From Luteimonas salinisoli (GTDB taxonomy: Bacteria; Pseudomonadota; Gammaproteobacteria; Xanthomonadales; Xanthomonadaceae): a stretch of 64,000 nt of DNA. Position 1 is the first letter of the stretch. Every line of letters begins with the position of its first letter. The position numbers were made by a program, and so were the translations under genes. Below, piece by piece: positions 1 through 64,000 of the stretch. Below the pieces are notes generated by a model. It had not been told where the DNA came from. It ran no database searches and saw nothing but the letters and a program-made list of their open reading frames with translations. The stretch is from contig NZ_JACCKA010000094.1 in NCBI RefSeq assembly GCF_013425525.1, positions 10,435 to 74,434 on the forward strand, written 5' to 3'.

Positions 1-831
1 ATCTCCGGGAGAAAGCGACTCCGACCCCCTTTCTCCCCCCGGCGGGCGGTAGCGCACCTCCACCGGATGGCCGCGACCCTCCACGTTCACCACCGGCGCA
101 TCGCCGAAGTGCTTCGAAAAGCGCTCGGTGTCGATCGTCGCCGAGGTCACGATCACCTTCAGGTCGCGGCGCTTCTCCAGCAGCCGCTTCAGGTACCCCA
201 GCAGGAAGTCGATGTTGAGGCTGCGCTCGTGGGCCTCGTCGACGATGACGGTATCGTAGGCCGACAGCCAGCGGTCCGAGGCGATCTCGGCCAGCAGGAT
301 GCCGTCGGTCATGAACTTGATCGCGGTGCGCTCCACGGTGCGGTCGCTGAAGCGCACCTGGTAGCCGACCGCGCCGCCCAGGGGCACGCCCAGTTCGTCG
401 GCCACCCGCCGCGCGACCGCACGGGCGGCGATCCGTCGCGGCTGGGTGCAGCCGATCGTGCCCGCGGCGCCGCGGCCGGCCTGCAGGCACAGCTTCGGCA
501 ACTGGGTGGTCTTGCCGGAACCGGTCTCGCCGGCGATCACCACCACCGGATGGTCCCTGATCAGCTCGACGATCCGCGCGGCCTCGCCGGCGATCGGCAA
601 CGAGGCCTCGACCTGCGCCACGGGCAGCGCCGCCGCGCGTGCGGCCCGCGCGGCGATGGATGCCTGCAGCGCCTGCTCGAAGCGCGCCCGCGCCTCGCCG
701 CTGGCGGGCGCCGAACGCCACCGCGACCACAGGCCGTGCAGCCGCCCGCGGTCGCGCGACAGGGCGTCGCCGATCGCGCCGCGGGCGCGCTTCAACGCGG
801 CGGTCACCGCCTTGGCGCTGGGATTCTCCAC
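1..831 (-). CDS. hrpA: ATP-dependent RNA helicase HrpA, N-terminal part (runs off the left edge)
   Basis: DEAH-box RNA helicase of the HrpA/DHX family. Reading leftward from position 831 the frame carries a Walker A motif ([13 protein letters not shown], about residue 100), the DEAH box ([14 protein letters not shown], about residue 195) and motif III (TSATID, about residue 227), in the right order and spacing; about 277 codons are present and the C-terminal half lies outside the window. The only in-frame start after the upstream stop is GTG at 831, with GGAGG thirteen bases before it. It is divergent from dps, with 86 bp between starts. HrpA proteins act on mRNA or stalled ribosomes; which role applies here cannot be seen. 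Confidence 0.93.
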
Positions 832-917
832 TTCGCTTGCAAAACCTCCGGAAAGTCACATATCGAGAACGCGGACCGCCGTATTGTGGCGGCAAATCCA
901 TCCCCACCGGAGCCCCG

Positions 918-1502
918 ATGATGGCAAAGACCAAGACCGCCGGACCCAAGAAGCCGCCGAAGAAGAACGCCCGCGGCGTCGGCACGACGCCTGCCGTGGC
1001 CTCGCCCGGCCCGCAGTCCGGCGCGCCGGCGATCGATATCGGAATCGGCGACAAGGATCGCAAGCGCATCGCCCAGCACCTGTCCACCTTCCTGGCCGAT
1101 GCCTACACCCTGTACCTGAAGACCCACAACTTCCACTGGAACGTCACCGGGCCGATGTTCAACGCCCTGCATACGATGTTCGAGGAGCAGTACACCGAGC
1201 AGTGGAACGCCCTGGACGATATCGCCGAGCGCATCCGCGCCCTGGGCTACAACGCCCCCGGCTCCTATGCCGAGTTCATCGACCTGTCCTCGATCAAGGA
1301 AGAGCCCGGCCTGGAAAAGGCGCCGGAATGGCGTGAGATGGTGCGCCAGCTGGTGGTCGGAAACGAGGCGGTCTGCCGCACCGCGCGCAAGGCGCTCGAC
1401 GTCGCCGACGACGCCGACGACGAGCCCACCGAGGACCTGCTGATCCAGCGCCTGCAGACCCACGAGAAGTACGCCTGGATGCTGCGCTCCCTGCTCCAGT
1501 AG
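918..1502 (+). CDS. dps: Dps-family DNA-binding ferritin
   Basis: Ferritin-like mini-ferritin that oxidises and stores iron using peroxide and protects DNA. The 194-residue protein has a Lys/Pro-rich N-terminal tail of about 40 residues (a likely DNA-contact tail) followed by the Dps four-helix core. Ferroxidase ligands match the E. coli pattern: His73, His85, Glu89, Asp100 and Glu104, with the same 12-residue gap between the two histidines. Tandem ATGs at 918 and 921 follow CGGAG at 908-912, so either could be used. The stop codon TAG is itself the TAG of a GTAG-type REP element beginning at 1499. Divergent from hrpA. Confidence 0.95.
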
Positions 1503-1692
1503 AGCCGAGCTCGCTCGGCTGCCCAGCCTCCGAAGCCCCCCGTAGAGCCGAGCTTGCTCGGCTACACAGGCTCCGGAGCCCCCGTAGAGCCGAGCTTGCT
1601 CGGCTACACAGGCTCCGGAGCCCCCGTAGAGCCGAGCTTGCTCGGCTACGCAGGCTCCGGAGCCCGGAGCAGCCGAGCAAGCTCGGCTCTAC
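1499..1692. repeat. SMAG/GTAG-type REP array, four direct plus one inverted copy
   Basis: Palindromic units of form GTAGAGCCGAGC-TT-GCTCGGCT start at 1499, 1542, 1584 and 1626, the last three on an exact 42-bp period with a conserved spacer (ACACAGGCTCCGGAGCCCC); a fifth copy at 1671-1692 is inverted and ends CTAC. The pattern matches REP families of Stenotrophomonas and relatives (SMAG, named for the GTAG end), which are mobilised by RAYT transposases. No RAYT gene is seen in this window. The array fills the dps-recQ gap and could fold the 3' end of the dps mRNA. Confidence 0.9.
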
Positions 1693-1804
1693 GCGCGTCC
1701 GCCGGGCGCCGCGGCATTTCCCTACCGCCAGGCGCGCCGATCCCCGACCGGCACCGGGATCCTTTCCGCTGCGGCGCCGGCGGACGCTCCGGTATCCTGT
1801 GCCC

Positions 1805-3640
<1,836 letters not shown>

Positions 3641-3676
3641 ACCCGCTCCCGCCGTGCACCAGACCCCTCACTCCCC

Positions 3677-3830
3677 GTAGAGCCGAGCTTGCTCGGCCAC
3701 ACAGGCTCCGAAGCCCCCTGTAGAGCCGAGCTTGCTCGGCTGCAGGGCCTCCGGAGCCCACCGGTAGAGCCGAGCTTGCTCGGCTGCGCCGGCTCCGGAG
3801 CCGGGAGCAGCGGAGCAAGCTCCGCTCTAC
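3677..3830. repeat. SMAG/GTAG-type REP array, three direct plus one inverted copy
   Basis: Units with GTAG at 3677, 3720 and 3764 (periods 43 and 44 bp) and an inverted copy at 3809-3830. The inverted copy uses the stem variant GAGCGGAGC/GCTCCGCTC, whose two arms changed together, so the stem is kept. The array lies between the convergent recQ and DUF11 genes and could act as a bidirectional 3'-end structure. The rest of the 299-bp gap (3641-3676 and 3831-3939) shows nothing recognisable. Confidence 0.9.
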
Positions 3831-3939
3831 GGGGACCTGCCTGGCCCTGCACGCGGCTTCACCCTTGCCACGACCACGGCGAAGCCTTCGCTGTCACCCG
3901 AGCGGACGGGCTCGAGAGCCGGAGCGAACCGAATTCCGC

Positions 3940-5787
3940 TTACGGCACGCCGCTGGCCGTCACCGTGCAGGTCAGCGCCAGCGTCACCGTGCCTCCATTG
4001 GGCAGGGTCGGGATCACCAGCCCTGCAGCCAGCTGCGCCGGCGTGGGGCCCGCCGGGCAGGCCGCACCACCGTCGGCCGAGCAGACGAGTGCGGTGCATT
4101 CCAGGCTGTCCGGGACGCCGGGGTCGGTCACCACCGCACCGTCCGCGGCGCTGGGGCCGTTGTTGGCGACCACGATCTGGTAGACGACCTCGTCCCCCGA
4201 GGTCACCGCATCGTCCGAGCTGCTCTTGACGATCGACAGATCGGCGATCGGCGCCACCGTGATCGTCGCGCTGCTCTCGCCGTCGAACGGCTCGTCGAGG
4301 GTCTGCGACACGTAGTCGATCCTCGCGGTGTTGACGATGTCCGTCTCCGCCAGCGCGTTGTCGTCGTCGACGACCACGCGGAACCGGAACGACGCCGCCT
4401 CGTCGGGCAGGATCTGGCCGCCGCTGCTGGCGTCGGCGCCGTTGCCCAGGCGGAAGACCACGCGATCCGGGCCGGCCAGGAACTCGGCCAGGTCGTCGCC
4501 GGCCGCGTCGGTCATCGCGCCCGTCGGCGCGCCGGGCGCATTGCCGAGGATCTCCAGGCTGCCCGGCACGTAGCTGGTGTTGGCCGGGATGGGATCGGTG
4601 ACGATCACGTCCAGCGCACCGTCCTCGCCCTCGTTGACGAACGACACCGTGTATTCCAGTTCGTCGCCGGGCACGAGTTCGCCGCCGTTGAGGTCCACCA
4701 CCTGCTTGGTGAACGAAGTGATCAGGTCCGGGACGAACAGGTCGACCGCGAACACCAGCGCGTGCGGATAGTAGACGTCGCCGCTGGACGTGAACTGGAA
4801 CGTGGCCGAGGTGGCGCCGTTGGCGAGGATGTTGCTGGCGTCGACGTAATCGATGTCCATCCCGAGCTGGTTGACGTAGTCCGGGGTCTTGGCGCTGAGG
4901 TGACTGCCCAGCCGGCTGACGGTGCTGTTCCAGAAGTTGGTCGCCGGGTTGAGGCCGTCGTTGAGCTGGGTGCCGTTCATCACGAACTGGTCGCCGAGGA
5001 TGCTCAGGTCGCCTTCCCATGTCAGGGCGCCGAGGAAGGTGTCGAACGAGCCGGTCAGCGGCGTCAACAGGCCCGAGACCGAGATGTCGACCGGCGCGCC
5101 ATCGGTCACGTTGGCAGCGCCGTCGTACACCATCAGCCGCCGGAACGGCTCGTTGGTATCGCGATACAGCACGATCAGGCTCCAACCGGCATAGCGGTCG
5201 GTGCCGGTGGTGCCGACGATGCCCCCGGCTGTGTAGGTGCCGTTGCCCGCGGCCTGGACCAGCGCGGTCACGTCCGCGGACGCGAAGTAGGCACGGTTGG
5301 CCGCGGTACCGCCGATGGTATTGGTGTCGAGCTGAGCCGCGGTGATGGTCTGGTAGCCGATCGCGCCCGCCGGACGGAACTGCAGCGCGTTGCGGCCGGC
5401 GGCAGCCCCGTCCGCGCGAGCGCCCCAGTAGAGGCCGGCGAACAGAACCGTCGCCCCCGCCGGCAGGTTCAGGTCGGCGCTGGAGCTGTTGCCTAGCCCG
5501 GCCGCCGGATCCACGTCGACGAACACCATCTGGTGGGCGTTGTTGTTGTTGGGATGGTTGGCACCCGTGGTGCCGGTCGCCGTGCCCAGCCGGGCCTGTG
5601 CGCACTGGTTCGCGCCGTCGGTGCAGGTCATCAGCGCGTTGCCGATCATCGCCGCGTTGCCGGGCTGGTTGAAACTGGCGCGCGGGGTGAAGCTGCGGAC
5701 GACCTGCGCCTGCGCCGCGGACGCGGCCAGCATGAGCAGGATCGCGCACAGCGCCGCCGTTGCGGCCCTAGGAGCGGAAGTGGACAT
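3940..5787 (-). CDS. Exported DUF11-domain protein, last gene of the surface operon
   Basis: Exported 615-residue protein. A signal peptide (hydrophobic run LCAILLMLAASA, likely cleavage after AQA near residue 28) is followed by a domain of about 330 residues containing VLFAGLYWGAR, then two DUF11-like Ig-type repeats (starting near DLITSFTKQVVD and ADLSIVKSSSDD). The last repeat is incomplete: it ends at CTVTASGVP, before the VNTATV strand that normally closes a DUF11 repeat. ATG at 5787 lies two bases after the stop of the upstream barrel gene, so the two are surely cotranscribed. DUF11 modules are common in surface proteins; the exact role is unknown. No sortase or PEP-CTERM signal is seen. 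Confidence 0.8.
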   Translation of the reverse strand: MSTSAPRAATAALCAILLMLAASAAQAQVVRSFTPRASFNQPGNAAMIGNALMTCTDGANQCAQARLGTATGTTGANHPNNNNAHQMVFVDVDPAAGLGNSSSADLNLPAGATVLFAGLYWGARADGAAAGRNALQFRPAGAIGYQTITAAQLDTNTIGGTAANRAYFASADVTALVQAAGNGTYTAGGIVGTTGTDRYAGWSLIVLYRDTNEPFRRLMVYDGAANVTDGAPVDISVSGLLTPLTGSFDTFLGALTWEGDLSILGDQFVMNGTQLNDGLNPATNFWNSTVSRLGSHLSAKTPDYVNQLGMDIDYVDASNILANGATSATFQFTSSGDVYYPHALVFAVDLFVPDLITSFTKQVVDLNGGELVPGDELEYTVSFVNEGEDGALDVIVTDPIPANTSYVPGSLEILGNAPGAPTGAMTDAAGDDLAEFLAGPDRVVFRLGNGADASSGGQILPDEAASFRFRVVVDDDNALAETDIVNTARIDYVSQTLDEPFDGESSATITVAPIADLSIVKSSSDDAVTSGDEVVYQIVVANNGPSAADGAVVTDPGVPDSLECTALVCSADGGAACPAGPTPAQLAAGLVIPTLPNGGTVTLALTCTVTASGVP

Positions 5788-5789
5788 GA

Positions 5790-8700
5790 TCAATAGCTCC
5801 CCACGAAGTTGACGAACCAGCCCTTGTGGTCGTAGTCGAAGTCGGTCAGGTCGTCGCTGAAGTCGGTGAAGTTGTAGCCGGCGCCGATGCGGAAGTTGCG
5901 GTTCAGATCGCGGTCCACGCCCACCAGGAAGCCCTGCCTCGTGCCGCCGTCCTTGACGTCCAGCCAGCGGTATTCGGCCAGCGCATGCCACTTCTCGCGC
6001 AGCTCGTAGCGGACCTGGCCGGCGGCGAAGGTTGTCGCCGAATCGAACCAGTCGCCGGTGCCGCGGCCGAAGCGCACCTCGCCCTCGCGCCGGGCCAACT
6101 TGGCCGCCAGTTCCCAGTGGTGATCGACCCGGTACACGCCCTCGAACGCCAGCACCTGGCTCTTCTGGTCGTACTGCGCGCCGCCCGCCTGCCCCAGCGT
6201 GGCCAGGTCGTACAGGTAGGTGTAGCGTCCGAACAGGCCCCAGCGGCTGCCGTCCCATGGCCGGTAGGCGAAGCCGAAGTTGCCCTCGATGAACTTCGCG
6301 CCGGCGGCCGGATCCAGCTCGTCGTCGGTGTCGGCGTAGTTGAACCGCGCCGCGATCCGCCAGCTCTCGTTGAGCTTGTGGGCGAACCGGTTGGTGCTCA
6401 CCCACTGGGTACGCCGCTCGGCGCCGTCGTCGCGCCGCCATTCCAGCTTGCTCTGCCAGTCGGTATCCGACGAGGTACGCCCGCCGCTCAGGCTCACCGC
6501 CTGGCGGTCGACCTGGCCGCCGCCGGCGGTGGTCAGCTCGCCGTCCGAGACGGTGAAGCCGAGATTCCAACCCACGCCCGGGTAGAAGTCCATGCCGTAG
6601 GTGTGCGCCAGCCCGGACTCGTTGCGGGTCTTGAGGAACTGGCTCTCATTGAACAGGTTCACCTGGTTGGACAGCCGCCAGCGCTGGCCGAAGGTCCAGC
6701 CGTTCTGGCGGTTGGGGTTGAACAGCGAGTGGTACTCGGTGCTGTCGGTGGAGTAGGTGTAGCCGCCGTAGAAGCTGTGCTGCGGATTCAGGCGGTACTC
6801 GCCGTTGACCGTGGCCGCATCGCCGCGGTCGCCGGTGGTCACTTCCGCGCCGATGTTCGACAGGTTGGCGAAGTTGTAGCGCGCGCCCAGGCTGTAGGCA
6901 TCGTTGTCGGCGTAGCGGCCGCTGTCGTCGTCCAGGGTCACCTGGGCGGTGCCGAACACGTCCAGCGCGGTGCCGAAGCGGTGGGTGTAGCGCAATGCGC
7001 CCAGGGTGCCGGCAGCCTCCCCCGTGCTGCGCTCTTCCTCGGTGCGGCGGACCTCGGCGGCCAGGGCCGCGTCGGCGCCGATCCGCCATTCACCGGTGAC
7101 CTGCATCTGGGTCAGCGACTCGCCGCCGCGCTCGGCCTTGCTGTAGCGCGCGTGCATGCCCAGGTTCGGGGTGAAGCGGCCCAGCAGCTCGGCGCCGTGC
7201 TCCTCGGTCTCCAGCCCGGTGTCGAAGCGCGAGATCGAGTAGCCGGCGTCCACCTGCCGCCACCACGCCGCCGCGCTCCACTCCTGCTCGGTCCAGCCCA
7301 GTTCCTGGAAGTTGGCCCGCGCCTCGACTGCGCTGGCGTCGCCCTCGCGCGGGCCCTGCGGGTTGAGCTGGGTGAACGACAGGCCGCCGTTGTCGGAAAA
7401 GAACACTGGTGCGCTGGTGGCCTCGGTGCGGCCGTGCTCCAGCTTCAGGTAGGTGCCCTTGCCCGCCTGAAGCGTCAGGTCGGCCGCCATCAAGGTGTAA
7501 TCCTCGCCGGCGCGATTCTCGTCGACGTAGGTCAGCCCCACCCCGACGTGATCGCCGAACCAGTGCTTGCCGCGCACGCCCATGGCGATCTCGTCGGCGT
7601 CGAAGCTCGAGGGTACCCATTCGTAGTCGACGATCAGGCGCTGCTCGAAACCGTCCAGCGGCGTGTCGCGGGTGATCGACGACACGTTCTGGCGGGTGAT
7701 CTGCGCGAGCGCACGGGTCAGCAGGACTCGGCCCTGAAGCTCATCGATCTCGTAGTCGGCACCGCGCAGCAGCTCGATCCGCTGCTCGACGCGGCCGGTG
7801 GCACGGTCGCGTACCTCCAGCACCACCCGGTCCGATCCCGGCAGCACGTCGGTGTGGCGCAGGTAGTACAGGCTGCCGCCGGTGCCGGTGAATTCGCTGT
7901 GCCCGGGCGCGGTCTGAGCCTCGGAGCCGAACACGCGCAGTTCGGTACCCGGGTCGCCCCAGGGATTGGCGACGCGCGAGCGCCAGTTCAGCGCGGCGCC
8001 GTACAGCGAGCGCACGTACTGTCCGTACTCGGTGCCGGTGATGCCGGTGTGGAAGTTCCCCCACAGCGCCTCGTTCTTGTCCCAGTCGGCGCGCAGGTAG
8101 AAGCGGCCCATGGTGTCGACGTCCCGATACGTGGTCGAGTCGTCGCCGTAGGTCGGGTAGTACAGGTCCGGGTCCAGGCGCCGGAACACGTCCTGCGGGT
8201 CGGCCTGGGTGAAGCCATCGAACAGGTCCTCAAGCGGCCGGTCGCGGGTGTCGGCCTGGGCGGTGACCAGGTACTTGCCCTTGAACTTGGCCTTGCCGTA
8301 GAACGCCAGCCGCCCGTCGCTGAGGATGTCGTCGTCGCGCCCGGCCCGCGCCAGGTCGCGGCCAGGGCCGCTGGCGCTGTTCTCGTACACGGTCAGGTCG
8401 GCCAGGGCGACGCCGAAGAAGTAGCGCCCGCTCACGTCCACGTCCAGCGCGTGCCGCACCGGGGTGGCGCCTTCCTGGCCCTGCAGGGCGATGTCGAAGC
8501 GGTGCTGTCCCACCGGCATCAGGTACTCGGCGACGAACTTGCGCTCCAGGTCCACCGGATAGCTGTCGCCGTTGATCAGCAGCGCGTAGCCGGCCGGCAG
8601 GTTGCGGCCCTGCACGCGCACCCGCGAGCCGTAGATCGGGATGTTCTGGTAGCGCAGCGCGCTCTGGCCGAACACGTCGTCGACCAGCCGCTGGGTCTCG

Positions 8701-9545
8701 GCCTGCTCCTCGCTCAGCGCGGTGCCGAGCGCGCGCTCGGTGCCTTCGCGCAGCCGCTGGCGGCCGCGCTCGGCCTCGTCCGGGCGCACCAGCTGCAGCC
8801 GCCGCGGCTGGGTCTCGTCGATGTTGCCGGCGGCGTCGAAGGCGCGCAGCACGTAGACCAGCTCGTCGCCGTCGCGGAAAGGCATCTCCGCCGGCAGCGC
8901 GCCGTCCCACTCCACCTGCGCCACCGGCGCGACCGCGATCGGCACCCTGGCCAGCGGCCGGACCAGGTCGCCGTCGCTGGCGCGGAACACCGCCAGCTCC
9001 ATCTTTTCGATGAAGCCGCTGTAGTTGCCGCGCACGAAGAAGCGCACCGGGCGGGTGATCGCGGTGCCGTCGAACGGCACCATGCCCGGCGCCGAGACCG
9101 ACAGCTCGGGCTGGCCCAGAGTGGGATCCTCGGTGGCCCAGATCACCCCGCCGCCGGGCAGGTCGATCGAGAACCGGCCCTGCGCCACGGCGCGGCCCGG
9201 CTGCTCCAGGCCGACCGTCACGCGCCGGTCCGGCTGCAAGGCCTCCGAGGAGGACTGCGGCGTGGTGCCGTCGGTCGACGGCCGGTCGTAGCTGCGCGTG
9301 CGCAGCTTGAACACCAGGCCTTCGTCGGAGACGCAGCCTTCGGCGGAGCAGTCCAGTGCGGTCTGCGCGGCGCTGGAGCCGTCGCCCGGCGCCGGTTGCC
9401 GCAGCCAGGCCTCGGCGTCCGCGCCGGCGTCGTCGGCCGTCTGCGCGGTGGTGGCCGCTGGCGCCTGTGCGTCCTGCGCCAGCGCCGTCGACGCCATGCC
9501 CGCCAGGATGCCGATCAGCGCGGTATCGAGCAGCTTCATCTTCAT
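5790..9545 (-). CDS. Large outer-membrane beta-barrel protein with N-terminal periplasmic/FG-type domains
   Basis: Exported 1,251-residue protein. A signal peptide (MKMKLLDTALIGILAG..., cleavage after ALA near residue 23) is followed by about 450 residues of soluble beta-rich sequence, then a region with YYPTYGDDSTTYRDVDTMG and GADYEIDELQGRVLL. From roughly residue 600 to the end there are regular alternating strands and turns with Tyr/Trp/Phe at strand ends, ending in GWFVNFVGSY, as expected of an outer-membrane barrel. The ATG at 9545 is preceded by a GAGGGGG run. It lies between two DUF11 genes, 14 bp after the first and 2 bp before the second, so it is probably their transporter or membrane anchor. 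That role is inference; the family is not one I can name. Confidence 0.75.
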   Translation of the reverse strand: MKMKLLDTALIGILAGMASTALAQDAQAPAATTAQTADDAGADAEAWLRQPAPGDGSSAAQTALDCSAEGCVSDEGLVFKLRTRSYDRPSTDGTTPQSSSEALQPDRRVTVGLEQPGRAVAQGRFSIDLPGGGVIWATEDPTLGQPELSVSAPGMVPFDGTAITRPVRFFVRGNYSGFIEKMELAVFRASDGDLVRPLARVPIAVAPVAQVEWDGALPAEMPFRDGDELVYVLRAFDAAGNIDETQPRRLQLVRPDEAERGRQRLREGTERALGTALSEEQAETQRLVDDVFGQSALRYQNIPIYGSRVRVQGRNLPAGYALLINGDSYPVDLERKFVAEYLMPVGQHRFDIALQGQEGATPVRHALDVDVSGRYFFGVALADLTVYENSASGPGRDLARAGRDDDILSDGRLAFYGKAKFKGKYLVTAQADTRDRPLEDLFDGFTQADPQDVFRRLDPDLYYPTYGDDSTTYRDVDTMGRFYLRADWDKNEALWGNFHTGITGTEYGQYVRSLYGAALNWRSRVANPWGDPGTELRVFGSEAQTAPGHSEFTGTGGSLYYLRHTDVLPGSDRVVLEVRDRATGRVEQRIELLRGADYEIDELQGRVLLTRALAQITRQNVSSITRDTPLDGFEQRLIVDYEWVPSSFDADEIAMGVRGKHWFGDHVGVGLTYVDENRAGEDYTLMAADLTLQAGKGTYLKLEHGRTEATSAPVFFSDNGGLSFTQLNPQGPREGDASAVEARANFQELGWTEQEWSAAAWWRQVDAGYSISRFDTGLETEEHGAELLGRFTPNLGMHARYSKAERGGESLTQMQVTGEWRIGADAALAAEVRRTEEERSTGEAAGTLGALRYTHRFGTALDVFGTAQVTLDDDSGRYADNDAYSLGARYNFANLSNIGAEVTTGDRGDAATVNGEYRLNPQHSFYGGYTYSTDSTEYHSLFNPNRQNGWTFGQRWRLSNQVNLFNESQFLKTRNESGLAHTYGMDFYPGVGWNLGFTVSDGELTTAGGGQVDRQAVSLSGGRTSSDTDWQSKLEWRRDDGAERRTQWVSTNRFAHKLNESWRIAARFNYADTDDELDPAAGAKFIEGNFGFAYRPWDGSRWGLFGRYTYLYDLATLGQAGGAQYDQKSQVLAFEGVYRVDHHWELAAKLARREGEVRFGRGTGDWFDSATTFAAGQVRYELREKWHALAEYRWLDVKDGGTRQGFLVGVDRDLNRNFRIGAGYNFTDFSDDLTDFDYDHKGWFVNFVGSY

Positions 9546-9559
9546 GATCCGGCCCCCTC

Positions 9560-12500
9560 TCACTTGCGTTCCGGACCGACAGGGGCTGTCGGATCGTTGC
9601 TGGATTCCACGCGCACCCGTGCGCGCAGCTCTGGACTCAATCGTTCCGCCAGGGCCTCGTACACCGCCCGCGCCCGCCTCAGGCCCAGCTCGGCGTTGTA
9701 GGCATGGCTGCCGCGCACGTCGGTATGCCCGACCAGCGCCACCACGCCGCCGCCCAGCTGCTCCAGCCGCGCGGCGACGCGGTCGAGCAGCGGTCCGAAC
9801 TCCGGCCGGATCGCGGCGCGGTCGGTGTCGAACAGCACCGTGCCGAGCAGCGCGCCGCTCTGGTTCACCCCCGCCACCAGCGCGTCGTGGATTTCGGTGC
9901 GCACCTCCACCGTCAGCGCCTCGCGGTGTTCCGGCGCGACCTGCGCCAGCAGCAGGTCGCGCACCGCGCCTGCGCGGTCGAAGGCCAGCGCCTGGCTGTC
10001 GCCGTCGGCGGTGATCGTCACCTCGCCGCCGCCGTGGGCGTCGACCTGCGCGGCCATCTCCGCGATCGCGGGCAGGTACTCGCTCCTCACCTCGGCGCTG
10101 CCCGGGGCGAAGATCACCTCGCCCAGGGTCAGCTCGGCGGAGTCGCTGCCGCCGGGGATCGCTTCGACGGGCAACTGCACCCCGAAGTCGAACCGCACCG
10201 GCACCCCGGGGGTGATCCGCCGCAGCAGCGGGTTGTCGGTGGTGAACGGCGTGCCCGGCGGCAGCGTCGACGGATCCACCTTGAGGATGAAATTGCGGTA
10301 GCCGCGCTCGCCGCCCTGCACGTCCACCAGGTGGTACCGCCCGTACTGGTCGGTCTCGACCAGCAGCCCTTCCACCGAGGCGATGCGCACCCCGGGGATG
10401 CCGCGTTCGTCGACGCCGGCATTGCCGATCACGTAGTCGACCACCATCCCGCCCTCGCCCTGGGCGATGCGCCGCTCCACCGTCGGTTCGGCGGCGTTGA
10501 GGCCCCTGGCCGATTCGCCGTCCCGCTCGACCGTGGTGCGGCCGGCGGCGTCCATGCGCACGGTCACGCCCTGGTCGCTGGTCAGCACGAAGTCGTCGGT
10601 GAACGCCGCCTCGCGCAGGCGTTGACGGATCACCACCTGGCGAGCTTCGACCGGATCGGCCTGCGACTGCCGCGCCGCGATGGCGCCCACCTCGATGCCG
10701 TGCAGCAGCGGCGCGCTGGCGTCGGCCATCGGCTCGGCGCCGTTGCCGCGGTCGAGCGTGGTCGAGCCGGCGACGTACGCACCCGGCGCGAACCCGCCCT
10801 GCGCCCGCAGCCCGCTCAGGGCGGCGCTGTCCTGCCAGCCGTCGCCGTCGCGGTCGTCGAACACGGTGCCGAACACCAGACTGTCGTCGAGCAGCGGATC
10901 GCCTTCGATCGTCACCTGCGCGGTGGCCACGTTGGAGATCGGATTGCCCGAACCGTCCTGCGCCAGCGCCTCGTTGACCTGGGTGCCGTGGCGCACGCCG
11001 GCGCCGACCCGCAGCAGGTAGACCACGGTCGCGGTCTCGCCCACCGGGATGTCCAGTCCGCCGATGCTCAACGGATGGCGGCCCGCCCCCAACTCGAAGG
11101 CGTCGTCGCCGTCCTGCACCGCCATCGAGCCTTCGACGTAGCCGAAGCCCTGCGGCGGCGTGTCGACCACGGTGCCGCCCACCAGGTTCACGACGCCCAC
11201 GTTCTCCACCGTCAGGGTGTAGCGGACCAGGTCGCCGATGCGCGCGGTGCGCACGCCGGCGGTCTTGACGATGCGCAGCTCGGTGTCGTCGAGCACGCGG
11301 TGACTGGTGCCGCAGGGCTGGCAGACCGCCTCGATGGCGCCGCCGTACTCGCTGACCACCGCGTTGGTCACCTCGCCCGCGGCGCTGGCATCCACCGTCG
11401 CGGGATAGCTGAAGGCGTACACGCCCGGCACCGCGCCGGCGGCCAGGGTGCACACGATCCCGCCGCTGCCGCCGGTGCAGCCGGCGGGCAACTCGCCCAC
11501 GGCCAGCCCGGCACCCGGGGTGTCGGTCAACAGCACCGGCGTGGTGATGGCCGCGTTCTCGATCGTCACCGACAGGGTGTAGACGATCGTGTCGCCCACC
11601 GAGACCTCGGCGCCGTCGCCCGGATCGGAGCTCTTGGCCACGGTGACCACCGGCTCGGCCAGCGGATGCTCGGTGCTGCAATCGGCGCATTCCGGATCCG
11701 GGTCGCCGCCGCCGGCGCCGGTCACGCTGTTGCCGACCGCGCCCACCGCGTCGGCGTCGACGCGCGCCTGGTAGGTGAACACGTGGTCGCCCGGCAGGGC
11801 GCCTGCCGCCAGGGTGCAGACCAGGCCGTCGCCGGTCGCCTCGCAGCTGCCACCCTCACCCGCCTCGATGGAGTCCGGCAGTAGGGTGAGCCCATCGCCG
11901 AGGGTATCGGTCAGCACGTACGGTGCGGTGGTAGCGGACATCGCCACCGTGGTGGTGAGGGTGTAAGTGAGCACGTCGCCGGCGTTGACCTCGACGCCGT
12001 CCGCCGGATTGGCGGCCTTGGCTGTCGCGATCCCGGGCAGCGCGATGTCGTGCTCGGTGCTGCAGTCGGTGCACTCCGGGTCCGGGTCGCCGCCGCCCTC
12101 GCCGACCACGCTGTTCGCGACCGCGCCGCTGGCGTCCGCATCGACCGTAGCGGTGTAGGTGACCGCGTAGGTACCCGGCACGGTGCCGGCTGGCAGCGTA
12201 CACACCAGCGCGTCGCTGCAGGTGTAAGCCCCGGCATCGGTCACTTCCACCAGGGTGAGTCCGGCGCCCAGCGTGTCGGTCAGCAGATACGGCTCGGTCG
12301 TCGCCGAGGTGGCGACCGTGGTGGTCAAGGTGTAGGTGAGCACTTGGCCCGCCTGCACCTGGCTGCCGTCGGCCGGATCGGAGCTCTTGACGGTGGAAAT
12401 GACCGGCAGCCCGAGGCCGTGGGTGGTGCTGCACGTGGTGCACTCGGGATCCGGGTCGCCGCCATCGCCGGTGATGGCGACGCTGTTGCCCACGGTGCCA

Positions 12501-14152
12501 GCGGCGTCGGCATCGACCGTCGCCGTATAGGTCACTGTGTACGTGCCCTGGACCGTGCCCGTCGGCAGGGAGCACTGCAGAGCGCCGGTACAGGCGAAGT
12601 CGCCGGCGTCGGTCACCGCGCCGAAGCTCAGCCCGGCGCCGAGGGTATCGGTGAGCTCGAGCGGCGCGGTGGTCGCGCCGCCGAGGATCGTGGCGGTCAG
12701 GGTATAGGTGATGGTGTCGCCGGCGGCGACCAAACTGCCCGTCGCCGGATCGGCGCTCTTGGCCACCGACACCGCCGAACCAACCGGCGTAGTTTCCTCG
12801 CAATCGTTGCCGGGCGCGCTGCAGTCCACGCCGGCGACGGTCACCGCGTTGTCGATGCTTTCCACGCCGGCAGGCGTCGGATCGTCGACCTGGACGATGA
12901 AATCGAGCGTCACGCTGGCGCCGGCGGCGATGTTGAACGCGTTCGAGTTGGGACAGCTGCTGCCCGCGCAGGTGAAGTCGCTGCCGGCGGCCACGAACGA
13001 GGTGCCGGCGGGCAGGGTTTCCACCACGTCGCCCTCGAACAGGGTGCCGACGGTGCCGCCGGTGTTGGCGACGGTGATGGCGTAGGCGAGCGTGTCACCG
13101 GCCTGGACCGGCGTCCCCGGCGCGTGGGGGGCGCCGTTGACCTCGGACAGGGTCTTGGCGACCGAGAGTTCCGCCTCGGCCAGCGCCGGGAAGGCGCAGG
13201 AGGCGAGGTCGCGCGACCCGCCCGCGCCCGTCGGCGCGGCCTGCGTCAGCACGCCGGTGGCCGGATCGTAGGCGTAGTAGGCGCTGCTGGCGGTGTTGTC
13301 GGCGACGTAGAGCGTGCCGTCGGCGGCGAACGCCACGCCGGCCCAGTTGATGCCGGCGGGCGCGCCGTTGAGCAACGGCCGCACCTGGCGCTGCGCGACC
13401 AGGCTGCCGCCGCCCAGGTCCACCTTGTAGAGATCGACCCCGGCCGACAGCCAGGCGACGCCGTTGGCGTCGAAGGCGATGTCGCCGGAACTGGTGTTGC
13501 TGGGGCCCTGGTCGTAGCTCAGGTTGCCGATGTTGGCCACCGAATAGCCGAAGCTGCCGGGTGCCGGATCGGCGGTGACCTCCCAGACCTCGGGCGTGGC
13601 GTTGTTGCCGGCGATCAGGTAGCCGACGCCGCCCGGGGTCATGCCGGCGCGCGGGAAATCGGGCGATACGAACGGTGCGGTGGCCTGGTACCAGCCGCCG
13701 TTGTCGGCGTCGTAGGCCCAGAGGATCGTATTGCCGCCGCTGCGCGAAATGAACAGCAGCCGGTTGCGGACCGGGTCGACCATCAGGCCGTTGAGGTCGC
13801 CCGATACCGTTGCCTCGAGCTCCGGAACGGCGGCGTCGGCGCCGGCGCCGGCGTCGTAGCGCCAGATCTCCACGCCGTTGACGATGCTGAAGATGGCGTC
13901 CTGGCCGGCCGGGCAGAAGTCGTACTCGACCGCCAGCGGCGTGACCGAAAGGACCGCGTCGTCGCTGTCGTTATCGGGATCCGGGTCGACCGTGCCGGCC
14001 GGCGGGGCGATCGTCGCGGTGTTGACGACCGCAGACTGCGCCAGCGCGGCCATGCCGGAGAACGCGCCGGCCAACACCGAGAGGACCAGCAACAGCGACA
14101 GAATGTTCTTGCGGCAGTGCGATGCTGCCTTGGGCTTGGACGTGACGGCCAC
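9560..14152 (-). CDS. DUF11-repeat surface protein with C-terminal OmpA peptidoglycan-binding domain
   Basis: Exported 1,530-residue protein, first of a three-gene operon. A signal peptide (ILSLLLVLSVLAGAFSG, cleavage near ALAQ) is followed by what looks like the closing half of a DUF11 repeat (VVNTATIAPPAGTVDPDPD), a propeller-like region of about 280 residues (DUF6923-like), then tandem DUF11-type repeats. Four of these are about 122 residues long and close with a Cys-x2-Cys motif; three share DPDPEC-x2-CST-x-H. The C-terminus has a degenerate OmpA-like stretch and then a clear OmpA domain (TVLFDTDRAAI, VGHTDVRG). GTG at 14152 is chosen because AGGGGA sits six bases upstream; an in-frame ATG at 14176 has no ribosome site. 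Confidence 0.82.
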   Translation of the reverse strand: MAVTSKPKAASHCRKNILSLLLVLSVLAGAFSGMAALAQSAVVNTATIAPPAGTVDPDPDNDSDDAVLSVTPLAVEYDFCPAGQDAIFSIVNGVEIWRYDAGAGADAAVPELEATVSGDLNGLMVDPVRNRLLFISRSGGNTILWAYDADNGGWYQATAPFVSPDFPRAGMTPGGVGYLIAGNNATPEVWEVTADPAPGSFGYSVANIGNLSYDQGPSNTSSGDIAFDANGVAWLSAGVDLYKVDLGGGSLVAQRQVRPLLNGAPAGINWAGVAFAADGTLYVADNTASSAYYAYDPATGVLTQAAPTGAGGSRDLASCAFPALAEAELSVAKTLSEVNGAPHAPGTPVQAGDTLAYAITVANTGGTVGTLFEGDVVETLPAGTSFVAAGSDFTCAGSSCPNSNAFNIAAGASVTLDFIVQVDDPTPAGVESIDNAVTVAGVDCSAPGNDCEETTPVGSAVSVAKSADPATGSLVAAGDTITYTLTATILGGATTAPLELTDTLGAGLSFGAVTDAGDFACTGALQCSLPTGTVQGTYTVTYTATVDADAAGTVGNSVAITGDGGDPDPECTTCSTTHGLGLPVISTVKSSDPADGSQVQAGQVLTYTLTTTVATSATTEPYLLTDTLGAGLTLVEVTDAGAYTCSDALVCTLPAGTVPGTYAVTYTATVDADASGAVANSVVGEGGGDPDPECTDCSTEHDIALPGIATAKAANPADGVEVNAGDVLTYTLTTTVAMSATTAPYVLTDTLGDGLTLLPDSIEAGEGGSCEATGDGLVCTLAAGALPGDHVFTYQARVDADAVGAVGNSVTGAGGGDPDPECADCSTEHPLAEPVVTVAKSSDPGDGAEVSVGDTIVYTLSVTIENAAITTPVLLTDTPGAGLAVGELPAGCTGGSGGIVCTLAAGAVPGVYAFSYPATVDASAAGEVTNAVVSEYGGAIEAVCQPCGTSHRVLDDTELRIVKTAGVRTARIGDLVRYTLTVENVGVVNLVGGTVVDTPPQGFGYVEGSMAVQDGDDAFELGAGRHPLSIGGLDIPVGETATVVYLLRVGAGVRHGTQVNEALAQDGSGNPISNVATAQVTIEGDPLLDDSLVFGTVFDDRDGDGWQDSAALSGLRAQGGFAPGAYVAGSTTLDRGNGAEPMADASAPLLHGIEVGAIAARQSQADPVEARQVVIRQRLREAAFTDDFVLTSDQGVTVRMDAAGRTTVERDGESARGLNAAEPTVERRIAQGEGGMVVDYVIGNAGVDERGIPGVRIASVEGLLVETDQYGRYHLVDVQGGERGYRNFILKVDPSTLPPGTPFTTDNPLLRRITPGVPVRFDFGVQLPVEAIPGGSDSAELTLGEVIFAPGSAEVRSEYLPAIAEMAAQVDAHGGGEVTITADGDSQALAFDRAGAVRDLLLAQVAPEHREALTVEVRTEIHDALVAGVNQSGALLGTVLFDTDRAAIRPEFGPLLDRVAARLEQLGGGVVALVGHTDVRGSHAYNAELGLRRARAVYEALAERLSPELRARVRVESSNDPTAPVGPERK

Positions 14153-14318
14153 GCATCTTCCCCTGATTGACACCATGAGGCAGGCCGGTGCGCGCTATCG
14201 CCTCCGCATCCCGGCACCGCCTCCGGCGCCGGGATGCGCAAGCCATGGCCGGGACGCCTGGTCCCGCTCCGGTTGCTGCTGGCGGCGGAATCTAGTGGCG
14301 ATGCGGCACCGGCTACAA

Positions 14319-14335
14319 GGGAAAGATGTTTTCCC
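14319..14335. promoter_or_regulatory. Palindrome GGGAAA-N5-TTTCCC, possible operator
   Basis: Inverted repeat directly abutting the left copy of the CTCGATTGCATTT element, about 165 bp upstream of the DUF11 operon start. The arms are six bases with a five-base centre. Size and symmetry fit a dimeric regulator site; no experimental support can be seen. Confidence 0.35.
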
Positions 14336-14493
14336 TCGATTGCATTTCATTTCGCTCTTCCGCGGGGATGCCGGTGCCTCGAGCGCCACCCGGGAGAAAG
14401 GGCGGCGCAGCGCGGCGACGGGGCCCGATTCAGGATTCGGCAGCCGCACGATCGGGCACGCGACGCCGGATTCGGATATAAAATGCAATCGAG
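14335..14493. promoter_or_regulatory. Perfect 13-bp inverted pair flanking 133 bp
   Basis: CTCGATTGCATTT at 14335-14347 and its exact reverse complement at 14481-14493. A 13-bp exact match by chance in a 500-bp gap is unlikely. The right copy overlaps the TATAAA-like -10 candidate, the left one abuts a second palindrome. It could be a pair of regulator half-sites that loop the divergent promoters, or the ends of a decayed small mobile element. Confidence 0.4.
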
Positions 14494-14619
14494 CGGGAGC
14501 GGTTTTTCGCCGGCTCGGGGGGTCGTTCCGGCGCGGACGCGCAGACGATGCGCGGCCCCTTGGGGGACGACAGGCGCCGGATTGTCCTGGAGCGACCGCT
14601 GCAGGCAGGGGGAACAGAC

Positions 14620-14706
14620 GTGACGAAGCAGACATGGATCGAAGCAATCCGCACGCCAGGCGCGCGGGCGCGGACCGGCCGCGGGTCGCGGTGCGTGCAG
14701 GCATGA
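14620..14706 (+). CDS. Putative 28-residue leader peptide coupled to the response regulator
   Basis: A GTG start at 14620 sits after a strong ribosome-binding run (AGGGGGAAC), and the frame ends with TGA at 14704-14706, which overlaps the ATG of the response regulator as ATGA. The regulator's own ATG at 14703 has no good Shine-Dalgarno sequence. The product would be Arg-rich in its second half and has no recognised domain. This layout is typical of translational coupling; whether the peptide has its own function is unknown. The alternative is an upstream ATG at 14634 in the regulator's frame. Confidence 0.4.
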   Translation: MTKQTWIEAIRTPGARARTGRGSRCVQA

Positions 14707-15437
14707 ATCCGGGCCTTGAATCGCTACGCACCGGGCAGCCCGCGCGCGAACAGCGCCACTGGCACCGGATCCTCGTCGTCGAGGACAACGAGTCGCTGCG
14801 CCGGGAGGTGCTGCTGCCGGCGATCGCCGGGGCTGGCTATTCCTGCACGGCCGTCGGCTCGGCGCTGGAGATGTACCGCAACCTGGCGGCGCGGCCCTAC
14901 GACCTGGTCCTGCTGGACATGGGCCTGCCCGACGAGGACGGCTTCGTCTCGATCCAGCACCTGCGCACGTTGACGCGCGCAGCTGTGGTGGTGCTCAGCG
15001 GCATGGATACCGATGCCGACCGCGTCCGCGGCCTCGGCAACGGCGCCGACGCCTACCTCTGCAAGCCGATCGAACCCGAAGTGCTGCTTGCGTGGATTCG
15101 CAGCATCCTGCGCCGGACCGGCACCGCAACGGCGGACGTGGCCGCCCCCCAGCGATGGCGGCTGGTCGACGGCGGCTGGCGTCTGCTGGCGCCGGAGGGC
15201 GTCGCGGTGGCGCTTTCCGCTGCCGAGCGGATCCTCATGGGCGCCTTCCTGGGCGCGCGCGGGGCGCAGGTGAAGCGCGACGACCTGGTCTCCGCGCTGG
15301 CGGCGGAGGTGCCGGGGTTCGCCGCCTCGCGGCTGGAGATGCTGGTGCACCGGCTGCGCCGCAAGGTGCAGCGCGCCACCGGCGCCAACCTGCCGCTGGT
15401 GGCCATCCGCGGGATCGGCTATGCCTTCGACCCCTGA
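14703..15437 (+). CDS. OmpR/PhoB-family response regulator
   Basis: Two-component transcriptional regulator of 244 residues. The receiver domain has the acidic pair Glu27/Asp28, phosphoacceptor Asp72 (LVLLDMGLPDEDG), Ser99 and Lys121 (CKP). The C-terminal half is a winged-helix Trans_reg_C domain ending in the usual VAIRGIGYAFDP. ATG 14703 overlaps the stop of an upstream leader frame; ATG 14634 would add 23 residues. It overlaps the downstream kinase by 17 bp, so the pair is cotranscribed. It is divergent from the DUF11/barrel operon across a control region, making that operon a likely target (inference). Confidence 0.9.
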   Translation: MNPGLESLRTGQPAREQRHWHRILVVEDNESLRREVLLPAIAGAGYSCTAVGSALEMYRNLAARPYDLVLLDMGLPDEDGFVSIQHLRTLTRAAVVVLSGMDTDADRVRGLGNGADAYLCKPIEPEVLLAWIRSILRRTGTATADVAAPQRWRLVDGGWRLLAPEGVAVALSAAERILMGAFLGARGAQVKRDDLVSALAAEVPGFAASRLEMLVHRLRRKVQRATGANLPLVAIRGIGYAFDP

Positions 15438-17199
15438 GCGGCCGGACGCCGCGGCATGGCTCTCCCGGCTCGGCGGCAAGCTCCTGCCGGCACCGGCCCC
15501 GCCCGCCGCCGGCGCCCGCCGCGCCACCGTGCCCGCACGCGGCGCAGCCGGCCGTTCGCACGACCGCCGCAACGGCCTGATGCTGCGCACCATCCTGGTG
15601 GTCGTGGGCAGCGCGGCCACGGCGATGGCGATCGTGTCCGCCGCCGCGCCGGTGACCGGCGAGTTCAGCGCCGCGGCCGCGATCGGCGCCTGCGCGTGGA
15701 CCTGTTTCCTCCTGCTGCAGCGTGGCCACTACCGTCCTGCTGCCGGCATCACGGTGGCCGGAAGCATGCTGCTGGTGGGCCTGAGCTACCAGGCCTATGG
15801 TCTGCAGGCGCAAACCGGCCTGCAGATGACCCACCTGATGCCGCTGCTGTTCGCCGGACTGCTGCTGGGCAGGCGCGCGGTCTGGTGGACCGCGCTGGGC
15901 TACGCCGGCGCCCTCGTGCTCGGGGCGATGGCCGATGCCGGCCGGGGCGCCGGCCCTGCTCCGGCAGCGTGGGTGACCGCGGACCTGCTGCTCGCCGCGC
16001 TCAACGTGCTGGTGCTGGCGGTGATCCTCGACCGCCTGATCGCGATCTCGCAGAAGGCGATCCGCCGCAGCGAGGCGCTCGACGAGGCCTGCGCGGAACT
16101 GGAGCACGAGATCGCGGAGAAGGAGCGCGCCTACGCCCGTCTGCTGCATACCCAGCGGATGGAGGCGATCGGCCGCCTCTCGGCCGGGGTGGCGCACGAT
16201 TTCAACAACATTCTCAGCGTCATCCTCGGTCACGCCGGCACGAGCACCGCGGGCGGCGGGGCCGGCTTCGACGGCATCCGCAAGGCGGCGCGGCGGGGCG
16301 CGATGCTCACCCGGCGTCTGCTCAGCTTCGGCCGCACCCAGGTCGGCGAGATCTCGCGTTTCGATCTGGCCGAGGCGATCGAGGACATGCGCCCGTTGCT
16401 GGTGCCGATGTTCCCGCGCAACGTCGAGGTGCGCCTGGAGGCGGCATCCGGCCGGCTGCCGGTCGAGCTCGATCGCGAGGAACTGGAACTGGCGCTGCTC
16501 AACATCGCCAGCAACGCCTGCGACGCCATGCCGGACGGCGGCCGGTTCGAGCTGTCGGTCCATGCGTGCGGCGCAGACGCGGTGATCCGCGTCGCCGACA
16601 CCGGCATCGGCATGGCGCCCGAGGTGGCGAGCCGGGTGTTCGAACCGTTCTTCACCACCAAGCCGCGGGACAGCGGAACCGGCATCGGCATGAGCATCGT
16701 GCACAGGTTCGTGACCGACGCCGGGGGCGGCATCGAACTGGAAAGCGCGCCCGGCGAAGGCACCCGCCTCGAAGTCCGGCTGCCGCTGGCGTCCGCGGCC
16801 GGCATCGACCGCGCACCGCGGCGGCGGACGCTGCTGGTGACGGCCGACATCGCGCTGTCGCGATCGCTCGGCCGCGCGCTCGCCGCGCAAGGCTGCGAGG
16901 TGGTCGCTGTCGAGAGCGCCGACGACGCCATTTCACGGGTGCTCCGGTCGGCGTCCTTCGATCTCGTCGTCGCCAGCGGGCGTCTTCCCGACGGCGACGG
17001 GCTGATGCTCCTGCGCCAGATCGGCGCGGTGGTCCCCGGGGCGGCGCAGGTGCTGCTCCTCGATCGCGATTCCCGGATGCCCGATACCCCGGGCATCGTG
17101 GCGCTGGCGCCGCCGTTTTCGCCCGAGCGGCTGGCCGGCGCACTTGGCGGGCGCGACCCCGCCGCCGATCCTGCACCCGAGCACGGCGCCCTCGCCTAG
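15421..17199 (+). CDS. Membrane hybrid histidine kinase with a degenerate C-terminal receiver
   Basis: Sensor kinase of 592 residues. About six hydrophobic segments between residues 53 and 207 form the membrane domain, then a short coiled coil, a dimerisation/phosphoacceptor box with His259 (GVAHDFNNIL, the class paired with PAS/hybrid kinases), an HATPase domain (N box NIASNACDA, G1 DTGIGM, F box FEPFFTTK, G2 GTGIGMS) and a terminal receiver-like domain. In that domain the usual phosphoacceptor Asp is Ser (DLVVASGRLPDGDG), so it probably cannot be phosphorylated there. No extracellular sensor domain is visible; the convergent propeller protein could supply sensing. Its TAG stop shares the CTAG of the opposing gene. 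Confidence 0.88.
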   Translation: MPSTPERPDAAAWLSRLGGKLLPAPAPPAAGARRATVPARGAAGRSHDRRNGLMLRTILVVVGSAATAMAIVSAAAPVTGEFSAAAAIGACAWTCFLLLQRGHYRPAAGITVAGSMLLVGLSYQAYGLQAQTGLQMTHLMPLLFAGLLLGRRAVWWTALGYAGALVLGAMADAGRGAGPAPAAWVTADLLLAALNVLVLAVILDRLIAISQKAIRRSEALDEACAELEHEIAEKERAYARLLHTQRMEAIGRLSAGVAHDFNNILSVILGHAGTSTAGGGAGFDGIRKAARRGAMLTRRLLSFGRTQVGEISRFDLAEAIEDMRPLLVPMFPRNVEVRLEAASGRLPVELDREELELALLNIASNACDAMPDGGRFELSVHACGADAVIRVADTGIGMAPEVASRVFEPFFTTKPRDSGTGIGMSIVHRFVTDAGGGIELESAPGEGTRLEVRLPLASAAGIDRAPRRRTLLVTADIALSRSLGRALAAQGCEVVAVESADDAISRVLRSASFDLVVASGRLPDGDGLMLLRQIGAVVPGAAQVLLLDRDSRMPDTPGIVALAPPFSPERLAGALGGRDPAADPAPEHGALA

Positions 17200-19547
17200 C
17201 GCGGGCCCCTGCCCCGCGCCCGCAGCCGCGAGGGCGAGGGCTCGGGGTCTTCGCGCTCCGCGCGCGTGCTGCCGACCAGCACCACCAGCCCGAGCGCGGT
17301 GGCGAGCATCCAGATCCAGGGCCGCTGGTACCACGGCTGCGGATGGCGGATCCGCAGCGTTGCCGCAGCGGGCGACCACGGCCCGCCCAGCACGCTCGCC
17401 TGGACCTCGAACAGGTGCTCGCCCCACGGGACGGACGGATACAGGATGCTGCGGTTGCTTCCCGCCTCCACCCAGTCCTCGTCGAATCCGGACAGGCGGA
17501 AGCGGAAGCGGGTGTTCAGCGGCTGGCTCAGGTTGATGGCGGTGTAGCGGATTTCCAGATTGCGCGCGAACGGATCCAGCACGAGCGTCGAGCCGTCGGA
17601 CTTGCGCGGCCGTCCGGCCACCGCCACGTGCTCGATGTGCGGCCGCAGGGACGGCGGCTCCACCGGGCCGACGGCTGCAGGATCGACCGCCGCGAACCCC
17701 TCCACGAGCGCGAACCACAATCGCCCGCGCGTGTCGCGATGACAGGCGGCGGCGACGCCGCCATTGATCTCGGCGGGCACCAGCCCGTCGCTCGCGGCGT
17801 AGCCGACCGAGGCGATCTCGTCCCCCGCCTGGCGCGGCGACGGCAACAGGGTGACGCCGCGATTGCCGCCCAGCCACAGGCGGCCGCTGTCGTCGGACAG
17901 GATGCACGAAACGGTATCGTCGAACAGGCCGTTGTCCTGGCCGTAGTGCCGTACCTGGCCGCCGGCGATCCGGTTGAGCCCGCCGCCGTAGGTCCCCACC
18001 CAGAGCACCCCGGCCCCGACGTCCTCGTGAAGCGCGCGGGCGAAGCGCGAGGAGAGCCCTTCGGCGGGCGTCCACTGCTCGACCACGCGGTCGCCCACCA
18101 GCCGCAGGACGCCCCGATCGCCGATGAACCAGCGGCCGCCGCGCGCCGAGGCGACCACCTGGTTGATGCTCATCCCCTCCAGCGCCTCGATACGATGGCG
18201 CCCTGCCTCCCTGCCCGCGGCATCCAGCACCAGCCGGTAGGTCGACCTTCCGGAGCCGACCAGATAGCTGCCGTCGGTCTCCTGCCAGACGCCGACGGAT
18301 GCATGCGGCGCGAACGCGGCGACGTGCTCCACGCTGCCGTCGACGAGACGCCCCAGGCGCCCTCCGGCGTTGCCGACCCACGCCGTGCCCTCGCGATCCA
18401 GCAGCAGGCTGGCGACGCAGTCGTTCTCCATCGCTTCCTGGAACTCCACCACCACGATGCTGCCGTCTTCGCGCCAGTGCCGCAGCCCGTCGCAGGACAG
18501 CCCGAACCACAGCCCTGCGCCGCCGTCGCCGACCACCGCCCGCCCCGCCTTGGGCGTTCCGAGCTGGGCTTCGGCGAACAGGCCGAACAGGGGCGTGCGC
18601 AACCGCAGCAGGCCGCGACTGGCGCCGCCGATCCAGAGGTTGCCCTCGTCGTCGACGGACATGCTGCTGATGCCGAGCCCGTCGAGTTCGGGAACGGCGT
18701 GCCATGCACCGCCAGCGTCCTCGCGCATCACCTGCGCCGCGCGCGTGGCCACCCACCAGCGGCCATCCCCGTCGCGGGTGGCGTACGCCGGGAGTTCCAC
18801 GCCGAGAGACAGCCACCGGCCGTTTTCGGGATCGAATCGGTACAGCGCGCGCTCGGTCCCGATCAGCAGCGTGCCGGCCTCGCTTTTCAGCAGGTGCACC
18901 CGGCCGTGCCCGTCCGGCAGCGGGATCGCCCGCAGCCGATCGGCCTCGAGCAGGTGCAGGCCGCCGTAGCCCCCGACGAAGATCCGCCCGACCGGATCGA
19001 TGGCGATGTGGTGATGGCCCGAGCGCGCCGAACCGGGCACCTGCCCGGCGCGACCATCGGCCGGATCGACGCTGAAGATCCCCTCGTTGCTCGCCAGCCA
19101 GATGGTGCCGCGGCGATCCTGCACGATGGCGCCGATCTGGCAGGTGTCGCCGCAGGCCGGCAGTTGCCGGAACGTGCCGTCCTCGAAAACGCTCAGTCCG
19201 GCGTCCTGGGTGCCGATCCATAACCGTCCGGCGTCGTCCTCGTGCAGGGCGAGGATGCGGTCGCTGCCCGGGCCGGCCCGGTCGCCTTCCGGCGCCTCGG
19301 CGCCGCGGAGGCCGGTGTCGGCGCGAAAGGTCTCGAAACGCGAGCCGTCGAAGCGCACGAGGCCGCCGAACGTGCCGATCCACAGGTAGCCGTCGGCGCT
19401 CTGCACGATCGCGTTCACCCCCGACTGGGGAAGCCCGTCGTCGGCGGTGTAGTACCTCGGGACGATCCGGTACTGGAGCTCGGTGGCGGCAGGCGGCGCA
19501 GGATCGCCCAGCAGCGCCAGCCCGATCAGCAGAATGTCCAGTCCCAA
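17196..19547 (-). CDS. Two-component-type propeller (Reg_prop/Y_Y_Y) sensor without an output domain
   Basis: Protein of 783 residues. After a signal-like N-terminus (DILLIGLALLGD), repeated beta-propeller blades (motifs such as DDGLPQSGVNAI, GYLWIGTFGGL, GRLWIGTQDAG) fill most of the chain, followed by a Y_Y_Y Ig-like domain (RFRLSGFDEDWVEAG) and one transmembrane helix (IWMLATALGLVVLVG). It then stops after about 25 charged residues. Family members usually continue into a kinase, GGDEF or AraC domain, so this is a sensor lacking output. The start is TTG at 19547, with GGAGG six bases upstream. It converges on the RR/HK pair, sharing a CTAG stop, which suggests it signals to that kinase. Confidence 0.82.
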   Translation of the reverse strand: MGLDILLIGLALLGDPAPPAATELQYRIVPRYYTADDGLPQSGVNAIVQSADGYLWIGTFGGLVRFDGSRFETFRADTGLRGAEAPEGDRAGPGSDRILALHEDDAGRLWIGTQDAGLSVFEDGTFRQLPACGDTCQIGAIVQDRRGTIWLASNEGIFSVDPADGRAGQVPGSARSGHHHIAIDPVGRIFVGGYGGLHLLEADRLRAIPLPDGHGRVHLLKSEAGTLLIGTERALYRFDPENGRWLSLGVELPAYATRDGDGRWWVATRAAQVMREDAGGAWHAVPELDGLGISSMSVDDEGNLWIGGASRGLLRLRTPLFGLFAEAQLGTPKAGRAVVGDGGAGLWFGLSCDGLRHWREDGSIVVVEFQEAMENDCVASLLLDREGTAWVGNAGGRLGRLVDGSVEHVAAFAPHASVGVWQETDGSYLVGSGRSTYRLVLDAAGREAGRHRIEALEGMSINQVVASARGGRWFIGDRGVLRLVGDRVVEQWTPAEGLSSRFARALHEDVGAGVLWVGTYGGGLNRIAGGQVRHYGQDNGLFDDTVSCILSDDSGRLWLGGNRGVTLLPSPRQAGDEIASVGYAASDGLVPAEINGGVAAACHRDTRGRLWFALVEGFAAVDPAAVGPVEPPSLRPHIEHVAVAGRPRKSDGSTLVLDPFARNLEIRYTAINLSQPLNTRFRFRLSGFDEDWVEAGSNRSILYPSVPWGEHLFEVQASVLGGPWSPAAATLRIRHPQPWYQRPWIWMLATALGLVVLVGSTRAEREDPEPSPSRLRARGRGPR

Positions 19548-19662
19548 CGTGAGCCTCCAGCCTGCGCGGTCGGACCATTCTGCAGGATCGGAGCATGCGC
19601 GACCCGGCCGCCGCCGGTCCGGCCCGCCTCGTCCGCGCCCCTGAGCGGTCCCGCCCGCCGTC

Positions 19663-19729
19663 GTAGAGCGGAGCTTGCTCCGCTGCTCCCGGCTCCGGAG
19701 CCCGCGCAGCCGAGCAAGCTCGGCTCTAC
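19663..19729. repeat. Pair of inverted GTAG-type REPs (BIME-like)
   Basis: A direct unit GTAGAGCGGAGC...GCTCCGCT at 19663 and an inverted unit ending CTAC at 19729, facing each other across a symmetric GGCTCCGGAGCC spacer. It lies in the gap between the lhr stop (19741) and the propeller gene start (19547), on the 3' side of lhr. The two units use different stem sequences, so they are not a simple recent duplication. Confidence 0.88.
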
Positions 19730-19740
19730 GGGGGTGCGCG

Positions 19741-24270
<4,530 letters not shown>

Positions 24271-24449
24271 CGGGGGAGGAACGGGAGGCGGGCGGGCAGC
24301 GCAACGGCGCCGATGCCGCCCGGGGCCGTGAACGGGGTCGGGACCAATATGCGCCCGGTCGGCGGCGGATTCAACGGCGCCCGCCCAGGCGATCGCGACC
24401 GCGCCGCAGCGGCCGCGTCACGGCGCACCACCCCGGCCGGTGGCATGCT

Positions 24450-24473
24450 GGGGCACCCCCTCCCGAGTGCCCC
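24450..24473 (+). promoter_or_regulatory. Hairpin just before the ndvB start codon
   Basis: GGGGCAC (24450-24456) pairs with GTGCCCC (24467-24473), a seven-pair stem with a ten-base loop, ending nine bases before the ATG. No ribosome-binding sequence is evident for ndvB, so this structure could influence its initiation. The rest of the 212-bp gap from lhr shows nothing recognisable. Confidence 0.35.
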
Positions 24474-24482
24474 GTCTTCGCG

Positions 24483-27400
24483 ATGTCCAATGCCCGGCAC
24501 CTGCTCGGCCACTGGCTGCGCCTGCGGCGGCGCCTGTGGCGCCTCGGGCGCAGCGCGTCGGCCAGGCCGGCAGCGGCCGAGCAGCCGCTGCGTTCGCCGC
24601 TGTTCAGCGCCGAGCAGATGGAGGCCCACGGCCGCGCCCTGGCGCGCGGCCACGTGCTGCTGGCGCACCCGGCCCCCGACCAGCTGCTGCCGCGACTGCG
24701 CGAGAACCACGACCTGCTCGACCGGGCCAACGCCCTGCTCGCGCGGATGGTGCAGGACGAGGTGCGCATCACCCCGGCGGGCGAGTGGCTGCTCGACAAC
24801 TTCTATCTGATCGAGGAGCAGGTCCGCACCGCGCGCCGCCACCTGCCGCGCAACTACAGCCGCGAACTGCCGGTCCTGGCGCACGGCTCGGGCCCGGGCG
24901 TGCCGCGGGTGTACCACCTGGCGATGGAAGCGGTGGCGCACGGCGACGGGCGCATCGACGCCGAGGCCATGACCCGCTTCGTCGCCGCGTACCAGTCGCT
25001 GGCGCCGCTGACCATCGGCGAACTGTGGGCGATCCCGATCATGCTGCGCCTGGCGGTGATCGAGAACCTGCGACGCATGGCGGCGCGGGTGATGCACGAC
25101 GGTACCGAGCGCCGCGAGGCCGCCGATTGGGCGCGCCTGCTCAACGAGACCGCCGCCCACCGGCCGACCGACGTGGTGCTGGTGGTCGCCGACCTCGCGC
25201 GTTCGCAGCGCGCGGTGACCGGCGCCTTCGTGGCCGAACTCGCGCGCGGCGTGCAGGGGCGCAGCGTCGCTCTGGCGATGCCGATGAACTGGATCGAGCA
25301 GTGGGTCGAGCACAGCGGCCGGACCGTCGAAGCGCTGGTCCAGGCCGAGACCCAGCAGCAGGCGGCCGACCAGGTCTCGGTGAGCAACAGCATCGCCAGC
25401 CTGCGCCTGCTCGCGACCATCGACTGGCGCGAGTTCGTCGAGAACCTGAGCGTGGTGGAGCGGACCCTGCGCGAGGACCCGCACGGCACCTACGCGCTGA
25501 TGGACTTCGCCACCCGCGACAGCTACCGGCATGCCCTGGAGCGGATCGCGCGCCGCAGCGGCATCGACGAGATCGCCGTGGCGCGCGCCATCCTGGACCT
25601 GGCGCGGGAACACGCCCGGGCCCGCGACACCCGCGCCCACGTCGGCCACTACCTGGTGGGGGACGGCCACGCGCTGGCGTGCGCGGCGGTCTCGGCGATG
25701 GAAGGCGCGCGCGCCGTGCGGGCGCCGCCTGCGACCATCCCGCTGCCGGCCTACCTGCTGCCGATCGCCGCGGCGGTGGCGTTCTTCGCCTCGGGGCTGC
25801 TGTCGGCGTTCGACGGCGCGCTGCCCGGCGGCGCGCTGCCGTGGCTGCTGGCGGCGCTGGCGATCGTGGTGTTCAGCGAGCTCGGCATCGCCCTGACCAA
25901 CTGGCTGGCGACGGTGCTGGTGCCGCCGCGCCCGCTGCCGCGAATGGATTTCTCGCGCGGCATGCCGCGCGCCACGCGCACCCTGGTGGCGGTGCCGAGC
26001 ATGATCGGCACCGCGGCGGCGGTCGACAGCCTGATCGAGGGGCTGGAGGTGCGCTTCCTCGCCAACCGCGACCCCTACCTGCACTTCGCCCTGCTGACCG
26101 ACTTCCTGGATGCCGACCACGAGCTGGTCCCGGAGGAGCAGGCGGTGCTCGACCACGCGGTGCGCCAGATCGACCGGCTCAACGCGCGCTACGCGCCCGA
26201 ACACGGCGGCCGGTTCTTCCTGCTGCACCGCGCGCGGCGCTGGAACGCGGGCGAACGCAGCTGGATCGGCCCGGAACGCAAGCGCGGCAAGCTGGCGGCG
26301 CTCAACCGGCTGCTGCGCGGCGCGGCGCCCGAGCAGGACTTCATGCGCACCGCCGGCAACCTGGCGATGCTCGGCAACGTCCGCTACGTGATCACCCTGG
26401 ACACCGACACCCGCCTGCCGCGCGATGCCGCGCGCGAGTTCGCCGCGACCATGGCGCATCCGCTCAACCGCCCGCGCTTCGACGAGCGGCGGCGCCGGGT
26501 CACGCGCGGCTACGGGATCCTGCAGCCCGCCATCGGCAGCAGCATGGGACCGGGGCGCAGCACCCGCTATGCGCGCCTGTTCGGCAGCGAACCCGGCATC
26601 GATCCGTACACGCGCACGGTGTCCGACGTCTACCAGGACCTGTTCGGCGAGGGCTCGTTCGTCGGCAAGGGGATCTATGACGTCGACGCGTTCGAGTACG
26701 CGCTCGCGGACCGCTTTCCCGACAACAGCATCCTCAGCCACGACCTGCTGGAGGGCTGCTACGCCCGCGCCGGGCTGGTCAGCGACGTGCAGCTGTTCGA
26801 GGATCCGCCGGCGCGCTATGCCGCCGACGTGAAGCGCCGTCACCGCTGGATCCGCGGCGACTGGCAGCTGCTGCCCTGGCTGTTGCCGTGGGTGCCGCGC
26901 GCCAGCGGCGGCTTCGAGCGCAATCCCCTGTCCTGGCTGTCGCGCGGCAAGCTGCTGGACAACCTGCGCCGCAGCCTGGTACCGGCGGCGGCGACCGCGC
27001 TGCTGGTGACCGGCTGGGCGCTGCTGCCGGCGCCGCTGGCGTGGACCGCCTGGCTGCTGGGCCTGTGGCTGCTGCCGGTGCTGATCCCGGCGGCGCGCAA
27101 CGTGCTGGCGCGGCCGCCGGACATGGCGCTGGAACCGCACCTGCTGCAGGTGGGCCGCGCCGCCGCCCGCCAGCTGCAGGCCGCACTGGTCAATCTCGCC
27201 TGCCTTCCCTACGAGGCCTGGTTCAGCCTCGATGCGGCGGCACGCAGCCTGTGGCGGATGACGCTCAGCCGCCGGCGCCTGCTGCAGTGGAGCCCGTCGA
27301 GCGAGGTCGAACGCAATCTCGATCGCGACGCCCTTGGTGAGCTGCGCAGCATGTGGGTCGCACCCGCGTTCGCGGCGGTGGTGACGCTGCTGCTGATACG

Positions 27401-30400
27401 GCTCAACCCGGGCGCGCTGTGGGTCGCCGCGCCGCTGCTGGCCTGGTGGGCGGCCGCGCCGCTGCTGATGACCTGGCTGGGCCGCACGCCGCCGCCGCGG
27501 CGCGCGCGGCTCTCCGCTTCGCAGCTGGATTTCCTGGGCCGGCTGGCGCGGCGCACCTGGGCCTTCTTCGAGGTCCACGTGCGTGCCGAGGACCACTGGC
27601 TGCCGCCGGACAACGTCCAGGAGCACCCGGTGGCGGCGATCGCCCACCGCACCTCGCCGACCAACATCGGCCTGTCGATGCTGGCGAACCTCGCGGCCTG
27701 GGACTTCGGCTACCTGCAGGCGGAGGCGGTGATGGAGCGCACCCGCCTCACCCTGGGCACGCTGGACGCCCTGGCCCGCCATCGCGGCCATTTCTACAAC
27801 TGGTACGACACCCGGACCCTGCAGCCGCTGCCGCCGCGCTACATCTCCACCGTGGACAGCGGCAACCTGGCCGGACACCTGCTGACCCTGCGCCAGGGCC
27901 TGCTGGGGCTGCTCGACGCGCCGCTGCTCGCGCCGGCGACGTTCGACGGGCTGGCCGACACCCTCGGTGTGCTGCGCGAGCAGGAGCGGCCGGTGGCCGG
28001 CGACGGCACGGACGGCCTGGACGCCCTGCTCGATGCGTTCCAGGCGCAGCTCGCCGCGTTGCGCGCGTCGCCGCCGGCCGACGCCGCCGCAGCCTCCAGC
28101 GCTCTGGTCGGCCTGGGCCTGCAGGCCGAAGCGATCGCGGCGGCGTGGCCGCACCCGGCCGACGAGGGCGCGGAGGAAGGTGCGCTCGTCCCGGACTGGC
28201 CGCAGGCGCTGCTGCGCGCTTGCCGCGCCGCCTGTGCGGCGCTGGACGCATTCGCGCCGTGGCCATGGATGGCCGGCGACGCCGCCGCGGGGGGCATTCC
28301 CACCCTGCGCCAGCTGCGCGACCGCAGCAGCGACCCGCTGGCGCGGGTGCGCGCCGGCGACCGGATCCTGGAGCTGGAAGCCCTCGCGCACCGCGTCGGC
28401 CAGTACGCGCTGATGGAGTACGGCTTCCTCTACGACCGCAGCCGCCACCTGCTGGCGATCGGCTACGACGTCGAGGAGCGCCGGCTCGACAACGGCTACT
28501 ACGACCTGCTCGCCTCCGAGGCCCGGCTGGGCAGCTTCGTCGCAATCGCCCAGGGCCAGCTGCCCAAGGACACCTGGTTCGCGCTCGGGCGCCTGCTGAC
28601 CGAGGTCGACGGCCGCGCCGCGCTGCTGTCCTGGAGCGGCTCGATGTTCGAGTACCTGATGCCGCAGCTGGTGATGCCGAGCTATCCCGACACCCTGCTG
28701 GCGCAGACCAGCCGGCATGCGGTCGAAGCGCAGATCGGCTACGGGCGCCAGCGCGGCGTGCCGTGGGGGATCTCCGAATGCGGCTACAACACGGTCGATG
28801 CGCGGATGAACTACCAGTACCGCGCGTTCGGCGTCCCCGGGCTGGGGCTCAAGCGCGGACTGGCCCAGGACCTGGTGATCGCGCCCTACGCCAGCATGAT
28901 GGCGTTGATGGTGGCGCCGGAAGAGGCCAGCCAGAACCTGCAGCGCCTGGCCGGCCTGGGCTTCGGCGGCGAGTTCGGCCTGTACGAGGCGATCGACTAC
29001 ACACCGGCGCGGGTGCCGCGCGGCCAGGACCACGCGGTGGTGCGCTCGTTCATGGCGCATCACCAGGGCATGGGCCTGCTCTCGATGGCCTACCTGCTGC
29101 GCGGGCGGCCGATGCAGAAGCGCTTCGCCGCCGATCCGCAGTTCCAGGCGACCCTGCTGCTGCTGCAGGAGCGCGTGCCCCATACCGGCGTGTTCCATCC
29201 CCACGAGGCCGAGGCCGGCGCGCGCGTGGTGGTGGAGACGTCCGAGACCCGCCTGCGCGTGTTCCGCAACCCGGATACCTCGCGGCCGGCGGTGCAGATG
29301 CTCTCCAACGGCCGCTTCCACGGCCTGTTCACCGCCGCCGGCGGCGGCGGCATCCGGCTGCGCGACATGGCGGTGACGCGGTGGCGCGAGGACGCCACCC
29401 GCGACCACTGGGGCAGCTTCTGCTACCTGCGCGACGTCGGCAGCGGCGGCTTCTGGTCGGCCGCGCACCAGCCGACCTGCGTGCCGGTCAAGCACTACGA
29501 GGCGATCTTCTCCGACGCCAAGGCCGAGTATCGCGGCCGCAGGCTGGGTTTCGACACCCACATGGAGATCGCGATCTCGGCCGAGGACGACATCGAGCTG
29601 CGCCGCCTGCGCGTGTCCAACCGCTCGCGACGCGCGCGGACCATCGAGATCACCACCTACGCCGAGGTGGTGCTGGCGCCGGCGGCGGCCGACGAGGCGC
29701 ACCCGGCCTTCGGCAACCTGTTCGTCCAGACCGAGCTGCTGGCCGGCAAGCAGGCGTTGCTGGCCACGCGGCGCCCGCGCTCGCACGCCGACGCCACGCC
29801 TTGGATGTTCCACCTGGCGGCGGTGCACGATGCCGACATCGCCGCGATCTCCTACGAGACCGACCGCGCGCGCTTCATCGGCCGCGGCAACACCGTGCGC
29901 GCGCCGGCGGCGCTGGCCTCGCTCGAGGAACTGTCCGGCACGGTGGGCTCGGTGCTCGATCCCATCGTCGCGATCCGCTGCCGGATCGAGCTGGCGCCCG
30001 GACAGACCGCGATCGTCGACCTGGTCACCGGCGTCGCCGGCGAGCGCGACGGCTGCACCGCGCTGATCGACAAGTACCGCGACCGGCGCCTGGCCGACCG
30101 GGTCTTCGACCTGGCCTGGACCCACAGCCAGGTGGTGCGCCGCCAGATCAACGCCTCGCAGGCGGACGCGCAGCTGTACGAGCGGCTGGCCGGCCTGATC
30201 GTCTACGCCCACCCGCTGCTGCGCGCCGACAGCGCGGTGCTGCTGCAGAATCGCCGCGGCCAGTCCGGCCTGTGGGGACACTCGATTTCCGGCGACCTGC
30301 CGATCGTGCTGGTGCGCATCGCCGACTCGGCCAACATCGCGCTGGTGCGGCAGATGGTGCAGGCGCACGCGTACTGGCGGTTGAAGGGCCTCAACGTCGA

Positions 30401-33248
30401 TCTGGTGATCTGGAACGAGGACAACGCCGGCTACCGCCAGGAGCTGCAGGAGCGGATTCTCGGCCTGGTCTCCACCGGGCCCGAGGGAGGGATGCTGGAC
30501 CGGCCGGGCGGCGTGTTCGTGCGCATGGCGCAGCAGATCCAGCAGGAGGACCGCATCCTGCTGCAGGCCGCGGCGCGGGTGATCGTCGGCGACGAGCACG
30601 GCACCCTGGAGGCGCAGGTCGGGCGCAGCATCCCTCCGCAACGCGCGCCACCGCTGCTGCACCCCGCCGGGACGGTCGCCGAGACCGCCCGGAGCGCGCG
30701 GGCCGCCGTGGCCGCTGCGTCCGCGCCATCGCCGCAGGCGCCGATGCCGCCGTGGCCGTCGCTGGTGGCGACGGACGACGACGATCCCTGGCCGTTCGAC
30801 CCCGCCGCCGACGCGGTGATGCTCGACAACGGCACCGGCGCGTTCTCCGCCGACGGGCGCGAATACCTGATCGCGCTGCCCGCCGGTGCCGCCACGCCGG
30901 CGCCGTGGTGCAACGTACTGGCCAACGATCGCTTCGGCACCGTGCTCAGCGAGAGCGCCGCGGGCTACACCTGGGCCGGCAACGCGCACGGATTCCGCCT
31001 GACCCCCTGGCACAACGACCCGGTGGCCGATACCGGCGGCGAGGCGCTGTACCTGCGCGACGAGGAGAGCGGGCTGGTCTGGTCGCCGCAGCCGCTGCCC
31101 TGCCGCGGCGGCGGCGAATACCGCACCCGCCACGGCTTCGGCTACAGCGTGTATTCCCACGTCGAGGACGGCATCGCCAGCGAGCTGTGGGTCTACGTGG
31201 CCCCGCGCGACGCGATCAAGTTCTCGGTACTCAGGCTGCGCAATCTGTCGGGGCGCGAGCGGCGGCTGTCGGCGACCGCCTACGTCGAGTGGGTGCTCGG
31301 CGACCTGCGCCGCAACTCGCTGCTGCACATCGTCAGCGCCGTGGACGAGGCCAGCGGCGCGCTGACCGCGCGCAACCCCTACAGTCCCGAATCCGGCGGG
31401 CGCGTGGCCTTCCTCGATGCCGATACCGGGACCGGCAAGCGCGCCTTCACCGCCGACCGCACCGAGTTCATCGGCCGCAACGGCAGCCTCGCCGCCCCGG
31501 CGGCGCTGCGCAACGCCAGCCTGTCCGGTCGGCTCGGCGCTGCGCTCGATCCCTGCGCGGCGCTTCAGGTGCCGGTGACGCTGGCCCCCGGCCAGGCGTC
31601 GGAGACGATCTTCCGGCTCGGTGCGGGGGACGATGCCGACGACGCGTCCCGGCTGGCGCTGCGCAGCAGGGGCGCCCGCGTGGCGCACGAGGCGCTGGCC
31701 GAGGTCCGCAGGCACTGGGAGCGCATCCTGGGCACGGTGCAGGTGGAGACGCCCGAGCCGGAACTGGACGTGCTGGCCAACGGCTGGCTGCTGTACCAGA
31801 CCCTCGGCTGCCGGCACCTGGCGCGCAGCGGCTACTACCAGTCGGGCGGCGCGTTCGGCTTCCGCGACCAGCTGCAGGACACCATGGCCACCGTGCACGT
31901 GGCGCCGGAGACCACCCGCGCGCACCTGCTGGCCAGCGCCGCGCACCAGTTCCCCCAGGGCGACGTGCTGCACTGGTGGCACCCGCCCGGCGATCGCGGC
32001 GTGCGCACGCGCTGTTCCGACGACTACCTGTGGCTGCCGCTGGCGGTGTGTCGCTACCTGGAAGCGACCGGCGACACCGGGGTGCTGGACGAGCACGCCC
32101 CCTACATCGAGGGCCGGCTGGTGAGCCCCGACGAGGAGTCGTACTACGACCTGCCGGTGCCGTCGCGGCTGCGCGAGCCGCTGTACACGCATTGCGTGCG
32201 CGCACTGCGCCGCGGCATGCGGCTGCGCGGGGAGCGCGGCCTGCCGCTGATCGGCACCGGCGACTGGAACGACGGCATGAACCGCGTCGGCGACGCCGGC
32301 CGTGGCGAGAGCGTCTGGCTGGGGTTCTTCCTGGCGACCGCGCTGCAGCGCTTCGCCGCGGTGGCGCACGCGCGCGGCGACGACGCGTTCGCGAAGGAAT
32401 GCGCGGCCGCGCGCGGGGAGCTCGCGCGCAACCTCGACGCCCACGCCTGGGACGGCGACTGGTACCGGCGCGCCTGGTTCGACGACGGCACTCCGCTGGG
32501 ATCGGCGCAGAACGAGGAATGCCGCATCGATTCGATCTCGCAGAGCTGGGCGGTGCTCTCCGGAGTCGCCGATCCGGCGCGGGCGCGTCAGGCGATGGAC
32601 GCGCTGGATCGCCACCTGGTGCGCCGCGAGGCCGGGCTGGTGCAGCTGCTCGACCCGCCGTTCGACCGCATCGTCCAGGACCCCGGCTACATCCGCGGCT
32701 ACGTCCCCGGCGTGCGCGAGAACGGCGGCCAGTACACCCACGCCGCGGTCTGGGCGGCGATGGCCTTCGCCCGGCTGGGCGACGGCGAGCGCGCCTGGGA
32801 GCTGGCGCGGATGATCAACCCGGTGGGCCACGCCCGCGACGCCGAGGCGGTGGAACGCTACAAGGTGGAACCGTACGTGATGGCGGCCGACGTCTACGGC
32901 GTGGCGCCGCACGTCGGCCGCGGCGGCTGGACCTGGTACACCGGCTCGGCCGGCTGGATGTACCGGCTGCTGACCGAATCGTTACTCGGTCTCGAGCGTC
33001 GCGGCGACGCGCTGCGACTGGCGCCATGCGTTCCCGCCGGCTGGCGCGGATATCGCCTGAGCTACCGCTTCGGTCGCAGCCTGTACCGGATCGAGGTCGT
33101 CTGCGTCGATGCCCCGGCCGCCGGCCATGCCGCCGCGACCGCGCGTCTCCTGCTCGACGGCGCCGAGCAGCCGTCGACCTGGATCGCGCTGCTCGACGAC
33201 GGCGCCGAGCATCGCGCCGAACTGCACTGGCCCAGGCCGCGGCAGTGA
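24483..33248 (+). CDS. ndvB: Cyclic beta-1,2-glucan synthase (NdvB/ChvB type)
   Basis: Giant membrane enzyme of 2,921 residues that makes cyclic osmoregulated periplasmic beta-1,2-glucan from UDP-glucose. Order of parts: an N-terminal cytosolic region, membrane segments near residues 420-480, a GT84 glycosyltransferase domain (ITLDTDTRLP and RRHRWIRGDWQ), more membrane helices near residues 835-880 and 960-1000, a glycoamylase-like region (NIGLSMLANLAAWDFGYL), two carbohydrate-binding beta-sandwich regions, and a C-terminal GH94 phosphorylase domain with the catalytic Asp in GTGDWNDGMN. All modules are present. It overlaps a small downstream gene by GTGA. In Xanthomonas such a gene affects virulence and osmotic adaptation; here that is inference. 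Confidence 0.94.
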   Translation: MSNARHLLGHWLRLRRRLWRLGRSASARPAAAEQPLRSPLFSAEQMEAHGRALARGHVLLAHPAPDQLLPRLRENHDLLDRANALLARMVQDEVRITPAGEWLLDNFYLIEEQVRTARRHLPRNYSRELPVLAHGSGPGVPRVYHLAMEAVAHGDGRIDAEAMTRFVAAYQSLAPLTIGELWAIPIMLRLAVIENLRRMAARVMHDGTERREAADWARLLNETAAHRPTDVVLVVADLARSQRAVTGAFVAELARGVQGRSVALAMPMNWIEQWVEHSGRTVEALVQAETQQQAADQVSVSNSIASLRLLATIDWREFVENLSVVERTLREDPHGTYALMDFATRDSYRHALERIARRSGIDEIAVARAILDLAREHARARDTRAHVGHYLVGDGHALACAAVSAMEGARAVRAPPATIPLPAYLLPIAAAVAFFASGLLSAFDGALPGGALPWLLAALAIVVFSELGIALTNWLATVLVPPRPLPRMDFSRGMPRATRTLVAVPSMIGTAAAVDSLIEGLEVRFLANRDPYLHFALLTDFLDADHELVPEEQAVLDHAVRQIDRLNARYAPEHGGRFFLLHRARRWNAGERSWIGPERKRGKLAALNRLLRGAAPEQDFMRTAGNLAMLGNVRYVITLDTDTRLPRDAAREFAATMAHPLNRPRFDERRRRVTRGYGILQPAIGSSMGPGRSTRYARLFGSEPGIDPYTRTVSDVYQDLFGEGSFVGKGIYDVDAFEYALADRFPDNSILSHDLLEGCYARAGLVSDVQLFEDPPARYAADVKRRHRWIRGDWQLLPWLLPWVPRASGGFERNPLSWLSRGKLLDNLRRSLVPAAATALLVTGWALLPAPLAWTAWLLGLWLLPVLIPAARNVLARPPDMALEPHLLQVGRAAARQLQAALVNLACLPYEAWFSLDAAARSLWRMTLSRRRLLQWSPSSEVERNLDRDALGELRSMWVAPAFAAVVTLLLIRLNPGALWVAAPLLAWWAAAPLLMTWLGRTPPPRRARLSASQLDFLGRLARRTWAFFEVHVRAEDHWLPPDNVQEHPVAAIAHRTSPTNIGLSMLANLAAWDFGYLQAEAVMERTRLTLGTLDALARHRGHFYNWYDTRTLQPLPPRYISTVDSGNLAGHLLTLRQGLLGLLDAPLLAPATFDGLADTLGVLREQERPVAGDGTDGLDALLDAFQAQLAALRASPPADAAAASSALVGLGLQAEAIAAAWPHPADEGAEEGALVPDWPQALLRACRAACAALDAFAPWPWMAGDAAAGGIPTLRQLRDRSSDPLARVRAGDRILELEALAHRVGQYALMEYGFLYDRSRHLLAIGYDVEERRLDNGYYDLLASEARLGSFVAIAQGQLPKDTWFALGRLLTEVDGRAALLSWSGSMFEYLMPQLVMPSYPDTLLAQTSRHAVEAQIGYGRQRGVPWGISECGYNTVDARMNYQYRAFGVPGLGLKRGLAQDLVIAPYASMMALMVAPEEASQNLQRLAGLGFGGEFGLYEAIDYTPARVPRGQDHAVVRSFMAHHQGMGLLSMAYLLRGRPMQKRFAADPQFQATLLLLQERVPHTGVFHPHEAEAGARVVVETSETRLRVFRNPDTSRPAVQMLSNGRFHGLFTAAGGGGIRLRDMAVTRWREDATRDHWGSFCYLRDVGSGGFWSAAHQPTCVPVKHYEAIFSDAKAEYRGRRLGFDTHMEIAISAEDDIELRRLRVSNRSRRARTIEITTYAEVVLAPAAADEAHPAFGNLFVQTELLAGKQALLATRRPRSHADATPWMFHLAAVHDADIAAISYETDRARFIGRGNTVRAPAALASLEELSGTVGSVLDPIVAIRCRIELAPGQTAIVDLVTGVAGERDGCTALIDKYRDRRLADRVFDLAWTHSQVVRRQINASQADAQLYERLAGLIVYAHPLLRADSAVLLQNRRGQSGLWGHSISGDLPIVLVRIADSANIALVRQMVQAHAYWRLKGLNVDLVIWNEDNAGYRQELQERILGLVSTGPEGGMLDRPGGVFVRMAQQIQQEDRILLQAAARVIVGDEHGTLEAQVGRSIPPQRAPPLLHPAGTVAETARSARAAVAAASAPSPQAPMPPWPSLVATDDDDPWPFDPAADAVMLDNGTGAFSADGREYLIALPAGAATPAPWCNVLANDRFGTVLSESAAGYTWAGNAHGFRLTPWHNDPVADTGGEALYLRDEESGLVWSPQPLPCRGGGEYRTRHGFGYSVYSHVEDGIASELWVYVAPRDAIKFSVLRLRNLSGRERRLSATAYVEWVLGDLRRNSLLHIVSAVDEASGALTARNPYSPESGGRVAFLDADTGTGKRAFTADRTEFIGRNGSLAAPAALRNASLSGRLGAALDPCAALQVPVTLAPGQASETIFRLGAGDDADDASRLALRSRGARVAHEALAEVRRHWERILGTVQVETPEPELDVLANGWLLYQTLGCRHLARSGYYQSGGAFGFRDQLQDTMATVHVAPETTRAHLLASAAHQFPQGDVLHWWHPPGDRGVRTRCSDDYLWLPLAVCRYLEATGDTGVLDEHAPYIEGRLVSPDEESYYDLPVPSRLREPLYTHCVRALRRGMRLRGERGLPLIGTGDWNDGMNRVGDAGRGESVWLGFFLATALQRFAAVAHARGDDAFAKECAAARGELARNLDAHAWDGDWYRRAWFDDGTPLGSAQNEECRIDSISQSWAVLSGVADPARARQAMDALDRHLVRREAGLVQLLDPPFDRIVQDPGYIRGYVPGVRENGGQYTHAAVWAAMAFARLGDGERAWELARMINPVGHARDAEAVERYKVEPYVMAADVYGVAPHVGRGGWTWYTGSAGWMYRLLTESLLGLERRGDALRLAPCVPAGWRGYRLSYRFGRSLYRIEVVCVDAPAAGHAAATARLLLDGAEQPSTWIALLDDGAEHRAELHWPRPRQ

Positions 33249-33487
33249 TCCCGCGCGAGCAGCTCGACGCCGAACTCGACGCCCTGGAGCGGATGCTGCC
33301 GACGTGGCTGGAAAAGCTGCGCCATCCCGCGCAGTTCGCGCCCCAGTTCGAAGCCCTTGCCGGCCGGATCCTGGCGCAGGCCCATCCCGACGACCTGGCC
33401 CGCGCCCACGCCCGCATCGCCGCGATGCTGGCGACACAGCGCCCGCACGACGCCGGGGCCCGAGGCAAGGCTCGCCCCGACGCGTAG
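33245..33487 (+). CDS. Small uncharacterised protein coupled to ndvB
   Basis: Eighty-residue, probably all-helical soluble protein starting at a GTG that overlaps the ndvB stop as GTGA, so translation is likely coupled. It has no signal peptide or membrane segment; composition is rich in Ala, Arg and Leu with a tail of basic residues. No known family was recognised. The tight coupling is the main evidence that it is real and works with the glucan synthase. Confidence 0.6.
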   Translation: MIPREQLDAELDALERMLPTWLEKLRHPAQFAPQFEALAGRILAQAHPDDLARAHARIAAMLATQRPHDAGARGKARPDA

Positions 33488-33566
33488 GCCAGCGGGTCCC
33501 TGCCCCGAAAACCGCTCGCACCAGTCCCGCCTGGTGATCGATGGACCGAAGGCGTGCGGTGCCATC

Positions 33567-33631
33567 GGGCCGGGGGATGCGTGACAACCAAGCGAGTATC
33601 GGGGAGCGACTTGGCACGGATCCCCCGGCCC
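33567..33631. repeat. Type I hairpin, copy 1
   Basis: A 21-bp stem (GGGCCGGGGGATGCGTG... with ...CACGGATCCCCCGGCCC) with two mismatches, enclosing a 23-base loop that contains AGTATCGGGGAGCGA. The loop core is identical in all type I copies. Confidence 0.85.
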
Positions 33632-33710
33632 GCCCCCGGACGCATTTCCGGCAGTCCCGACCGACCGGCGTCCGCAGTTGCTCGAACGAGCGGTCCGAAG
33701 GCACCCGGGG

Positions 33711-33783
33711 CCATCGGGCGGGGGTGGCGCCGCAAGTCGCTCCCCGATACTCGCTTTGTTGCGACGCCACCCCCACCCGATGG
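33711..33783. repeat. Type II hairpin, copy 1
   Basis: A 19-bp stem (CCATCGGGCGGGGGTGGCG with CGCCACCCCCACCCGATGG) with one C-A mismatch. The loop contains the reverse complement of the type I loop core (TCGCTCCCCGATACT). The stem sequence is unrelated to type I. Confidence 0.85.
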
Positions 33784-33880
33784 AGCGACATTCGCCGGCG
33801 CTTCCAGAAAAGCAGGAGCCGACGCGGCGGGCCTTGCCCGCGACCCACGCTTTCCGGCCCGATCGCCGCGCCGTCTCCAG

Positions 33881-33949
33881 GCGGGCCGGGGGATGCGTGA
33901 CAACCAAGCGAGTATCGGGGAGCGACTTGTCACGTATCCCCCGGCCCGC
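33881..33949. repeat. Type I hairpin, copy 2
   Basis: Stem of about 23 bp with a single mismatch position: the right arm reads TTGTCACGTATCCCCC against GGGGGATGCGTGACAA on the left. The loop core is unchanged. Confidence 0.85.
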
Positions 33950-34026
33950 CCCCCGACGCATTCCCGGCAGCCCCGACCGACCGGCGTCCACAGTTGCTCG
34001 AACGAGCGGTCCGAAAGCACCTGGGG

Positions 34027-34099
34027 CCATCGGGTGGGGGTGGCGCCGCAAGTCGCTCCCCGATACTCGCTTTGTTGCGACGCCACCCCCACCCGATGG
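34027..34099. repeat. Type II hairpin, copy 2
   Basis: Same layout as the first type II copy, but the mismatched C is T here (GGGTGGGGG), so the 19-bp stem is fully paired. The loop core is unchanged. Confidence 0.85.
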
Positions 34100-34194
34100 A
34101 GCGACATTCGCCGGCGCTTCCAGAAAAGCAGGAGCCCACACGGCTGCACCTGGCCAGACCCACGCTTTCCGGCCCGATCGCCGCGCCGTCTCCA

Positions 34195-34263
34195 GCGGGC
34201 CGGGGGATGCGTGACAACCAAGCGAGTATCGGGGAGCGACTTGGCACGGATCCCCCGGCCCGC
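34195..34263. repeat. Type I hairpin, copy 3 (start of a truncated unit)
   Basis: Identical in layout to copy 1, including the TTGGCACGGATCCCCC right arm. The unit breaks off after about 75 bp (CGCCCCCGGACGCG), and no type II hairpin follows. Confidence 0.85.
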
Positions 34264-34426
34264 CCCCGGACGCGCTGCCGGCCCGGGTGCCGCTGGCCGG
34301 CACATGCGGACCACCGTCGCCGCGTCCGCACCGGACGCTGCCGTCACCACGGCCGGTGCGATTGGCGCGGCCCTTGCATGTCGAGGGTATCGGGGCGCGG
34401 GTGCGCCCGCTGCCTCGGGACTTGGC

Positions 34427-34615
34427 ATGACCTGGATCGTCCACCTGCAACCGGGCATCGGCTACGTCCTCAGGGACGAAGCCGGCGCCGAGTATCTGCC
34501 GCGCTCGAACTGGCCGCTGGCCTTCGCCAATTCCGAACAGGCGCAGGCCGTCGCGACCGGACTGAACGAACGCGAGGCGGCGCGCGCGGCGCGCCGGCCG
34601 CTGCCTGCTGGTTGA
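34427..34615 (+). CDS. Small uncharacterised protein
   Basis: Sixty-two-residue soluble protein (begins MTWIVHLQPGIGYVLRDEAG, ends in an Arg/Ala-rich tail). It has an alternating hydrophobic N-terminal half and a helical C-terminal half, with no signal peptide and no family recognised. The ATG at 34427 lies just past the hairpin array with a weak GGGA upstream. Codon use has the G/C-rich third positions of its neighbours. It is plausible but not proven. Confidence 0.5.
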   Translation: MTWIVHLQPGIGYVLRDEAGAEYLPRSNWPLAFANSEQAQAVATGLNEREAARAARRPLPAG

Positions 34616-34696
34616 ACCAGCAACAACGAGTCATCGGTCCGCATCCCCGGTCGTCTCCGGAGTGCGCGCCGGCGAGCACCTCGGCGGCCGGCGGTG

Positions 34697-34772
34697 TGGT
34701 GGGTCGTGTTGGATTCGAACCAACGACCAGCGGATTAAAAGTCCGATGCTCTACCGACTGAGCTAACGACCC
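34697..34772 (-). tRNA. tRNA-Lys (anticodon UUU)
   Basis: Full cloverleaf on the minus strand: seven-pair acceptor stem (GGGTCGT/ACGACCC), D arm AGCTCAGTCGGTAGAGC, anticodon stem CGGAC/ATCCG region around CTTTTAA giving anticodon TTT, T arm with GGTTCGAATCC, and an encoded 3' CCA at 34697-34699. Length 76 bases. It is isolated, with no other tRNA nearby. Confidence 0.97.
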
Positions 34773-34966
34773 GGCAGGCCTGCACCCCTCGCCGGGGTGA
34801 CGTGCGCGGCGAGCGGAACATTGTGCCACGGTTGCCGGCCTTCGCCGAGCCCCACGGCCTGCGCGAAGATGGGCCGCGGGCGCGACGCGGGCACCGCCGC
34901 GCGCCCCGGCCGGAGCGGCATGCCGCCTGCAGGAGCGGCGGCGCTGCCACGGCCCCGCTCCCGGGA

Positions 34967-34984
34967 ACTTGATCGTAATCAAGT
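34967..34984 (+). promoter_or_regulatory. FNR/ANR box before ccoN
   Basis: ACTTGATcgtaATCAAGT is a perfect palindrome containing the consensus TTGAT-N4-ATCAA. Its centre is 41.5 bp upstream of about 35017, and CACAAT at 35005-35010 sits where the -10 element of a class II FNR promoter should be. It is the best-matching site in the window and probably switches the cbb3 oxidase on at low oxygen, through the regulator at 46517. Confidence 0.88.
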
Positions 34985-35038
34985 CGCCGCTAGCGGACGG
35001 ACGCCACAATGCCCACAGGATCCGGAGAACCCAGCCCC

Positions 35039-36550
35039 ATGGCCCATCAGCCCAACCTCGTATCGCCGGTCGAACCCGCGGATGTCCGCACCGCCCCGGC
35101 CCCCGGCGGCACCTACAACGACAAGGTGGTGATCCAGTTCGCCGTCGCCACGGTGGTCTGGGGCATCGTCGGCATGCTGGTGGGCGTGGTGATCGCCGCC
35201 CAGCTCTACTGGCCGACCCTGTTCGAGGGGATTTCCTGGCTGAGCTATGGGCGGCTGCGGCCGCTGCACACCAACGCGGTGATCTTCGCCTTCGGCGGCA
35301 GCGCGCTGTTCGCCACCAGCCTGCACGTGGTGCAGCGCACCTGCCACGTGCGGCTGATCTCCGACAAGCTGGCGGCGTTCGTGTTCTGGGGCTGGCAGCT
35401 GGTGATCGTCGCCGCCGCCGTCAGCCTGCCGCTGGGCATCACCCAGAGCAAGGAATACGCGGAACTGGAGTGGCCGATCGACCTGCTGATCACGGTGGTT
35501 TGGCTGGCCTACGCCTGGCTGTTCTTCGGCACCATCGCCCGGCGCCGGGTGAAGCACATCTACGTGGCCAACTGGTTCTACGCCGCCTACATCATCACCA
35601 TCGCGCTGCTGCACGTGGTCAACAACCTGGCGCTGCCGGTGGGCATGTTCAAGTCCTACCAGGTCTACACCGGTGCGGTCGACGCGATGGTGCAGTGGTG
35701 GTACGGCCACAACGCGGTGGGCTTCTTCCTGACCGCCGGCTTCCTGGGGATGATGTACTACTACGTGCCCAAGCAGGCCGGCCGGCCGATCTATTCCTAC
35801 CGCCTCTCGATCGTGCACTTCTGGGCGCTGATAGCGGTGTACATGTGGGCCGGCCCGCATCACCTGCAGTACACCGCGCTGCCGGACTGGGCGCAGTCGG
35901 TGGGCATGGTGTTCTCGCTGATCCTGCTGGCGCCCAGCTGGGGCGGCGCGATCAACGGCATCATGACCCTGTCGGGGGTGTGGCATAAGCTCCGCACCGA
36001 CCCGATCCTGAAGTTCCTCATCGTCGCGATCAGCTTCTACATGATCGCCACCTTCGAGGGACCGATGATGTCGATCAAGACGGTCAACTCGCTGTCCCAC
36101 TACACCGACTGGACCGTCGGCCACGTCCACGCCGGCGCGCTCGGCTGGGTGGCGATGATCTCGATCGGCGCGATCTACTCGCTGCTGCCGCGGCTGCTCG
36201 GCCTGCAGGGGATGTACTCGACCAAGTGGATCGACGTGCACTTCTGGATCCACACCCTCGGCGTGGTGCTGTACATCGCCGCGATGTGGATCGCCGGGGT
36301 GATGCAGGGCCTGATGTGGCGCGCCACCAACGACGACGGCACCCTGACCTACAGCTTCGTCGAGGCGCTCAACGCCACCTACCCCTACTACCTGGTGCGC
36401 CTGCTCGGCGGCGTGGTGGTGGTGGGCGGCATGCTGCTGATGGCGCTCAACACCTGGAAGACCTTCGCCATGGCGCGCAACCCGGCGCCGCAGCCGGTGC
36501 TGCCGCCCGACCCCAGCGACGTACGCGAGATGCCAGGGAGCGCCGCATGA
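35039..36550 (+). CDS. ccoN: cbb3-type cytochrome c oxidase subunit I (CcoN)
   Basis: Catalytic subunit of the high-affinity terminal oxidase: reduces O2 to water at the haem b3-CuB centre and pumps protons in the inner membrane. It is a 503-residue protein with about 12 membrane helices and the expected histidines: [11 protein letters not shown] (low-spin haem), WWYGHNAVG and GPHHLQY (CuB), and [10 protein letters not shown] (haem ligands). ATG 35039 is chosen because GGAGA precedes it and because an upstream ATG (35009) lies inside the predicted -10 element. The stop overlaps ccoO as ATGA. Confidence 0.97.
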
Positions 36551-37164
36551 GCAACAACCCGCACGAGAAGATCGAGAAGAACGTCGGCCTGATGGCGGTG
36601 CTGATCGCCGTGGCCGTGTCCTTCGGCGGCCTGGCCGAGATCGTGCCGCTGATGTACCAGGCCGAGGCGATCGAACCCCTGCCCGGGGTCGAGCCCTACC
36701 CGCCGCTGCAGCTGGCCGGGCGCGACGTCTACGTGCGCGAGGGCTGCTACAACTGCCATTCGCAGATGGTCCGCACGCTGCGCTTCGAGACCGAGCGGTA
36801 CGGCCACTACTCGCTGGCCGGCGAGTCGGTCTACGACCGCCCGTTCCAGTGGGGCTCCAAGCGCACCGGTCCGGACCTGGCGCGCGTCGGCGGCCGCTAT
36901 CCCGACGATTGGCACCGCGTGCACCTGATCGACCCGCGCGACGTGGTGCCCGAATCCAACATGCCCAGCTACCCGTGGCTGGCCGCGGCGCGGCTCGACG
37001 GCGACACCGTGACCCGGCGGATGCGCGCGCTGCAGACGCTGGGCGATCCCTACACCGACGAGCAGATCGCCGGGGCCGCCGCGGAAGTGGCGGACAAGAC
37101 CGAACTCGACGCCGTGGTCGCCTATCTGCAGGGCCTCGGCCGCCACGCACCGAGGGGGCAATGA
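36547..37164 (+). CDS. ccoO: cbb3-type oxidase subunit II (CcoO)
   Basis: Membrane-anchored mono-haem cytochrome c of the cbb3 oxidase, 205 residues. One N-terminal membrane helix (about residues 14-36) precedes the haem motif CYNCH (Cys67, Cys70, His71); the distal Met is probably in ESNMPSYPW. It passes electrons from CcoP to CcoN. It starts inside the ccoN stop and is followed after one base by ccoQ. Confidence 0.96.
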
Positions 37165-37165
37165 C

Positions 37166-37303
37166 ATGGTGTCCGGAATCGTGACGACGATCCTGCTGCT
37201 GCTGTTCGTGGGCGGCTGGATCTGGGCCTGGAGCCCGCGCCGCAAGCGCGACTTCGACGAGGCCGCACGCCTGCCCCTGGACGAAGGGGAGGACCGCCGA
37301 TGA
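37166..37303 (+). CDS. ccoQ: cbb3-type oxidase subunit CcoQ/FixQ
   Basis: Forty-five-residue single-helix membrane protein (helix about residues 4-22, WIWAWSP at its end, acidic/basic C-terminus), in the standard place between ccoO and ccoP. CcoQ stabilises the assembled oxidase. The ATG at 37166 begins one base after the ccoO stop, and its stop overlaps ccoP as ATGA. It was found by reading the gap. Confidence 0.9.
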   Translation: MVSGIVTTILLLLFVGGWIWAWSPRRKRDFDEAARLPLDEGEDRR

Positions 37304-38232
37304 GCACCGCATGGTCGTGGTACGTGATCGTCCTGGTCGCGATCAACATCGCCGGTTGCGTCTGGCTGCTGTGGTGGACCGCGCGCCGCCGCCCCGGCGA
37401 TCCCGCGCCGACCGAGACCAGCCACATCTGGGACGGCGACATCACCGAATACAACAAGCCGCTGCCGCGGTGGTGGATCAACCTGTTCTACATCACCATC
37501 GTCTTCAGCATCGGCTATCTGCTCTGGTACCCGGGACTGGGCGCGTTCGCCGGCTACGGCCGCTGGAGCTCGCAGCTCGAGCACGACCGCGAGAAGGCCA
37601 CCCAGGACGCGCGCCTGGAGGAGACCTTCGCGGTCTATGCGAACCAGCCGCTGCCGGCGCTGGCCCGCGACCCCGATGCGATGCGCCTGGGCCGCTCGAT
37701 CTTCGCCAACACCTGCGCCACCTGCCACGGCTCGACCGCGCGCGGCGCCACCGGCTATCCCGACCTCACCGACCAGGTCTGGAACTGGGGCGGCGAGCCC
37801 GAGCAGATCCTGGCCACCGTGCTGGACGGCCGCGAGGGCGTGATGCCGCCATGGGAGAAGGTACTGACCGGCATGGGCGGCGAGCAGGCCATGACCGCGA
37901 TCGTCGCCTACACCCGCTCGCTGTCGCAGCCCGCCGCCGGCGGCGATTATTTCGCCGCGCGCGGCAAGACCCTGTACGAAGGGCTGTGCGTGGCCTGCCA
38001 CGGTCCCGACGGCACCGGCAATCAGGCGCTGGGCGCGCCGGACCTCACCGACGGTCAATGGCTCTACGGCGGCACCAGCGAGGCGCTGTTCGCCAGCATC
38101 GCGCACGGCCGCCACGGCATCATGCCGGCGCACCGCGAGCTGCTGGGCGAGACCCGCGCGCGGCTGGTGGCGGCCTGGGTCTGGTCGCTGTCCAACCCGC
38201 CCGCGAACGCGACCGCGGATAACTCGCAATGA
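37300..38232 (+). CDS. ccoP: cbb3-type oxidase subunit III (CcoP)
   Basis: Di-haem cytochrome c subunit, 310 residues. Two membrane helices (about residues 7-27 and 58-77) are followed by two cytochrome c domains with motifs CATCH (Cys139, Cys142, His143) and CVACH (about residue 228). It accepts electrons from soluble cytochromes. Position, length and motifs are standard. The stop overlaps the next small gene by ATGA. Confidence 0.96.
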   Translation: MSTAWSWYVIVLVAINIAGCVWLLWWTARRRPGDPAPTETSHIWDGDITEYNKPLPRWWINLFYITIVFSIGYLLWYPGLGAFAGYGRWSSQLEHDREKATQDARLEETFAVYANQPLPALARDPDAMRLGRSIFANTCATCHGSTARGATGYPDLTDQVWNWGGEPEQILATVLDGREGVMPPWEKVLTGMGGEQAMTAIVAYTRSLSQPAAGGDYFAARGKTLYEGLCVACHGPDGTGNQALGAPDLTDGQWLYGGTSEALFASIAHGRHGIMPAHRELLGETRARLVAAWVWSLSNPPANATADNSQ

Positions 38233-38525
38233 GCGAGGCGCAGGGCGCCTACGACCACCCGCCGCGCCCGCTGGCGCAGAAGCTCGGCGCGATCCTGTGG
38301 CCGAGCTTCTTCGCCGCGGGCGTGGCGACGATGGTGTTCTTCGCCTTCGTCGATCCGCTGCTGCTGCGCGACATGACCTTTCCGTCGCTGCCGATGACCC
38401 GCGGGCTGGGGTACACGCTGGGCTTCTTCACGTTCTGGGTCGCCACCGCCTCGTCGAGCCTGTTCACCTGGTGGCTGCTGCGGCCCGCCAGCCGGTTCAA
38501 CCGCGCGCTGCCGCCGGAACGCTGA
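38229..38525 (+). CDS. Small two-helix membrane protein between ccoP and ccoG
   Basis: Ninety-eight-residue protein with two hydrophobic segments (about residues 21-43 and 60-83) joined by a short periplasmic-type loop, and no haem or metal motif. It starts within the ccoP stop (ATGA) and lies two bases before ccoG, so it is part of the cco transcript. It is not one of the named Cco subunits; position suggests a role in assembly or stability of the oxidase, but nothing in the sequence proves it. Confidence 0.75.
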   Translation: MSEAQGAYDHPPRPLAQKLGAILWPSFFAAGVATMVFFAFVDPLLLRDMTFPSLPMTRGLGYTLGFFTFWVATASSSLFTWWLLRPASRFNRALPPER

Positions 38526-38527
38526 CG

Positions 38528-40075
38528 ATGGCCGGAAGGATCCCACTGGAGGTCGTCGACGAGGGCGGCGGCAGCCTCTACGTCAGCGAGGGCAAGATCT
38601 ACCCGCGCGAGGTCTCGGGTCGCTTCGACCGGCTGCGCAAGATCGCGGTGGTCTGGCTGCTGGGCATGTTCTACGCATTCCCGTGGCTACGCTGGGACGG
38701 GCGCCAGGCGGTGCTGTTCGACCTGCCGGCACGGCAGTTCCACGTGTTCGGGCTGACCTTCTGGCCGCAGGATTTCCTGTTCCTGGCGCTGCTGCTGATC
38801 ATGGCGGCGCTGGCGCTGTTCTTCTTCACCGCGCTGGCCGGCCGGCTGTGGTGCGGCTATGCCTGCCCGCAGACGGTCTGGACCGAGGTGTTCCTGTGGA
38901 TGGAGCGCTGGACCGAGGGCGACCGCAACCGGCGGATGAAGCTGGACGCGGCGCCGTGGTCGACCGAGAAGCTGCTGCGCAAGGGCGGCAAGCACCTGCT
39001 GTGGCTGGTGTTCGCGCTGTGGACCGGCTTCACCTTCGTCGGCTTCTTCACCCCGATCACCGAGCTGGGCGCGCGCATGGTGCCGTTCGCCTGGGGCGGG
39101 TGGGAAACGTTCTGGGTGTTGTTCTACGCCCTGGCCACCTGGGGCAACGCCGGCTTCCTGCGCGAGCAGGTCTGCAAGTACATGTGCCCGTACGCGCGCT
39201 TCCAGAGCGCGATGTTCGACCGCAACACCCTGCTGATCGCCTACGACCCGATGCGCGGCGAGCCGCGCGGCCCGCGCAAGCGCGGCCTGCTCAAGGGCGT
39301 GCAGGAACGCGCCCGCGGCCTGCTCGACAAGGTCACCGCCTACGACTACGTGTTCCGCGCCGCGCAGCACCCGACCGCGGCCGACAACCGCGCCCAGGCG
39401 CACGGCACCATCACCTTCGACCCAGGACAGGCGGAGCCGCTGCCGAAATTCGCGCCCGAGCAGCTCGGCGACTGCATCGACTGCACCATCTGCGTGCAGG
39501 TCTGCCCGACCGGCATCGACATCCGCAACGGCCTGCAGTACGAGTGCATCGCCTGCGGCGCCTGCATCGATGCCTGCGACGAGGTCATGGACCGCATGGG
39601 CTACCCGCGCGGGCTGATCCGCTACTCCACCCAGAACGCGATCGACGGCAAGCCGACCCGGGTGCTGCGGCCGCGGGTGCTGGTATACGGCGCGATCCTG
39701 CTGGCGGTGATGGCGGCCTGGGCCTGGGGGGTGGGCAACCGCAGCCCGTTGATCGCCGAGGTGCTGCGCGACCGCAACGCGCTCTATCGGGAGGCCGCCA
39801 CCGGCATCGAGAACGGCTACACCCTGAAACTGGTGAACAAGAGCAACGACGCTGCCAGCTACCGCGTTTCCCTGGAAACCGGCGTCCCCGGCATGCGCCT
39901 GACGGCGCCCGATGCTCCGGTGCGGCTGCAGCCGCAGCAGGTCCTCTCGCTGCCGCTCACCGTCGCTGCGCCGGCAGGCACCGCAGGGCGCCACGAGGTG
40001 CGGTTCATCGTCGAGGCGGTGGAGGGCGATACGCTCGAGGCCGTGGACAGCAGCTTCTTCGGACCGATGCAATGA
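38528..40075 (+). CDS. ccoG: cbb3 oxidase assembly protein CcoG/RdxA (Cu(II) reductase type)
   Basis: Membrane iron-sulphur protein of 515 residues. About five membrane helices, CGYACPQTVW and CKYMCPYARFQ in the membrane region, and two 4Fe-4S ferredoxin motifs (CIDCTICVQVCPTGID and CIACGACIDACDEVM), then an Ig-like periplasmic C-terminal domain. CcoG reduces copper for the maturation of CcoN. The stop overlaps ccoH as ATGA, consistent with one operon. Confidence 0.95.
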   Translation: MAGRIPLEVVDEGGGSLYVSEGKIYPREVSGRFDRLRKIAVVWLLGMFYAFPWLRWDGRQAVLFDLPARQFHVFGLTFWPQDFLFLALLLIMAALALFFFTALAGRLWCGYACPQTVWTEVFLWMERWTEGDRNRRMKLDAAPWSTEKLLRKGGKHLLWLVFALWTGFTFVGFFTPITELGARMVPFAWGGWETFWVLFYALATWGNAGFLREQVCKYMCPYARFQSAMFDRNTLLIAYDPMRGEPRGPRKRGLLKGVQERARGLLDKVTAYDYVFRAAQHPTAADNRAQAHGTITFDPGQAEPLPKFAPEQLGDCIDCTICVQVCPTGIDIRNGLQYECIACGACIDACDEVMDRMGYPRGLIRYSTQNAIDGKPTRVLRPRVLVYGAILLAVMAAWAWGVGNRSPLIAEVLRDRNALYREAATGIENGYTLKLVNKSNDAASYRVSLETGVPGMRLTAPDAPVRLQPQQVLSLPLTVAAPAGTAGRHEVRFIVEAVEGDTLEAVDSSFFGPMQ

Positions 40076-40587
40076 CCGAGCACCCTTCCCCCTGGCGCAA
40101 TCCCGTGATGTGGCTGGTGTTCGTGCTGCCGGGAATCGCCATCGTCGCCGGCGTCGGCCTGGTGATCGTCGCCAGCCGCAGCGGCGGCTCGGACGCGATT
40201 CCGGACCAGGTGCGCCGCACCGCGCAGGTCCAGGTGGCCGATCTCGCCCCCGACGCCGTGGCCCAGCGCGAGAAGCTCAGCGCGGTGATGCGCATAGACG
40301 CCGAACGGGACCTGGTGGAAGTGCTGCCGGTCAGCGGCCGCTTCATGCGCGACGAGACGCTGCGGCTGACCCTGGCGCACCCGGCACGCGCCGACGAAGA
40401 TCGCGAACTGCTGCTCCAGCCCACCGAGACCGGCTGGCGCGCCGAGGCGGCGATCGACACCGGCCACGACTGGAACCTGCGCCTGGCCGCCGCCGACGGC
40501 CGCTGGCGCCTGCAGGGACGGCTGGCCCGCGGCGAACTGGCCGCGCACCTGCACCCGGCGCTGCAGGACGACGCCGCCGGACGATGA
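40072..40587 (+). CDS. ccoH: FixH-family assembly protein (CcoH)
   Basis: Membrane-anchored protein of 171 residues. One N-terminal helix (about residues 12-34) is followed by a periplasmic FixH domain with the typical GWRAEAAIDTGHDWNLRL stretch. CcoH is needed for late assembly of the cbb3 oxidase. It overlaps ccoG and ccoI by four bases on each side. Confidence 0.9.
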   Translation: MTEHPSPWRNPVMWLVFVLPGIAIVAGVGLVIVASRSGGSDAIPDQVRRTAQVQVADLAPDAVAQREKLSAVMRIDAERDLVEVLPVSGRFMRDETLRLTLAHPARADEDRELLLQPTETGWRAEAAIDTGHDWNLRLAAADGRWRLQGRLARGELAAHLHPALQDDAAGR

Positions 40588-43016
40588 GCATCGCCCTGCC
40601 ACGCAGCTCCGCGGCGCCGGCGGCCTCCGGGCCGGCGGCGGCTGCCGGCTGCCACCATTGCGGCCAGGCGCTGCCGGCGGATCCGGCCGAGTGCATGCTG
40701 GACGGGCGCCGCCGGCAGTTCTGTTGCGAGGGCTGCGCCGCCGCCGCGCAGTGGATCGGCGAGGCCCGGCTCGGCGACTACTACCGTCTGCGCACCGCGC
40801 CGGCCGACCGCATCGACCCCGACGCCGACTTCTCGCTGTGGGACCGCGACGAGGTGCAGGCCGCGCACGCCCGCGACGTGCCCGGCGGCCGCGAGATCAC
40901 CCTGCTCACCGACGGCATGCGCTGCGCCGCCTGCGCCTGGCTGATCGACCGCGCGCTGGCGCGCGAGGCGGGGGTGCTCGACGCCGGCGCCAACGCCGTC
41001 ACCGGCCGCATCCGCATCACCTGGGATCCGGCGCGCACCGCGCTGTCGGCGCCGCTGCGGCGGCTCGCGGCCCTCGGCTATCGTCCCTACCTGGCCACCG
41101 GCGAGGCGCGCGAACGCGAGCGCCGCCGCCAGCGCAACCGCGACCTGCTGCGCATCGGCGTGGCCGGGCTCGGGGCGATGCAGGCGATGATGCTGGCCGA
41201 GGCGCTGTACCTCGACTTCTCCGCCAGCATGCCGCTGGCGACCCGCGACTTCTTCCGCTGGGTCACCTTCCTGGTGTCCACGCCGGTGGTGTTCTATGCA
41301 GGCTGGCCGTTCATCGCCGGGGCCTGGCGCGAGATTTCGCAGCGGCGCCTGGGCATGGACGTGCTGATCGCCGGCTCCACCCTGCTGGCCTGGGGCGCCA
41401 GCGTGGTGGAAACGGTGCGCGGCGGCGCCCACGTCTGGTACGACGCGGCGGTGATGTTCGTGTTTCTGCTGCTGGTGGCGCGCCTGCTGGAACAGCGCGC
41501 GCGGGCGCGCGCAAGCGCCCAGGTCGATGCGCTGGCGCGGGCGCGTCCGGCGTTCGCGGTGCGCGAACTGGCCGACGGCACCCGCGAAACGGTCGCGCTG
41601 GCGTCGCTGGCGCCGGGCGACGTCGCACGCGTGGCGGTGGGCGGCGTGGTCCCCGCCGACGGCGTGCTGCTGGACGGCGCGAGCTTCGAGGAGGCGCTGC
41701 TGACCGGCGAGTGGACGCCGGTCGTGCGCCAGCCGGGCGACCAGGTGTACGCCGGCACCCTCTGCCGCGAACGCCCGGCGCGGCTGCGCATCGTCGAGAC
41801 CGGCAGCGGGACCCGGCTGTCGCAGCTGACCCGGCTGGTCGAGGCGGCACAGGCCCAGCGCCCGCCGCTGGCGTTGGCCGGCGAACGCATCGCTCACCAT
41901 TTCGTGCTCGCACTGCTGATCACGGCGCTGCTGGTCTACCTGGGGTGGCGCCTCTACGACCCGGCGCGCGCGCTCGAAGTCACCTTGGCGCTGCTGGTGA
42001 TCAGCTGCCCCTGTGCGCTCACGCTGGCGGTGCCTGCCGCCCTGGCCACCGCCAATGGCGCCCTGGCGCGGCTCGGCGTGCTGGCACTGGGCGAACGCGC
42101 GCTGGAGCGGCTGGCCGCGGCCACCGACCTGATCTTCGACAAGACCGGCACCCTCAGCGACGGCAGGCCGGTGCTGACCTCGGTGGAAGCGCTGGCGGAA
42201 CTGGACCGCGAGGAAGTGCTCGGGATCGCCGCAGCCCTCGAGCGCGACAGCGGCCATCCGCTGGCGCAGGCGTTCGCGGCGCTGCCCCAGCACCGCCACG
42301 CCAACGCCGTGCTGGCGGTCGCCGGCCATGGCATCGAGGGGTGGGTCGACGGCATCCGTTGGCGCCTCGGCCGCGCCGGCTTCGCCGCGGGCAGCGCCGC
42401 GGACGACGGACCGGATGGCGAGCTGTGGCTGGGCGACGGCAGTCGCGCCGTCGCGCGCTTCCGCACCGGCGAGGCGCCCCGCGACGACGCCGCCGCGGCG
42501 GTGGCGCAGCTGCGCGGCCTGGGCCTGGTGGTGCACCTGTCGAGCGGCGATGCGGCGGACCCGGTCGCGGCGTTCGCCGGCGCGCTCGGCATCGGCCGGG
42601 TGCAGTCGCGGCAGAGCCCTGAAGACAAGCTGGCCTATGCGCGCGACCTGCAACGCCGCGGGCGGGTGGTGGCGATGGTCGGCGACGGCCTCAACGATGC
42701 GCCGGTGCTGGCCGGTGCCGACATCTCGCTGGCGATCGCCGAGGGCGCTCCGCTGGCGCAGCAGAGCGCCGACCTGGTGCTGACCGGCCGATCGCTGGCG
42801 CGGGTGCCGCAAGCGGTGGTGGTGGCGCGCCGCACTGGTCGGGTGATTCGTCAGAACCTGGCGTGGGCGGCCGGCTACAACGTCGTCGCGGTCCCGCTGG
42901 CCGCCGCGGGCCTGGTCACCCCCTGGGTGGCGGCGCTGGGCATGGCGCTGTCTTCACTGCTGGTGGTCGGCAATGCGCTGCGGCTGGCGCGCGCACCGGC
43001 TGGAGCCCGCGCATGA
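40584..43016 (+). CDS. ccoI: Copper-translocating P-type ATPase CcoI/FixI
   Basis: P1B-type ATPase of 810 residues that exports copper for CcoN assembly. A cysteine-rich N-terminal metal-binding module (CHHCGQAL, FCCEGC) precedes an HMA domain (GMRCAACAW, Cys114 and Cys117), membrane helices with the transport motif CPC (ISCPCALT), the actuator TGE (LLTGEW), the phosphorylation site DKTGT and the hinge GDGLNDAP. All catalytic motifs are intact. It is within the ccoGHIS order and overlaps ccoS by four bases. Confidence 0.96.
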   Translation: MSIALPRSSAAPAASGPAAAAGCHHCGQALPADPAECMLDGRRRQFCCEGCAAAAQWIGEARLGDYYRLRTAPADRIDPDADFSLWDRDEVQAAHARDVPGGREITLLTDGMRCAACAWLIDRALAREAGVLDAGANAVTGRIRITWDPARTALSAPLRRLAALGYRPYLATGEARERERRRQRNRDLLRIGVAGLGAMQAMMLAEALYLDFSASMPLATRDFFRWVTFLVSTPVVFYAGWPFIAGAWREISQRRLGMDVLIAGSTLLAWGASVVETVRGGAHVWYDAAVMFVFLLLVARLLEQRARARASAQVDALARARPAFAVRELADGTRETVALASLAPGDVARVAVGGVVPADGVLLDGASFEEALLTGEWTPVVRQPGDQVYAGTLCRERPARLRIVETGSGTRLSQLTRLVEAAQAQRPPLALAGERIAHHFVLALLITALLVYLGWRLYDPARALEVTLALLVISCPCALTLAVPAALATANGALARLGVLALGERALERLAAATDLIFDKTGTLSDGRPVLTSVEALAELDREEVLGIAAALERDSGHPLAQAFAALPQHRHANAVLAVAGHGIEGWVDGIRWRLGRAGFAAGSAADDGPDGELWLGDGSRAVARFRTGEAPRDDAAAAVAQLRGLGLVVHLSSGDAADPVAAFAGALGIGRVQSRQSPEDKLAYARDLQRRGRVVAMVGDGLNDAPVLAGADISLAIAEGAPLAQQSADLVLTGRSLARVPQAVVVARRTGRVIRQNLAWAAGYNVVAVPLAAAGLVTPWVAALGMALSSLLVVGNALRLARAPAGARA

Positions 43017-43219
43017 CCATCCTGTTGCTGCTGATCCCGCTGAGCCTGATGCTGGTGCTGGTGGCGGTGGGTGCGTTCGTCTGGGCGGTGCGCCGCGGCC
43101 AGTTCGACGATCTGGACACGCCCGCGATCGATATTCTCGGCGACGACGACGCGCCACTGCCGCCCGAAGACCGCGGGCCCGAGGCGGATCGCGCGCAGCG
43201 GCACGACGATGCCGATTGA
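43013..43219 (+). CDS. ccoS: cbb3 oxidase maturation protein CcoS
   Basis: Sixty-eight-residue membrane protein: one helix (about residues 2-24), then the characteristic FVWAVRRGQFDDLDTPA segment and an acidic tail. CcoS is required for insertion of the redox cofactors into CcoN. It overlaps ccoI (ATGA) and the next gene by 11 bp. Confidence 0.93.
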   Translation: MTILLLLIPLSLMLVLVAVGAFVWAVRRGQFDDLDTPAIDILGDDDAPLPPEDRGPEADRAQRHDDAD

Positions 43220-43934
43220 CTGGCTCACCCTGGGCGCGGCGCTGCTGGCCGGGCTGATGGGCGGCGCGCACTGCGCCGCCATGTGCGGCGGCATCGCCAC
43301 CGGCTTCTCGGCGATGGCCCCGGGCGGCGGCTGGCGCGCGGCGCTCGAGCCCAACCTCGGCCGCGTCGGCGGCTACGTGCTGGCCGGTGCGATTGCCGGG
43401 GGCGTCGGCCACGGCATCGTGCGAGCCGCGCAACTGGACTGGCTGGCCTGGGGGCTGCGCGCCGCGGTCGGCCTGGTGCTGGTGGTGGTGGCGGCACGGC
43501 TGCTGGATCGCCGCGGCCGCCTCGGCTTTCTTTCGCGCCCCGCAGCCGGCGCCTGGAGCCGGCTGCGACCGCTGCAGCGGCGCCTGCTGCCGGCGGACAC
43601 CAGCGCGAAACGCATCGGCCTGGGGGTGCTGTGGGGATGGCTGCCCTGCGGTCTGAGCACCACGCTGCTGCTCGCGGCCTGGCTGCAGGCCGACGCGCGC
43701 AACGGCGCGCTGACCATGGCCGCATTCGGCCTCGGCACGCTGCCGGTGATGGTGCCGCTCACCTGGTCCGGCGCACGCCTGGGGCGCTGGCTGCAGCAGC
43801 CGCGCTGGCGCACCGCGGCCGGCCTGTTGGTGCTGGCGGCGGGCCTGCTCACCCTGGCGGCGCCGTGGCTGATGCAGATCCCGGCGCTGCACGGCCCGCT
43901 GCAGGCGCTGGGCTGCGCGCCGCGAATTTCCTGA
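43209..43934 (+). CDS. SafE/UreH-type membrane protein downstream of ccoS
   Basis: Polytopic inner-membrane protein of 241 residues with about six helices and the start motif GLMGGAHCAAMCGG, typical of the small TauE/SafE-like (DsbD_2/UreH) family that regularly follows ccoS in proteobacteria. Its cysteines and the PCG motif (WLPCGLS) suggest metal or thiol handling during cbb3 assembly; this is inferred from position. It overlaps ccoS by 11 bp and ends the cco operon. Confidence 0.85.
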   Translation: MPIDWLTLGAALLAGLMGGAHCAAMCGGIATGFSAMAPGGGWRAALEPNLGRVGGYVLAGAIAGGVGHGIVRAAQLDWLAWGLRAAVGLVLVVVAARLLDRRGRLGFLSRPAAGAWSRLRPLQRRLLPADTSAKRIGLGVLWGWLPCGLSTTLLLAAWLQADARNGALTMAAFGLGTLPVMVPLTWSGARLGRWLQQPRWRTAAGLLVLAAGLLTLAAPWLMQIPALHGPLQALGCAPRIS

Positions 43935-43971
43935 ACCGCGTTGCGCCGCGCGGCGGCCATCCGGCGCGCGC

Positions 43972-43985
43972 CTGATCTGGATCAA
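43972..43985 (+). promoter_or_regulatory. FNR/DNR box before azurin
   Basis: CTGATctggATCAA, one mismatch from the consensus. It is centred 41.5 bp before about 44020, with a CACACT -10-like sequence at 44008-44013, giving a leader of about 30 bases to the azurin ATG. Confidence 0.75.
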
Positions 43986-44051
43986 TTCGCCCCGACCGCA
44001 GCTGGGCCACACTGCGCCCATCGAACAATCACACGCAACTGGAGTCGCCCG

Positions 44052-44522
44052 ATGATCCGTCAACTTTCCGCCGCCGGCCTGCTCTGCGCCGTCGGCCTGT
44101 CCGGCCTGCTCGTCTCCGCCCCGGCGCAGGCCGCCGGCTGCAGCGCCACCGTCGAAAGCAACGATGCCATGCAGTTCTCGACCAGGGCGCTGGCCATCCC
44201 GGCGTCCTGCAAGGAGTTCGAGGTCACCCTGAAGCACACCGGCCAGCTGCCGGTGGTGGCGATGGGCCACAACTTCGTGGTCGGCAAGACCAGCGATATC
44301 AACGGCATCAATGCCGACGGGATGGCGGCCGGCGCCGACAATGGCTACGTCAAGCCGGGCGACGCCCGGGTGATCGCGGCCAGTTCGCTGATCGGCGGCG
44401 GGCAGACCACCACGGTCAAGATCCCGGTGGGCAAGCTCAAGGCCGGCGAAGACTACACCTTCGTCTGCACCTTCCCCGGCCACGCGGCGATCATGCGCGG
44501 CACGCTGAGCCTGGGCCAGTAG
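44052..44522 (+). CDS. azu: Azurin
   Basis: Periplasmic blue copper protein, 156 residues with a 27-residue signal peptide (cleavage after AQA). Counting from the mature Ala the type 1 copper ligands fall exactly at His46, Cys112, His117 and Met121 (GHNFVV and VCTFPGHAAIM), and the Cys3-Cys26 disulphide pair is present. Azurin can donate electrons to copper nitrite reductase, which fits NirK further along. It has its own FNR-type box and a terminator after it. Confidence 0.97.
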   Translation: MIRQLSAAGLLCAVGLSGLLVSAPAQAAGCSATVESNDAMQFSTRALAIPASCKEFEVTLKHTGQLPVVAMGHNFVVGKTSDINGINADGMAAGADNGYVKPGDARVIAASSLIGGGQTTTVKIPVGKLKAGEDYTFVCTFPGHAAIMRGTLSLGQ

Positions 44523-44569
44523 TCCGCCCCCTGCCATCCTCCCCGGGGCCGGGTGTCCACCCGGCCTTT

Positions 44570-44609
44570 CGGCAGGCGAACCGGCGCGTCCGGCCCGCCT
44601 GCCGTTTTT
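44570..44609 (+). terminator. Rho-independent terminator after azurin
   Basis: CGGCAGGC (44570-44577) pairs with GCCTGCCG (44597-44604), followed directly by TTTTT. It is within the azurin to haemoglobin gap and separates the two units. Confidence 0.8.
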
Positions 44610-44631
44610 GATTTCCGGATCCCTGCACGGC

Positions 44632-45045
44632 ATGACCGAGCACGCCCTCCCCGGCCGCGACGAGATCACTCGGCTGGTCGACCGCTTCTACGACAAGGTG
44701 CGCCGCGATCCGCTGCTCGGGCCGGTGTTCGCTCCGGCCGTGTCCGACTGGGATGCGCACAAGGCCACCCTGGTGGCGTTCTGGAGTTCGGTGATGCTGG
44801 GCACCGGCGCCTACCGCGGCAATCCGATGGCCGCGCACCGCCCCCACCCGATCGTCGACCAGCATTTCGCGCACTGGCTGGCGCTGTGGCGCGAAACCGC
44901 GTGCGAGGTGCTGCCGCCCGTCGCCGCCGCGCGCATCTGCGACCGTGCCGAGCGCATCGCCGCCAGCCTGCGCTACGGCCTGGGGCTGGACCCGCGACGG
45001 CCGTTGCGCAAGAGCGTTCCGTGCGCGCATCTGCGCGGCGATTGA
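44632..45045 (+). CDS. Group III truncated haemoglobin
   Basis: Haem protein of 137 residues of the TrHbP/Ctb family: start LVDRFYDKVRRDPLLGPVF, W at FWSSVMLGTGAY, and the proximal His probably in DQHFAHWLALW. Such globins bind O2 or NO; Campylobacter Ctb belongs to the NO response. It sits between azurin and hemN. No separate FNR box is seen directly before it, and the azurin terminator lies 23 bases upstream of its start, so its promoter is unclear. Confidence 0.9.
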   Translation: MTEHALPGRDEITRLVDRFYDKVRRDPLLGPVFAPAVSDWDAHKATLVAFWSSVMLGTGAYRGNPMAAHRPHPIVDQHFAHWLALWRETACEVLPPVAAARICDRAERIAASLRYGLGLDPRRPLRKSVPCAHLRGD

Positions 45046-45055
45046 TTCTGGTCAA
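45042..45055 (+). promoter_or_regulatory. FNR/DNR box before hemN
   Basis: TTGATtctgGTCAA, one mismatch from the consensus. It overlaps the stop codon of the haemoglobin gene. The centre is 42.5 bp from the hemN ATG, so a class II promoter would start transcription at or one base before the start codon. Confidence 0.8.
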
Positions 45056-45090
45056 GGCGCACCGCCCCGCGGCGGCCCTAGTCTGGCCGC

Positions 45091-46497
45091 ATGCACAATC
45101 CGCCCGCCCTCGATACCGCCCTGCTGCAGCGCTACGACCGACCCGGCCCGCGCTACACCTCCTATCCGACCGCGCCGCAGTTCGGCGCCGGCTTCGGCGA
45201 AGCGCAGCTGCGCGAGGCGGTGCTGGCCAGCAACGGCGACCCGATCCCGCGACGGCTGTCGCTGTACCTGCACGTGCCGTTCTGCATGAGCCCGTGCTTC
45301 TACTGCGGCTGCAACCGCATCATCACCCGCGACCTGGCCCGCGGCGAGCACTACCTGGTGCGGCTGTACCGCGAGATCGCGGCGATGGCGGCGCTGTTCG
45401 ACCGCGACCGCGAGGCGATCCAGGTGCATTTCGGCGGCGGCACGCCCAATTTCCTCTCGCCGGCGCAGTTGGCCGAGGTGCTGGACACCCTGCGCCGCCA
45501 GTTCCTGTTCTCGACCAGCCCCGAGCGCGACATCTCGATCGAGCTGGACCCGCGTTTCGTCTCCCCTGCCGACGTCGGCGAGCTGGCGGCATCCGGCTTC
45601 AACCGCGCCAGCCTCGGCGTGCAGGACTTCGACCCGGCCGTGCAGGCGGCGGTCAACCGGATCCAGTCGGTGGAGCAGACCCTGGCGATCATCGCCGCCT
45701 GCCGCAACCACGGCTTCCGCTCGGTCAACGTCGATCTCATCTACGGTCTGCCGCGGCAGACCCTGGAAGGCTTCGGGCGGACCCTGGACACGGTGGTGAA
45801 GGCGCGCCCCGACCGGCTCGCGGTGTACGGCTATGCGCACCTGCCGGAGCTGTTCCGGCCGCAGAAGCAGATCGATGCCTCCGAGCTGCCGGATGCCGCC
45901 ACCCGCCTGGCGCTGCTGCAGCTGGCGATCGACAAGCTCACCGGCGCCGGTTACGTCTACATCGGCATGGACCACTTCGCCCTGCCCGACGACGATCTGG
46001 CCACCGCCCAGGCCCGCGGCGGCCTGCACCGCAATTTCATGGGCTACACCACCCACGCCGACACCGACCTGGTGGGGCTGGGGGTGAGCGCGATCAGCCA
46101 CATCGGCGACAGCTTCAGCCAGAACCCGCGCGACCTGCCGAGTTGGCAGCGCGCACTGGACGAGGGCCGGCTGCCGGTGTTCCGCGGGATGCGCCTGACC
46201 GAGGACGACCAGCTGCGCGCAGACCTGATCCAGGCGCTGATGTGCCAGGGGGAGATCCCGGTCGGGGCGCTGGAGCGGCGCTACGCCATCGATTTCGACA
46301 GCTATTTCGCCGCCGAGCTGGAGCGCCTGCAGCCGCTGGTGGCCGATGGCCTGGTGCGGCTCACGGCTGGCCGGATCCACGCCACCTCGCAAGGACGGCT
46401 GCTACTGCGTAACATTGCGATGTGCTTCGATCGATACCTACACCAGCCGGCCGCACTGGCCACCGACGCCACTCCGCGGTTCTCGCGCGCCATCTGA
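45091..46497 (+). CDS. hemN: Oxygen-independent coproporphyrinogen III oxidase
   Basis: Radical-SAM enzyme of 468 residues that makes protoporphyrinogen IX without O2. The cluster motif is CMSPCFYCGC (Cys65, Cys69, Cys72 plus the extra Cys74 typical of true HemN), then HFGGGTPN and the HemN C-terminal domain. The ATG at 45091 fits the family N-terminus (ALLQRYDRPGPRYTSYPTA). No Shine-Dalgarno sequence precedes it. The FNR-type box 42 bp upstream and the following fnr gene repeat the hemN-anr arrangement of pseudomonads. Confidence 0.96.
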   Translation: MHNPPALDTALLQRYDRPGPRYTSYPTAPQFGAGFGEAQLREAVLASNGDPIPRRLSLYLHVPFCMSPCFYCGCNRIITRDLARGEHYLVRLYREIAAMAALFDRDREAIQVHFGGGTPNFLSPAQLAEVLDTLRRQFLFSTSPERDISIELDPRFVSPADVGELAASGFNRASLGVQDFDPAVQAAVNRIQSVEQTLAIIAACRNHGFRSVNVDLIYGLPRQTLEGFGRTLDTVVKARPDRLAVYGYAHLPELFRPQKQIDASELPDAATRLALLQLAIDKLTGAGYVYIGMDHFALPDDDLATAQARGGLHRNFMGYTTHADTDLVGLGVSAISHIGDSFSQNPRDLPSWQRALDEGRLPVFRGMRLTEDDQLRADLIQALMCQGEIPVGALERRYAIDFDSYFAAELERLQPLVADGLVRLTAGRIHATSQGRLLLRNIAMCFDRYLHQPAALATDATPRFSRAI

Positions 46498-46516
46498 GCC
46501 CGCCGGGGACCGGCGC

Positions 46517-47269
46517 GTGAGCGGGACCGCGTTTCCGCGCCAGGACGCGCGCACCCTCGCCGACGATGGCGACTCGCTGCATTTCTGTTCCACCTGCGCG
46601 TTCTCGCAGGCGTGCATGGCCGAGGGCATGGACAAGGCCGACCTGCTCGACCTGCACATGCTGGTCGAGCACGTCGGCCCGCTGCGCGCCGGCGACCACG
46701 TGTTTCGCGAGGGCGACGCGTTCGAGGCGATCGCCGCGGTGCGCTCGGGCACGGTCAAGACCTACACCGTCGACCGCGACGGCCACGAGCACGTGCTCGG
46801 GTTCTATTTTCCCGGCGAGGTGATCGGCCTGGACGGCATCCACGGCGACCGCTACCCGTGCAACGCGGTGGCGCTGGATACGGTGATGCTGTGCCGGTTC
46901 TCGTTCCCGAAGATCTCGGTGCTGGCGACCCAGCTGCCTGGGCTGCAGAAGCACCTGTTCCGCCTGCTCAGCCGCGACATCGGCCGTGCCGCGCTGCTGG
47001 CCGGCGACTGGACCGCCGACCAGCGCATGGCGGCGTTCCTGGTGGGGCTGTCGCGGCGGCTCGCCGCGCGCGGGTTCTCGCCCAACCGCTTCCAGCTGAC
47101 CATGGCGCGCACCGACATCGCCAACTACCTGCGCCTGGCCCCGGAAACCGTGAGCCGGGTGCTGCGCCGGTTCCAGCAGGACCGGCTGCTGCTGGTCGAT
47201 CGGCGCGAGGTGGAACTGCTCGACCGCGCCCAGCTCGACGCCCTGGCCGAGCCGCTGCTGCGCGACTGA
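46517..47269 (+). CDS. FNR/ANR-type oxygen-responsive transcription regulator
   Basis: CRP/FNR-family activator of 250 residues. An N-terminal cysteine cluster C-x2-C-x5-C (Cys24, Cys27, Cys33) and a fourth Cys126 (VMLCRFSF) match the 4Fe-4S ligands of E. coli FNR, so it should sense O2 and possibly NO. The cyclic-nucleotide-like beta-roll follows, then a dimer helix and a helix-turn-helix (DIANYLRLAPETVSRVL) with the E-x2-SR recognition residues for TTGAT. A GTG start at 46517 is preferred; longer in-frame starts would run back through hemN. It is the obvious regulator for the boxes at 35-61 kb. Confidence 0.93.
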   Translation: MSGTAFPRQDARTLADDGDSLHFCSTCAFSQACMAEGMDKADLLDLHMLVEHVGPLRAGDHVFREGDAFEAIAAVRSGTVKTYTVDRDGHEHVLGFYFPGEVIGLDGIHGDRYPCNAVALDTVMLCRFSFPKISVLATQLPGLQKHLFRLLSRDIGRAALLAGDWTADQRMAAFLVGLSRRLAARGFSPNRFQLTMARTDIANYLRLAPETVSRVLRRFQQDRLLLVDRREVELLDRAQLDALAEPLLRD

Positions 47270-47375
47270 GCGATCGCGCGGCCGTGGCCGCGGTCTTCAC
47301 ATCGCGGATGTAATGGTCGGACGTGGCGTCAGGGGGCGCCGCGCCGCGGGCTCCGCCGGGGAATCTACCCATCGC

Positions 47376-47389
47376 TTGACCTGGATCAT
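47376..47389 (+). promoter_or_regulatory. FNR/DNR box before the NO reductase
   Basis: TTGACctggATCAT, 57-70 bp before the start codon, with a leader holding AGGGAGA as the ribosome site. The -10 element is not clear. It is the only obvious signal in the 176-bp gap after the fnr gene. Confidence 0.75.
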
Positions 47390-47445
47390 CGCCGCCGGGA
47401 CGCCGCATCACGAGCATTCGCTGATTCAATCAGGGAGAGCGCGAC

Positions 47446-49770
47446 ATGGGGGACACCCGCAAGCTGTGGATAGGACTGGCGATCCTGCTGATCGCCTCGT
47501 TCTCGGTGCTGCTGTGGTCGGGCACCGAGATCAACCGCAACGCACCGCCGATGCCGGAACGGGTGCTGTCCGAGGACGGCGGCGTGGTCTACACTCGCGC
47601 CGACCTCGAGCGCGGCCGCCAGGTCTGGCAGTCGATCGGCGGCATGCAGTTGGGCTCGATCTGGGGCCATGGCGCCTACGTCGCGCCGGACTGGAGCGCC
47701 GACTGGCTGCACCGCGAGGCGGTGACCATCCTCGACCGCTGGGCGCGGGCCGAACACGGCAGCGCATTCGCCGAGCTGCCGGCCGACGACCAGTCGGCGC
47801 TGCAGGGCCGGCTGCAGCGGATGATGCGGCGGAACACCTACGACGTGGACGCCGGGACGATCACCCTGAGCGCCGACCGGGTCGCCGCGATCTCCGACGT
47901 CGCCGACCACTACATCAGCCTGTTCGGCAACGCACCGGAAACCGCCGAACTGCGCGAAGCCTACGCGATGAAGAACGACACCGTGCCCGATGCCGAGCAT
48001 CGCCGCGCGCTGGCCTCGTTCTTCTGGTGGACCGCCTGGGCCGCCACCACTGAGCGCCACCTGGGCGCCGACGACACCTTGGCGCCCGAGCGCCCCGCGT
48101 TCGAGAACCGCAAGGTCACCTACACCAACAACTGGCCCGGCGAGCCGCTGGTGGGCAACACCCCGCCGCCGAGCACCTGGGTGTGGTCGGCCTTCAGCGT
48201 GATGTTCCTGATCGCCGGCATCGCCATCCTCGGCTGGCACCACGCCGTCACCCACGGCCAGGACGACGGCCACCGCATCCCCGACAAGGATCCGCTGGCG
48301 GCGCTCAAGGTCACCCCGTCGATGCGCGCCACCGCCAAGTACTTCTGGGTGGTGCTGGCGCTGTTCCTGGTGCAGATCCTCTTCGGCGCGATGACCGCGC
48401 ACTACCAGATCGAGGGTCAGGAGGCCTACGGCTTCGCCCTGGCCGAGGTCCTGCCGTACTCGATCACCCGCACCTGGCACACCCAGCTGGCGGTGCTGTG
48501 GATCGCGGTGGCCTGGCTGGGGACCGGGCTCTACATCGCCCCGGCGATCTCCGGGCACGAGCCGCGCTTCCAGCGCCTGGGAGTGAACTTCCTGTTCGTC
48601 TGCCTGCTGGTGATCGTGGTGGGCGCGTTCGCCGGCCAATGGCTGGCGGTGATGCAGAAGCTGGGACTGGACAACAACTTCTGGTTCGGCCACCAGGGCT
48701 GGGAGTACGCCGACATCGGCCGCTTCTGGCAGTGGTTCCTGTTCATCGGCCTGCTGCTGTGGCTGACCCTTGTGGGACGCTCGCTGTGGCCCGTGCTCAC
48801 GGGCCCGAAGACCGATACCAAGGCCATCGTCGGCCTGCTGTTCCTGTCCACGGTCGCGATCGGGGTGTTCTTCGCCGCCGGCCTGATGTGGAAGGAGCAC
48901 ACCCACATCTCCATCGTCGAGTACTGGCGCTGGTGGCTGGTGCACCTGTGGGTCGAGGGCTTCTTCGAGGTGTTCGCCACCGCGGTGATGGCGCTGATCT
49001 TCACCAAGCTGGGCCTTTTGCGCGCCTCCACGGCGGCGGTGGCGGTGCTGTTCGCCACCATCGTGTTCATGACCGGCGGCGTGCTCGGCACCCTGCACCA
49101 TCTCTACTTCGTCGGCAGCCCGACCGCGGTGATCGCGCTCGGGGCCAGCTTCAGCGCGCTGGAAGTGGTGCCACTGGCCTACATCGGCTTCGAGGCCTAC
49201 CACACCTGGCGCCTGGGCAAGGCGACCCCGTGGATGCAGCGCTACCGCTGGCCGATCTACTTCTTCCTGTCGGTGTCGTTCTGGAACCTGGTGGGCGCCG
49301 GGCTGTTCGGCTTCCTGATCAATCCGCCGCTGTCGCTGTACTACATGCAGGGGCTCAACCTCACACCGCTGCACGGGCACACCGCACTGTTCGGCGTCTA
49401 CGGCATGCTCGGCATCGCCCTGGTGCTGTTCTGCATGCGCGGGCTGCGTCCCAACCAGGTGTGGAACGAGAAGGCGCTACGGCTGAGCTTCTGGGGCCTC
49501 AACATCGGCCTGGCGCTGATGGCGGTGCTGACCCTGCTGCCGCTGGGCACGATGCAGCTGCTGGCGGCGATCGAGCACGGCTACTGGTACGCGCGTTCTG
49601 CGGACTTCATGCAGAAGCCGATCGTCGACTTCCTGGTGTGGATGCGGGTACCGGGCGACACGATCTTCAGCGTCGGCGCGGTGGCGCTGGTCTACTTCGT
49701 GATCCGGCTGTGGATCAGGCCGAAGCTGGAACAGCCCGATGCGGAACGCTCGGAGGTCCGCAGCGGCTGA
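47446..49770 (+). CDS. norZ: Quinol-dependent nitric oxide reductase (qNor)
   Basis: Single-subunit NO reductase of 774 residues: takes electrons from quinol and reduces two NO to N2O in the inner membrane. The N-terminal extension between the first two helices (about residues 40-240, with GRQVWQSIGGMQLGSIWGHG) is the cytochrome-c-like fold without a CxxCH haem motif that marks qNor. The NorB core has histidines in TRTWHTQLAVLW, LHHLYFVGSP and HGHTALFGVYG, for haem b, haem b3 and FeB. It is complete, has its own FNR box and ends in a strong hairpin. Confidence 0.96.
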   Translation: MGDTRKLWIGLAILLIASFSVLLWSGTEINRNAPPMPERVLSEDGGVVYTRADLERGRQVWQSIGGMQLGSIWGHGAYVAPDWSADWLHREAVTILDRWARAEHGSAFAELPADDQSALQGRLQRMMRRNTYDVDAGTITLSADRVAAISDVADHYISLFGNAPETAELREAYAMKNDTVPDAEHRRALASFFWWTAWAATTERHLGADDTLAPERPAFENRKVTYTNNWPGEPLVGNTPPPSTWVWSAFSVMFLIAGIAILGWHHAVTHGQDDGHRIPDKDPLAALKVTPSMRATAKYFWVVLALFLVQILFGAMTAHYQIEGQEAYGFALAEVLPYSITRTWHTQLAVLWIAVAWLGTGLYIAPAISGHEPRFQRLGVNFLFVCLLVIVVGAFAGQWLAVMQKLGLDNNFWFGHQGWEYADIGRFWQWFLFIGLLLWLTLVGRSLWPVLTGPKTDTKAIVGLLFLSTVAIGVFFAAGLMWKEHTHISIVEYWRWWLVHLWVEGFFEVFATAVMALIFTKLGLLRASTAAVAVLFATIVFMTGGVLGTLHHLYFVGSPTAVIALGASFSALEVVPLAYIGFEAYHTWRLGKATPWMQRYRWPIYFFLSVSFWNLVGAGLFGFLINPPLSLYYMQGLNLTPLHGHTALFGVYGMLGIALVLFCMRGLRPNQVWNEKALRLSFWGLNIGLALMAVLTLLPLGTMQLLAAIEHGYWYARSADFMQKPIVDFLVWMRVPGDTIFSVGAVALVYFVIRLWIRPKLEQPDAERSEVRSG

Positions 49771-49778
49771 TGCCCGGC

Positions 49779-49805
49779 GACGGGGCGGCCACCGGCCGCC
49801 CCGTC
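49779..49805 (+). terminator. Strong GC hairpin after qNor
   Basis: GACGGGGCGGCC and GGCCGCCCCGTC form a 12-bp perfect stem with a three-base loop nine bases after the stop codon. There is no T-run behind it, so it may terminate poorly or protect the 3' end of the message rather than end it. Confidence 0.55.
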
Positions 49806-49839
49806 CGCGTTCCTCTCCGCGCCCGCCGCGGTCGGCAGC

Positions 49840-49853
49840 GTGACCTGGATCAA
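49840..49853 (+). promoter_or_regulatory. FNR/DNR box before nnrS
   Basis: GTGACctggATCAA, centred 41.5 bp before A of the nnrS ATG (49888); a GATCCT -10-like sequence is at 49876-49881. A class II promoter here would give a leaderless transcript. Confidence 0.75.
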
Positions 49854-49887
49854 TGCAACCGGCCAGGCCGCACGCGATCCTGACGCC

Positions 49888-51123
49888 ATGGAATCACCAC
49901 CTCCTTCCGTTCCCCCGACCCGGGTCTCGCCGCGCCTGCTCGGCGCGGCGCCGCACCGGCTGATGTTCTTCATCGGCGCCGGCAACCTGCTGCTGGCGAT
50001 GGCCTGGTGGACCGCCTGGCTGGCGGCGTCGCGCTGGCCGGCCCTGTCGATGCCGCAGCCGGAGCCGTATGCGGGCTGGCTGCACGCGTTCGTGATGCAG
50101 TACCAGGTGCTGCCGAGCTTCATCTTCGGCTTCCTCCTCACCACCTTCCCGAAATGGACCGGTCAGCCGGATTTCGAACGCTGGCGCTATGCCCCGGTCG
50201 GTCTCGGGCTGATGGGTGGCCAGCTCGCCACCCTGCTCGGTGCGGTGGGCTGGGAGGCCGGGATCGTGGTCGGCCTGTTGATGACCATCGCCGGCTGGGC
50301 CGCGGGGCTGGCGACCCTCGCGCCGCTGCTCTGGCGCGAGCAGGGCGTCACCTGGCATGCGCGATCCTGCTTCGCGGCGCTGGCGCTCGGCATGGCCGGG
50401 GTACTGGCGTGGACCGCGTTCGTGCTCGGCGCCTCGCCGCTGTGGGCCTTCGCCAGCATCAAGCTCGGCACGTTCGGCCTGCTGCTGCCGGTCTACGTCA
50501 CCGTGGCCCACCGCATGTTCCCGTTCTTTGCCAGCCGCGTGGCCCGCGACTACCAGCCATGGCGGCCGATGTGGCTGCTGGCGCTGTTCTGGCCGCTGGC
50601 GCTTGCGCACCTGGCGCTGGAACTGGCGCACGCCTATGGCTGGCTGTGGCTGGTGGACCTGCCGCTGCTGGCGCTGTCGGCGGCGATGCTGCTGCGCTGG
50701 TGGCCGCGCGGCGACAAGCCGGGCATCCTCGCGGTGCTGTTCATCGGTCTGGCCTGGTTGCCGATCACCTTCGCGCTGTATGCCGGCCAGAGCGTCGCCT
50801 ACGCGCTGACCGGCGTGTACTGGCTCGGCCGCGGCCCGGCGCACGCGCTGTTCATCGGATTCTTCGGCAGCGTGCTGGTGGCGATGGTCACCCGGGTCAC
50901 CCAGGGCCATTCCGGGCGGCCATTGACGATGTACGCGGCGGCGTGGTTCGCGTTCTTCGCCATCCAGCTGGTCGCGGTACTGCGCGTGGTGGCGGAAGTC
51001 GCCCCCGACCCCATGGCCTGGCAGGTCGCCGCAGCGGTAGGCTGGCTGCTGGCATTCGCGCCGTGGGTGGCGCGCATCGGCCGTATCTACCTCAGCCCCC
51101 GCATCGACGGCCGCCCCGGCTGA
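49888..51123 (+). CDS. nnrS: NnrS family protein
   Basis: Inner-membrane haem-copper protein of 411 residues with about 12 helices, the family motifs HRLMFFIGAGNLLL near the N-terminus and AHRMFPFFASRV in the middle. NnrS protects against NO stress, probably by limiting dinitrosyl-iron damage. ATG 49888 is chosen; an earlier in-frame GTG (49840) lies inside the FNR box. No Shine-Dalgarno sequence is visible. It is followed by sirB2 after 23 bp and heads a four-gene unit. Confidence 0.93.
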   Translation: MESPPPSVPPTRVSPRLLGAAPHRLMFFIGAGNLLLAMAWWTAWLAASRWPALSMPQPEPYAGWLHAFVMQYQVLPSFIFGFLLTTFPKWTGQPDFERWRYAPVGLGLMGGQLATLLGAVGWEAGIVVGLLMTIAGWAAGLATLAPLLWREQGVTWHARSCFAALALGMAGVLAWTAFVLGASPLWAFASIKLGTFGLLLPVYVTVAHRMFPFFASRVARDYQPWRPMWLLALFWPLALAHLALELAHAYGWLWLVDLPLLALSAAMLLRWWPRGDKPGILAVLFIGLAWLPITFALYAGQSVAYALTGVYWLGRGPAHALFIGFFGSVLVAMVTRVTQGHSGRPLTMYAAAWFAFFAIQLVAVLRVVAEVAPDPMAWQVAAAVGWLLAFAPWVARIGRIYLSPRIDGRPG

Positions 51124-51146
51124 CGGACCCGCAAGGACAGGAACCG

Positions 51147-51548
51147 ATGATCGAGTTCTACCCGCAGATCAAGCACGCCCACATCGGCCTGGCGCTCGCC
51201 AGCGGCGCGCTGTTCGCGCTGCGCGGCGCGGCGGCGCTGGCCGGCATGCGCTGGCCGCACTGGCTGGCGGTGCGCTGGACCAGCTGGAGCGTGGATACCG
51301 CGCTGCTCACCGCGGCGCTGATGCTGCTCACCATCCTGCCGGGCGCGCTGTACGCCAATGGCTGGCTGGCGGTGAAGGTCACCCTGATCGTGGTGTACGT
51401 GGTGCTCGGTGTGCTGACGCTCAAGCGCGGGCGCTCGCGCGGCGCGCGAGCCGGCTTCTACGTGGCCGCCCTGGCGACCTTCGCGATGATCTACAGCATC
51501 GCCCGCGCGCACCACCCGCTGGGATTCCTGCATGTCCATTTCGCCTGA
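51147..51548 (+). CDS. SirB2-family membrane protein
   Basis: Inner-membrane protein of 133 residues with four helices and the SirB signature (YPQIKHAHIGLALASGALF, ILPGALYANGWLAVKV, HHPLGFL). The family is named after a Salmonella locus, but its function is unknown. Members are frequent next to NO and denitrification genes. AGGACAGG precedes the ATG. It overlaps the decarboxylase gene by 17 bp, so expression is coupled. Confidence 0.88.
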   Translation: MIEFYPQIKHAHIGLALASGALFALRGAAALAGMRWPHWLAVRWTSWSVDTALLTAALMLLTILPGALYANGWLAVKVTLIVVYVVLGVLTLKRGRSRGARAGFYVAALATFAMIYSIARAHHPLGFLHVHFA

Positions 51549-53508
51549 CCTGGCGCCGCTGGCCTCCGCCGCCCCGCCGCGCGACCCCGACCGTGCCCTG
51601 CTCGACGCGCTGTTCCTCGGCCCGTACGGCGAGAACGACACCATGCTCGAGAAGCTGGTGACCGAATTCCTGCGCGATCACGTCTACTGGCGCCGCAATT
51701 TCCACCCCGAGGATCCACCGGCAATCTCGACCCGCGCCGCCCAGCACCCCGACTACCAGGCCTTCGAGGCCCGCTTGCGCGGCGAGCTGCACCAGCTCTC
51801 GGCGGCGCTGAAGCGCTCGGTGCCGTTCCACAGCCCGCGCTATATCGGCCACATGGCCTCGGACCTGCTGCTGCCCGGCCTGGCCGCGCAGATCCTCACC
51901 CTGCCCTACAACCCGAACAACGTCAGCGAGGACGCGGCGCCGGTCACCATCGATCTGGAGATCCGGGTCGGGCTGCAGCTGGCACGCATGCTGGGCTACC
52001 CCCACGATCCGCTGCTGCCGGACTGCGCCTTCGGCCACCTGACCTCCGGCGGCACCGTCGCCAACTACCAGGCACTGCGCCTGGCGCTGGCGCTGAAGGC
52101 CTTTCCGGTGGCGCTGCGCGCCGCCGCGGTGCCCGATCTCGTGCTGCCGGCCGACGACTGGGCCGCGTTCAATACCGGCCCGCAGGCGTCCACGGAGCTG
52201 CTCGAGCAGTGGCTGGCCTGGCTGGCCGCGCAGCCGCCGCGCGAACGGCGGCGCTGGCGCGACGCGGTGCAGGCGCAGCGGATCGAATCACTGGGCATGG
52301 TCGGGTTCTTCGCCCGCCACCCCGGGCTGCGGGTACCGAAGGTGCTGGCGCCGATCACCGCGCACTATTCGTGGAGCAAGGGCCTGAAGCTGCTCGGCCT
52401 GGGCCGCGACCAGCTGGAGCTGCTGCCCGAGCGCGGCATGCGCCTGGATGCCGAGGCCCTGGAGCGGACCCTGCAGCGCTGCCAGCGCGAACGCCAGCCG
52501 GTGCTGATGGCGGTGGCGGTGCTCGGCACCACCGAGTACGGCACGGTCGATCCGGTCGACGCGGTGGTGGCGGCGCGCGCGCGCGCGCTGACATCCGGGC
52601 TCGGCTTCAGCGTGCACGTCGACGGCGCCTGGGGCGGCTACCTGGCCACGCTGTTCCGCAACGAAGACGGCAGCCTGCGCGATATCGGCGAGGTCCGCGC
52701 CGATTACGCCAGTTTCCCGCTGCCCGAGGTGCACGCGGCATTCGCCGCCCTCGGCCACACCGATTCGGTGACCGTCGATCCGCACAAGCTCGGCTACCTG
52801 CCCTACGGCGCCGGCGCCTTCGTCTGCCGCGACCACCGGGCGGTGGCGCTGCTGGCCGAAACCGCCGACTACGTGTTCCAGGACACCGGCGCATCCGACT
52901 ACATGACCCGCTACCGCCAGCTCGGCCAGTTCGTTCCCGAGGGCTCGAAGTCGGGCGCCGCCGCGGCCGCGGTCTACGTCACGCACAAGGTGCTGCCGCT
53001 CGACCACGCCCATTTCGGCCGCCTGCCGCGGCAGACGGTGCTCGCCGCGGAGGCGTTCCACGCCCGCGCGGAGCTGCTGGCATCGGAACTGGAGGGCGTG
53101 GCACGCGTGACGGTACCGTTCGCGCCGGACAGCAACCTCGTGTGCCTGGCGATCAACCCGGCGGGCAATACCGGGCTGACTGCGGCCAACGCCTTCGTGC
53201 GCCGGATCCACGACGAACTGCGCTGCGACCCGCGCCAGCCGCTGCAGCTGCGGGAGTTCTTCGGTTCGATGACCACGCTGCGGCCGGAGGCCGTAGGCGG
53301 GCCGGAGATGCATCGTATCCTCGCCTCGATCGGCATCGATCCGGCAACGCTCGATCCCGACGGCGGCCATGACGACGATCGACTGGTGATCCTGCGCCAT
53401 ACGCTGATGAATCCGTACCTGATCGACCACACCAACGGCATCAGCTACATCGACCTGTATCTCCAGCACCTGGGCAGGCGGATCCGCAGCCTGCTGACGC
53501 CGCAGTGA
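51532..53508 (+). CDS. PLP-dependent group II decarboxylase-like enzyme
   Basis: Cytosolic enzyme of 658 residues in the glutamate/aromatic-amino-acid decarboxylase superfamily. Motifs include SPRYIGHMASD near the start, LTSGGTVANYQ (cofactor phosphate), the Asp of HVDGAWGG for the pyridine nitrogen, and the PLP lysine in VDPHKLGYLPYG. The chain is about 150 residues longer than typical bacterial glutamate decarboxylases. The substrate cannot be read from sequence; family range includes Glu, Asp, Tyr and cysteine sulphinate. It overlaps sirB2 and is coupled to the next PLP gene by GTGA. Confidence 0.88.
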   Translation: MSISPDLAPLASAAPPRDPDRALLDALFLGPYGENDTMLEKLVTEFLRDHVYWRRNFHPEDPPAISTRAAQHPDYQAFEARLRGELHQLSAALKRSVPFHSPRYIGHMASDLLLPGLAAQILTLPYNPNNVSEDAAPVTIDLEIRVGLQLARMLGYPHDPLLPDCAFGHLTSGGTVANYQALRLALALKAFPVALRAAAVPDLVLPADDWAAFNTGPQASTELLEQWLAWLAAQPPRERRRWRDAVQAQRIESLGMVGFFARHPGLRVPKVLAPITAHYSWSKGLKLLGLGRDQLELLPERGMRLDAEALERTLQRCQRERQPVLMAVAVLGTTEYGTVDPVDAVVAARARALTSGLGFSVHVDGAWGGYLATLFRNEDGSLRDIGEVRADYASFPLPEVHAAFAALGHTDSVTVDPHKLGYLPYGAGAFVCRDHRAVALLAETADYVFQDTGASDYMTRYRQLGQFVPEGSKSGAAAAAVYVTHKVLPLDHAHFGRLPRQTVLAAEAFHARAELLASELEGVARVTVPFAPDSNLVCLAINPAGNTGLTAANAFVRRIHDELRCDPRQPLQLREFFGSMTTLRPEAVGGPEMHRILASIGIDPATLDPDGGHDDDRLVILRHTLMNPYLIDHTNGISYIDLYLQHLGRRIRSLLTPQ

Positions 53509-54614
53509 ACGCGCCCGGTACTCCGGTCGCGAGCATCGACGAACGCGACTGGACCGCCCAGGCGCTGGGGCGGCTGCGCCAGGAGGCGGCGCGCTCGGCC
53601 GACACCCATCTGTTGAAACTGGAATTCCGCGGATTCCCGGGCATCGACTTCTACTTCAAGGACGAGGCCGCCCATCCCACCGGCAGCCTCAAGCACCGAC
53701 TAGCGCGCTCGCTGTACCTGTATGCGCTGTGCAACGGCCGGTTGCGCGACGGGCAGCCGGTGGTGGATGCGTCGTCGGGCAGCACCGCGATCTCCGAGGC
53801 CTGGTTCGCGCGCCTGCTGGGGCTGCAGTTCACCGCGGTGATGCCGGCCTGCACGGCGCCGCGCAAGATCGCCGACGTCGAGGCGCTGGGCGGGCGCTGC
53901 GATCTGGTGCCGGACCCGGCGCAGGTCCACGAGCGTGCCGCCCGGCACGCCGCGGCCGGCGCCTGCCACCTCGACCAGTTCGCGCTGGCCGAGCGCGCCA
54001 CCGACTGGCGCGGCAACAACAACATCGCCGAATCGATCCTCGGCCAGCTCGCCGGCGAGCCGCACCCGGAACCGGCATGGATCGTCTGCGGGGTGGGCAC
54101 CGGCGGCACCTCGGCCACCATCGGCCGCTACCTGCGCTATCGCGGTCTGCGCACCCGGCTGTGCGCGGCGGAACCCGACGGCAGCGCCTTCGTGCACGGC
54201 TGGCGCGGCCGCGATCGCGACGCGGTGTGCAGCCGCCCCACGGTGATCGAAGGCATCGGCCGGCCGCGGGTCGAGCCGGGATTCCTGTTCGAGATCGTCG
54301 ATGAGGTGATCGAGGTCGCCGATGCGGCCTCGATCGCGGCGATGTCGGTCCTCGAGCAGCATCTCGGCCGGCGCTATGGGGGCTCCTCCGGCACCAACCT
54401 GGTCGCCTGCCTGCTGTTGGCCACGCGCATGCGCGAGCGCGGCGAACGCGGCAGCATCGTCAGCCTGCTCTGCGATCACGGCGAGCGCTACGACGGCACC
54501 CTGCTGGATCCGGACTGGCTGCGACGCAATGGCCTCGATCCGGCGCCGGCCGCCGCTGCCCTGCACGCCACGATCGCCAGCGGCCGCTGGCATCCGCCCC
54601 GAGGCGGCGCCTGA
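53505..54614 (+). CDS. PLP-dependent cysteine synthase/cystathionine beta-synthase-like enzyme
   Basis: Fold-type II PLP enzyme of 369 residues. The PLP lysine is in PTGSLKHR, the usual substrate-binding loop TSGNTG is replaced by SSGSTA, and the phosphate loop is GVGTGGTSATIG. The altered loop argues against ordinary O-acetylserine sulphhydrylase activity. The start is GTG at 53505 overlapping the decarboxylase stop, so both enzymes are probably made together and act in one short pathway of unknown product behind an FNR-type box. Confidence 0.87.
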   Translation: MNAPGTPVASIDERDWTAQALGRLRQEAARSADTHLLKLEFRGFPGIDFYFKDEAAHPTGSLKHRLARSLYLYALCNGRLRDGQPVVDASSGSTAISEAWFARLLGLQFTAVMPACTAPRKIADVEALGGRCDLVPDPAQVHERAARHAAAGACHLDQFALAERATDWRGNNNIAESILGQLAGEPHPEPAWIVCGVGTGGTSATIGRYLRYRGLRTRLCAAEPDGSAFVHGWRGRDRDAVCSRPTVIEGIGRPRVEPGFLFEIVDEVIEVADAASIAAMSVLEQHLGRRYGGSSGTNLVACLLLATRMRERGERGSIVSLLCDHGERYDGTLLDPDWLRRNGLDPAPAAAALHATIASGRWHPPRGGA

Positions 54615-54654
54615 GCGGCGGGGAGCTCCTGCGCCCGCGCCGGCTCCGAACGGC

Positions 54655-55143
54655 TCAGTGCGCCGGGTGATGCGACGCGGGACCCGGAAACCCCGGATCG
54701 TCGAACAGGCGCGGATAGTCCTCGAGCGCCGCATGCATCGGCGCCAGCGCTTCGCGGTCGGCCGGGTCTTCGCGCAGCGCCGCGGCGCCCGCCATTAACC
54801 GCGCGAGCAGCCCGTGCAGGGCGACGTCCGGCTCGGTGGGCAGTTCGCAATTGGCGAACATGTCGGCCACCGCATCGTCCACCGCACCGGCCATGCGCAG
54901 GACCTGCTCCCGGTCGGGCGATTGCGCGCGATCGAGGCGTTCGAGTGCGCCATGCGCGCGCCGCATGCCCGCCATCAGCGGCGCGTCGGGCGTCCAGCGC
55001 ACATGGTCGGCATCGACCGGCACCGCAGCGGCGTGATGGGCCTGATGGTCGGCATGCGCCCCCGCCGGCGGTTCCGGCGCCGCGTGGGCCAGGCCGGCGC
55101 AGAGCAGGAGCGGTAGCGCGACGAGCACGGTTCTGGACTTCAT
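54655..55143 (-). CDS. Small His-rich exported protein (DnrO-like)
   Basis: Exported 162-residue protein with a clear signal peptide (VLVALPLLLCAGLAHA) and a His-rich mature N-terminus (HADHQAHHAAA), then a helical body with a single Cys in FANCELPTEPD and a C-terminal SHHPAH. The histidine clusters suggest metal (copper) binding in the periplasm. I think it resembles proteins labelled DnrO in Xanthomonas denitrification loci but cannot confirm this. GGAGA precedes the ATG, and a weak FNR-like sequence lies 47-60 bp upstream. Confidence 0.7.
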   Translation of the reverse strand: MKSRTVLVALPLLLCAGLAHAAPEPPAGAHADHQAHHAAAVPVDADHVRWTPDAPLMAGMRRAHGALERLDRAQSPDREQVLRMAGAVDDAVADMFANCELPTEPDVALHGLLARLMAGAAALREDPADREALAPMHAALEDYPRLFDDPGFPGPASHHPAH

Positions 55144-55189
55144 GGCATCGGTCTCCGGTGGGGGATGGATCCCGCGCCCGGGCGGGCCG

Positions 55190-55203
55190 GCGACCTGGAT
55201 CCA
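55190..55203 (-). promoter_or_regulatory. Weak FNR/DNR-like site before the DnrO-like gene
   Basis: GCGACctggATCCA: the CTGG centre and most of the second half-site are kept, three outer bases differ. A CATCCC sequence near 55163-55168 on the minus strand could be the -10. It is weaker than the other sites and listed as possible. Confidence 0.4.
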
Positions 55204-55241
55204 GAGCGGGGGCGGCCTGGCGGGAGCGTCTGCGATTCAGT

Positions 55242-55541
55242 TCAACTGCACCCGCCGCAGCATTCACCGGCCTCGCCGTGCACGGGCGCCCGAACCACGG
55301 CGAAATCGATGACGATCTCTCCGGCCTGGCGCTGTACGTACTCGATCGAGAGGCTGCCGCCGTAGCGCGCGCGCAGCTGCTCCAGCAGGGGCAGCGGATC
55401 GTGGTCGTTGACGAAGCGCATGCCCTCGCCGGGCTGCAGGGCGTCGATCGCGCCGAAGATCGCGGCGTGCCGGAAGCGGCGGCCGATGCCGCGGGCATCG
55501 AACGGATGGATTTCGAGGGATAGTGCGGAGCGAGCGTTCAT
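55242..55541 (-). CDS. DUF2249 domain protein
   Basis: Soluble 99-residue protein with the TusA-like/DUF2249 pattern: LEIHPFDARGIGRRFRHAAI, then a small hydrophobic core with FVNDHDPLPLL, and a cysteine-rich tail ending CCGGCS. DUF2249 proteins are common in nitrite/NO reduction loci, but no biochemical role is established. The terminal cysteines could bind a metal. It is preceded by an FNR-type box at 55602 in its orientation. Confidence 0.85.
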   Translation of the reverse strand: MNARSALSLEIHPFDARGIGRRFRHAAIFGAIDALQPGEGMRFVNDHDPLPLLEQLRARYGGSLSIEYVQRQAGEIVIDFAVVRAPVHGEAGECCGGCS

Positions 55542-55601
55542 GGCGGACCTGCAGAGCTGGGTGATGGGGCTGCAGGATGGCAGTGGCGCCCGCCGCGGTC
55601 G

Positions 55602-55615
55602 TTGACCTGGGTCAG
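55602..55615 (-). promoter_or_regulatory. FNR/DNR box before the DUF2249 gene
   Basis: Plus-strand TTGACctggGTCAG (minus strand CTGACccagGTCAA). With class II spacing it places the start of transcription near 55567, 26 bases before the ATG, and CATCCT on the minus strand (55574-55579) as -10. It lies between the fabB stop and this gene, so it can only serve the latter. Confidence 0.7.
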
Positions 55616-55639
55616 GTCCGTGGCAGGCGCCGGCCGCGG

Positions 55640-56860
55640 TCAGACGCGCGAGAACACCAGGCTGGCGTTGGTCCCGCCGAAGCCGAAGCTGTTCGACATC
55701 ACGGTATCGAGCCTGGCCTCGCGGCTTTCGCGCACGATCGGGAAATCGGCCGCCTTCGGATCGAGGTTGGCGATGTTGGCCGAGCCGGCGATGAAGCCTT
55801 CCTGCAACATCAGCAGACAGTAGATCGCCTCGTGCACGCTGGCGGCGCCCAGCGAGTGGCCGCTGAGCGCCTTGGTCGAGGACAGCGGCGGAACCGCGTC
55901 GCCGAACGCCTCGCGCACCGCCTGCAGCTCGATCACGTCGCCCACCGGGGTCGAGGTGCCGTGGGTGTTGAGGTAGTCGATCCGGCCGACCTCGCGGCGG
56001 CCATCGCCGGCCATGGCCATGCGCATGCAGCGCACTGCCCCCTCGCCCGAAGGCGCGACCATGTCGACACCGTCGGAAGTCACGCCGTAGCCGACCAGCT
56101 CGGCGATGATGTTGGCGCCGCGCGCCTTCGCGTGCTCGTACTCCTCCAGCACCAGCATGCCGCCGCCGCCGGCGATGACGAAACCGTCGCGGTCGACGTC
56201 GTAGGGCCGCGACGCGCTCGCGGGCGTGTCGTTGTGGCGGGTCGACAGCGCGCCCATCGCGTCGAACTGCGCGGTCATCGCCCAATGCAGCTCCTCGCCG
56301 CCGCCGGCCAGCACCACGTCCTGCACGCCGTGGCGGATCATGTCCGCGCCCGCGCCGATGCAGTGCGCCGAAGTGGCGCACGCGGCGGAGATCGAATAGC
56401 TGACCCCGCGGATGCCGAACGCGGTGGAGAGCGTCGCCGAGACCGTGGAGCCCATCGAACGCGGCACCATGTAGGGGCCGACCTTGCGGACCCCGCGGTC
56501 GCGCAGCAGGTCGGCGGTCTCGATCTGCCACTGCGGCGATCCGCCGCCAGAACCAGCGATCAACCCGGTGCGCTCGTCGTGCAGCTGCGCCTCGTCGAGG
56601 CCCGCCTCGGCGATTGCATCGCGCATGGCGACGTAGGCATAGGCCGCCGCGTCGCCCATGAAGCGCTTGAGCTTGCGGTCGATCAGCGCCGCCAGGTCGA
56701 TGTCCGGCACCCCGGCCACCTGGCTGCGCAGGCCGAGTTCCGCGTATTCGGGCACAGCCACGATACCCGCCCTCCCCTCGCGCAGCGAGGCGGCGACGCT
56801 GGCGCGGTCATTGCCGAGGCAGGACACCACACCCAGTCCGGTGACGACGACACGACGCAT
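55640..56860 (-). CDS. fabB: 3-oxoacyl-[acyl-carrier-protein] synthase I
   Basis: Condensing enzyme of fatty-acid synthesis, 406 residues, elongating the cis-3-decenoyl intermediate made by FabA. The Cys-His-His triad is present: Cys161 ([10 protein letters not shown]), His near 296 ([11 protein letters not shown]) and His near 331 ([12 protein letters not shown]), the spacing of E. coli FabB. It lies one base after fabA, the classic fabA-fabB operon for making unsaturated fatty acids without O2. Confidence 0.95.
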
Positions 56861-56861
56861 C

Positions 56862-57377
56862 TCAGAATCCCTCCGTCGAGGAGAACAGGCCGACCCGCAG
56901 GTCGGACGCGGTGTAGATTTCGCGGCCGTCGACCAGGGTGCGGCCGTCGGCGATCACCAGGTCCAGCCGCCCGCGCATCACCCGGCGGATGTGCAGCTCG
57001 TAGGACACGAGTTTCGCCTGTGGCAGCACCTGGCCGGAGAACTTCACCTGGCCCACCCCCAAGGCGCGGCCGCGGCCCTTGGCGCCCAGCCATGGCAGAT
57101 AGAAGCCGCACAGCTGCCACATCGCGTCCATGCCCAGGCACCCGGGCATCACAGGATCGCCCTCGAAGTGGCACTCGAAGAACCAGAGATCCGGGCGGAT
57201 GTCCAACTCGGCGCAGACCAGTCCCTTGCCGTAGCTGCCGCCCTCGGCGGAAATCGAGGTGATGCGGTCGAACATCAGCATCGGCGGCAGTGGCAGTCGC
57301 GCGCTGTCGGGGCCGAAGAGCTCGCCGCGGCCGCAGGCCAGCAGCTGGTCGTAGTCGTAGGAAGTCGCTCGGGTCAT
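56862..57377 (-). CDS. fabA: 3-hydroxydecanoyl-ACP dehydratase/isomerase
   Basis: Enzyme of 171 residues that dehydrates 3-hydroxydecanoyl-ACP and isomerises the product to cis-3-decenoyl-ACP, the branch point to unsaturated fatty acids. The catalytic pair is His70 ([14 protein letters not shown]) and Asp84 ([10 protein letters not shown]), as in E. coli. ATG 57377 is the family start. No FabR-type or FNR site was seen in the 227-bp gap upstream. Its presence between denitrification genes fits growth without O2. Confidence 0.95.
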
Positions 57378-57604
57378 GTGGATTCGCGTAGTGGAAACCA
57401 CCAATTCTGCCGTGTCCGCGCGACGAGCGTGTGGATTGCGACCTTCGTCGCCCCATACGCATGCGTAGGTGTCGCGGCGTGGTGGCTGCGTTCCTATCGC
57501 GCCCCGGGCGTCCGGAGACGCTCGGGGAAGGCCCGCTGCGATGCGACCGGACGCCCGGCCCCACACGGTGCCACGGAGTCGGCGGCGTGCGTGCGGCGGT
57601 GGGT

Positions 57605-57826
57605 TCAGGGGGTGCAGGCGCCCGATGCGCTGCCCGGCGCCCACCACGGCCGTAGTGGCCGCGGGTCCGCCGAGCGCCAGCCCTGGCCGCCGTCTTCGGC
57701 GTTCGCTTCCGGTTCGCGTTGGTGCGCCGCCAGGCTGCCGTCGATGCCGGCGGCGCTGGTCCATTCGGCGGGCCCGGACGCCGGCGGCATCGCCCCCGCG
57801 TCGAACTCGAAACCGAGATCGTTCAT
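57605..57826 (-). CDS. Seventy-three-residue uncharacterised protein with its own FNR-type box
   Basis: Small soluble protein beginning [15 protein letters not shown], with Trp-rich C-terminal half ([13 protein letters not shown]) and no signal peptide or known domain. Support for being real: AGAGGA seven bases before the ATG and an FNR-type box 67-80 bp upstream that has no other gene to serve in either direction. The function is unknown; it may be a small accessory protein of the NO/nitrite response. Confidence 0.6.
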
Positions 57827-57892
57827 CCGTCTGTCCTCTGATCGCGACCGGCACAGCAGACCACGCAGGTGCGCACGCCACCCTGACCTGGA

Positions 57893-57906
57893 TCAACCCG
57901 CGCCGG
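57893..57906 (-). promoter_or_regulatory. FNR/DNR box before the 73-residue protein gene
   Basis: Plus-strand CTGACctggATCAA. On the plus strand there is no gene downstream until nirK, so it most likely acts leftward on the 73-residue gene, with transcription starting near 57858. Confidence 0.7.
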
Positions 57907-57958
57907 GAACGGCCGTTCCGCCATCCCGGCCGGGCCGCGCGTTGTCCGCCGCGGCGTT

Positions 57959-60043
57959 TCAGTAGTCGAGGTTGAGCTTCACCCAGAGGGTGCGCCCGGG
58001 CTCGTTGATCCGCACCGCGTCGGCCGGATAGCCGAAGTCGGCATTGCCGGCGAGGTTGAGGTGCTCGCTGTAGGCGCGGTCGAACACGTTGTCGATCCCT
58101 GCGCCGATCCGCGCCGTGCTGCCGAAGCGGTAGCCGGCGTTGAGCGCGAGGGTCGCGAAGCCGGGACTGGTACCGCTGTCCTGGCCGACCGCGTTGCCGT
58201 AGCCGGGCGCGACGCGATCCTGGCCGGCCACCGCCCGCACCAGCACGCCGGCCGACCAGGTGCCGTCGTCCCAGGCCGCGGTCAGCCGCGCCTCCAGCGG
58301 CGGCATCTGCGGCAGCGGGCGGCCGCTGTCGCGGTCCTCGCCGCGCGCATGGGCCAGGCTGCCGCCGAGCTTCCAGTGCTCGCGCGGGCGGAACTCGGCG
58401 CCGAGTTCGGCGCCGCGGATCTTCGCATCGACGTTGTCGGCGATGGAGCTGCCGCCGGCCATCCCGCCGGCGACGTAGCGGAACTGGATGAAGTCGTCGA
58501 CCCGGCCGGCGTAGGCGGACACCCAGGCGTCGATGCGCCGCCCGCGGTACTGCAGGCCGGCATCGAGCTGGGTGGTCTTCTCGGTCTCGAGGCCGGCGAA
58601 GGCGTTGGCCGCGCCCATCGGCCCCATCTGCGGCGAGAACAGCTCCCAGTAGTCGGGCATGCGCGTGGTATGGCCCAGGCCCGCGAACCAGGTCAGCGGA
58701 CGATCCGCGGCATCGCGCTCGAAACGGACGAATCCGGCCGGCAGGGTCTCCCCGCGGGTCAGCCCGGCGGTGGGATTGGGGCGGACCATGCCCATCGCGC
58801 CGACGGTGGCGCGCTCGTCGGTGGCTTCGGAGCGGTCGACGCGCGCGCCCGCCACCAGGCGGCTGCGCTCGCCCCGGTACCAGGTCGCCTCGGCGAAGGC
58901 GCCCGCGCCGGAGAAGCGCGCATCGGTGCGCCAGGGCTGGGCGAGATAGGCGTCGCGGCCCGCGGCGCTGCGGCGCCTGTGGCGCCCGTCCTGGGCGTCG
59001 ATGCCGGCTACCAGGTCCCAGGCGTCCGTCCGCCAGGTCGCGGCGACGCGCCCGCCGCTGGTACGGCGCTCGACGTTGGACGCCATCGGCATCGCCATGG
59101 CGCCGTCCGGATTGGGCGTGCGCAAGGTGTAGTTGTCCATCACGTGGTCGGCGCGGTTGTAGAAGAGGCTGGCCTCGACTTCGGCCAGGCGCCCGCCGGG
59201 ATTGCGCTTCTCGAAGCGCAGGCCGAGGTTGTCGCGCTCGAACTGCGAGCCGTCCATGCCACGGGTGGCGTAGCGCGCCTCACCGTCGCCGAAACCGGCG
59301 GACAGCTCGAGCAGCGTGTCCGGATCCGGGGTCCAGCCGAGGGCGAGGTCGGCGTTCCATTTGCTCCAGGCCGATCCCACACGCACGCCGTCGCCGTCGC
59401 GGTAGTCGCCGGAATCGGAGCGGTTGGCGCTGACGCGCGCATAGCCGGGCCTGGCCCCCCAGGTGACATCGGCCACCTGGTCGTTGCGGCCGAAGGAGCC
59501 GCCAAGCAGGCTGCCTTCCAGCTTCAGCGTCGGCTCCTCGAAGGCCTCGCGGTCGCGCTCGAAGCGCACCGTGCCGGCCGAGGCGCCCGGGCCCCAGAGC
59601 ACCGTCTGCGGGCCCTTCACCACCACCAGCCGGTCGTAGGTCTCGGGCGCGATGTAGGACATCGCATTGTCCATCCGCGAGGGGCAGGCGCCGGGCATGG
59701 CGCCGTCGTTGGTGAGCAGGTTGAGGCGCGAGCCGAACATGCCGCGCAGCACCGGATCGCCATTGGTGCCGCCGTTGCGCACTACCGAGAAGCCGGGGAT
59801 GGTCTTGAGGTAGTCGGCGCCGTCGCTGGCCGGCACCGGCTGGCGCGGGAGCCGGGGGTCGGTCTCGAAGGTGAGAGGCGAGACCGGCAGCATCGCCGTG
59901 ACCACCACGGCGTCGAGGTCGATCGGGTCCATGGGGTCGTGGGGAAGCGCGTCCGCGGCGAGCGCGGCGGGGTAGAACAGCGCCGCGAGGATCGCGGCCG
60001 TCAGGCAAGCCTGGGGCGTTGCCGGACTTCTGGAAGTCGACAT
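57959..60043 (-). CDS. Copper-type TonB-dependent outer-membrane receptor (OprC/NosA family)
   Basis: Outer-membrane receptor of 694 residues: signal peptide ending near LAA (residue 30), TonB-box region, plug domain ([19 protein letters not shown]) and a 22-strand-type barrel ending in LWVKLNLDY. The plug has CPSRM (Cys120, Met124), the C-x3-M copper site of OprC, within a Met-rich loop, and many Met pairs follow ([10 protein letters not shown]). It should bring copper into the periplasm for NirK, azurin and cbb3. GGAG precedes the ATG at 60043. It lies 66 bp after the DUF2946 gene and is probably cotranscribed with it. Confidence 0.93.
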
Positions 60044-60109
60044 GGGGGTCTCCGGAGCATTCGGATGGCGCGCGGCCTGCGCCGCGCACGCGGGCATTGA
60101 CTCGAGTGC

Positions 60110-60490
60110 TCAGGCGTTCGGCGGGCCGCGCGATCCCAGTCCCGCAGGATGGCGGCGGAGCGGGCGCGGATCGGCGCGGTCTCCGAACCGTGCCGCGGCT
60201 GCCGGCAGCCGCGCCACTGCCGGCAGCCGCCGGGACGGCGTCACCGCCGCGGCGAGCAGCGGGCAGTAGCCGCAGTCGGCGGCCGCGGAACTGGTCGGGC
60301 TGGGAGCCCGCTCCCGACCCTCTTTGGCGTCATGGCCGCGATGATCGTTCCGGGCGCCGGCGTCCGCCTCGTGCGCGGCATGGGCGCCGTCGGCGCCGAA
60401 CATCCGGCCGGCTGCGGGGAGCAGCGACAGCGACAGCGCGGCGCCCAGCGCCAGGTGGCTCATCCAGCGGTGGAAGGGGCGGCGGCTCAT
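60110..60490 (-). CDS. DUF2946-type exported protein
   Basis: Protein of 126 residues with an N-terminal hydrophobic signal/anchor (HLALGAALSLSLLPAAG), a His-rich segment (HAAHEADAGARNDHRGH) and the CGYCPLL motif of DUF2946. The histidines and Cys pair suggest copper binding; the family often precedes copper TonB receptors, as here. The ATG at 60490 is chosen; a frame start at 60541 lies within the FNR-type box. Confidence 0.82.
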   Translation of the reverse strand: MSRRPFHRWMSHLALGAALSLSLLPAAGRMFGADGAHAAHEADAGARNDHRGHDAKEGRERAPSPTSSAAADCGYCPLLAAAVTPSRRLPAVARLPAAAARFGDRADPRPLRRHPAGLGSRGPPNA

Positions 60491-60527
60491 CGTGAAACGA
60501 GTCTGCTCCGGCCGCGGCGCCAGCGCC

Positions 60528-60541
60528 CTGACCTGAATCAA
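60528..60541 (-). promoter_or_regulatory. FNR/DNR box before the DUF2946-copper receptor pair
   Basis: Plus-strand CTGACctgaATCAA. It is the nearer of two boxes to the minus-strand gene; class II spacing would put the start of transcription about three bases before the ATG at 60490. It is 39 bp from the second box, so the divergent promoters may share regulator molecules. Confidence 0.7.
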
Positions 60542-60579
60542 GCCGCCGACCCTGTGCCCGTTCCGGCGCAGCGCCGGGC

Positions 60580-60593
60580 TTGACGCAGGTCAT
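60580..60593 (+). promoter_or_regulatory. FNR/DNR box before nirK
   Basis: TTGACgcagGTCAT, 68-81 bp before the nirK ATG. GACCAT at 60616-60621 is at the -10 position for class II activation, giving a leader of about 33 bases that contains AAAAGGAAG. Confidence 0.72.
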
Positions 60594-60660
60594 GGCCGCG
60601 GGCGGGCCGGACGTCGACCATGACGCCAAGAACCGACGAACCCCAAAAGGAAGCTTCGAG

Positions 60661-62040
60661 ATGAAAGACCTGATCCTGCTCTTCGCCCTGGCCGCCGCCG
60701 CCGGCTTCACGCCGCAGGCGATCGCCGCGCGCGACGCCGCCGCCGACGTCACCCCGGTGGCCGACGTCACCTTCAGCATGCGTACCGAGATCTCCAACGG
60801 CCAGCTGGTCTTCGTCGGCAATGCCGGCGCGATCAAGGACGTGGTGAACCCCGAACTCAAGGTGCCCGAAGGCGCGGTGGTGGCCATCACCGTGACCAAC
60901 GGCGACGGTGCCATGCATGACATCGCGGTACCGGAGTTCGGCGCGCAGTCCGACCAGATCGTCGGCCAGGGCTCGGCCACCACGATCGTATTCCGCGCCA
61001 CCAAGGCGGGCACCTTCGAATACGTCTGCACCATCCCCGGCCACCGCGCCGCGGGCATGTTCGGCAAGCTGACCGTCGGCGACGTCGAGGAAGTCGTCAG
61101 CACCGCGGTCGACATCGCCAAGAACCCGTCCGAGGTGGCAACGCCAGTGGGCAACCGCGGCCCGCAGACCCTCACCTACGATCTGGTCACCACCGAGGTC
61201 GAGGGCAAGCTGTCGGACGGCAGCACCTACCGCTACTGGACCTTCAACGACACCGTGCCCGGGCCGCTCCTGCGCATCCGCACCGGCGACACCGTCACCA
61301 TCAACCTGAAGAACGCCGAAGACAGCGTCAACATCCACTCGGTCGACTTCCACGCCGTGACCGGCCCGGGCGGCGGCGCTGCCGTGACCCAGGTGGCCCC
61401 GGGGCAGACCAAGAGCTTCACCTTCAAGGCGCTCAACCCCGGCCTGTACGTGTACCACTGCGCCACGCCGATGATCGCCCACCACATCTCCAACGGCATG
61501 TACGGGATGATCCTGGTCGAGCCGGAAGGCGGCCTGCCGGCGGTCGACAAGGAGTTCTACATCATGCAGGGCGAGCTCTACACCGCGCAGAAGCACGGGT
61601 CGCGCGGGCTGCAGGAGTTCTCGGTCGACAAGCTGCTGGACGAGCGCCCGGAACACCTGATGTTCAACGGCTCGATGGACGCGCTGACCAAGACCTACAA
61701 GATGGAGGCCGACGTCGGCGACACCGTGCGCATGTACTTCGGCGTCGGCGGGCCCAACCTGATCTCCAGCTTCCATGTGATCGGGGAAGTGTTCGACCGG
61801 GTCTTCGACCAGGCATCGCTGACCAGTCCGCCGCTGACCGACGTGCAGACCACGCTGGTGGCGCCGGGCGGCGCGACGGTGGTGGAGTTCAAGGTCGACT
61901 ATCCCGGCAAGTACATCCTGGTCGACCACGCGCTGTCGCGGGCCGAGAAGGGACTGGCCGGCTTCCTCCACGTCAACGGCGAGGCGGACCCGACGATCTT
62001 CAACACCAGCGAGACGATCGACCACTCCTCGGGTCACTGA
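60661..62040 (+). CDS. nirK: Copper nitrite reductase with fused N-terminal cupredoxin
   Basis: Periplasmic NO-forming nitrite reductase, 459 residues with a signal peptide of about 22 residues. Residues 35-140 form an extra cupredoxin domain with its own type 1 copper set: His86, Cys123, His128, Met133. The two catalytic domains follow, with type 1 ligands His226, Cys267, His275, Met280, type 2 ligands His231, His266 and His423, and catalytic Asp229. The T1 loop (MIAHHISNGMYG) is of the AniA class. The fusion resembles the Hyphomicrobium three-domain enzyme and may take electrons directly from a c-type cytochrome. A terminator follows. Confidence 0.96.
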   Translation: MKDLILLFALAAAAGFTPQAIAARDAAADVTPVADVTFSMRTEISNGQLVFVGNAGAIKDVVNPELKVPEGAVVAITVTNGDGAMHDIAVPEFGAQSDQIVGQGSATTIVFRATKAGTFEYVCTIPGHRAAGMFGKLTVGDVEEVVSTAVDIAKNPSEVATPVGNRGPQTLTYDLVTTEVEGKLSDGSTYRYWTFNDTVPGPLLRIRTGDTVTINLKNAEDSVNIHSVDFHAVTGPGGGAAVTQVAPGQTKSFTFKALNPGLYVYHCATPMIAHHISNGMYGMILVEPEGGLPAVDKEFYIMQGELYTAQKHGSRGLQEFSVDKLLDERPEHLMFNGSMDALTKTYKMEADVGDTVRMYFGVGGPNLISSFHVIGEVFDRVFDQASLTSPPLTDVQTTLVAPGGATVVEFKVDYPGKYILVDHALSRAEKGLAGFLHVNGEADPTIFNTSETIDHSSGH

Positions 62041-62066
62041 ACTCCACCGAGCAATCGCAGAAATCG

Positions 62067-62092
62067 GGGGCGCCCGCGGGCGCCCCTTTTTT
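62067..62092 (+). terminator. Rho-independent terminator after nirK
   Basis: GGGGCGCCCG and CGGGCGCCCC form a 10-bp stem without a real loop (or eight pairs with a CGCG tip), followed by TTTTTT. It starts 26 bases after the stop codon and is the best terminator in the window. From here to the queC stop (62203) nothing else is recognised. Confidence 0.9.
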
Positions 62093-62202
62093 GTTTGCTC
62101 CCAACCGGGGGAGGCGCACCTCGATCCGCCGGCTGCCCTTTGTGGGCACGGCGGAAGTCGCGGCACCGGCGCGGATGCAGGCGGTCCGAGCGGCGTTTCT
62201 GA

Positions 62203-62868
62203 TCAGGCGTAGCGGGTCGGATCGGGGACGCCGGCGGCGGCGAAGCCCCCGGCACGTAGCCCGCAGGCGTCGCAATGGCCGCACGCGCGGCCGTCGTCGT
62301 CCGCGCGATAGCAGGACACGGTGGCGGAAAAGTCCACCCCGAGCCGGATGCCCTCGCGCACGATGGCGTCCTTCCCCAGTCGCATCAGCGGTGCATGGAT
62401 CCGGATCCCGGCGCCCTCGACCCCCGCCTTGGTGGCCAGATTGGCCAGCCGCTCGAATGCCTCGACGAATTCCGGGCGGCAGTCCGGGTAGCCCGAATAA
62501 TCGACTGCGTTGACCCCACAGAAGATGTCCGCCGCGCCCAGCACCTCGGCCCAGCCCAGCGCCACGGACAGCATGATGGTATTGCGCGCCGGCACGTAGG
62601 TCGCCGGGATCCCGGCCCCGCCCGGCTCCGGCACCTCGATGTCGGCGGTGAGCGCCGAGCCGCCGACGCTGCGCAGGTCCACCTGCACCGTCTTGTGCGC
62701 GGCCGCACCGAGCGCCGTGGCCACGCGCGCCGCAGCGGCCAGTTCCGACGTGTGGCGCTGGCCGTAGGCGACGCTGAGCGCATGCACCGCGAACCCCAGC
62801 TCTCGGGCGATGGCCAGCACGACGGCCGAATCCATGCCCCCGGAAAGCAGCACGACGGCGTTCTTCAT
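62203..62868 (-). CDS. queC: 7-cyano-7-deazaguanine synthase QueC
   Basis: Enzyme of 221 residues converting 7-carboxy-7-deazaguanine to preQ0 with ATP and ammonia, in the queuosine pathway. The PP-loop is [12 protein letters not shown] (about residues 7-18), [13 protein letters not shown] is the family motif, and four cysteines bind zinc near the C-terminus (SCYRAD...[10 protein letters not shown]). It begins one base after the queE stop, so the two are cotranscribed. Confidence 0.96.
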
Positions 62869-62869
62869 C

Positions 62870-63550
62870 TCATCTCCCGGGCTCGTCGTTCCACAACAGC
62901 TTGTGCAGCTGCATCTGGAAACGCACCGGCAGGCGGTCGGCCACGATCCAGTCGGCCAGCTCGCGCGCGTCCATTTCGGACTTGCTGGGCGAGAACAGCA
63001 CGTCGCAGCGCGCCGCCAGGCCGTGTTCGCGCACGACCCCGACCGCCCAGTCGTAGTCGGCGCGCCCGCAGAGCACGAACTTGACCTGGTCGTGCGCGGT
63101 CAGCAGCGGCAAGTTCTGCCAGAGGTTGCGATGCGCCTCGCCAGAGGCCGGGGTCTTGATGTCGAGCACCCGCGACACCCGCGGGTCGACCGCGCCGATA
63201 TCGATCGCGCCGGAGGTCTCCAGGGAGACCGCGTAGCCGGCATCGCACAGCCGCCGCAGCAGGGCGTGGCAGCGCTTCTGCGCCAACGGCTCGCCGCCGG
63301 TGACGCAGACGTGGCGCACGCCGTGGCGGGCGACCTCGGCGAGGATCGTGTCGATCTCCCGCCACTGTCCGCCGTGGAAAGCGTAGGCGGTGTCGCAATA
63401 CACGCAGCGCAGCGGGCAGCCGGTCAGGCGCACGAACACCGTCGGCCAGCCCGCGTCGCGGGCCTCGCCCTGGAGCGACAGGAAGATCTCGGTGATCCGC
63501 AGCCGGTCGGCCGCCGCGGCGTCGGCAGCATCGGAAGCGACGGCATTCAT
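62870..63550 (-). CDS. queE: 7-carboxy-7-deazaguanine synthase QueE
   Basis: Radical-SAM enzyme of 226 residues that makes the 7-deazaguanine core from 6-carboxytetrahydropterin. The cluster motif is CPLRCVYC (Cys45, Cys49, Cys52), with [14 protein letters not shown] before it and TGGEPLAQ after. ATG 63550 is chosen because the sequence before it is a REP. Only AACGGG separates the REP from the start codon, so the ribosome site is poor. It is on the 3' side of cpoB with a 371-bp repeat-filled gap. Confidence 0.95.
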
Positions 63551-63559
63551 CCCGTTATT

Positions 63560-63581
63560 GTAGAGCGGAGCTCGCTCCGCT
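63560..63581. repeat. GTAG-type REP abutting the queE start
   Basis: GTAGAGCGGAGC...GCTCCGCT, ending (in queE orientation) nine bases before the ATG. The stem would sit exactly where a ribosome lands. Confidence 0.88.
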
Positions 63582-63657
63582 GCTCCGCCGGCGCACCAGC
63601 CGACCGGGACTCGGCAGGCCGGGCTACCCCGGCCCGGTCGCCGCGTCGCCACCAGGC

Positions 63658-63730
63658 GGGCGGCCCGGGGGATGCGTGACAGCCAAGCGAGTATCGGGGA
63701 GCGACTTGTCACGTATCCCCCGGGCCGCCC
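63658..63730. repeat. Type I large hairpin, dispersed copy 4
   Basis: A 24-bp stem (GGGCGGCCCGGGGGATGCG... with ...CGTATCCCCCGGGCCGCCC) around the same loop core as at 33.6 kb. The outer stem is longer and differs from the array copies, but both arms changed together. Confidence 0.85.
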
Positions 63731-63847
63731 CGCGGATGCGTTTCCGGATGCCTGGTCCCGGGATTCCGCACACCAACCCGATCTCACGGCCGAATCGGCA
63801 AGAGGCGGGGCGGCGAGATCGGCTCTTCGGGGCTACGGTGAAGGCGC

Positions 63848-63911
63848 AGCCGAGCAAGCTCGGCTCTACGGGGGCTTCGGTGAAAGTACAGCCGAGCAAG
63901 CTCGGCTCTAC
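63848..63911. repeat. Two GTAG-type REPs in tandem, 42-bp period
   Basis: Inverted-orientation units (AGCCGAGC...CTAC) at 63848-63869 and 63890-63911, the same 42-bp period as the dps array. They start ten bases after the cpoB stop. Confidence 0.88.
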
Positions 63912-63921
63912 GGGGCGCGGG

Positions 63922-64000
63922 TCAGCGCAGGCGGCCGAGCTGGATCGCGCGCAGGCGGTCGTCGGCGGTGCGGGCGGCGTCGCTGCCGGGGAACCGCTCG
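63922..64000 (-). CDS. cpoB: C-terminal end of CpoB/YbgF (Tol-Pal associated protein), partial
   Basis: The last 26 codons on the minus strand read ERFPGSDAARTADDRLRAI then QLGRLR and stop. This matches the closing TPR helix of CpoB/YbgF (pattern YPGS-x-AA...A-x-RL). The pal-cpoB-queE-queC order is standard in pseudomonads and xanthomonads, which supports the call from so little sequence. CpoB is a periplasmic protein linking peptidoglycan synthesis and the Tol complex. Confidence 0.75.
   Translation of the reverse strand, partial: ERFPGSDAARTADDRLRAIQLGRLR

Follow-up and report, generated by a model that had tools for sequence, protein, structure and literature searches.

The window, meaning the whole stretch of 64,000 nucleotides that was analyzed, carried the genes nnrS and sirB2 followed by genes for a PLP decarboxylase (dec) and a PALP enzyme (cds1-like), with genes of nitrite and nitric oxide reduction on either side. 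The features were located as follows.

44052–44522, plus strand: azurin (TIGR02695, 178 bits; box at 43972)
44632–45045, plus strand: bacterial globin (PF01152, E = 5.7e-9)
45091–46497, plus strand: hemN (TIGR00538, 553 bits; exact box at 45042)
46519–47269, plus strand: fnr-like regulator, start codon uncertain (Fnr model PRK11161, 194.7 bits against a cut-off of 228; Cys-x2-Cys-x5-Cys near the start)
47376–47389, plus strand: FNR-type box before norB, TTGACCTGGATCAT
47446–49770, plus strand: norB, qNor type with a fused cytochrome-c-like domain (PF22085 and PF00115)
49840–49853, plus strand: FNR-type box before nnrS, GTGACCTGGATCAA, one mismatch to TTGA-N6-TCAA
49888–51123, plus strand: nnrS (PF05940, E = 1e-58)
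51147–51548, plus strand: sirB2 (PF04247, E = 2.7e-28)
51532–53508, plus strand: dec, tyrosine/aromatic amino-acid decarboxylase-like PLP decarboxylase (PF00282, E = 2e-20; TIGR03811, 304 bits; tyrosine decarboxylase (TDC) of L. brevis, E = 1e-82; fold)
53505–54614, plus strand: cds1-like, L-cysteine desulfhydrase-like PALP enzyme (PF00291, E = 2.1e-48; NF052478, 461.5 bits)
54655–55143, minus strand: h162, His-rich recurrent neighbor with a signal-like start (predicted four-helix bundle)
60580–62040, plus strand: nirK, N-terminal cupredoxin domain, start uncertain (TIGR02376, 344 bits against a cut-off of 296)

The gap between nnrS and sirB2 was 23 bp, while sirB2 and dec overlapped by 17 bp and dec and the cds1-like gene by 4 bp. 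The preliminary description had proposed these four genes as a tight operon behind an FNR-type box; the position and strand of the genes were confirmed, and the box was found 34 bp 5' of the nnrS ATG. The sequence TTGA-N6-TCAA is the form of FNR/ANR sites, and an upstream match with at most one mismatch was taken as the mark of an FNR regulon member, which describes the box at 49840. By the same measure, boxes were found upstream of nnrS in 26/30, norB in 35/38, hemN in 27/27, ccoN in 7/8, h162 in 22/28 and the neighboring fabB in 1/36 scored loci, some genomes being counted under two locus ids. The boxes at nnrS and norB were therefore beyond chance when set against fabB.

On the same strand and 5' of the operon lay ccoN-, ccoO-, FixG-, FixH- and CcoI-type genes, then azurin, globin, hemN, the FNR-like regulator and norB; h162, fabB, fabA, a TonB receptor and then nirK followed on the 3' side. 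The window held 18 sites with no more than one mismatch, among them those before ccoN, azurin, hemN, norB and nnrS, as well as those where nirK starts. From these genes and boxes we read the region as a putative nitrite-to-N2O island whose control is of the FNR type and whose tail is the nnrS operon. The nos_propeller domain (PF18764) had no match in the window's own genome. The boxes at nirK were at 60528 and 60580. The globin gene, sitting between azurin and hemN, may encode a further NO-related protein, and a similar globin gene was seen within the same type of cluster at another locus (L167).

By sequence, the nearest enzymes to dec were the L. brevis and E. faecalis tyrosine decarboxylases and the aromatic amino-acid decarboxylase of Psilocybe (E 1e-82 to 3.6e-75). 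The same enzymes filled the top 18 rows of a fold search, where the next match was about 17 orders of magnitude weaker, although the identity to them in the fold alignments was only about 27%. The predicted model of dec had a mean pLDDT of 73 with 146 of its 658 residues under 50, so that the fold matches confirm the family and not the pocket. When aligned with the L. brevis enzyme, dec kept K392, D328, H241, T298, S440, Y420, H98 and Y398, residues named in PMC4904194, and differed by Y331 to Trp and S586 to Thr. Equivalents of the PLP lysine (K392), the PLP-stacking histidine (H241) and the protonating tyrosine (Y420) were all among those kept. The score of dec against the bacterial tyrosine decarboxylase model TIGR03811 (304.2 bits) was far from the cut-off of 905 bits, and the protein is therefore called TDC-like only. 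It is likeliest a working decarboxylase, probably for an aromatic amino acid. The TDC of lactic acid bacteria has a role in the acid response together with an exchanger, according to PMC4904194. Such an acid-resistance role was not favored for dec, since no amino-acid/amine exchanger was recognized among the recurrent neighbors viewed, many of which were named by eye and some left unnamed.

The PALP enzyme matched the Cds1 model NF052478 over its full length (profile positions 1–353 of 354) with 461.5 bits, the best fit among the PALP models. Cysteine synthase models gave 136.2 (the next model), 107.3 and 96.8 bits, and the curated cut-offs of 351 for cysK and 394 for cysM were missed with 96.8 and 82.2 bits. 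Two further PALP genes in the window's genome reached 91 and 89 bits against the Cds1 model. Because 461.5 bits lies below the curated cut-off of 600 for NF052478, the enzyme is named Cds1-like rather than Cds1. In a quick tree the Cds1-like sequences fell into two groups of 56 and 13 rows, each on one side of a branch with SH-aLRT 100; the tree was repeated without two paralog rows (branch length 10; one apparently in the wrong frame), L108 and the duplicate of the window. The SSGSTA loop was present in 54 of the 56 sequences in the enzyme's clade (the other two gave no motif match) and in 12/14 of the sister clade, the remaining two having SSGNTA. As the loop is usual in both clades, it marks the family and not the nnrS operon. 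The enzyme had earlier been taken for a cysteine-synthase-like protein with an altered substrate loop. SSGSTA is indeed there, but as the normal loop of a Cds1-like family, and on this and the model scores the cysteine synthase reading was rejected; judged by sequence, the enzyme is L-cysteine desulfhydrase-like (Cds1-like). Cds1 (Rv3684) of M. tuberculosis converts cysteine to H2S and pyruvate, as given in PMC8389258. The window enzyme resembles it in matching the Cds1 model from end to end, but stays under the cut-off of that model and lies in an FNR-type NO operon.

Of 200 genomes of the order, 36 had a decarboxylase match and 68 a Cds1-like enzyme (E ≤ 1e-40). NorB (E ≤ 1e-100) was present in 24/36 genomes with the decarboxylase versus 24/164 without it (Fisher p ~1e-9), and NnrS in 32/36 versus 74/164 (Fisher p ~8e-7), both tests ignoring relatedness. 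In 16 of the 36 dec genomes, dec lay within 2.5 kb of norB or nnrS. NorB accompanied operon-type Cds1, assigned by an identity of at least 65%, in 20/23 genomes, compared with 13/46 genomes of the other clade. At the level of loci, 107 were entered and 94 distinct dec sequences of adequate length were kept, the rest being dropped because dec was missing, the hit was short or the sequence was a duplicate; the distant rows (L170–L172 and L174–L186) and the other Cds1 clade (L102–L112) were left out of this count. One of norB, nnrS and sirB2 was within 6 kb of dec in 46/94 loci and in 48/94 was not, and these nearness counts are a lower bound because several contigs were short. On a quick dec tree, the label for NO-gene nearness changed no fewer than 18 times, and well-supported branches forced at least 9 of these changes.

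Where dec and cds1 occurred together, norB or nnrS was within 6 kb in 37/47 loci, versus 7/47 dec loci without cds1 (9/47 counting sirB2). The coupling of the two PLP genes to NO genes thus held, and the outcome named beforehand as speaking against it, namely that the pair would lie for the most part apart from NO genes, was not seen. Gaps of at most 150 bp joined sirB2 to dec in 36/39 measured loci and dec to cds1 in 49/51 (median 45 bp). The order norB-(nnrS)-sirB2-dec-cds1 was conserved in Lysobacteraceae and Rhodanobacteraceae, and the organisms with the set included Rhodanobacter, Lysobacter, Thermomonas, Luteimonas and Dokdonella. A reshuffled order, norB-cds1-nnrS-sirB2-dec, with all members retained, was seen in Lysobacter lacus (L158). 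As a control, the housekeeping gene fabB was within 7 kb of dec in 30/91 loci and norB in 33/91, so that nearness alone is weak proof; what carries the argument is how closely the genes are joined on one strand, together with their boxes and their co-occurrence. To judge from these genome comparisons, the link of the NO-removal genes with the two amino-acid enzymes is real. The nnrS of Thermomonas sp. S9 (L151:8171-9387) was recovered in three tblastn pieces and may be broken or misassembled. In a more distant family of the order, a second, divergent nnrS was seen near dec (L089, L092 and L204).

When dec was not behind norB, nnrS, sirB2 or cds1, it had an FNR-type box of its own in 38/44 loci, exact in 14; when it was behind one of these genes, an own box was found in 7/40 loci. 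Random 371-base windows from the same loci held a box in 12.0% and an exact box in 2.5% of cases (duplicates were removed from the dec and cds1 comparisons). It follows that dec carries an FNR-type signal wherever it is placed, and these predicted own boxes are the strongest single result. At one locus lacking cds1 (L123), dec had two exact boxes of its own. The signal was weaker for cds1 genes that did not follow norB, nnrS or sirB2, with a box at 3/6 of them and no exact one. A class search outside the order found dec relatives in 10/369 genomes; among seven such relatives, three had a box and three lay beside ubiUV, hemN or norB. A product used under nitrosative stress had been suggested for the operon. 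The link to NO genes held, but the visible control is of the FNR type and common to hemN and ccoN, hence broader than nitrosative stress.

We consider it somewhat more probable than not that each of the two enzymes has its own low-oxygen function: one would cleave cysteine to H2S and the other form an aromatic amine, both being co-expressed with NO removal in the tail of an FNR-controlled denitrification or low-oxygen island. FNR would turn the genes on at low O2, qNor would reduce NO to N2O and NnrS would limit NO damage. The Cds1-like enzyme would convert L-cysteine to H2S, pyruvate and ammonia; this may lower the level of free cysteine, which takes part in NO-iron complexes, and the sulfide released could feed the rebuilding of NO-damaged iron-sulfur centers. 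Independently, the decarboxylase would form the amine of an aromatic amino acid, with tyrosine or phenylalanine as the likeliest substrate; as to the use of this amine, we can only guess at the tuning of aromatic amino-acid metabolism once oxygen-dependent routes are shut. The two PLP enzymes would then be co-regulated companions of NO respiration and not obligatory steps of one pathway. We favor these two functions because of the Cds1 scores, the likeness and conserved residues of dec, its own boxes, the link to NO genes and the separability of the two genes. Counted against them are the missed model cut-offs, the nearness of fabB, the 48 of 94 dec loci without NO genes within 6 kb, the boxes at only three of six lone cds1 genes and the fact that the co-occurrence tests ignore relatedness.

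The preliminary description had the two enzymes jointly making one compound. Acting in series, they might form a small NO-protective amine or thiol; the PALP enzyme could, for instance, make a beta-substituted alanine that is decarboxylated in the second step. Such a pathway would fit the usual adjacency of dec and cds1 where both are present and their sharing of an operon with NO genes at most loci that have the pair. However, 7/23 genomes with operon-type Cds1 had no dec match and 20/36 dec genomes had no operon-type Cds1 (some of these genomes being incomplete), and at two loci (L093 and L099) cds1 stood behind norB and sirB2 with dec absent. Since each gene occurs without the other, an obligate two-step pathway is unlikely and the pair looks like a preferred combination; the claim of one joint product was weakened, and we regard synthesis in series as distinctly improbable. 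It also seems unlikely, though a little less so, that the genes form a module for coping with NO itself, in which sulfide made on site by the Cds1-type enzyme scavenges NO or rebuilds damaged centers while the decarboxylase disposes of nitrated tyrosine (e.g., 3-nitrotyrosine) or makes a protective amine. If true, the operon would couple NO respiration with the production of H2S and amines.

The main rival is a general role in low-oxygen metabolism, in which the pair would accompany the O2-independent synthesis of heme and ubiquinone and would not bear directly on NO. It holds this place because UbiU/UbiV, Fnr-controlled in E. coli, recur near the pair: ubiU or ubiV was within 7 kb in 19/47 pair loci and 10/47 others. 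In E. coli, ubiUVT is under Fnr control and UbiU and UbiV belong to the anaerobic ubiquinone genes, as described in PMC10470549. The box type shared with hemN and ccoN fits a general role too, as does the position of dec near ubiUV or hemN in three loci beyond the order (L200, L201 and L202). On the other hand, the pair shares a same-strand operon with norB, nnrS and sirB2, mostly with the short sirB2-dec gaps given above, and operon-type Cds1 goes with NorB while the other clade does not. We rate this general role as possible but rather unlikely. Supply of sulfide by the Cds1-like enzyme for the copper-sulfur center of nitrous oxide reductase was also considered, as a gene read by eye as nosL (with no NCBIfam match) directly precedes dec-cds1 in some Rhodanobacter loci. 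PF18764, however, matched in only 14/200 genomes of the order, which included neither the window's genome nor the genome (G179) with the nosL-like gene at L064. This explanation is very improbable in general, and for the window's genome it was rejected because nos_propeller had no match there.

FNR/ANR-controlled norB-nnrS denitrification gene clusters are of a known kind, and the window shares with them norB, nnrS, hemN, an fnr-like gene, azurin, nirK and FNR-type boxes. Its nnrS operon differs by the addition of sirB2, an aromatic-type decarboxylase and a Cds1-like enzyme. No description of this gene set was found in the open-access literature, most subscription journals being outside the scope of the search. 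The predicted enzymes belong to known families, and it is their conserved regulatory and genomic setting that we did not find described. In this setting, a common low-oxygen switch would link NO removal with the metabolism of sulfide and aromatic amines. If the enzymes act like their relatives, H2S and a biogenic amine would be made just when the bacteria meet NO, with a bearing on NO tolerance and N2O release. The arrangement also offers an operon-level clue to SirB2.

A prephenate-dehydrogenase-like gene (cluster c71; L097:10040-10828 and like genes) was found after dec or cds1 in 8/91 loci and adjoined ubiD in several of them. The protein encoded by h162 was without a Pfam or NCBIfam match, and a fold search of its predicted structure against the PDB gave nothing at E ≤ 0.001 and otherwise just loose four-helix bundles, cytochrome cb562 variants among them. 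Its Cys, Asp and His residues were invariant, and h162 recurred near dec, including in the more distant loci L089, L092 and L101.
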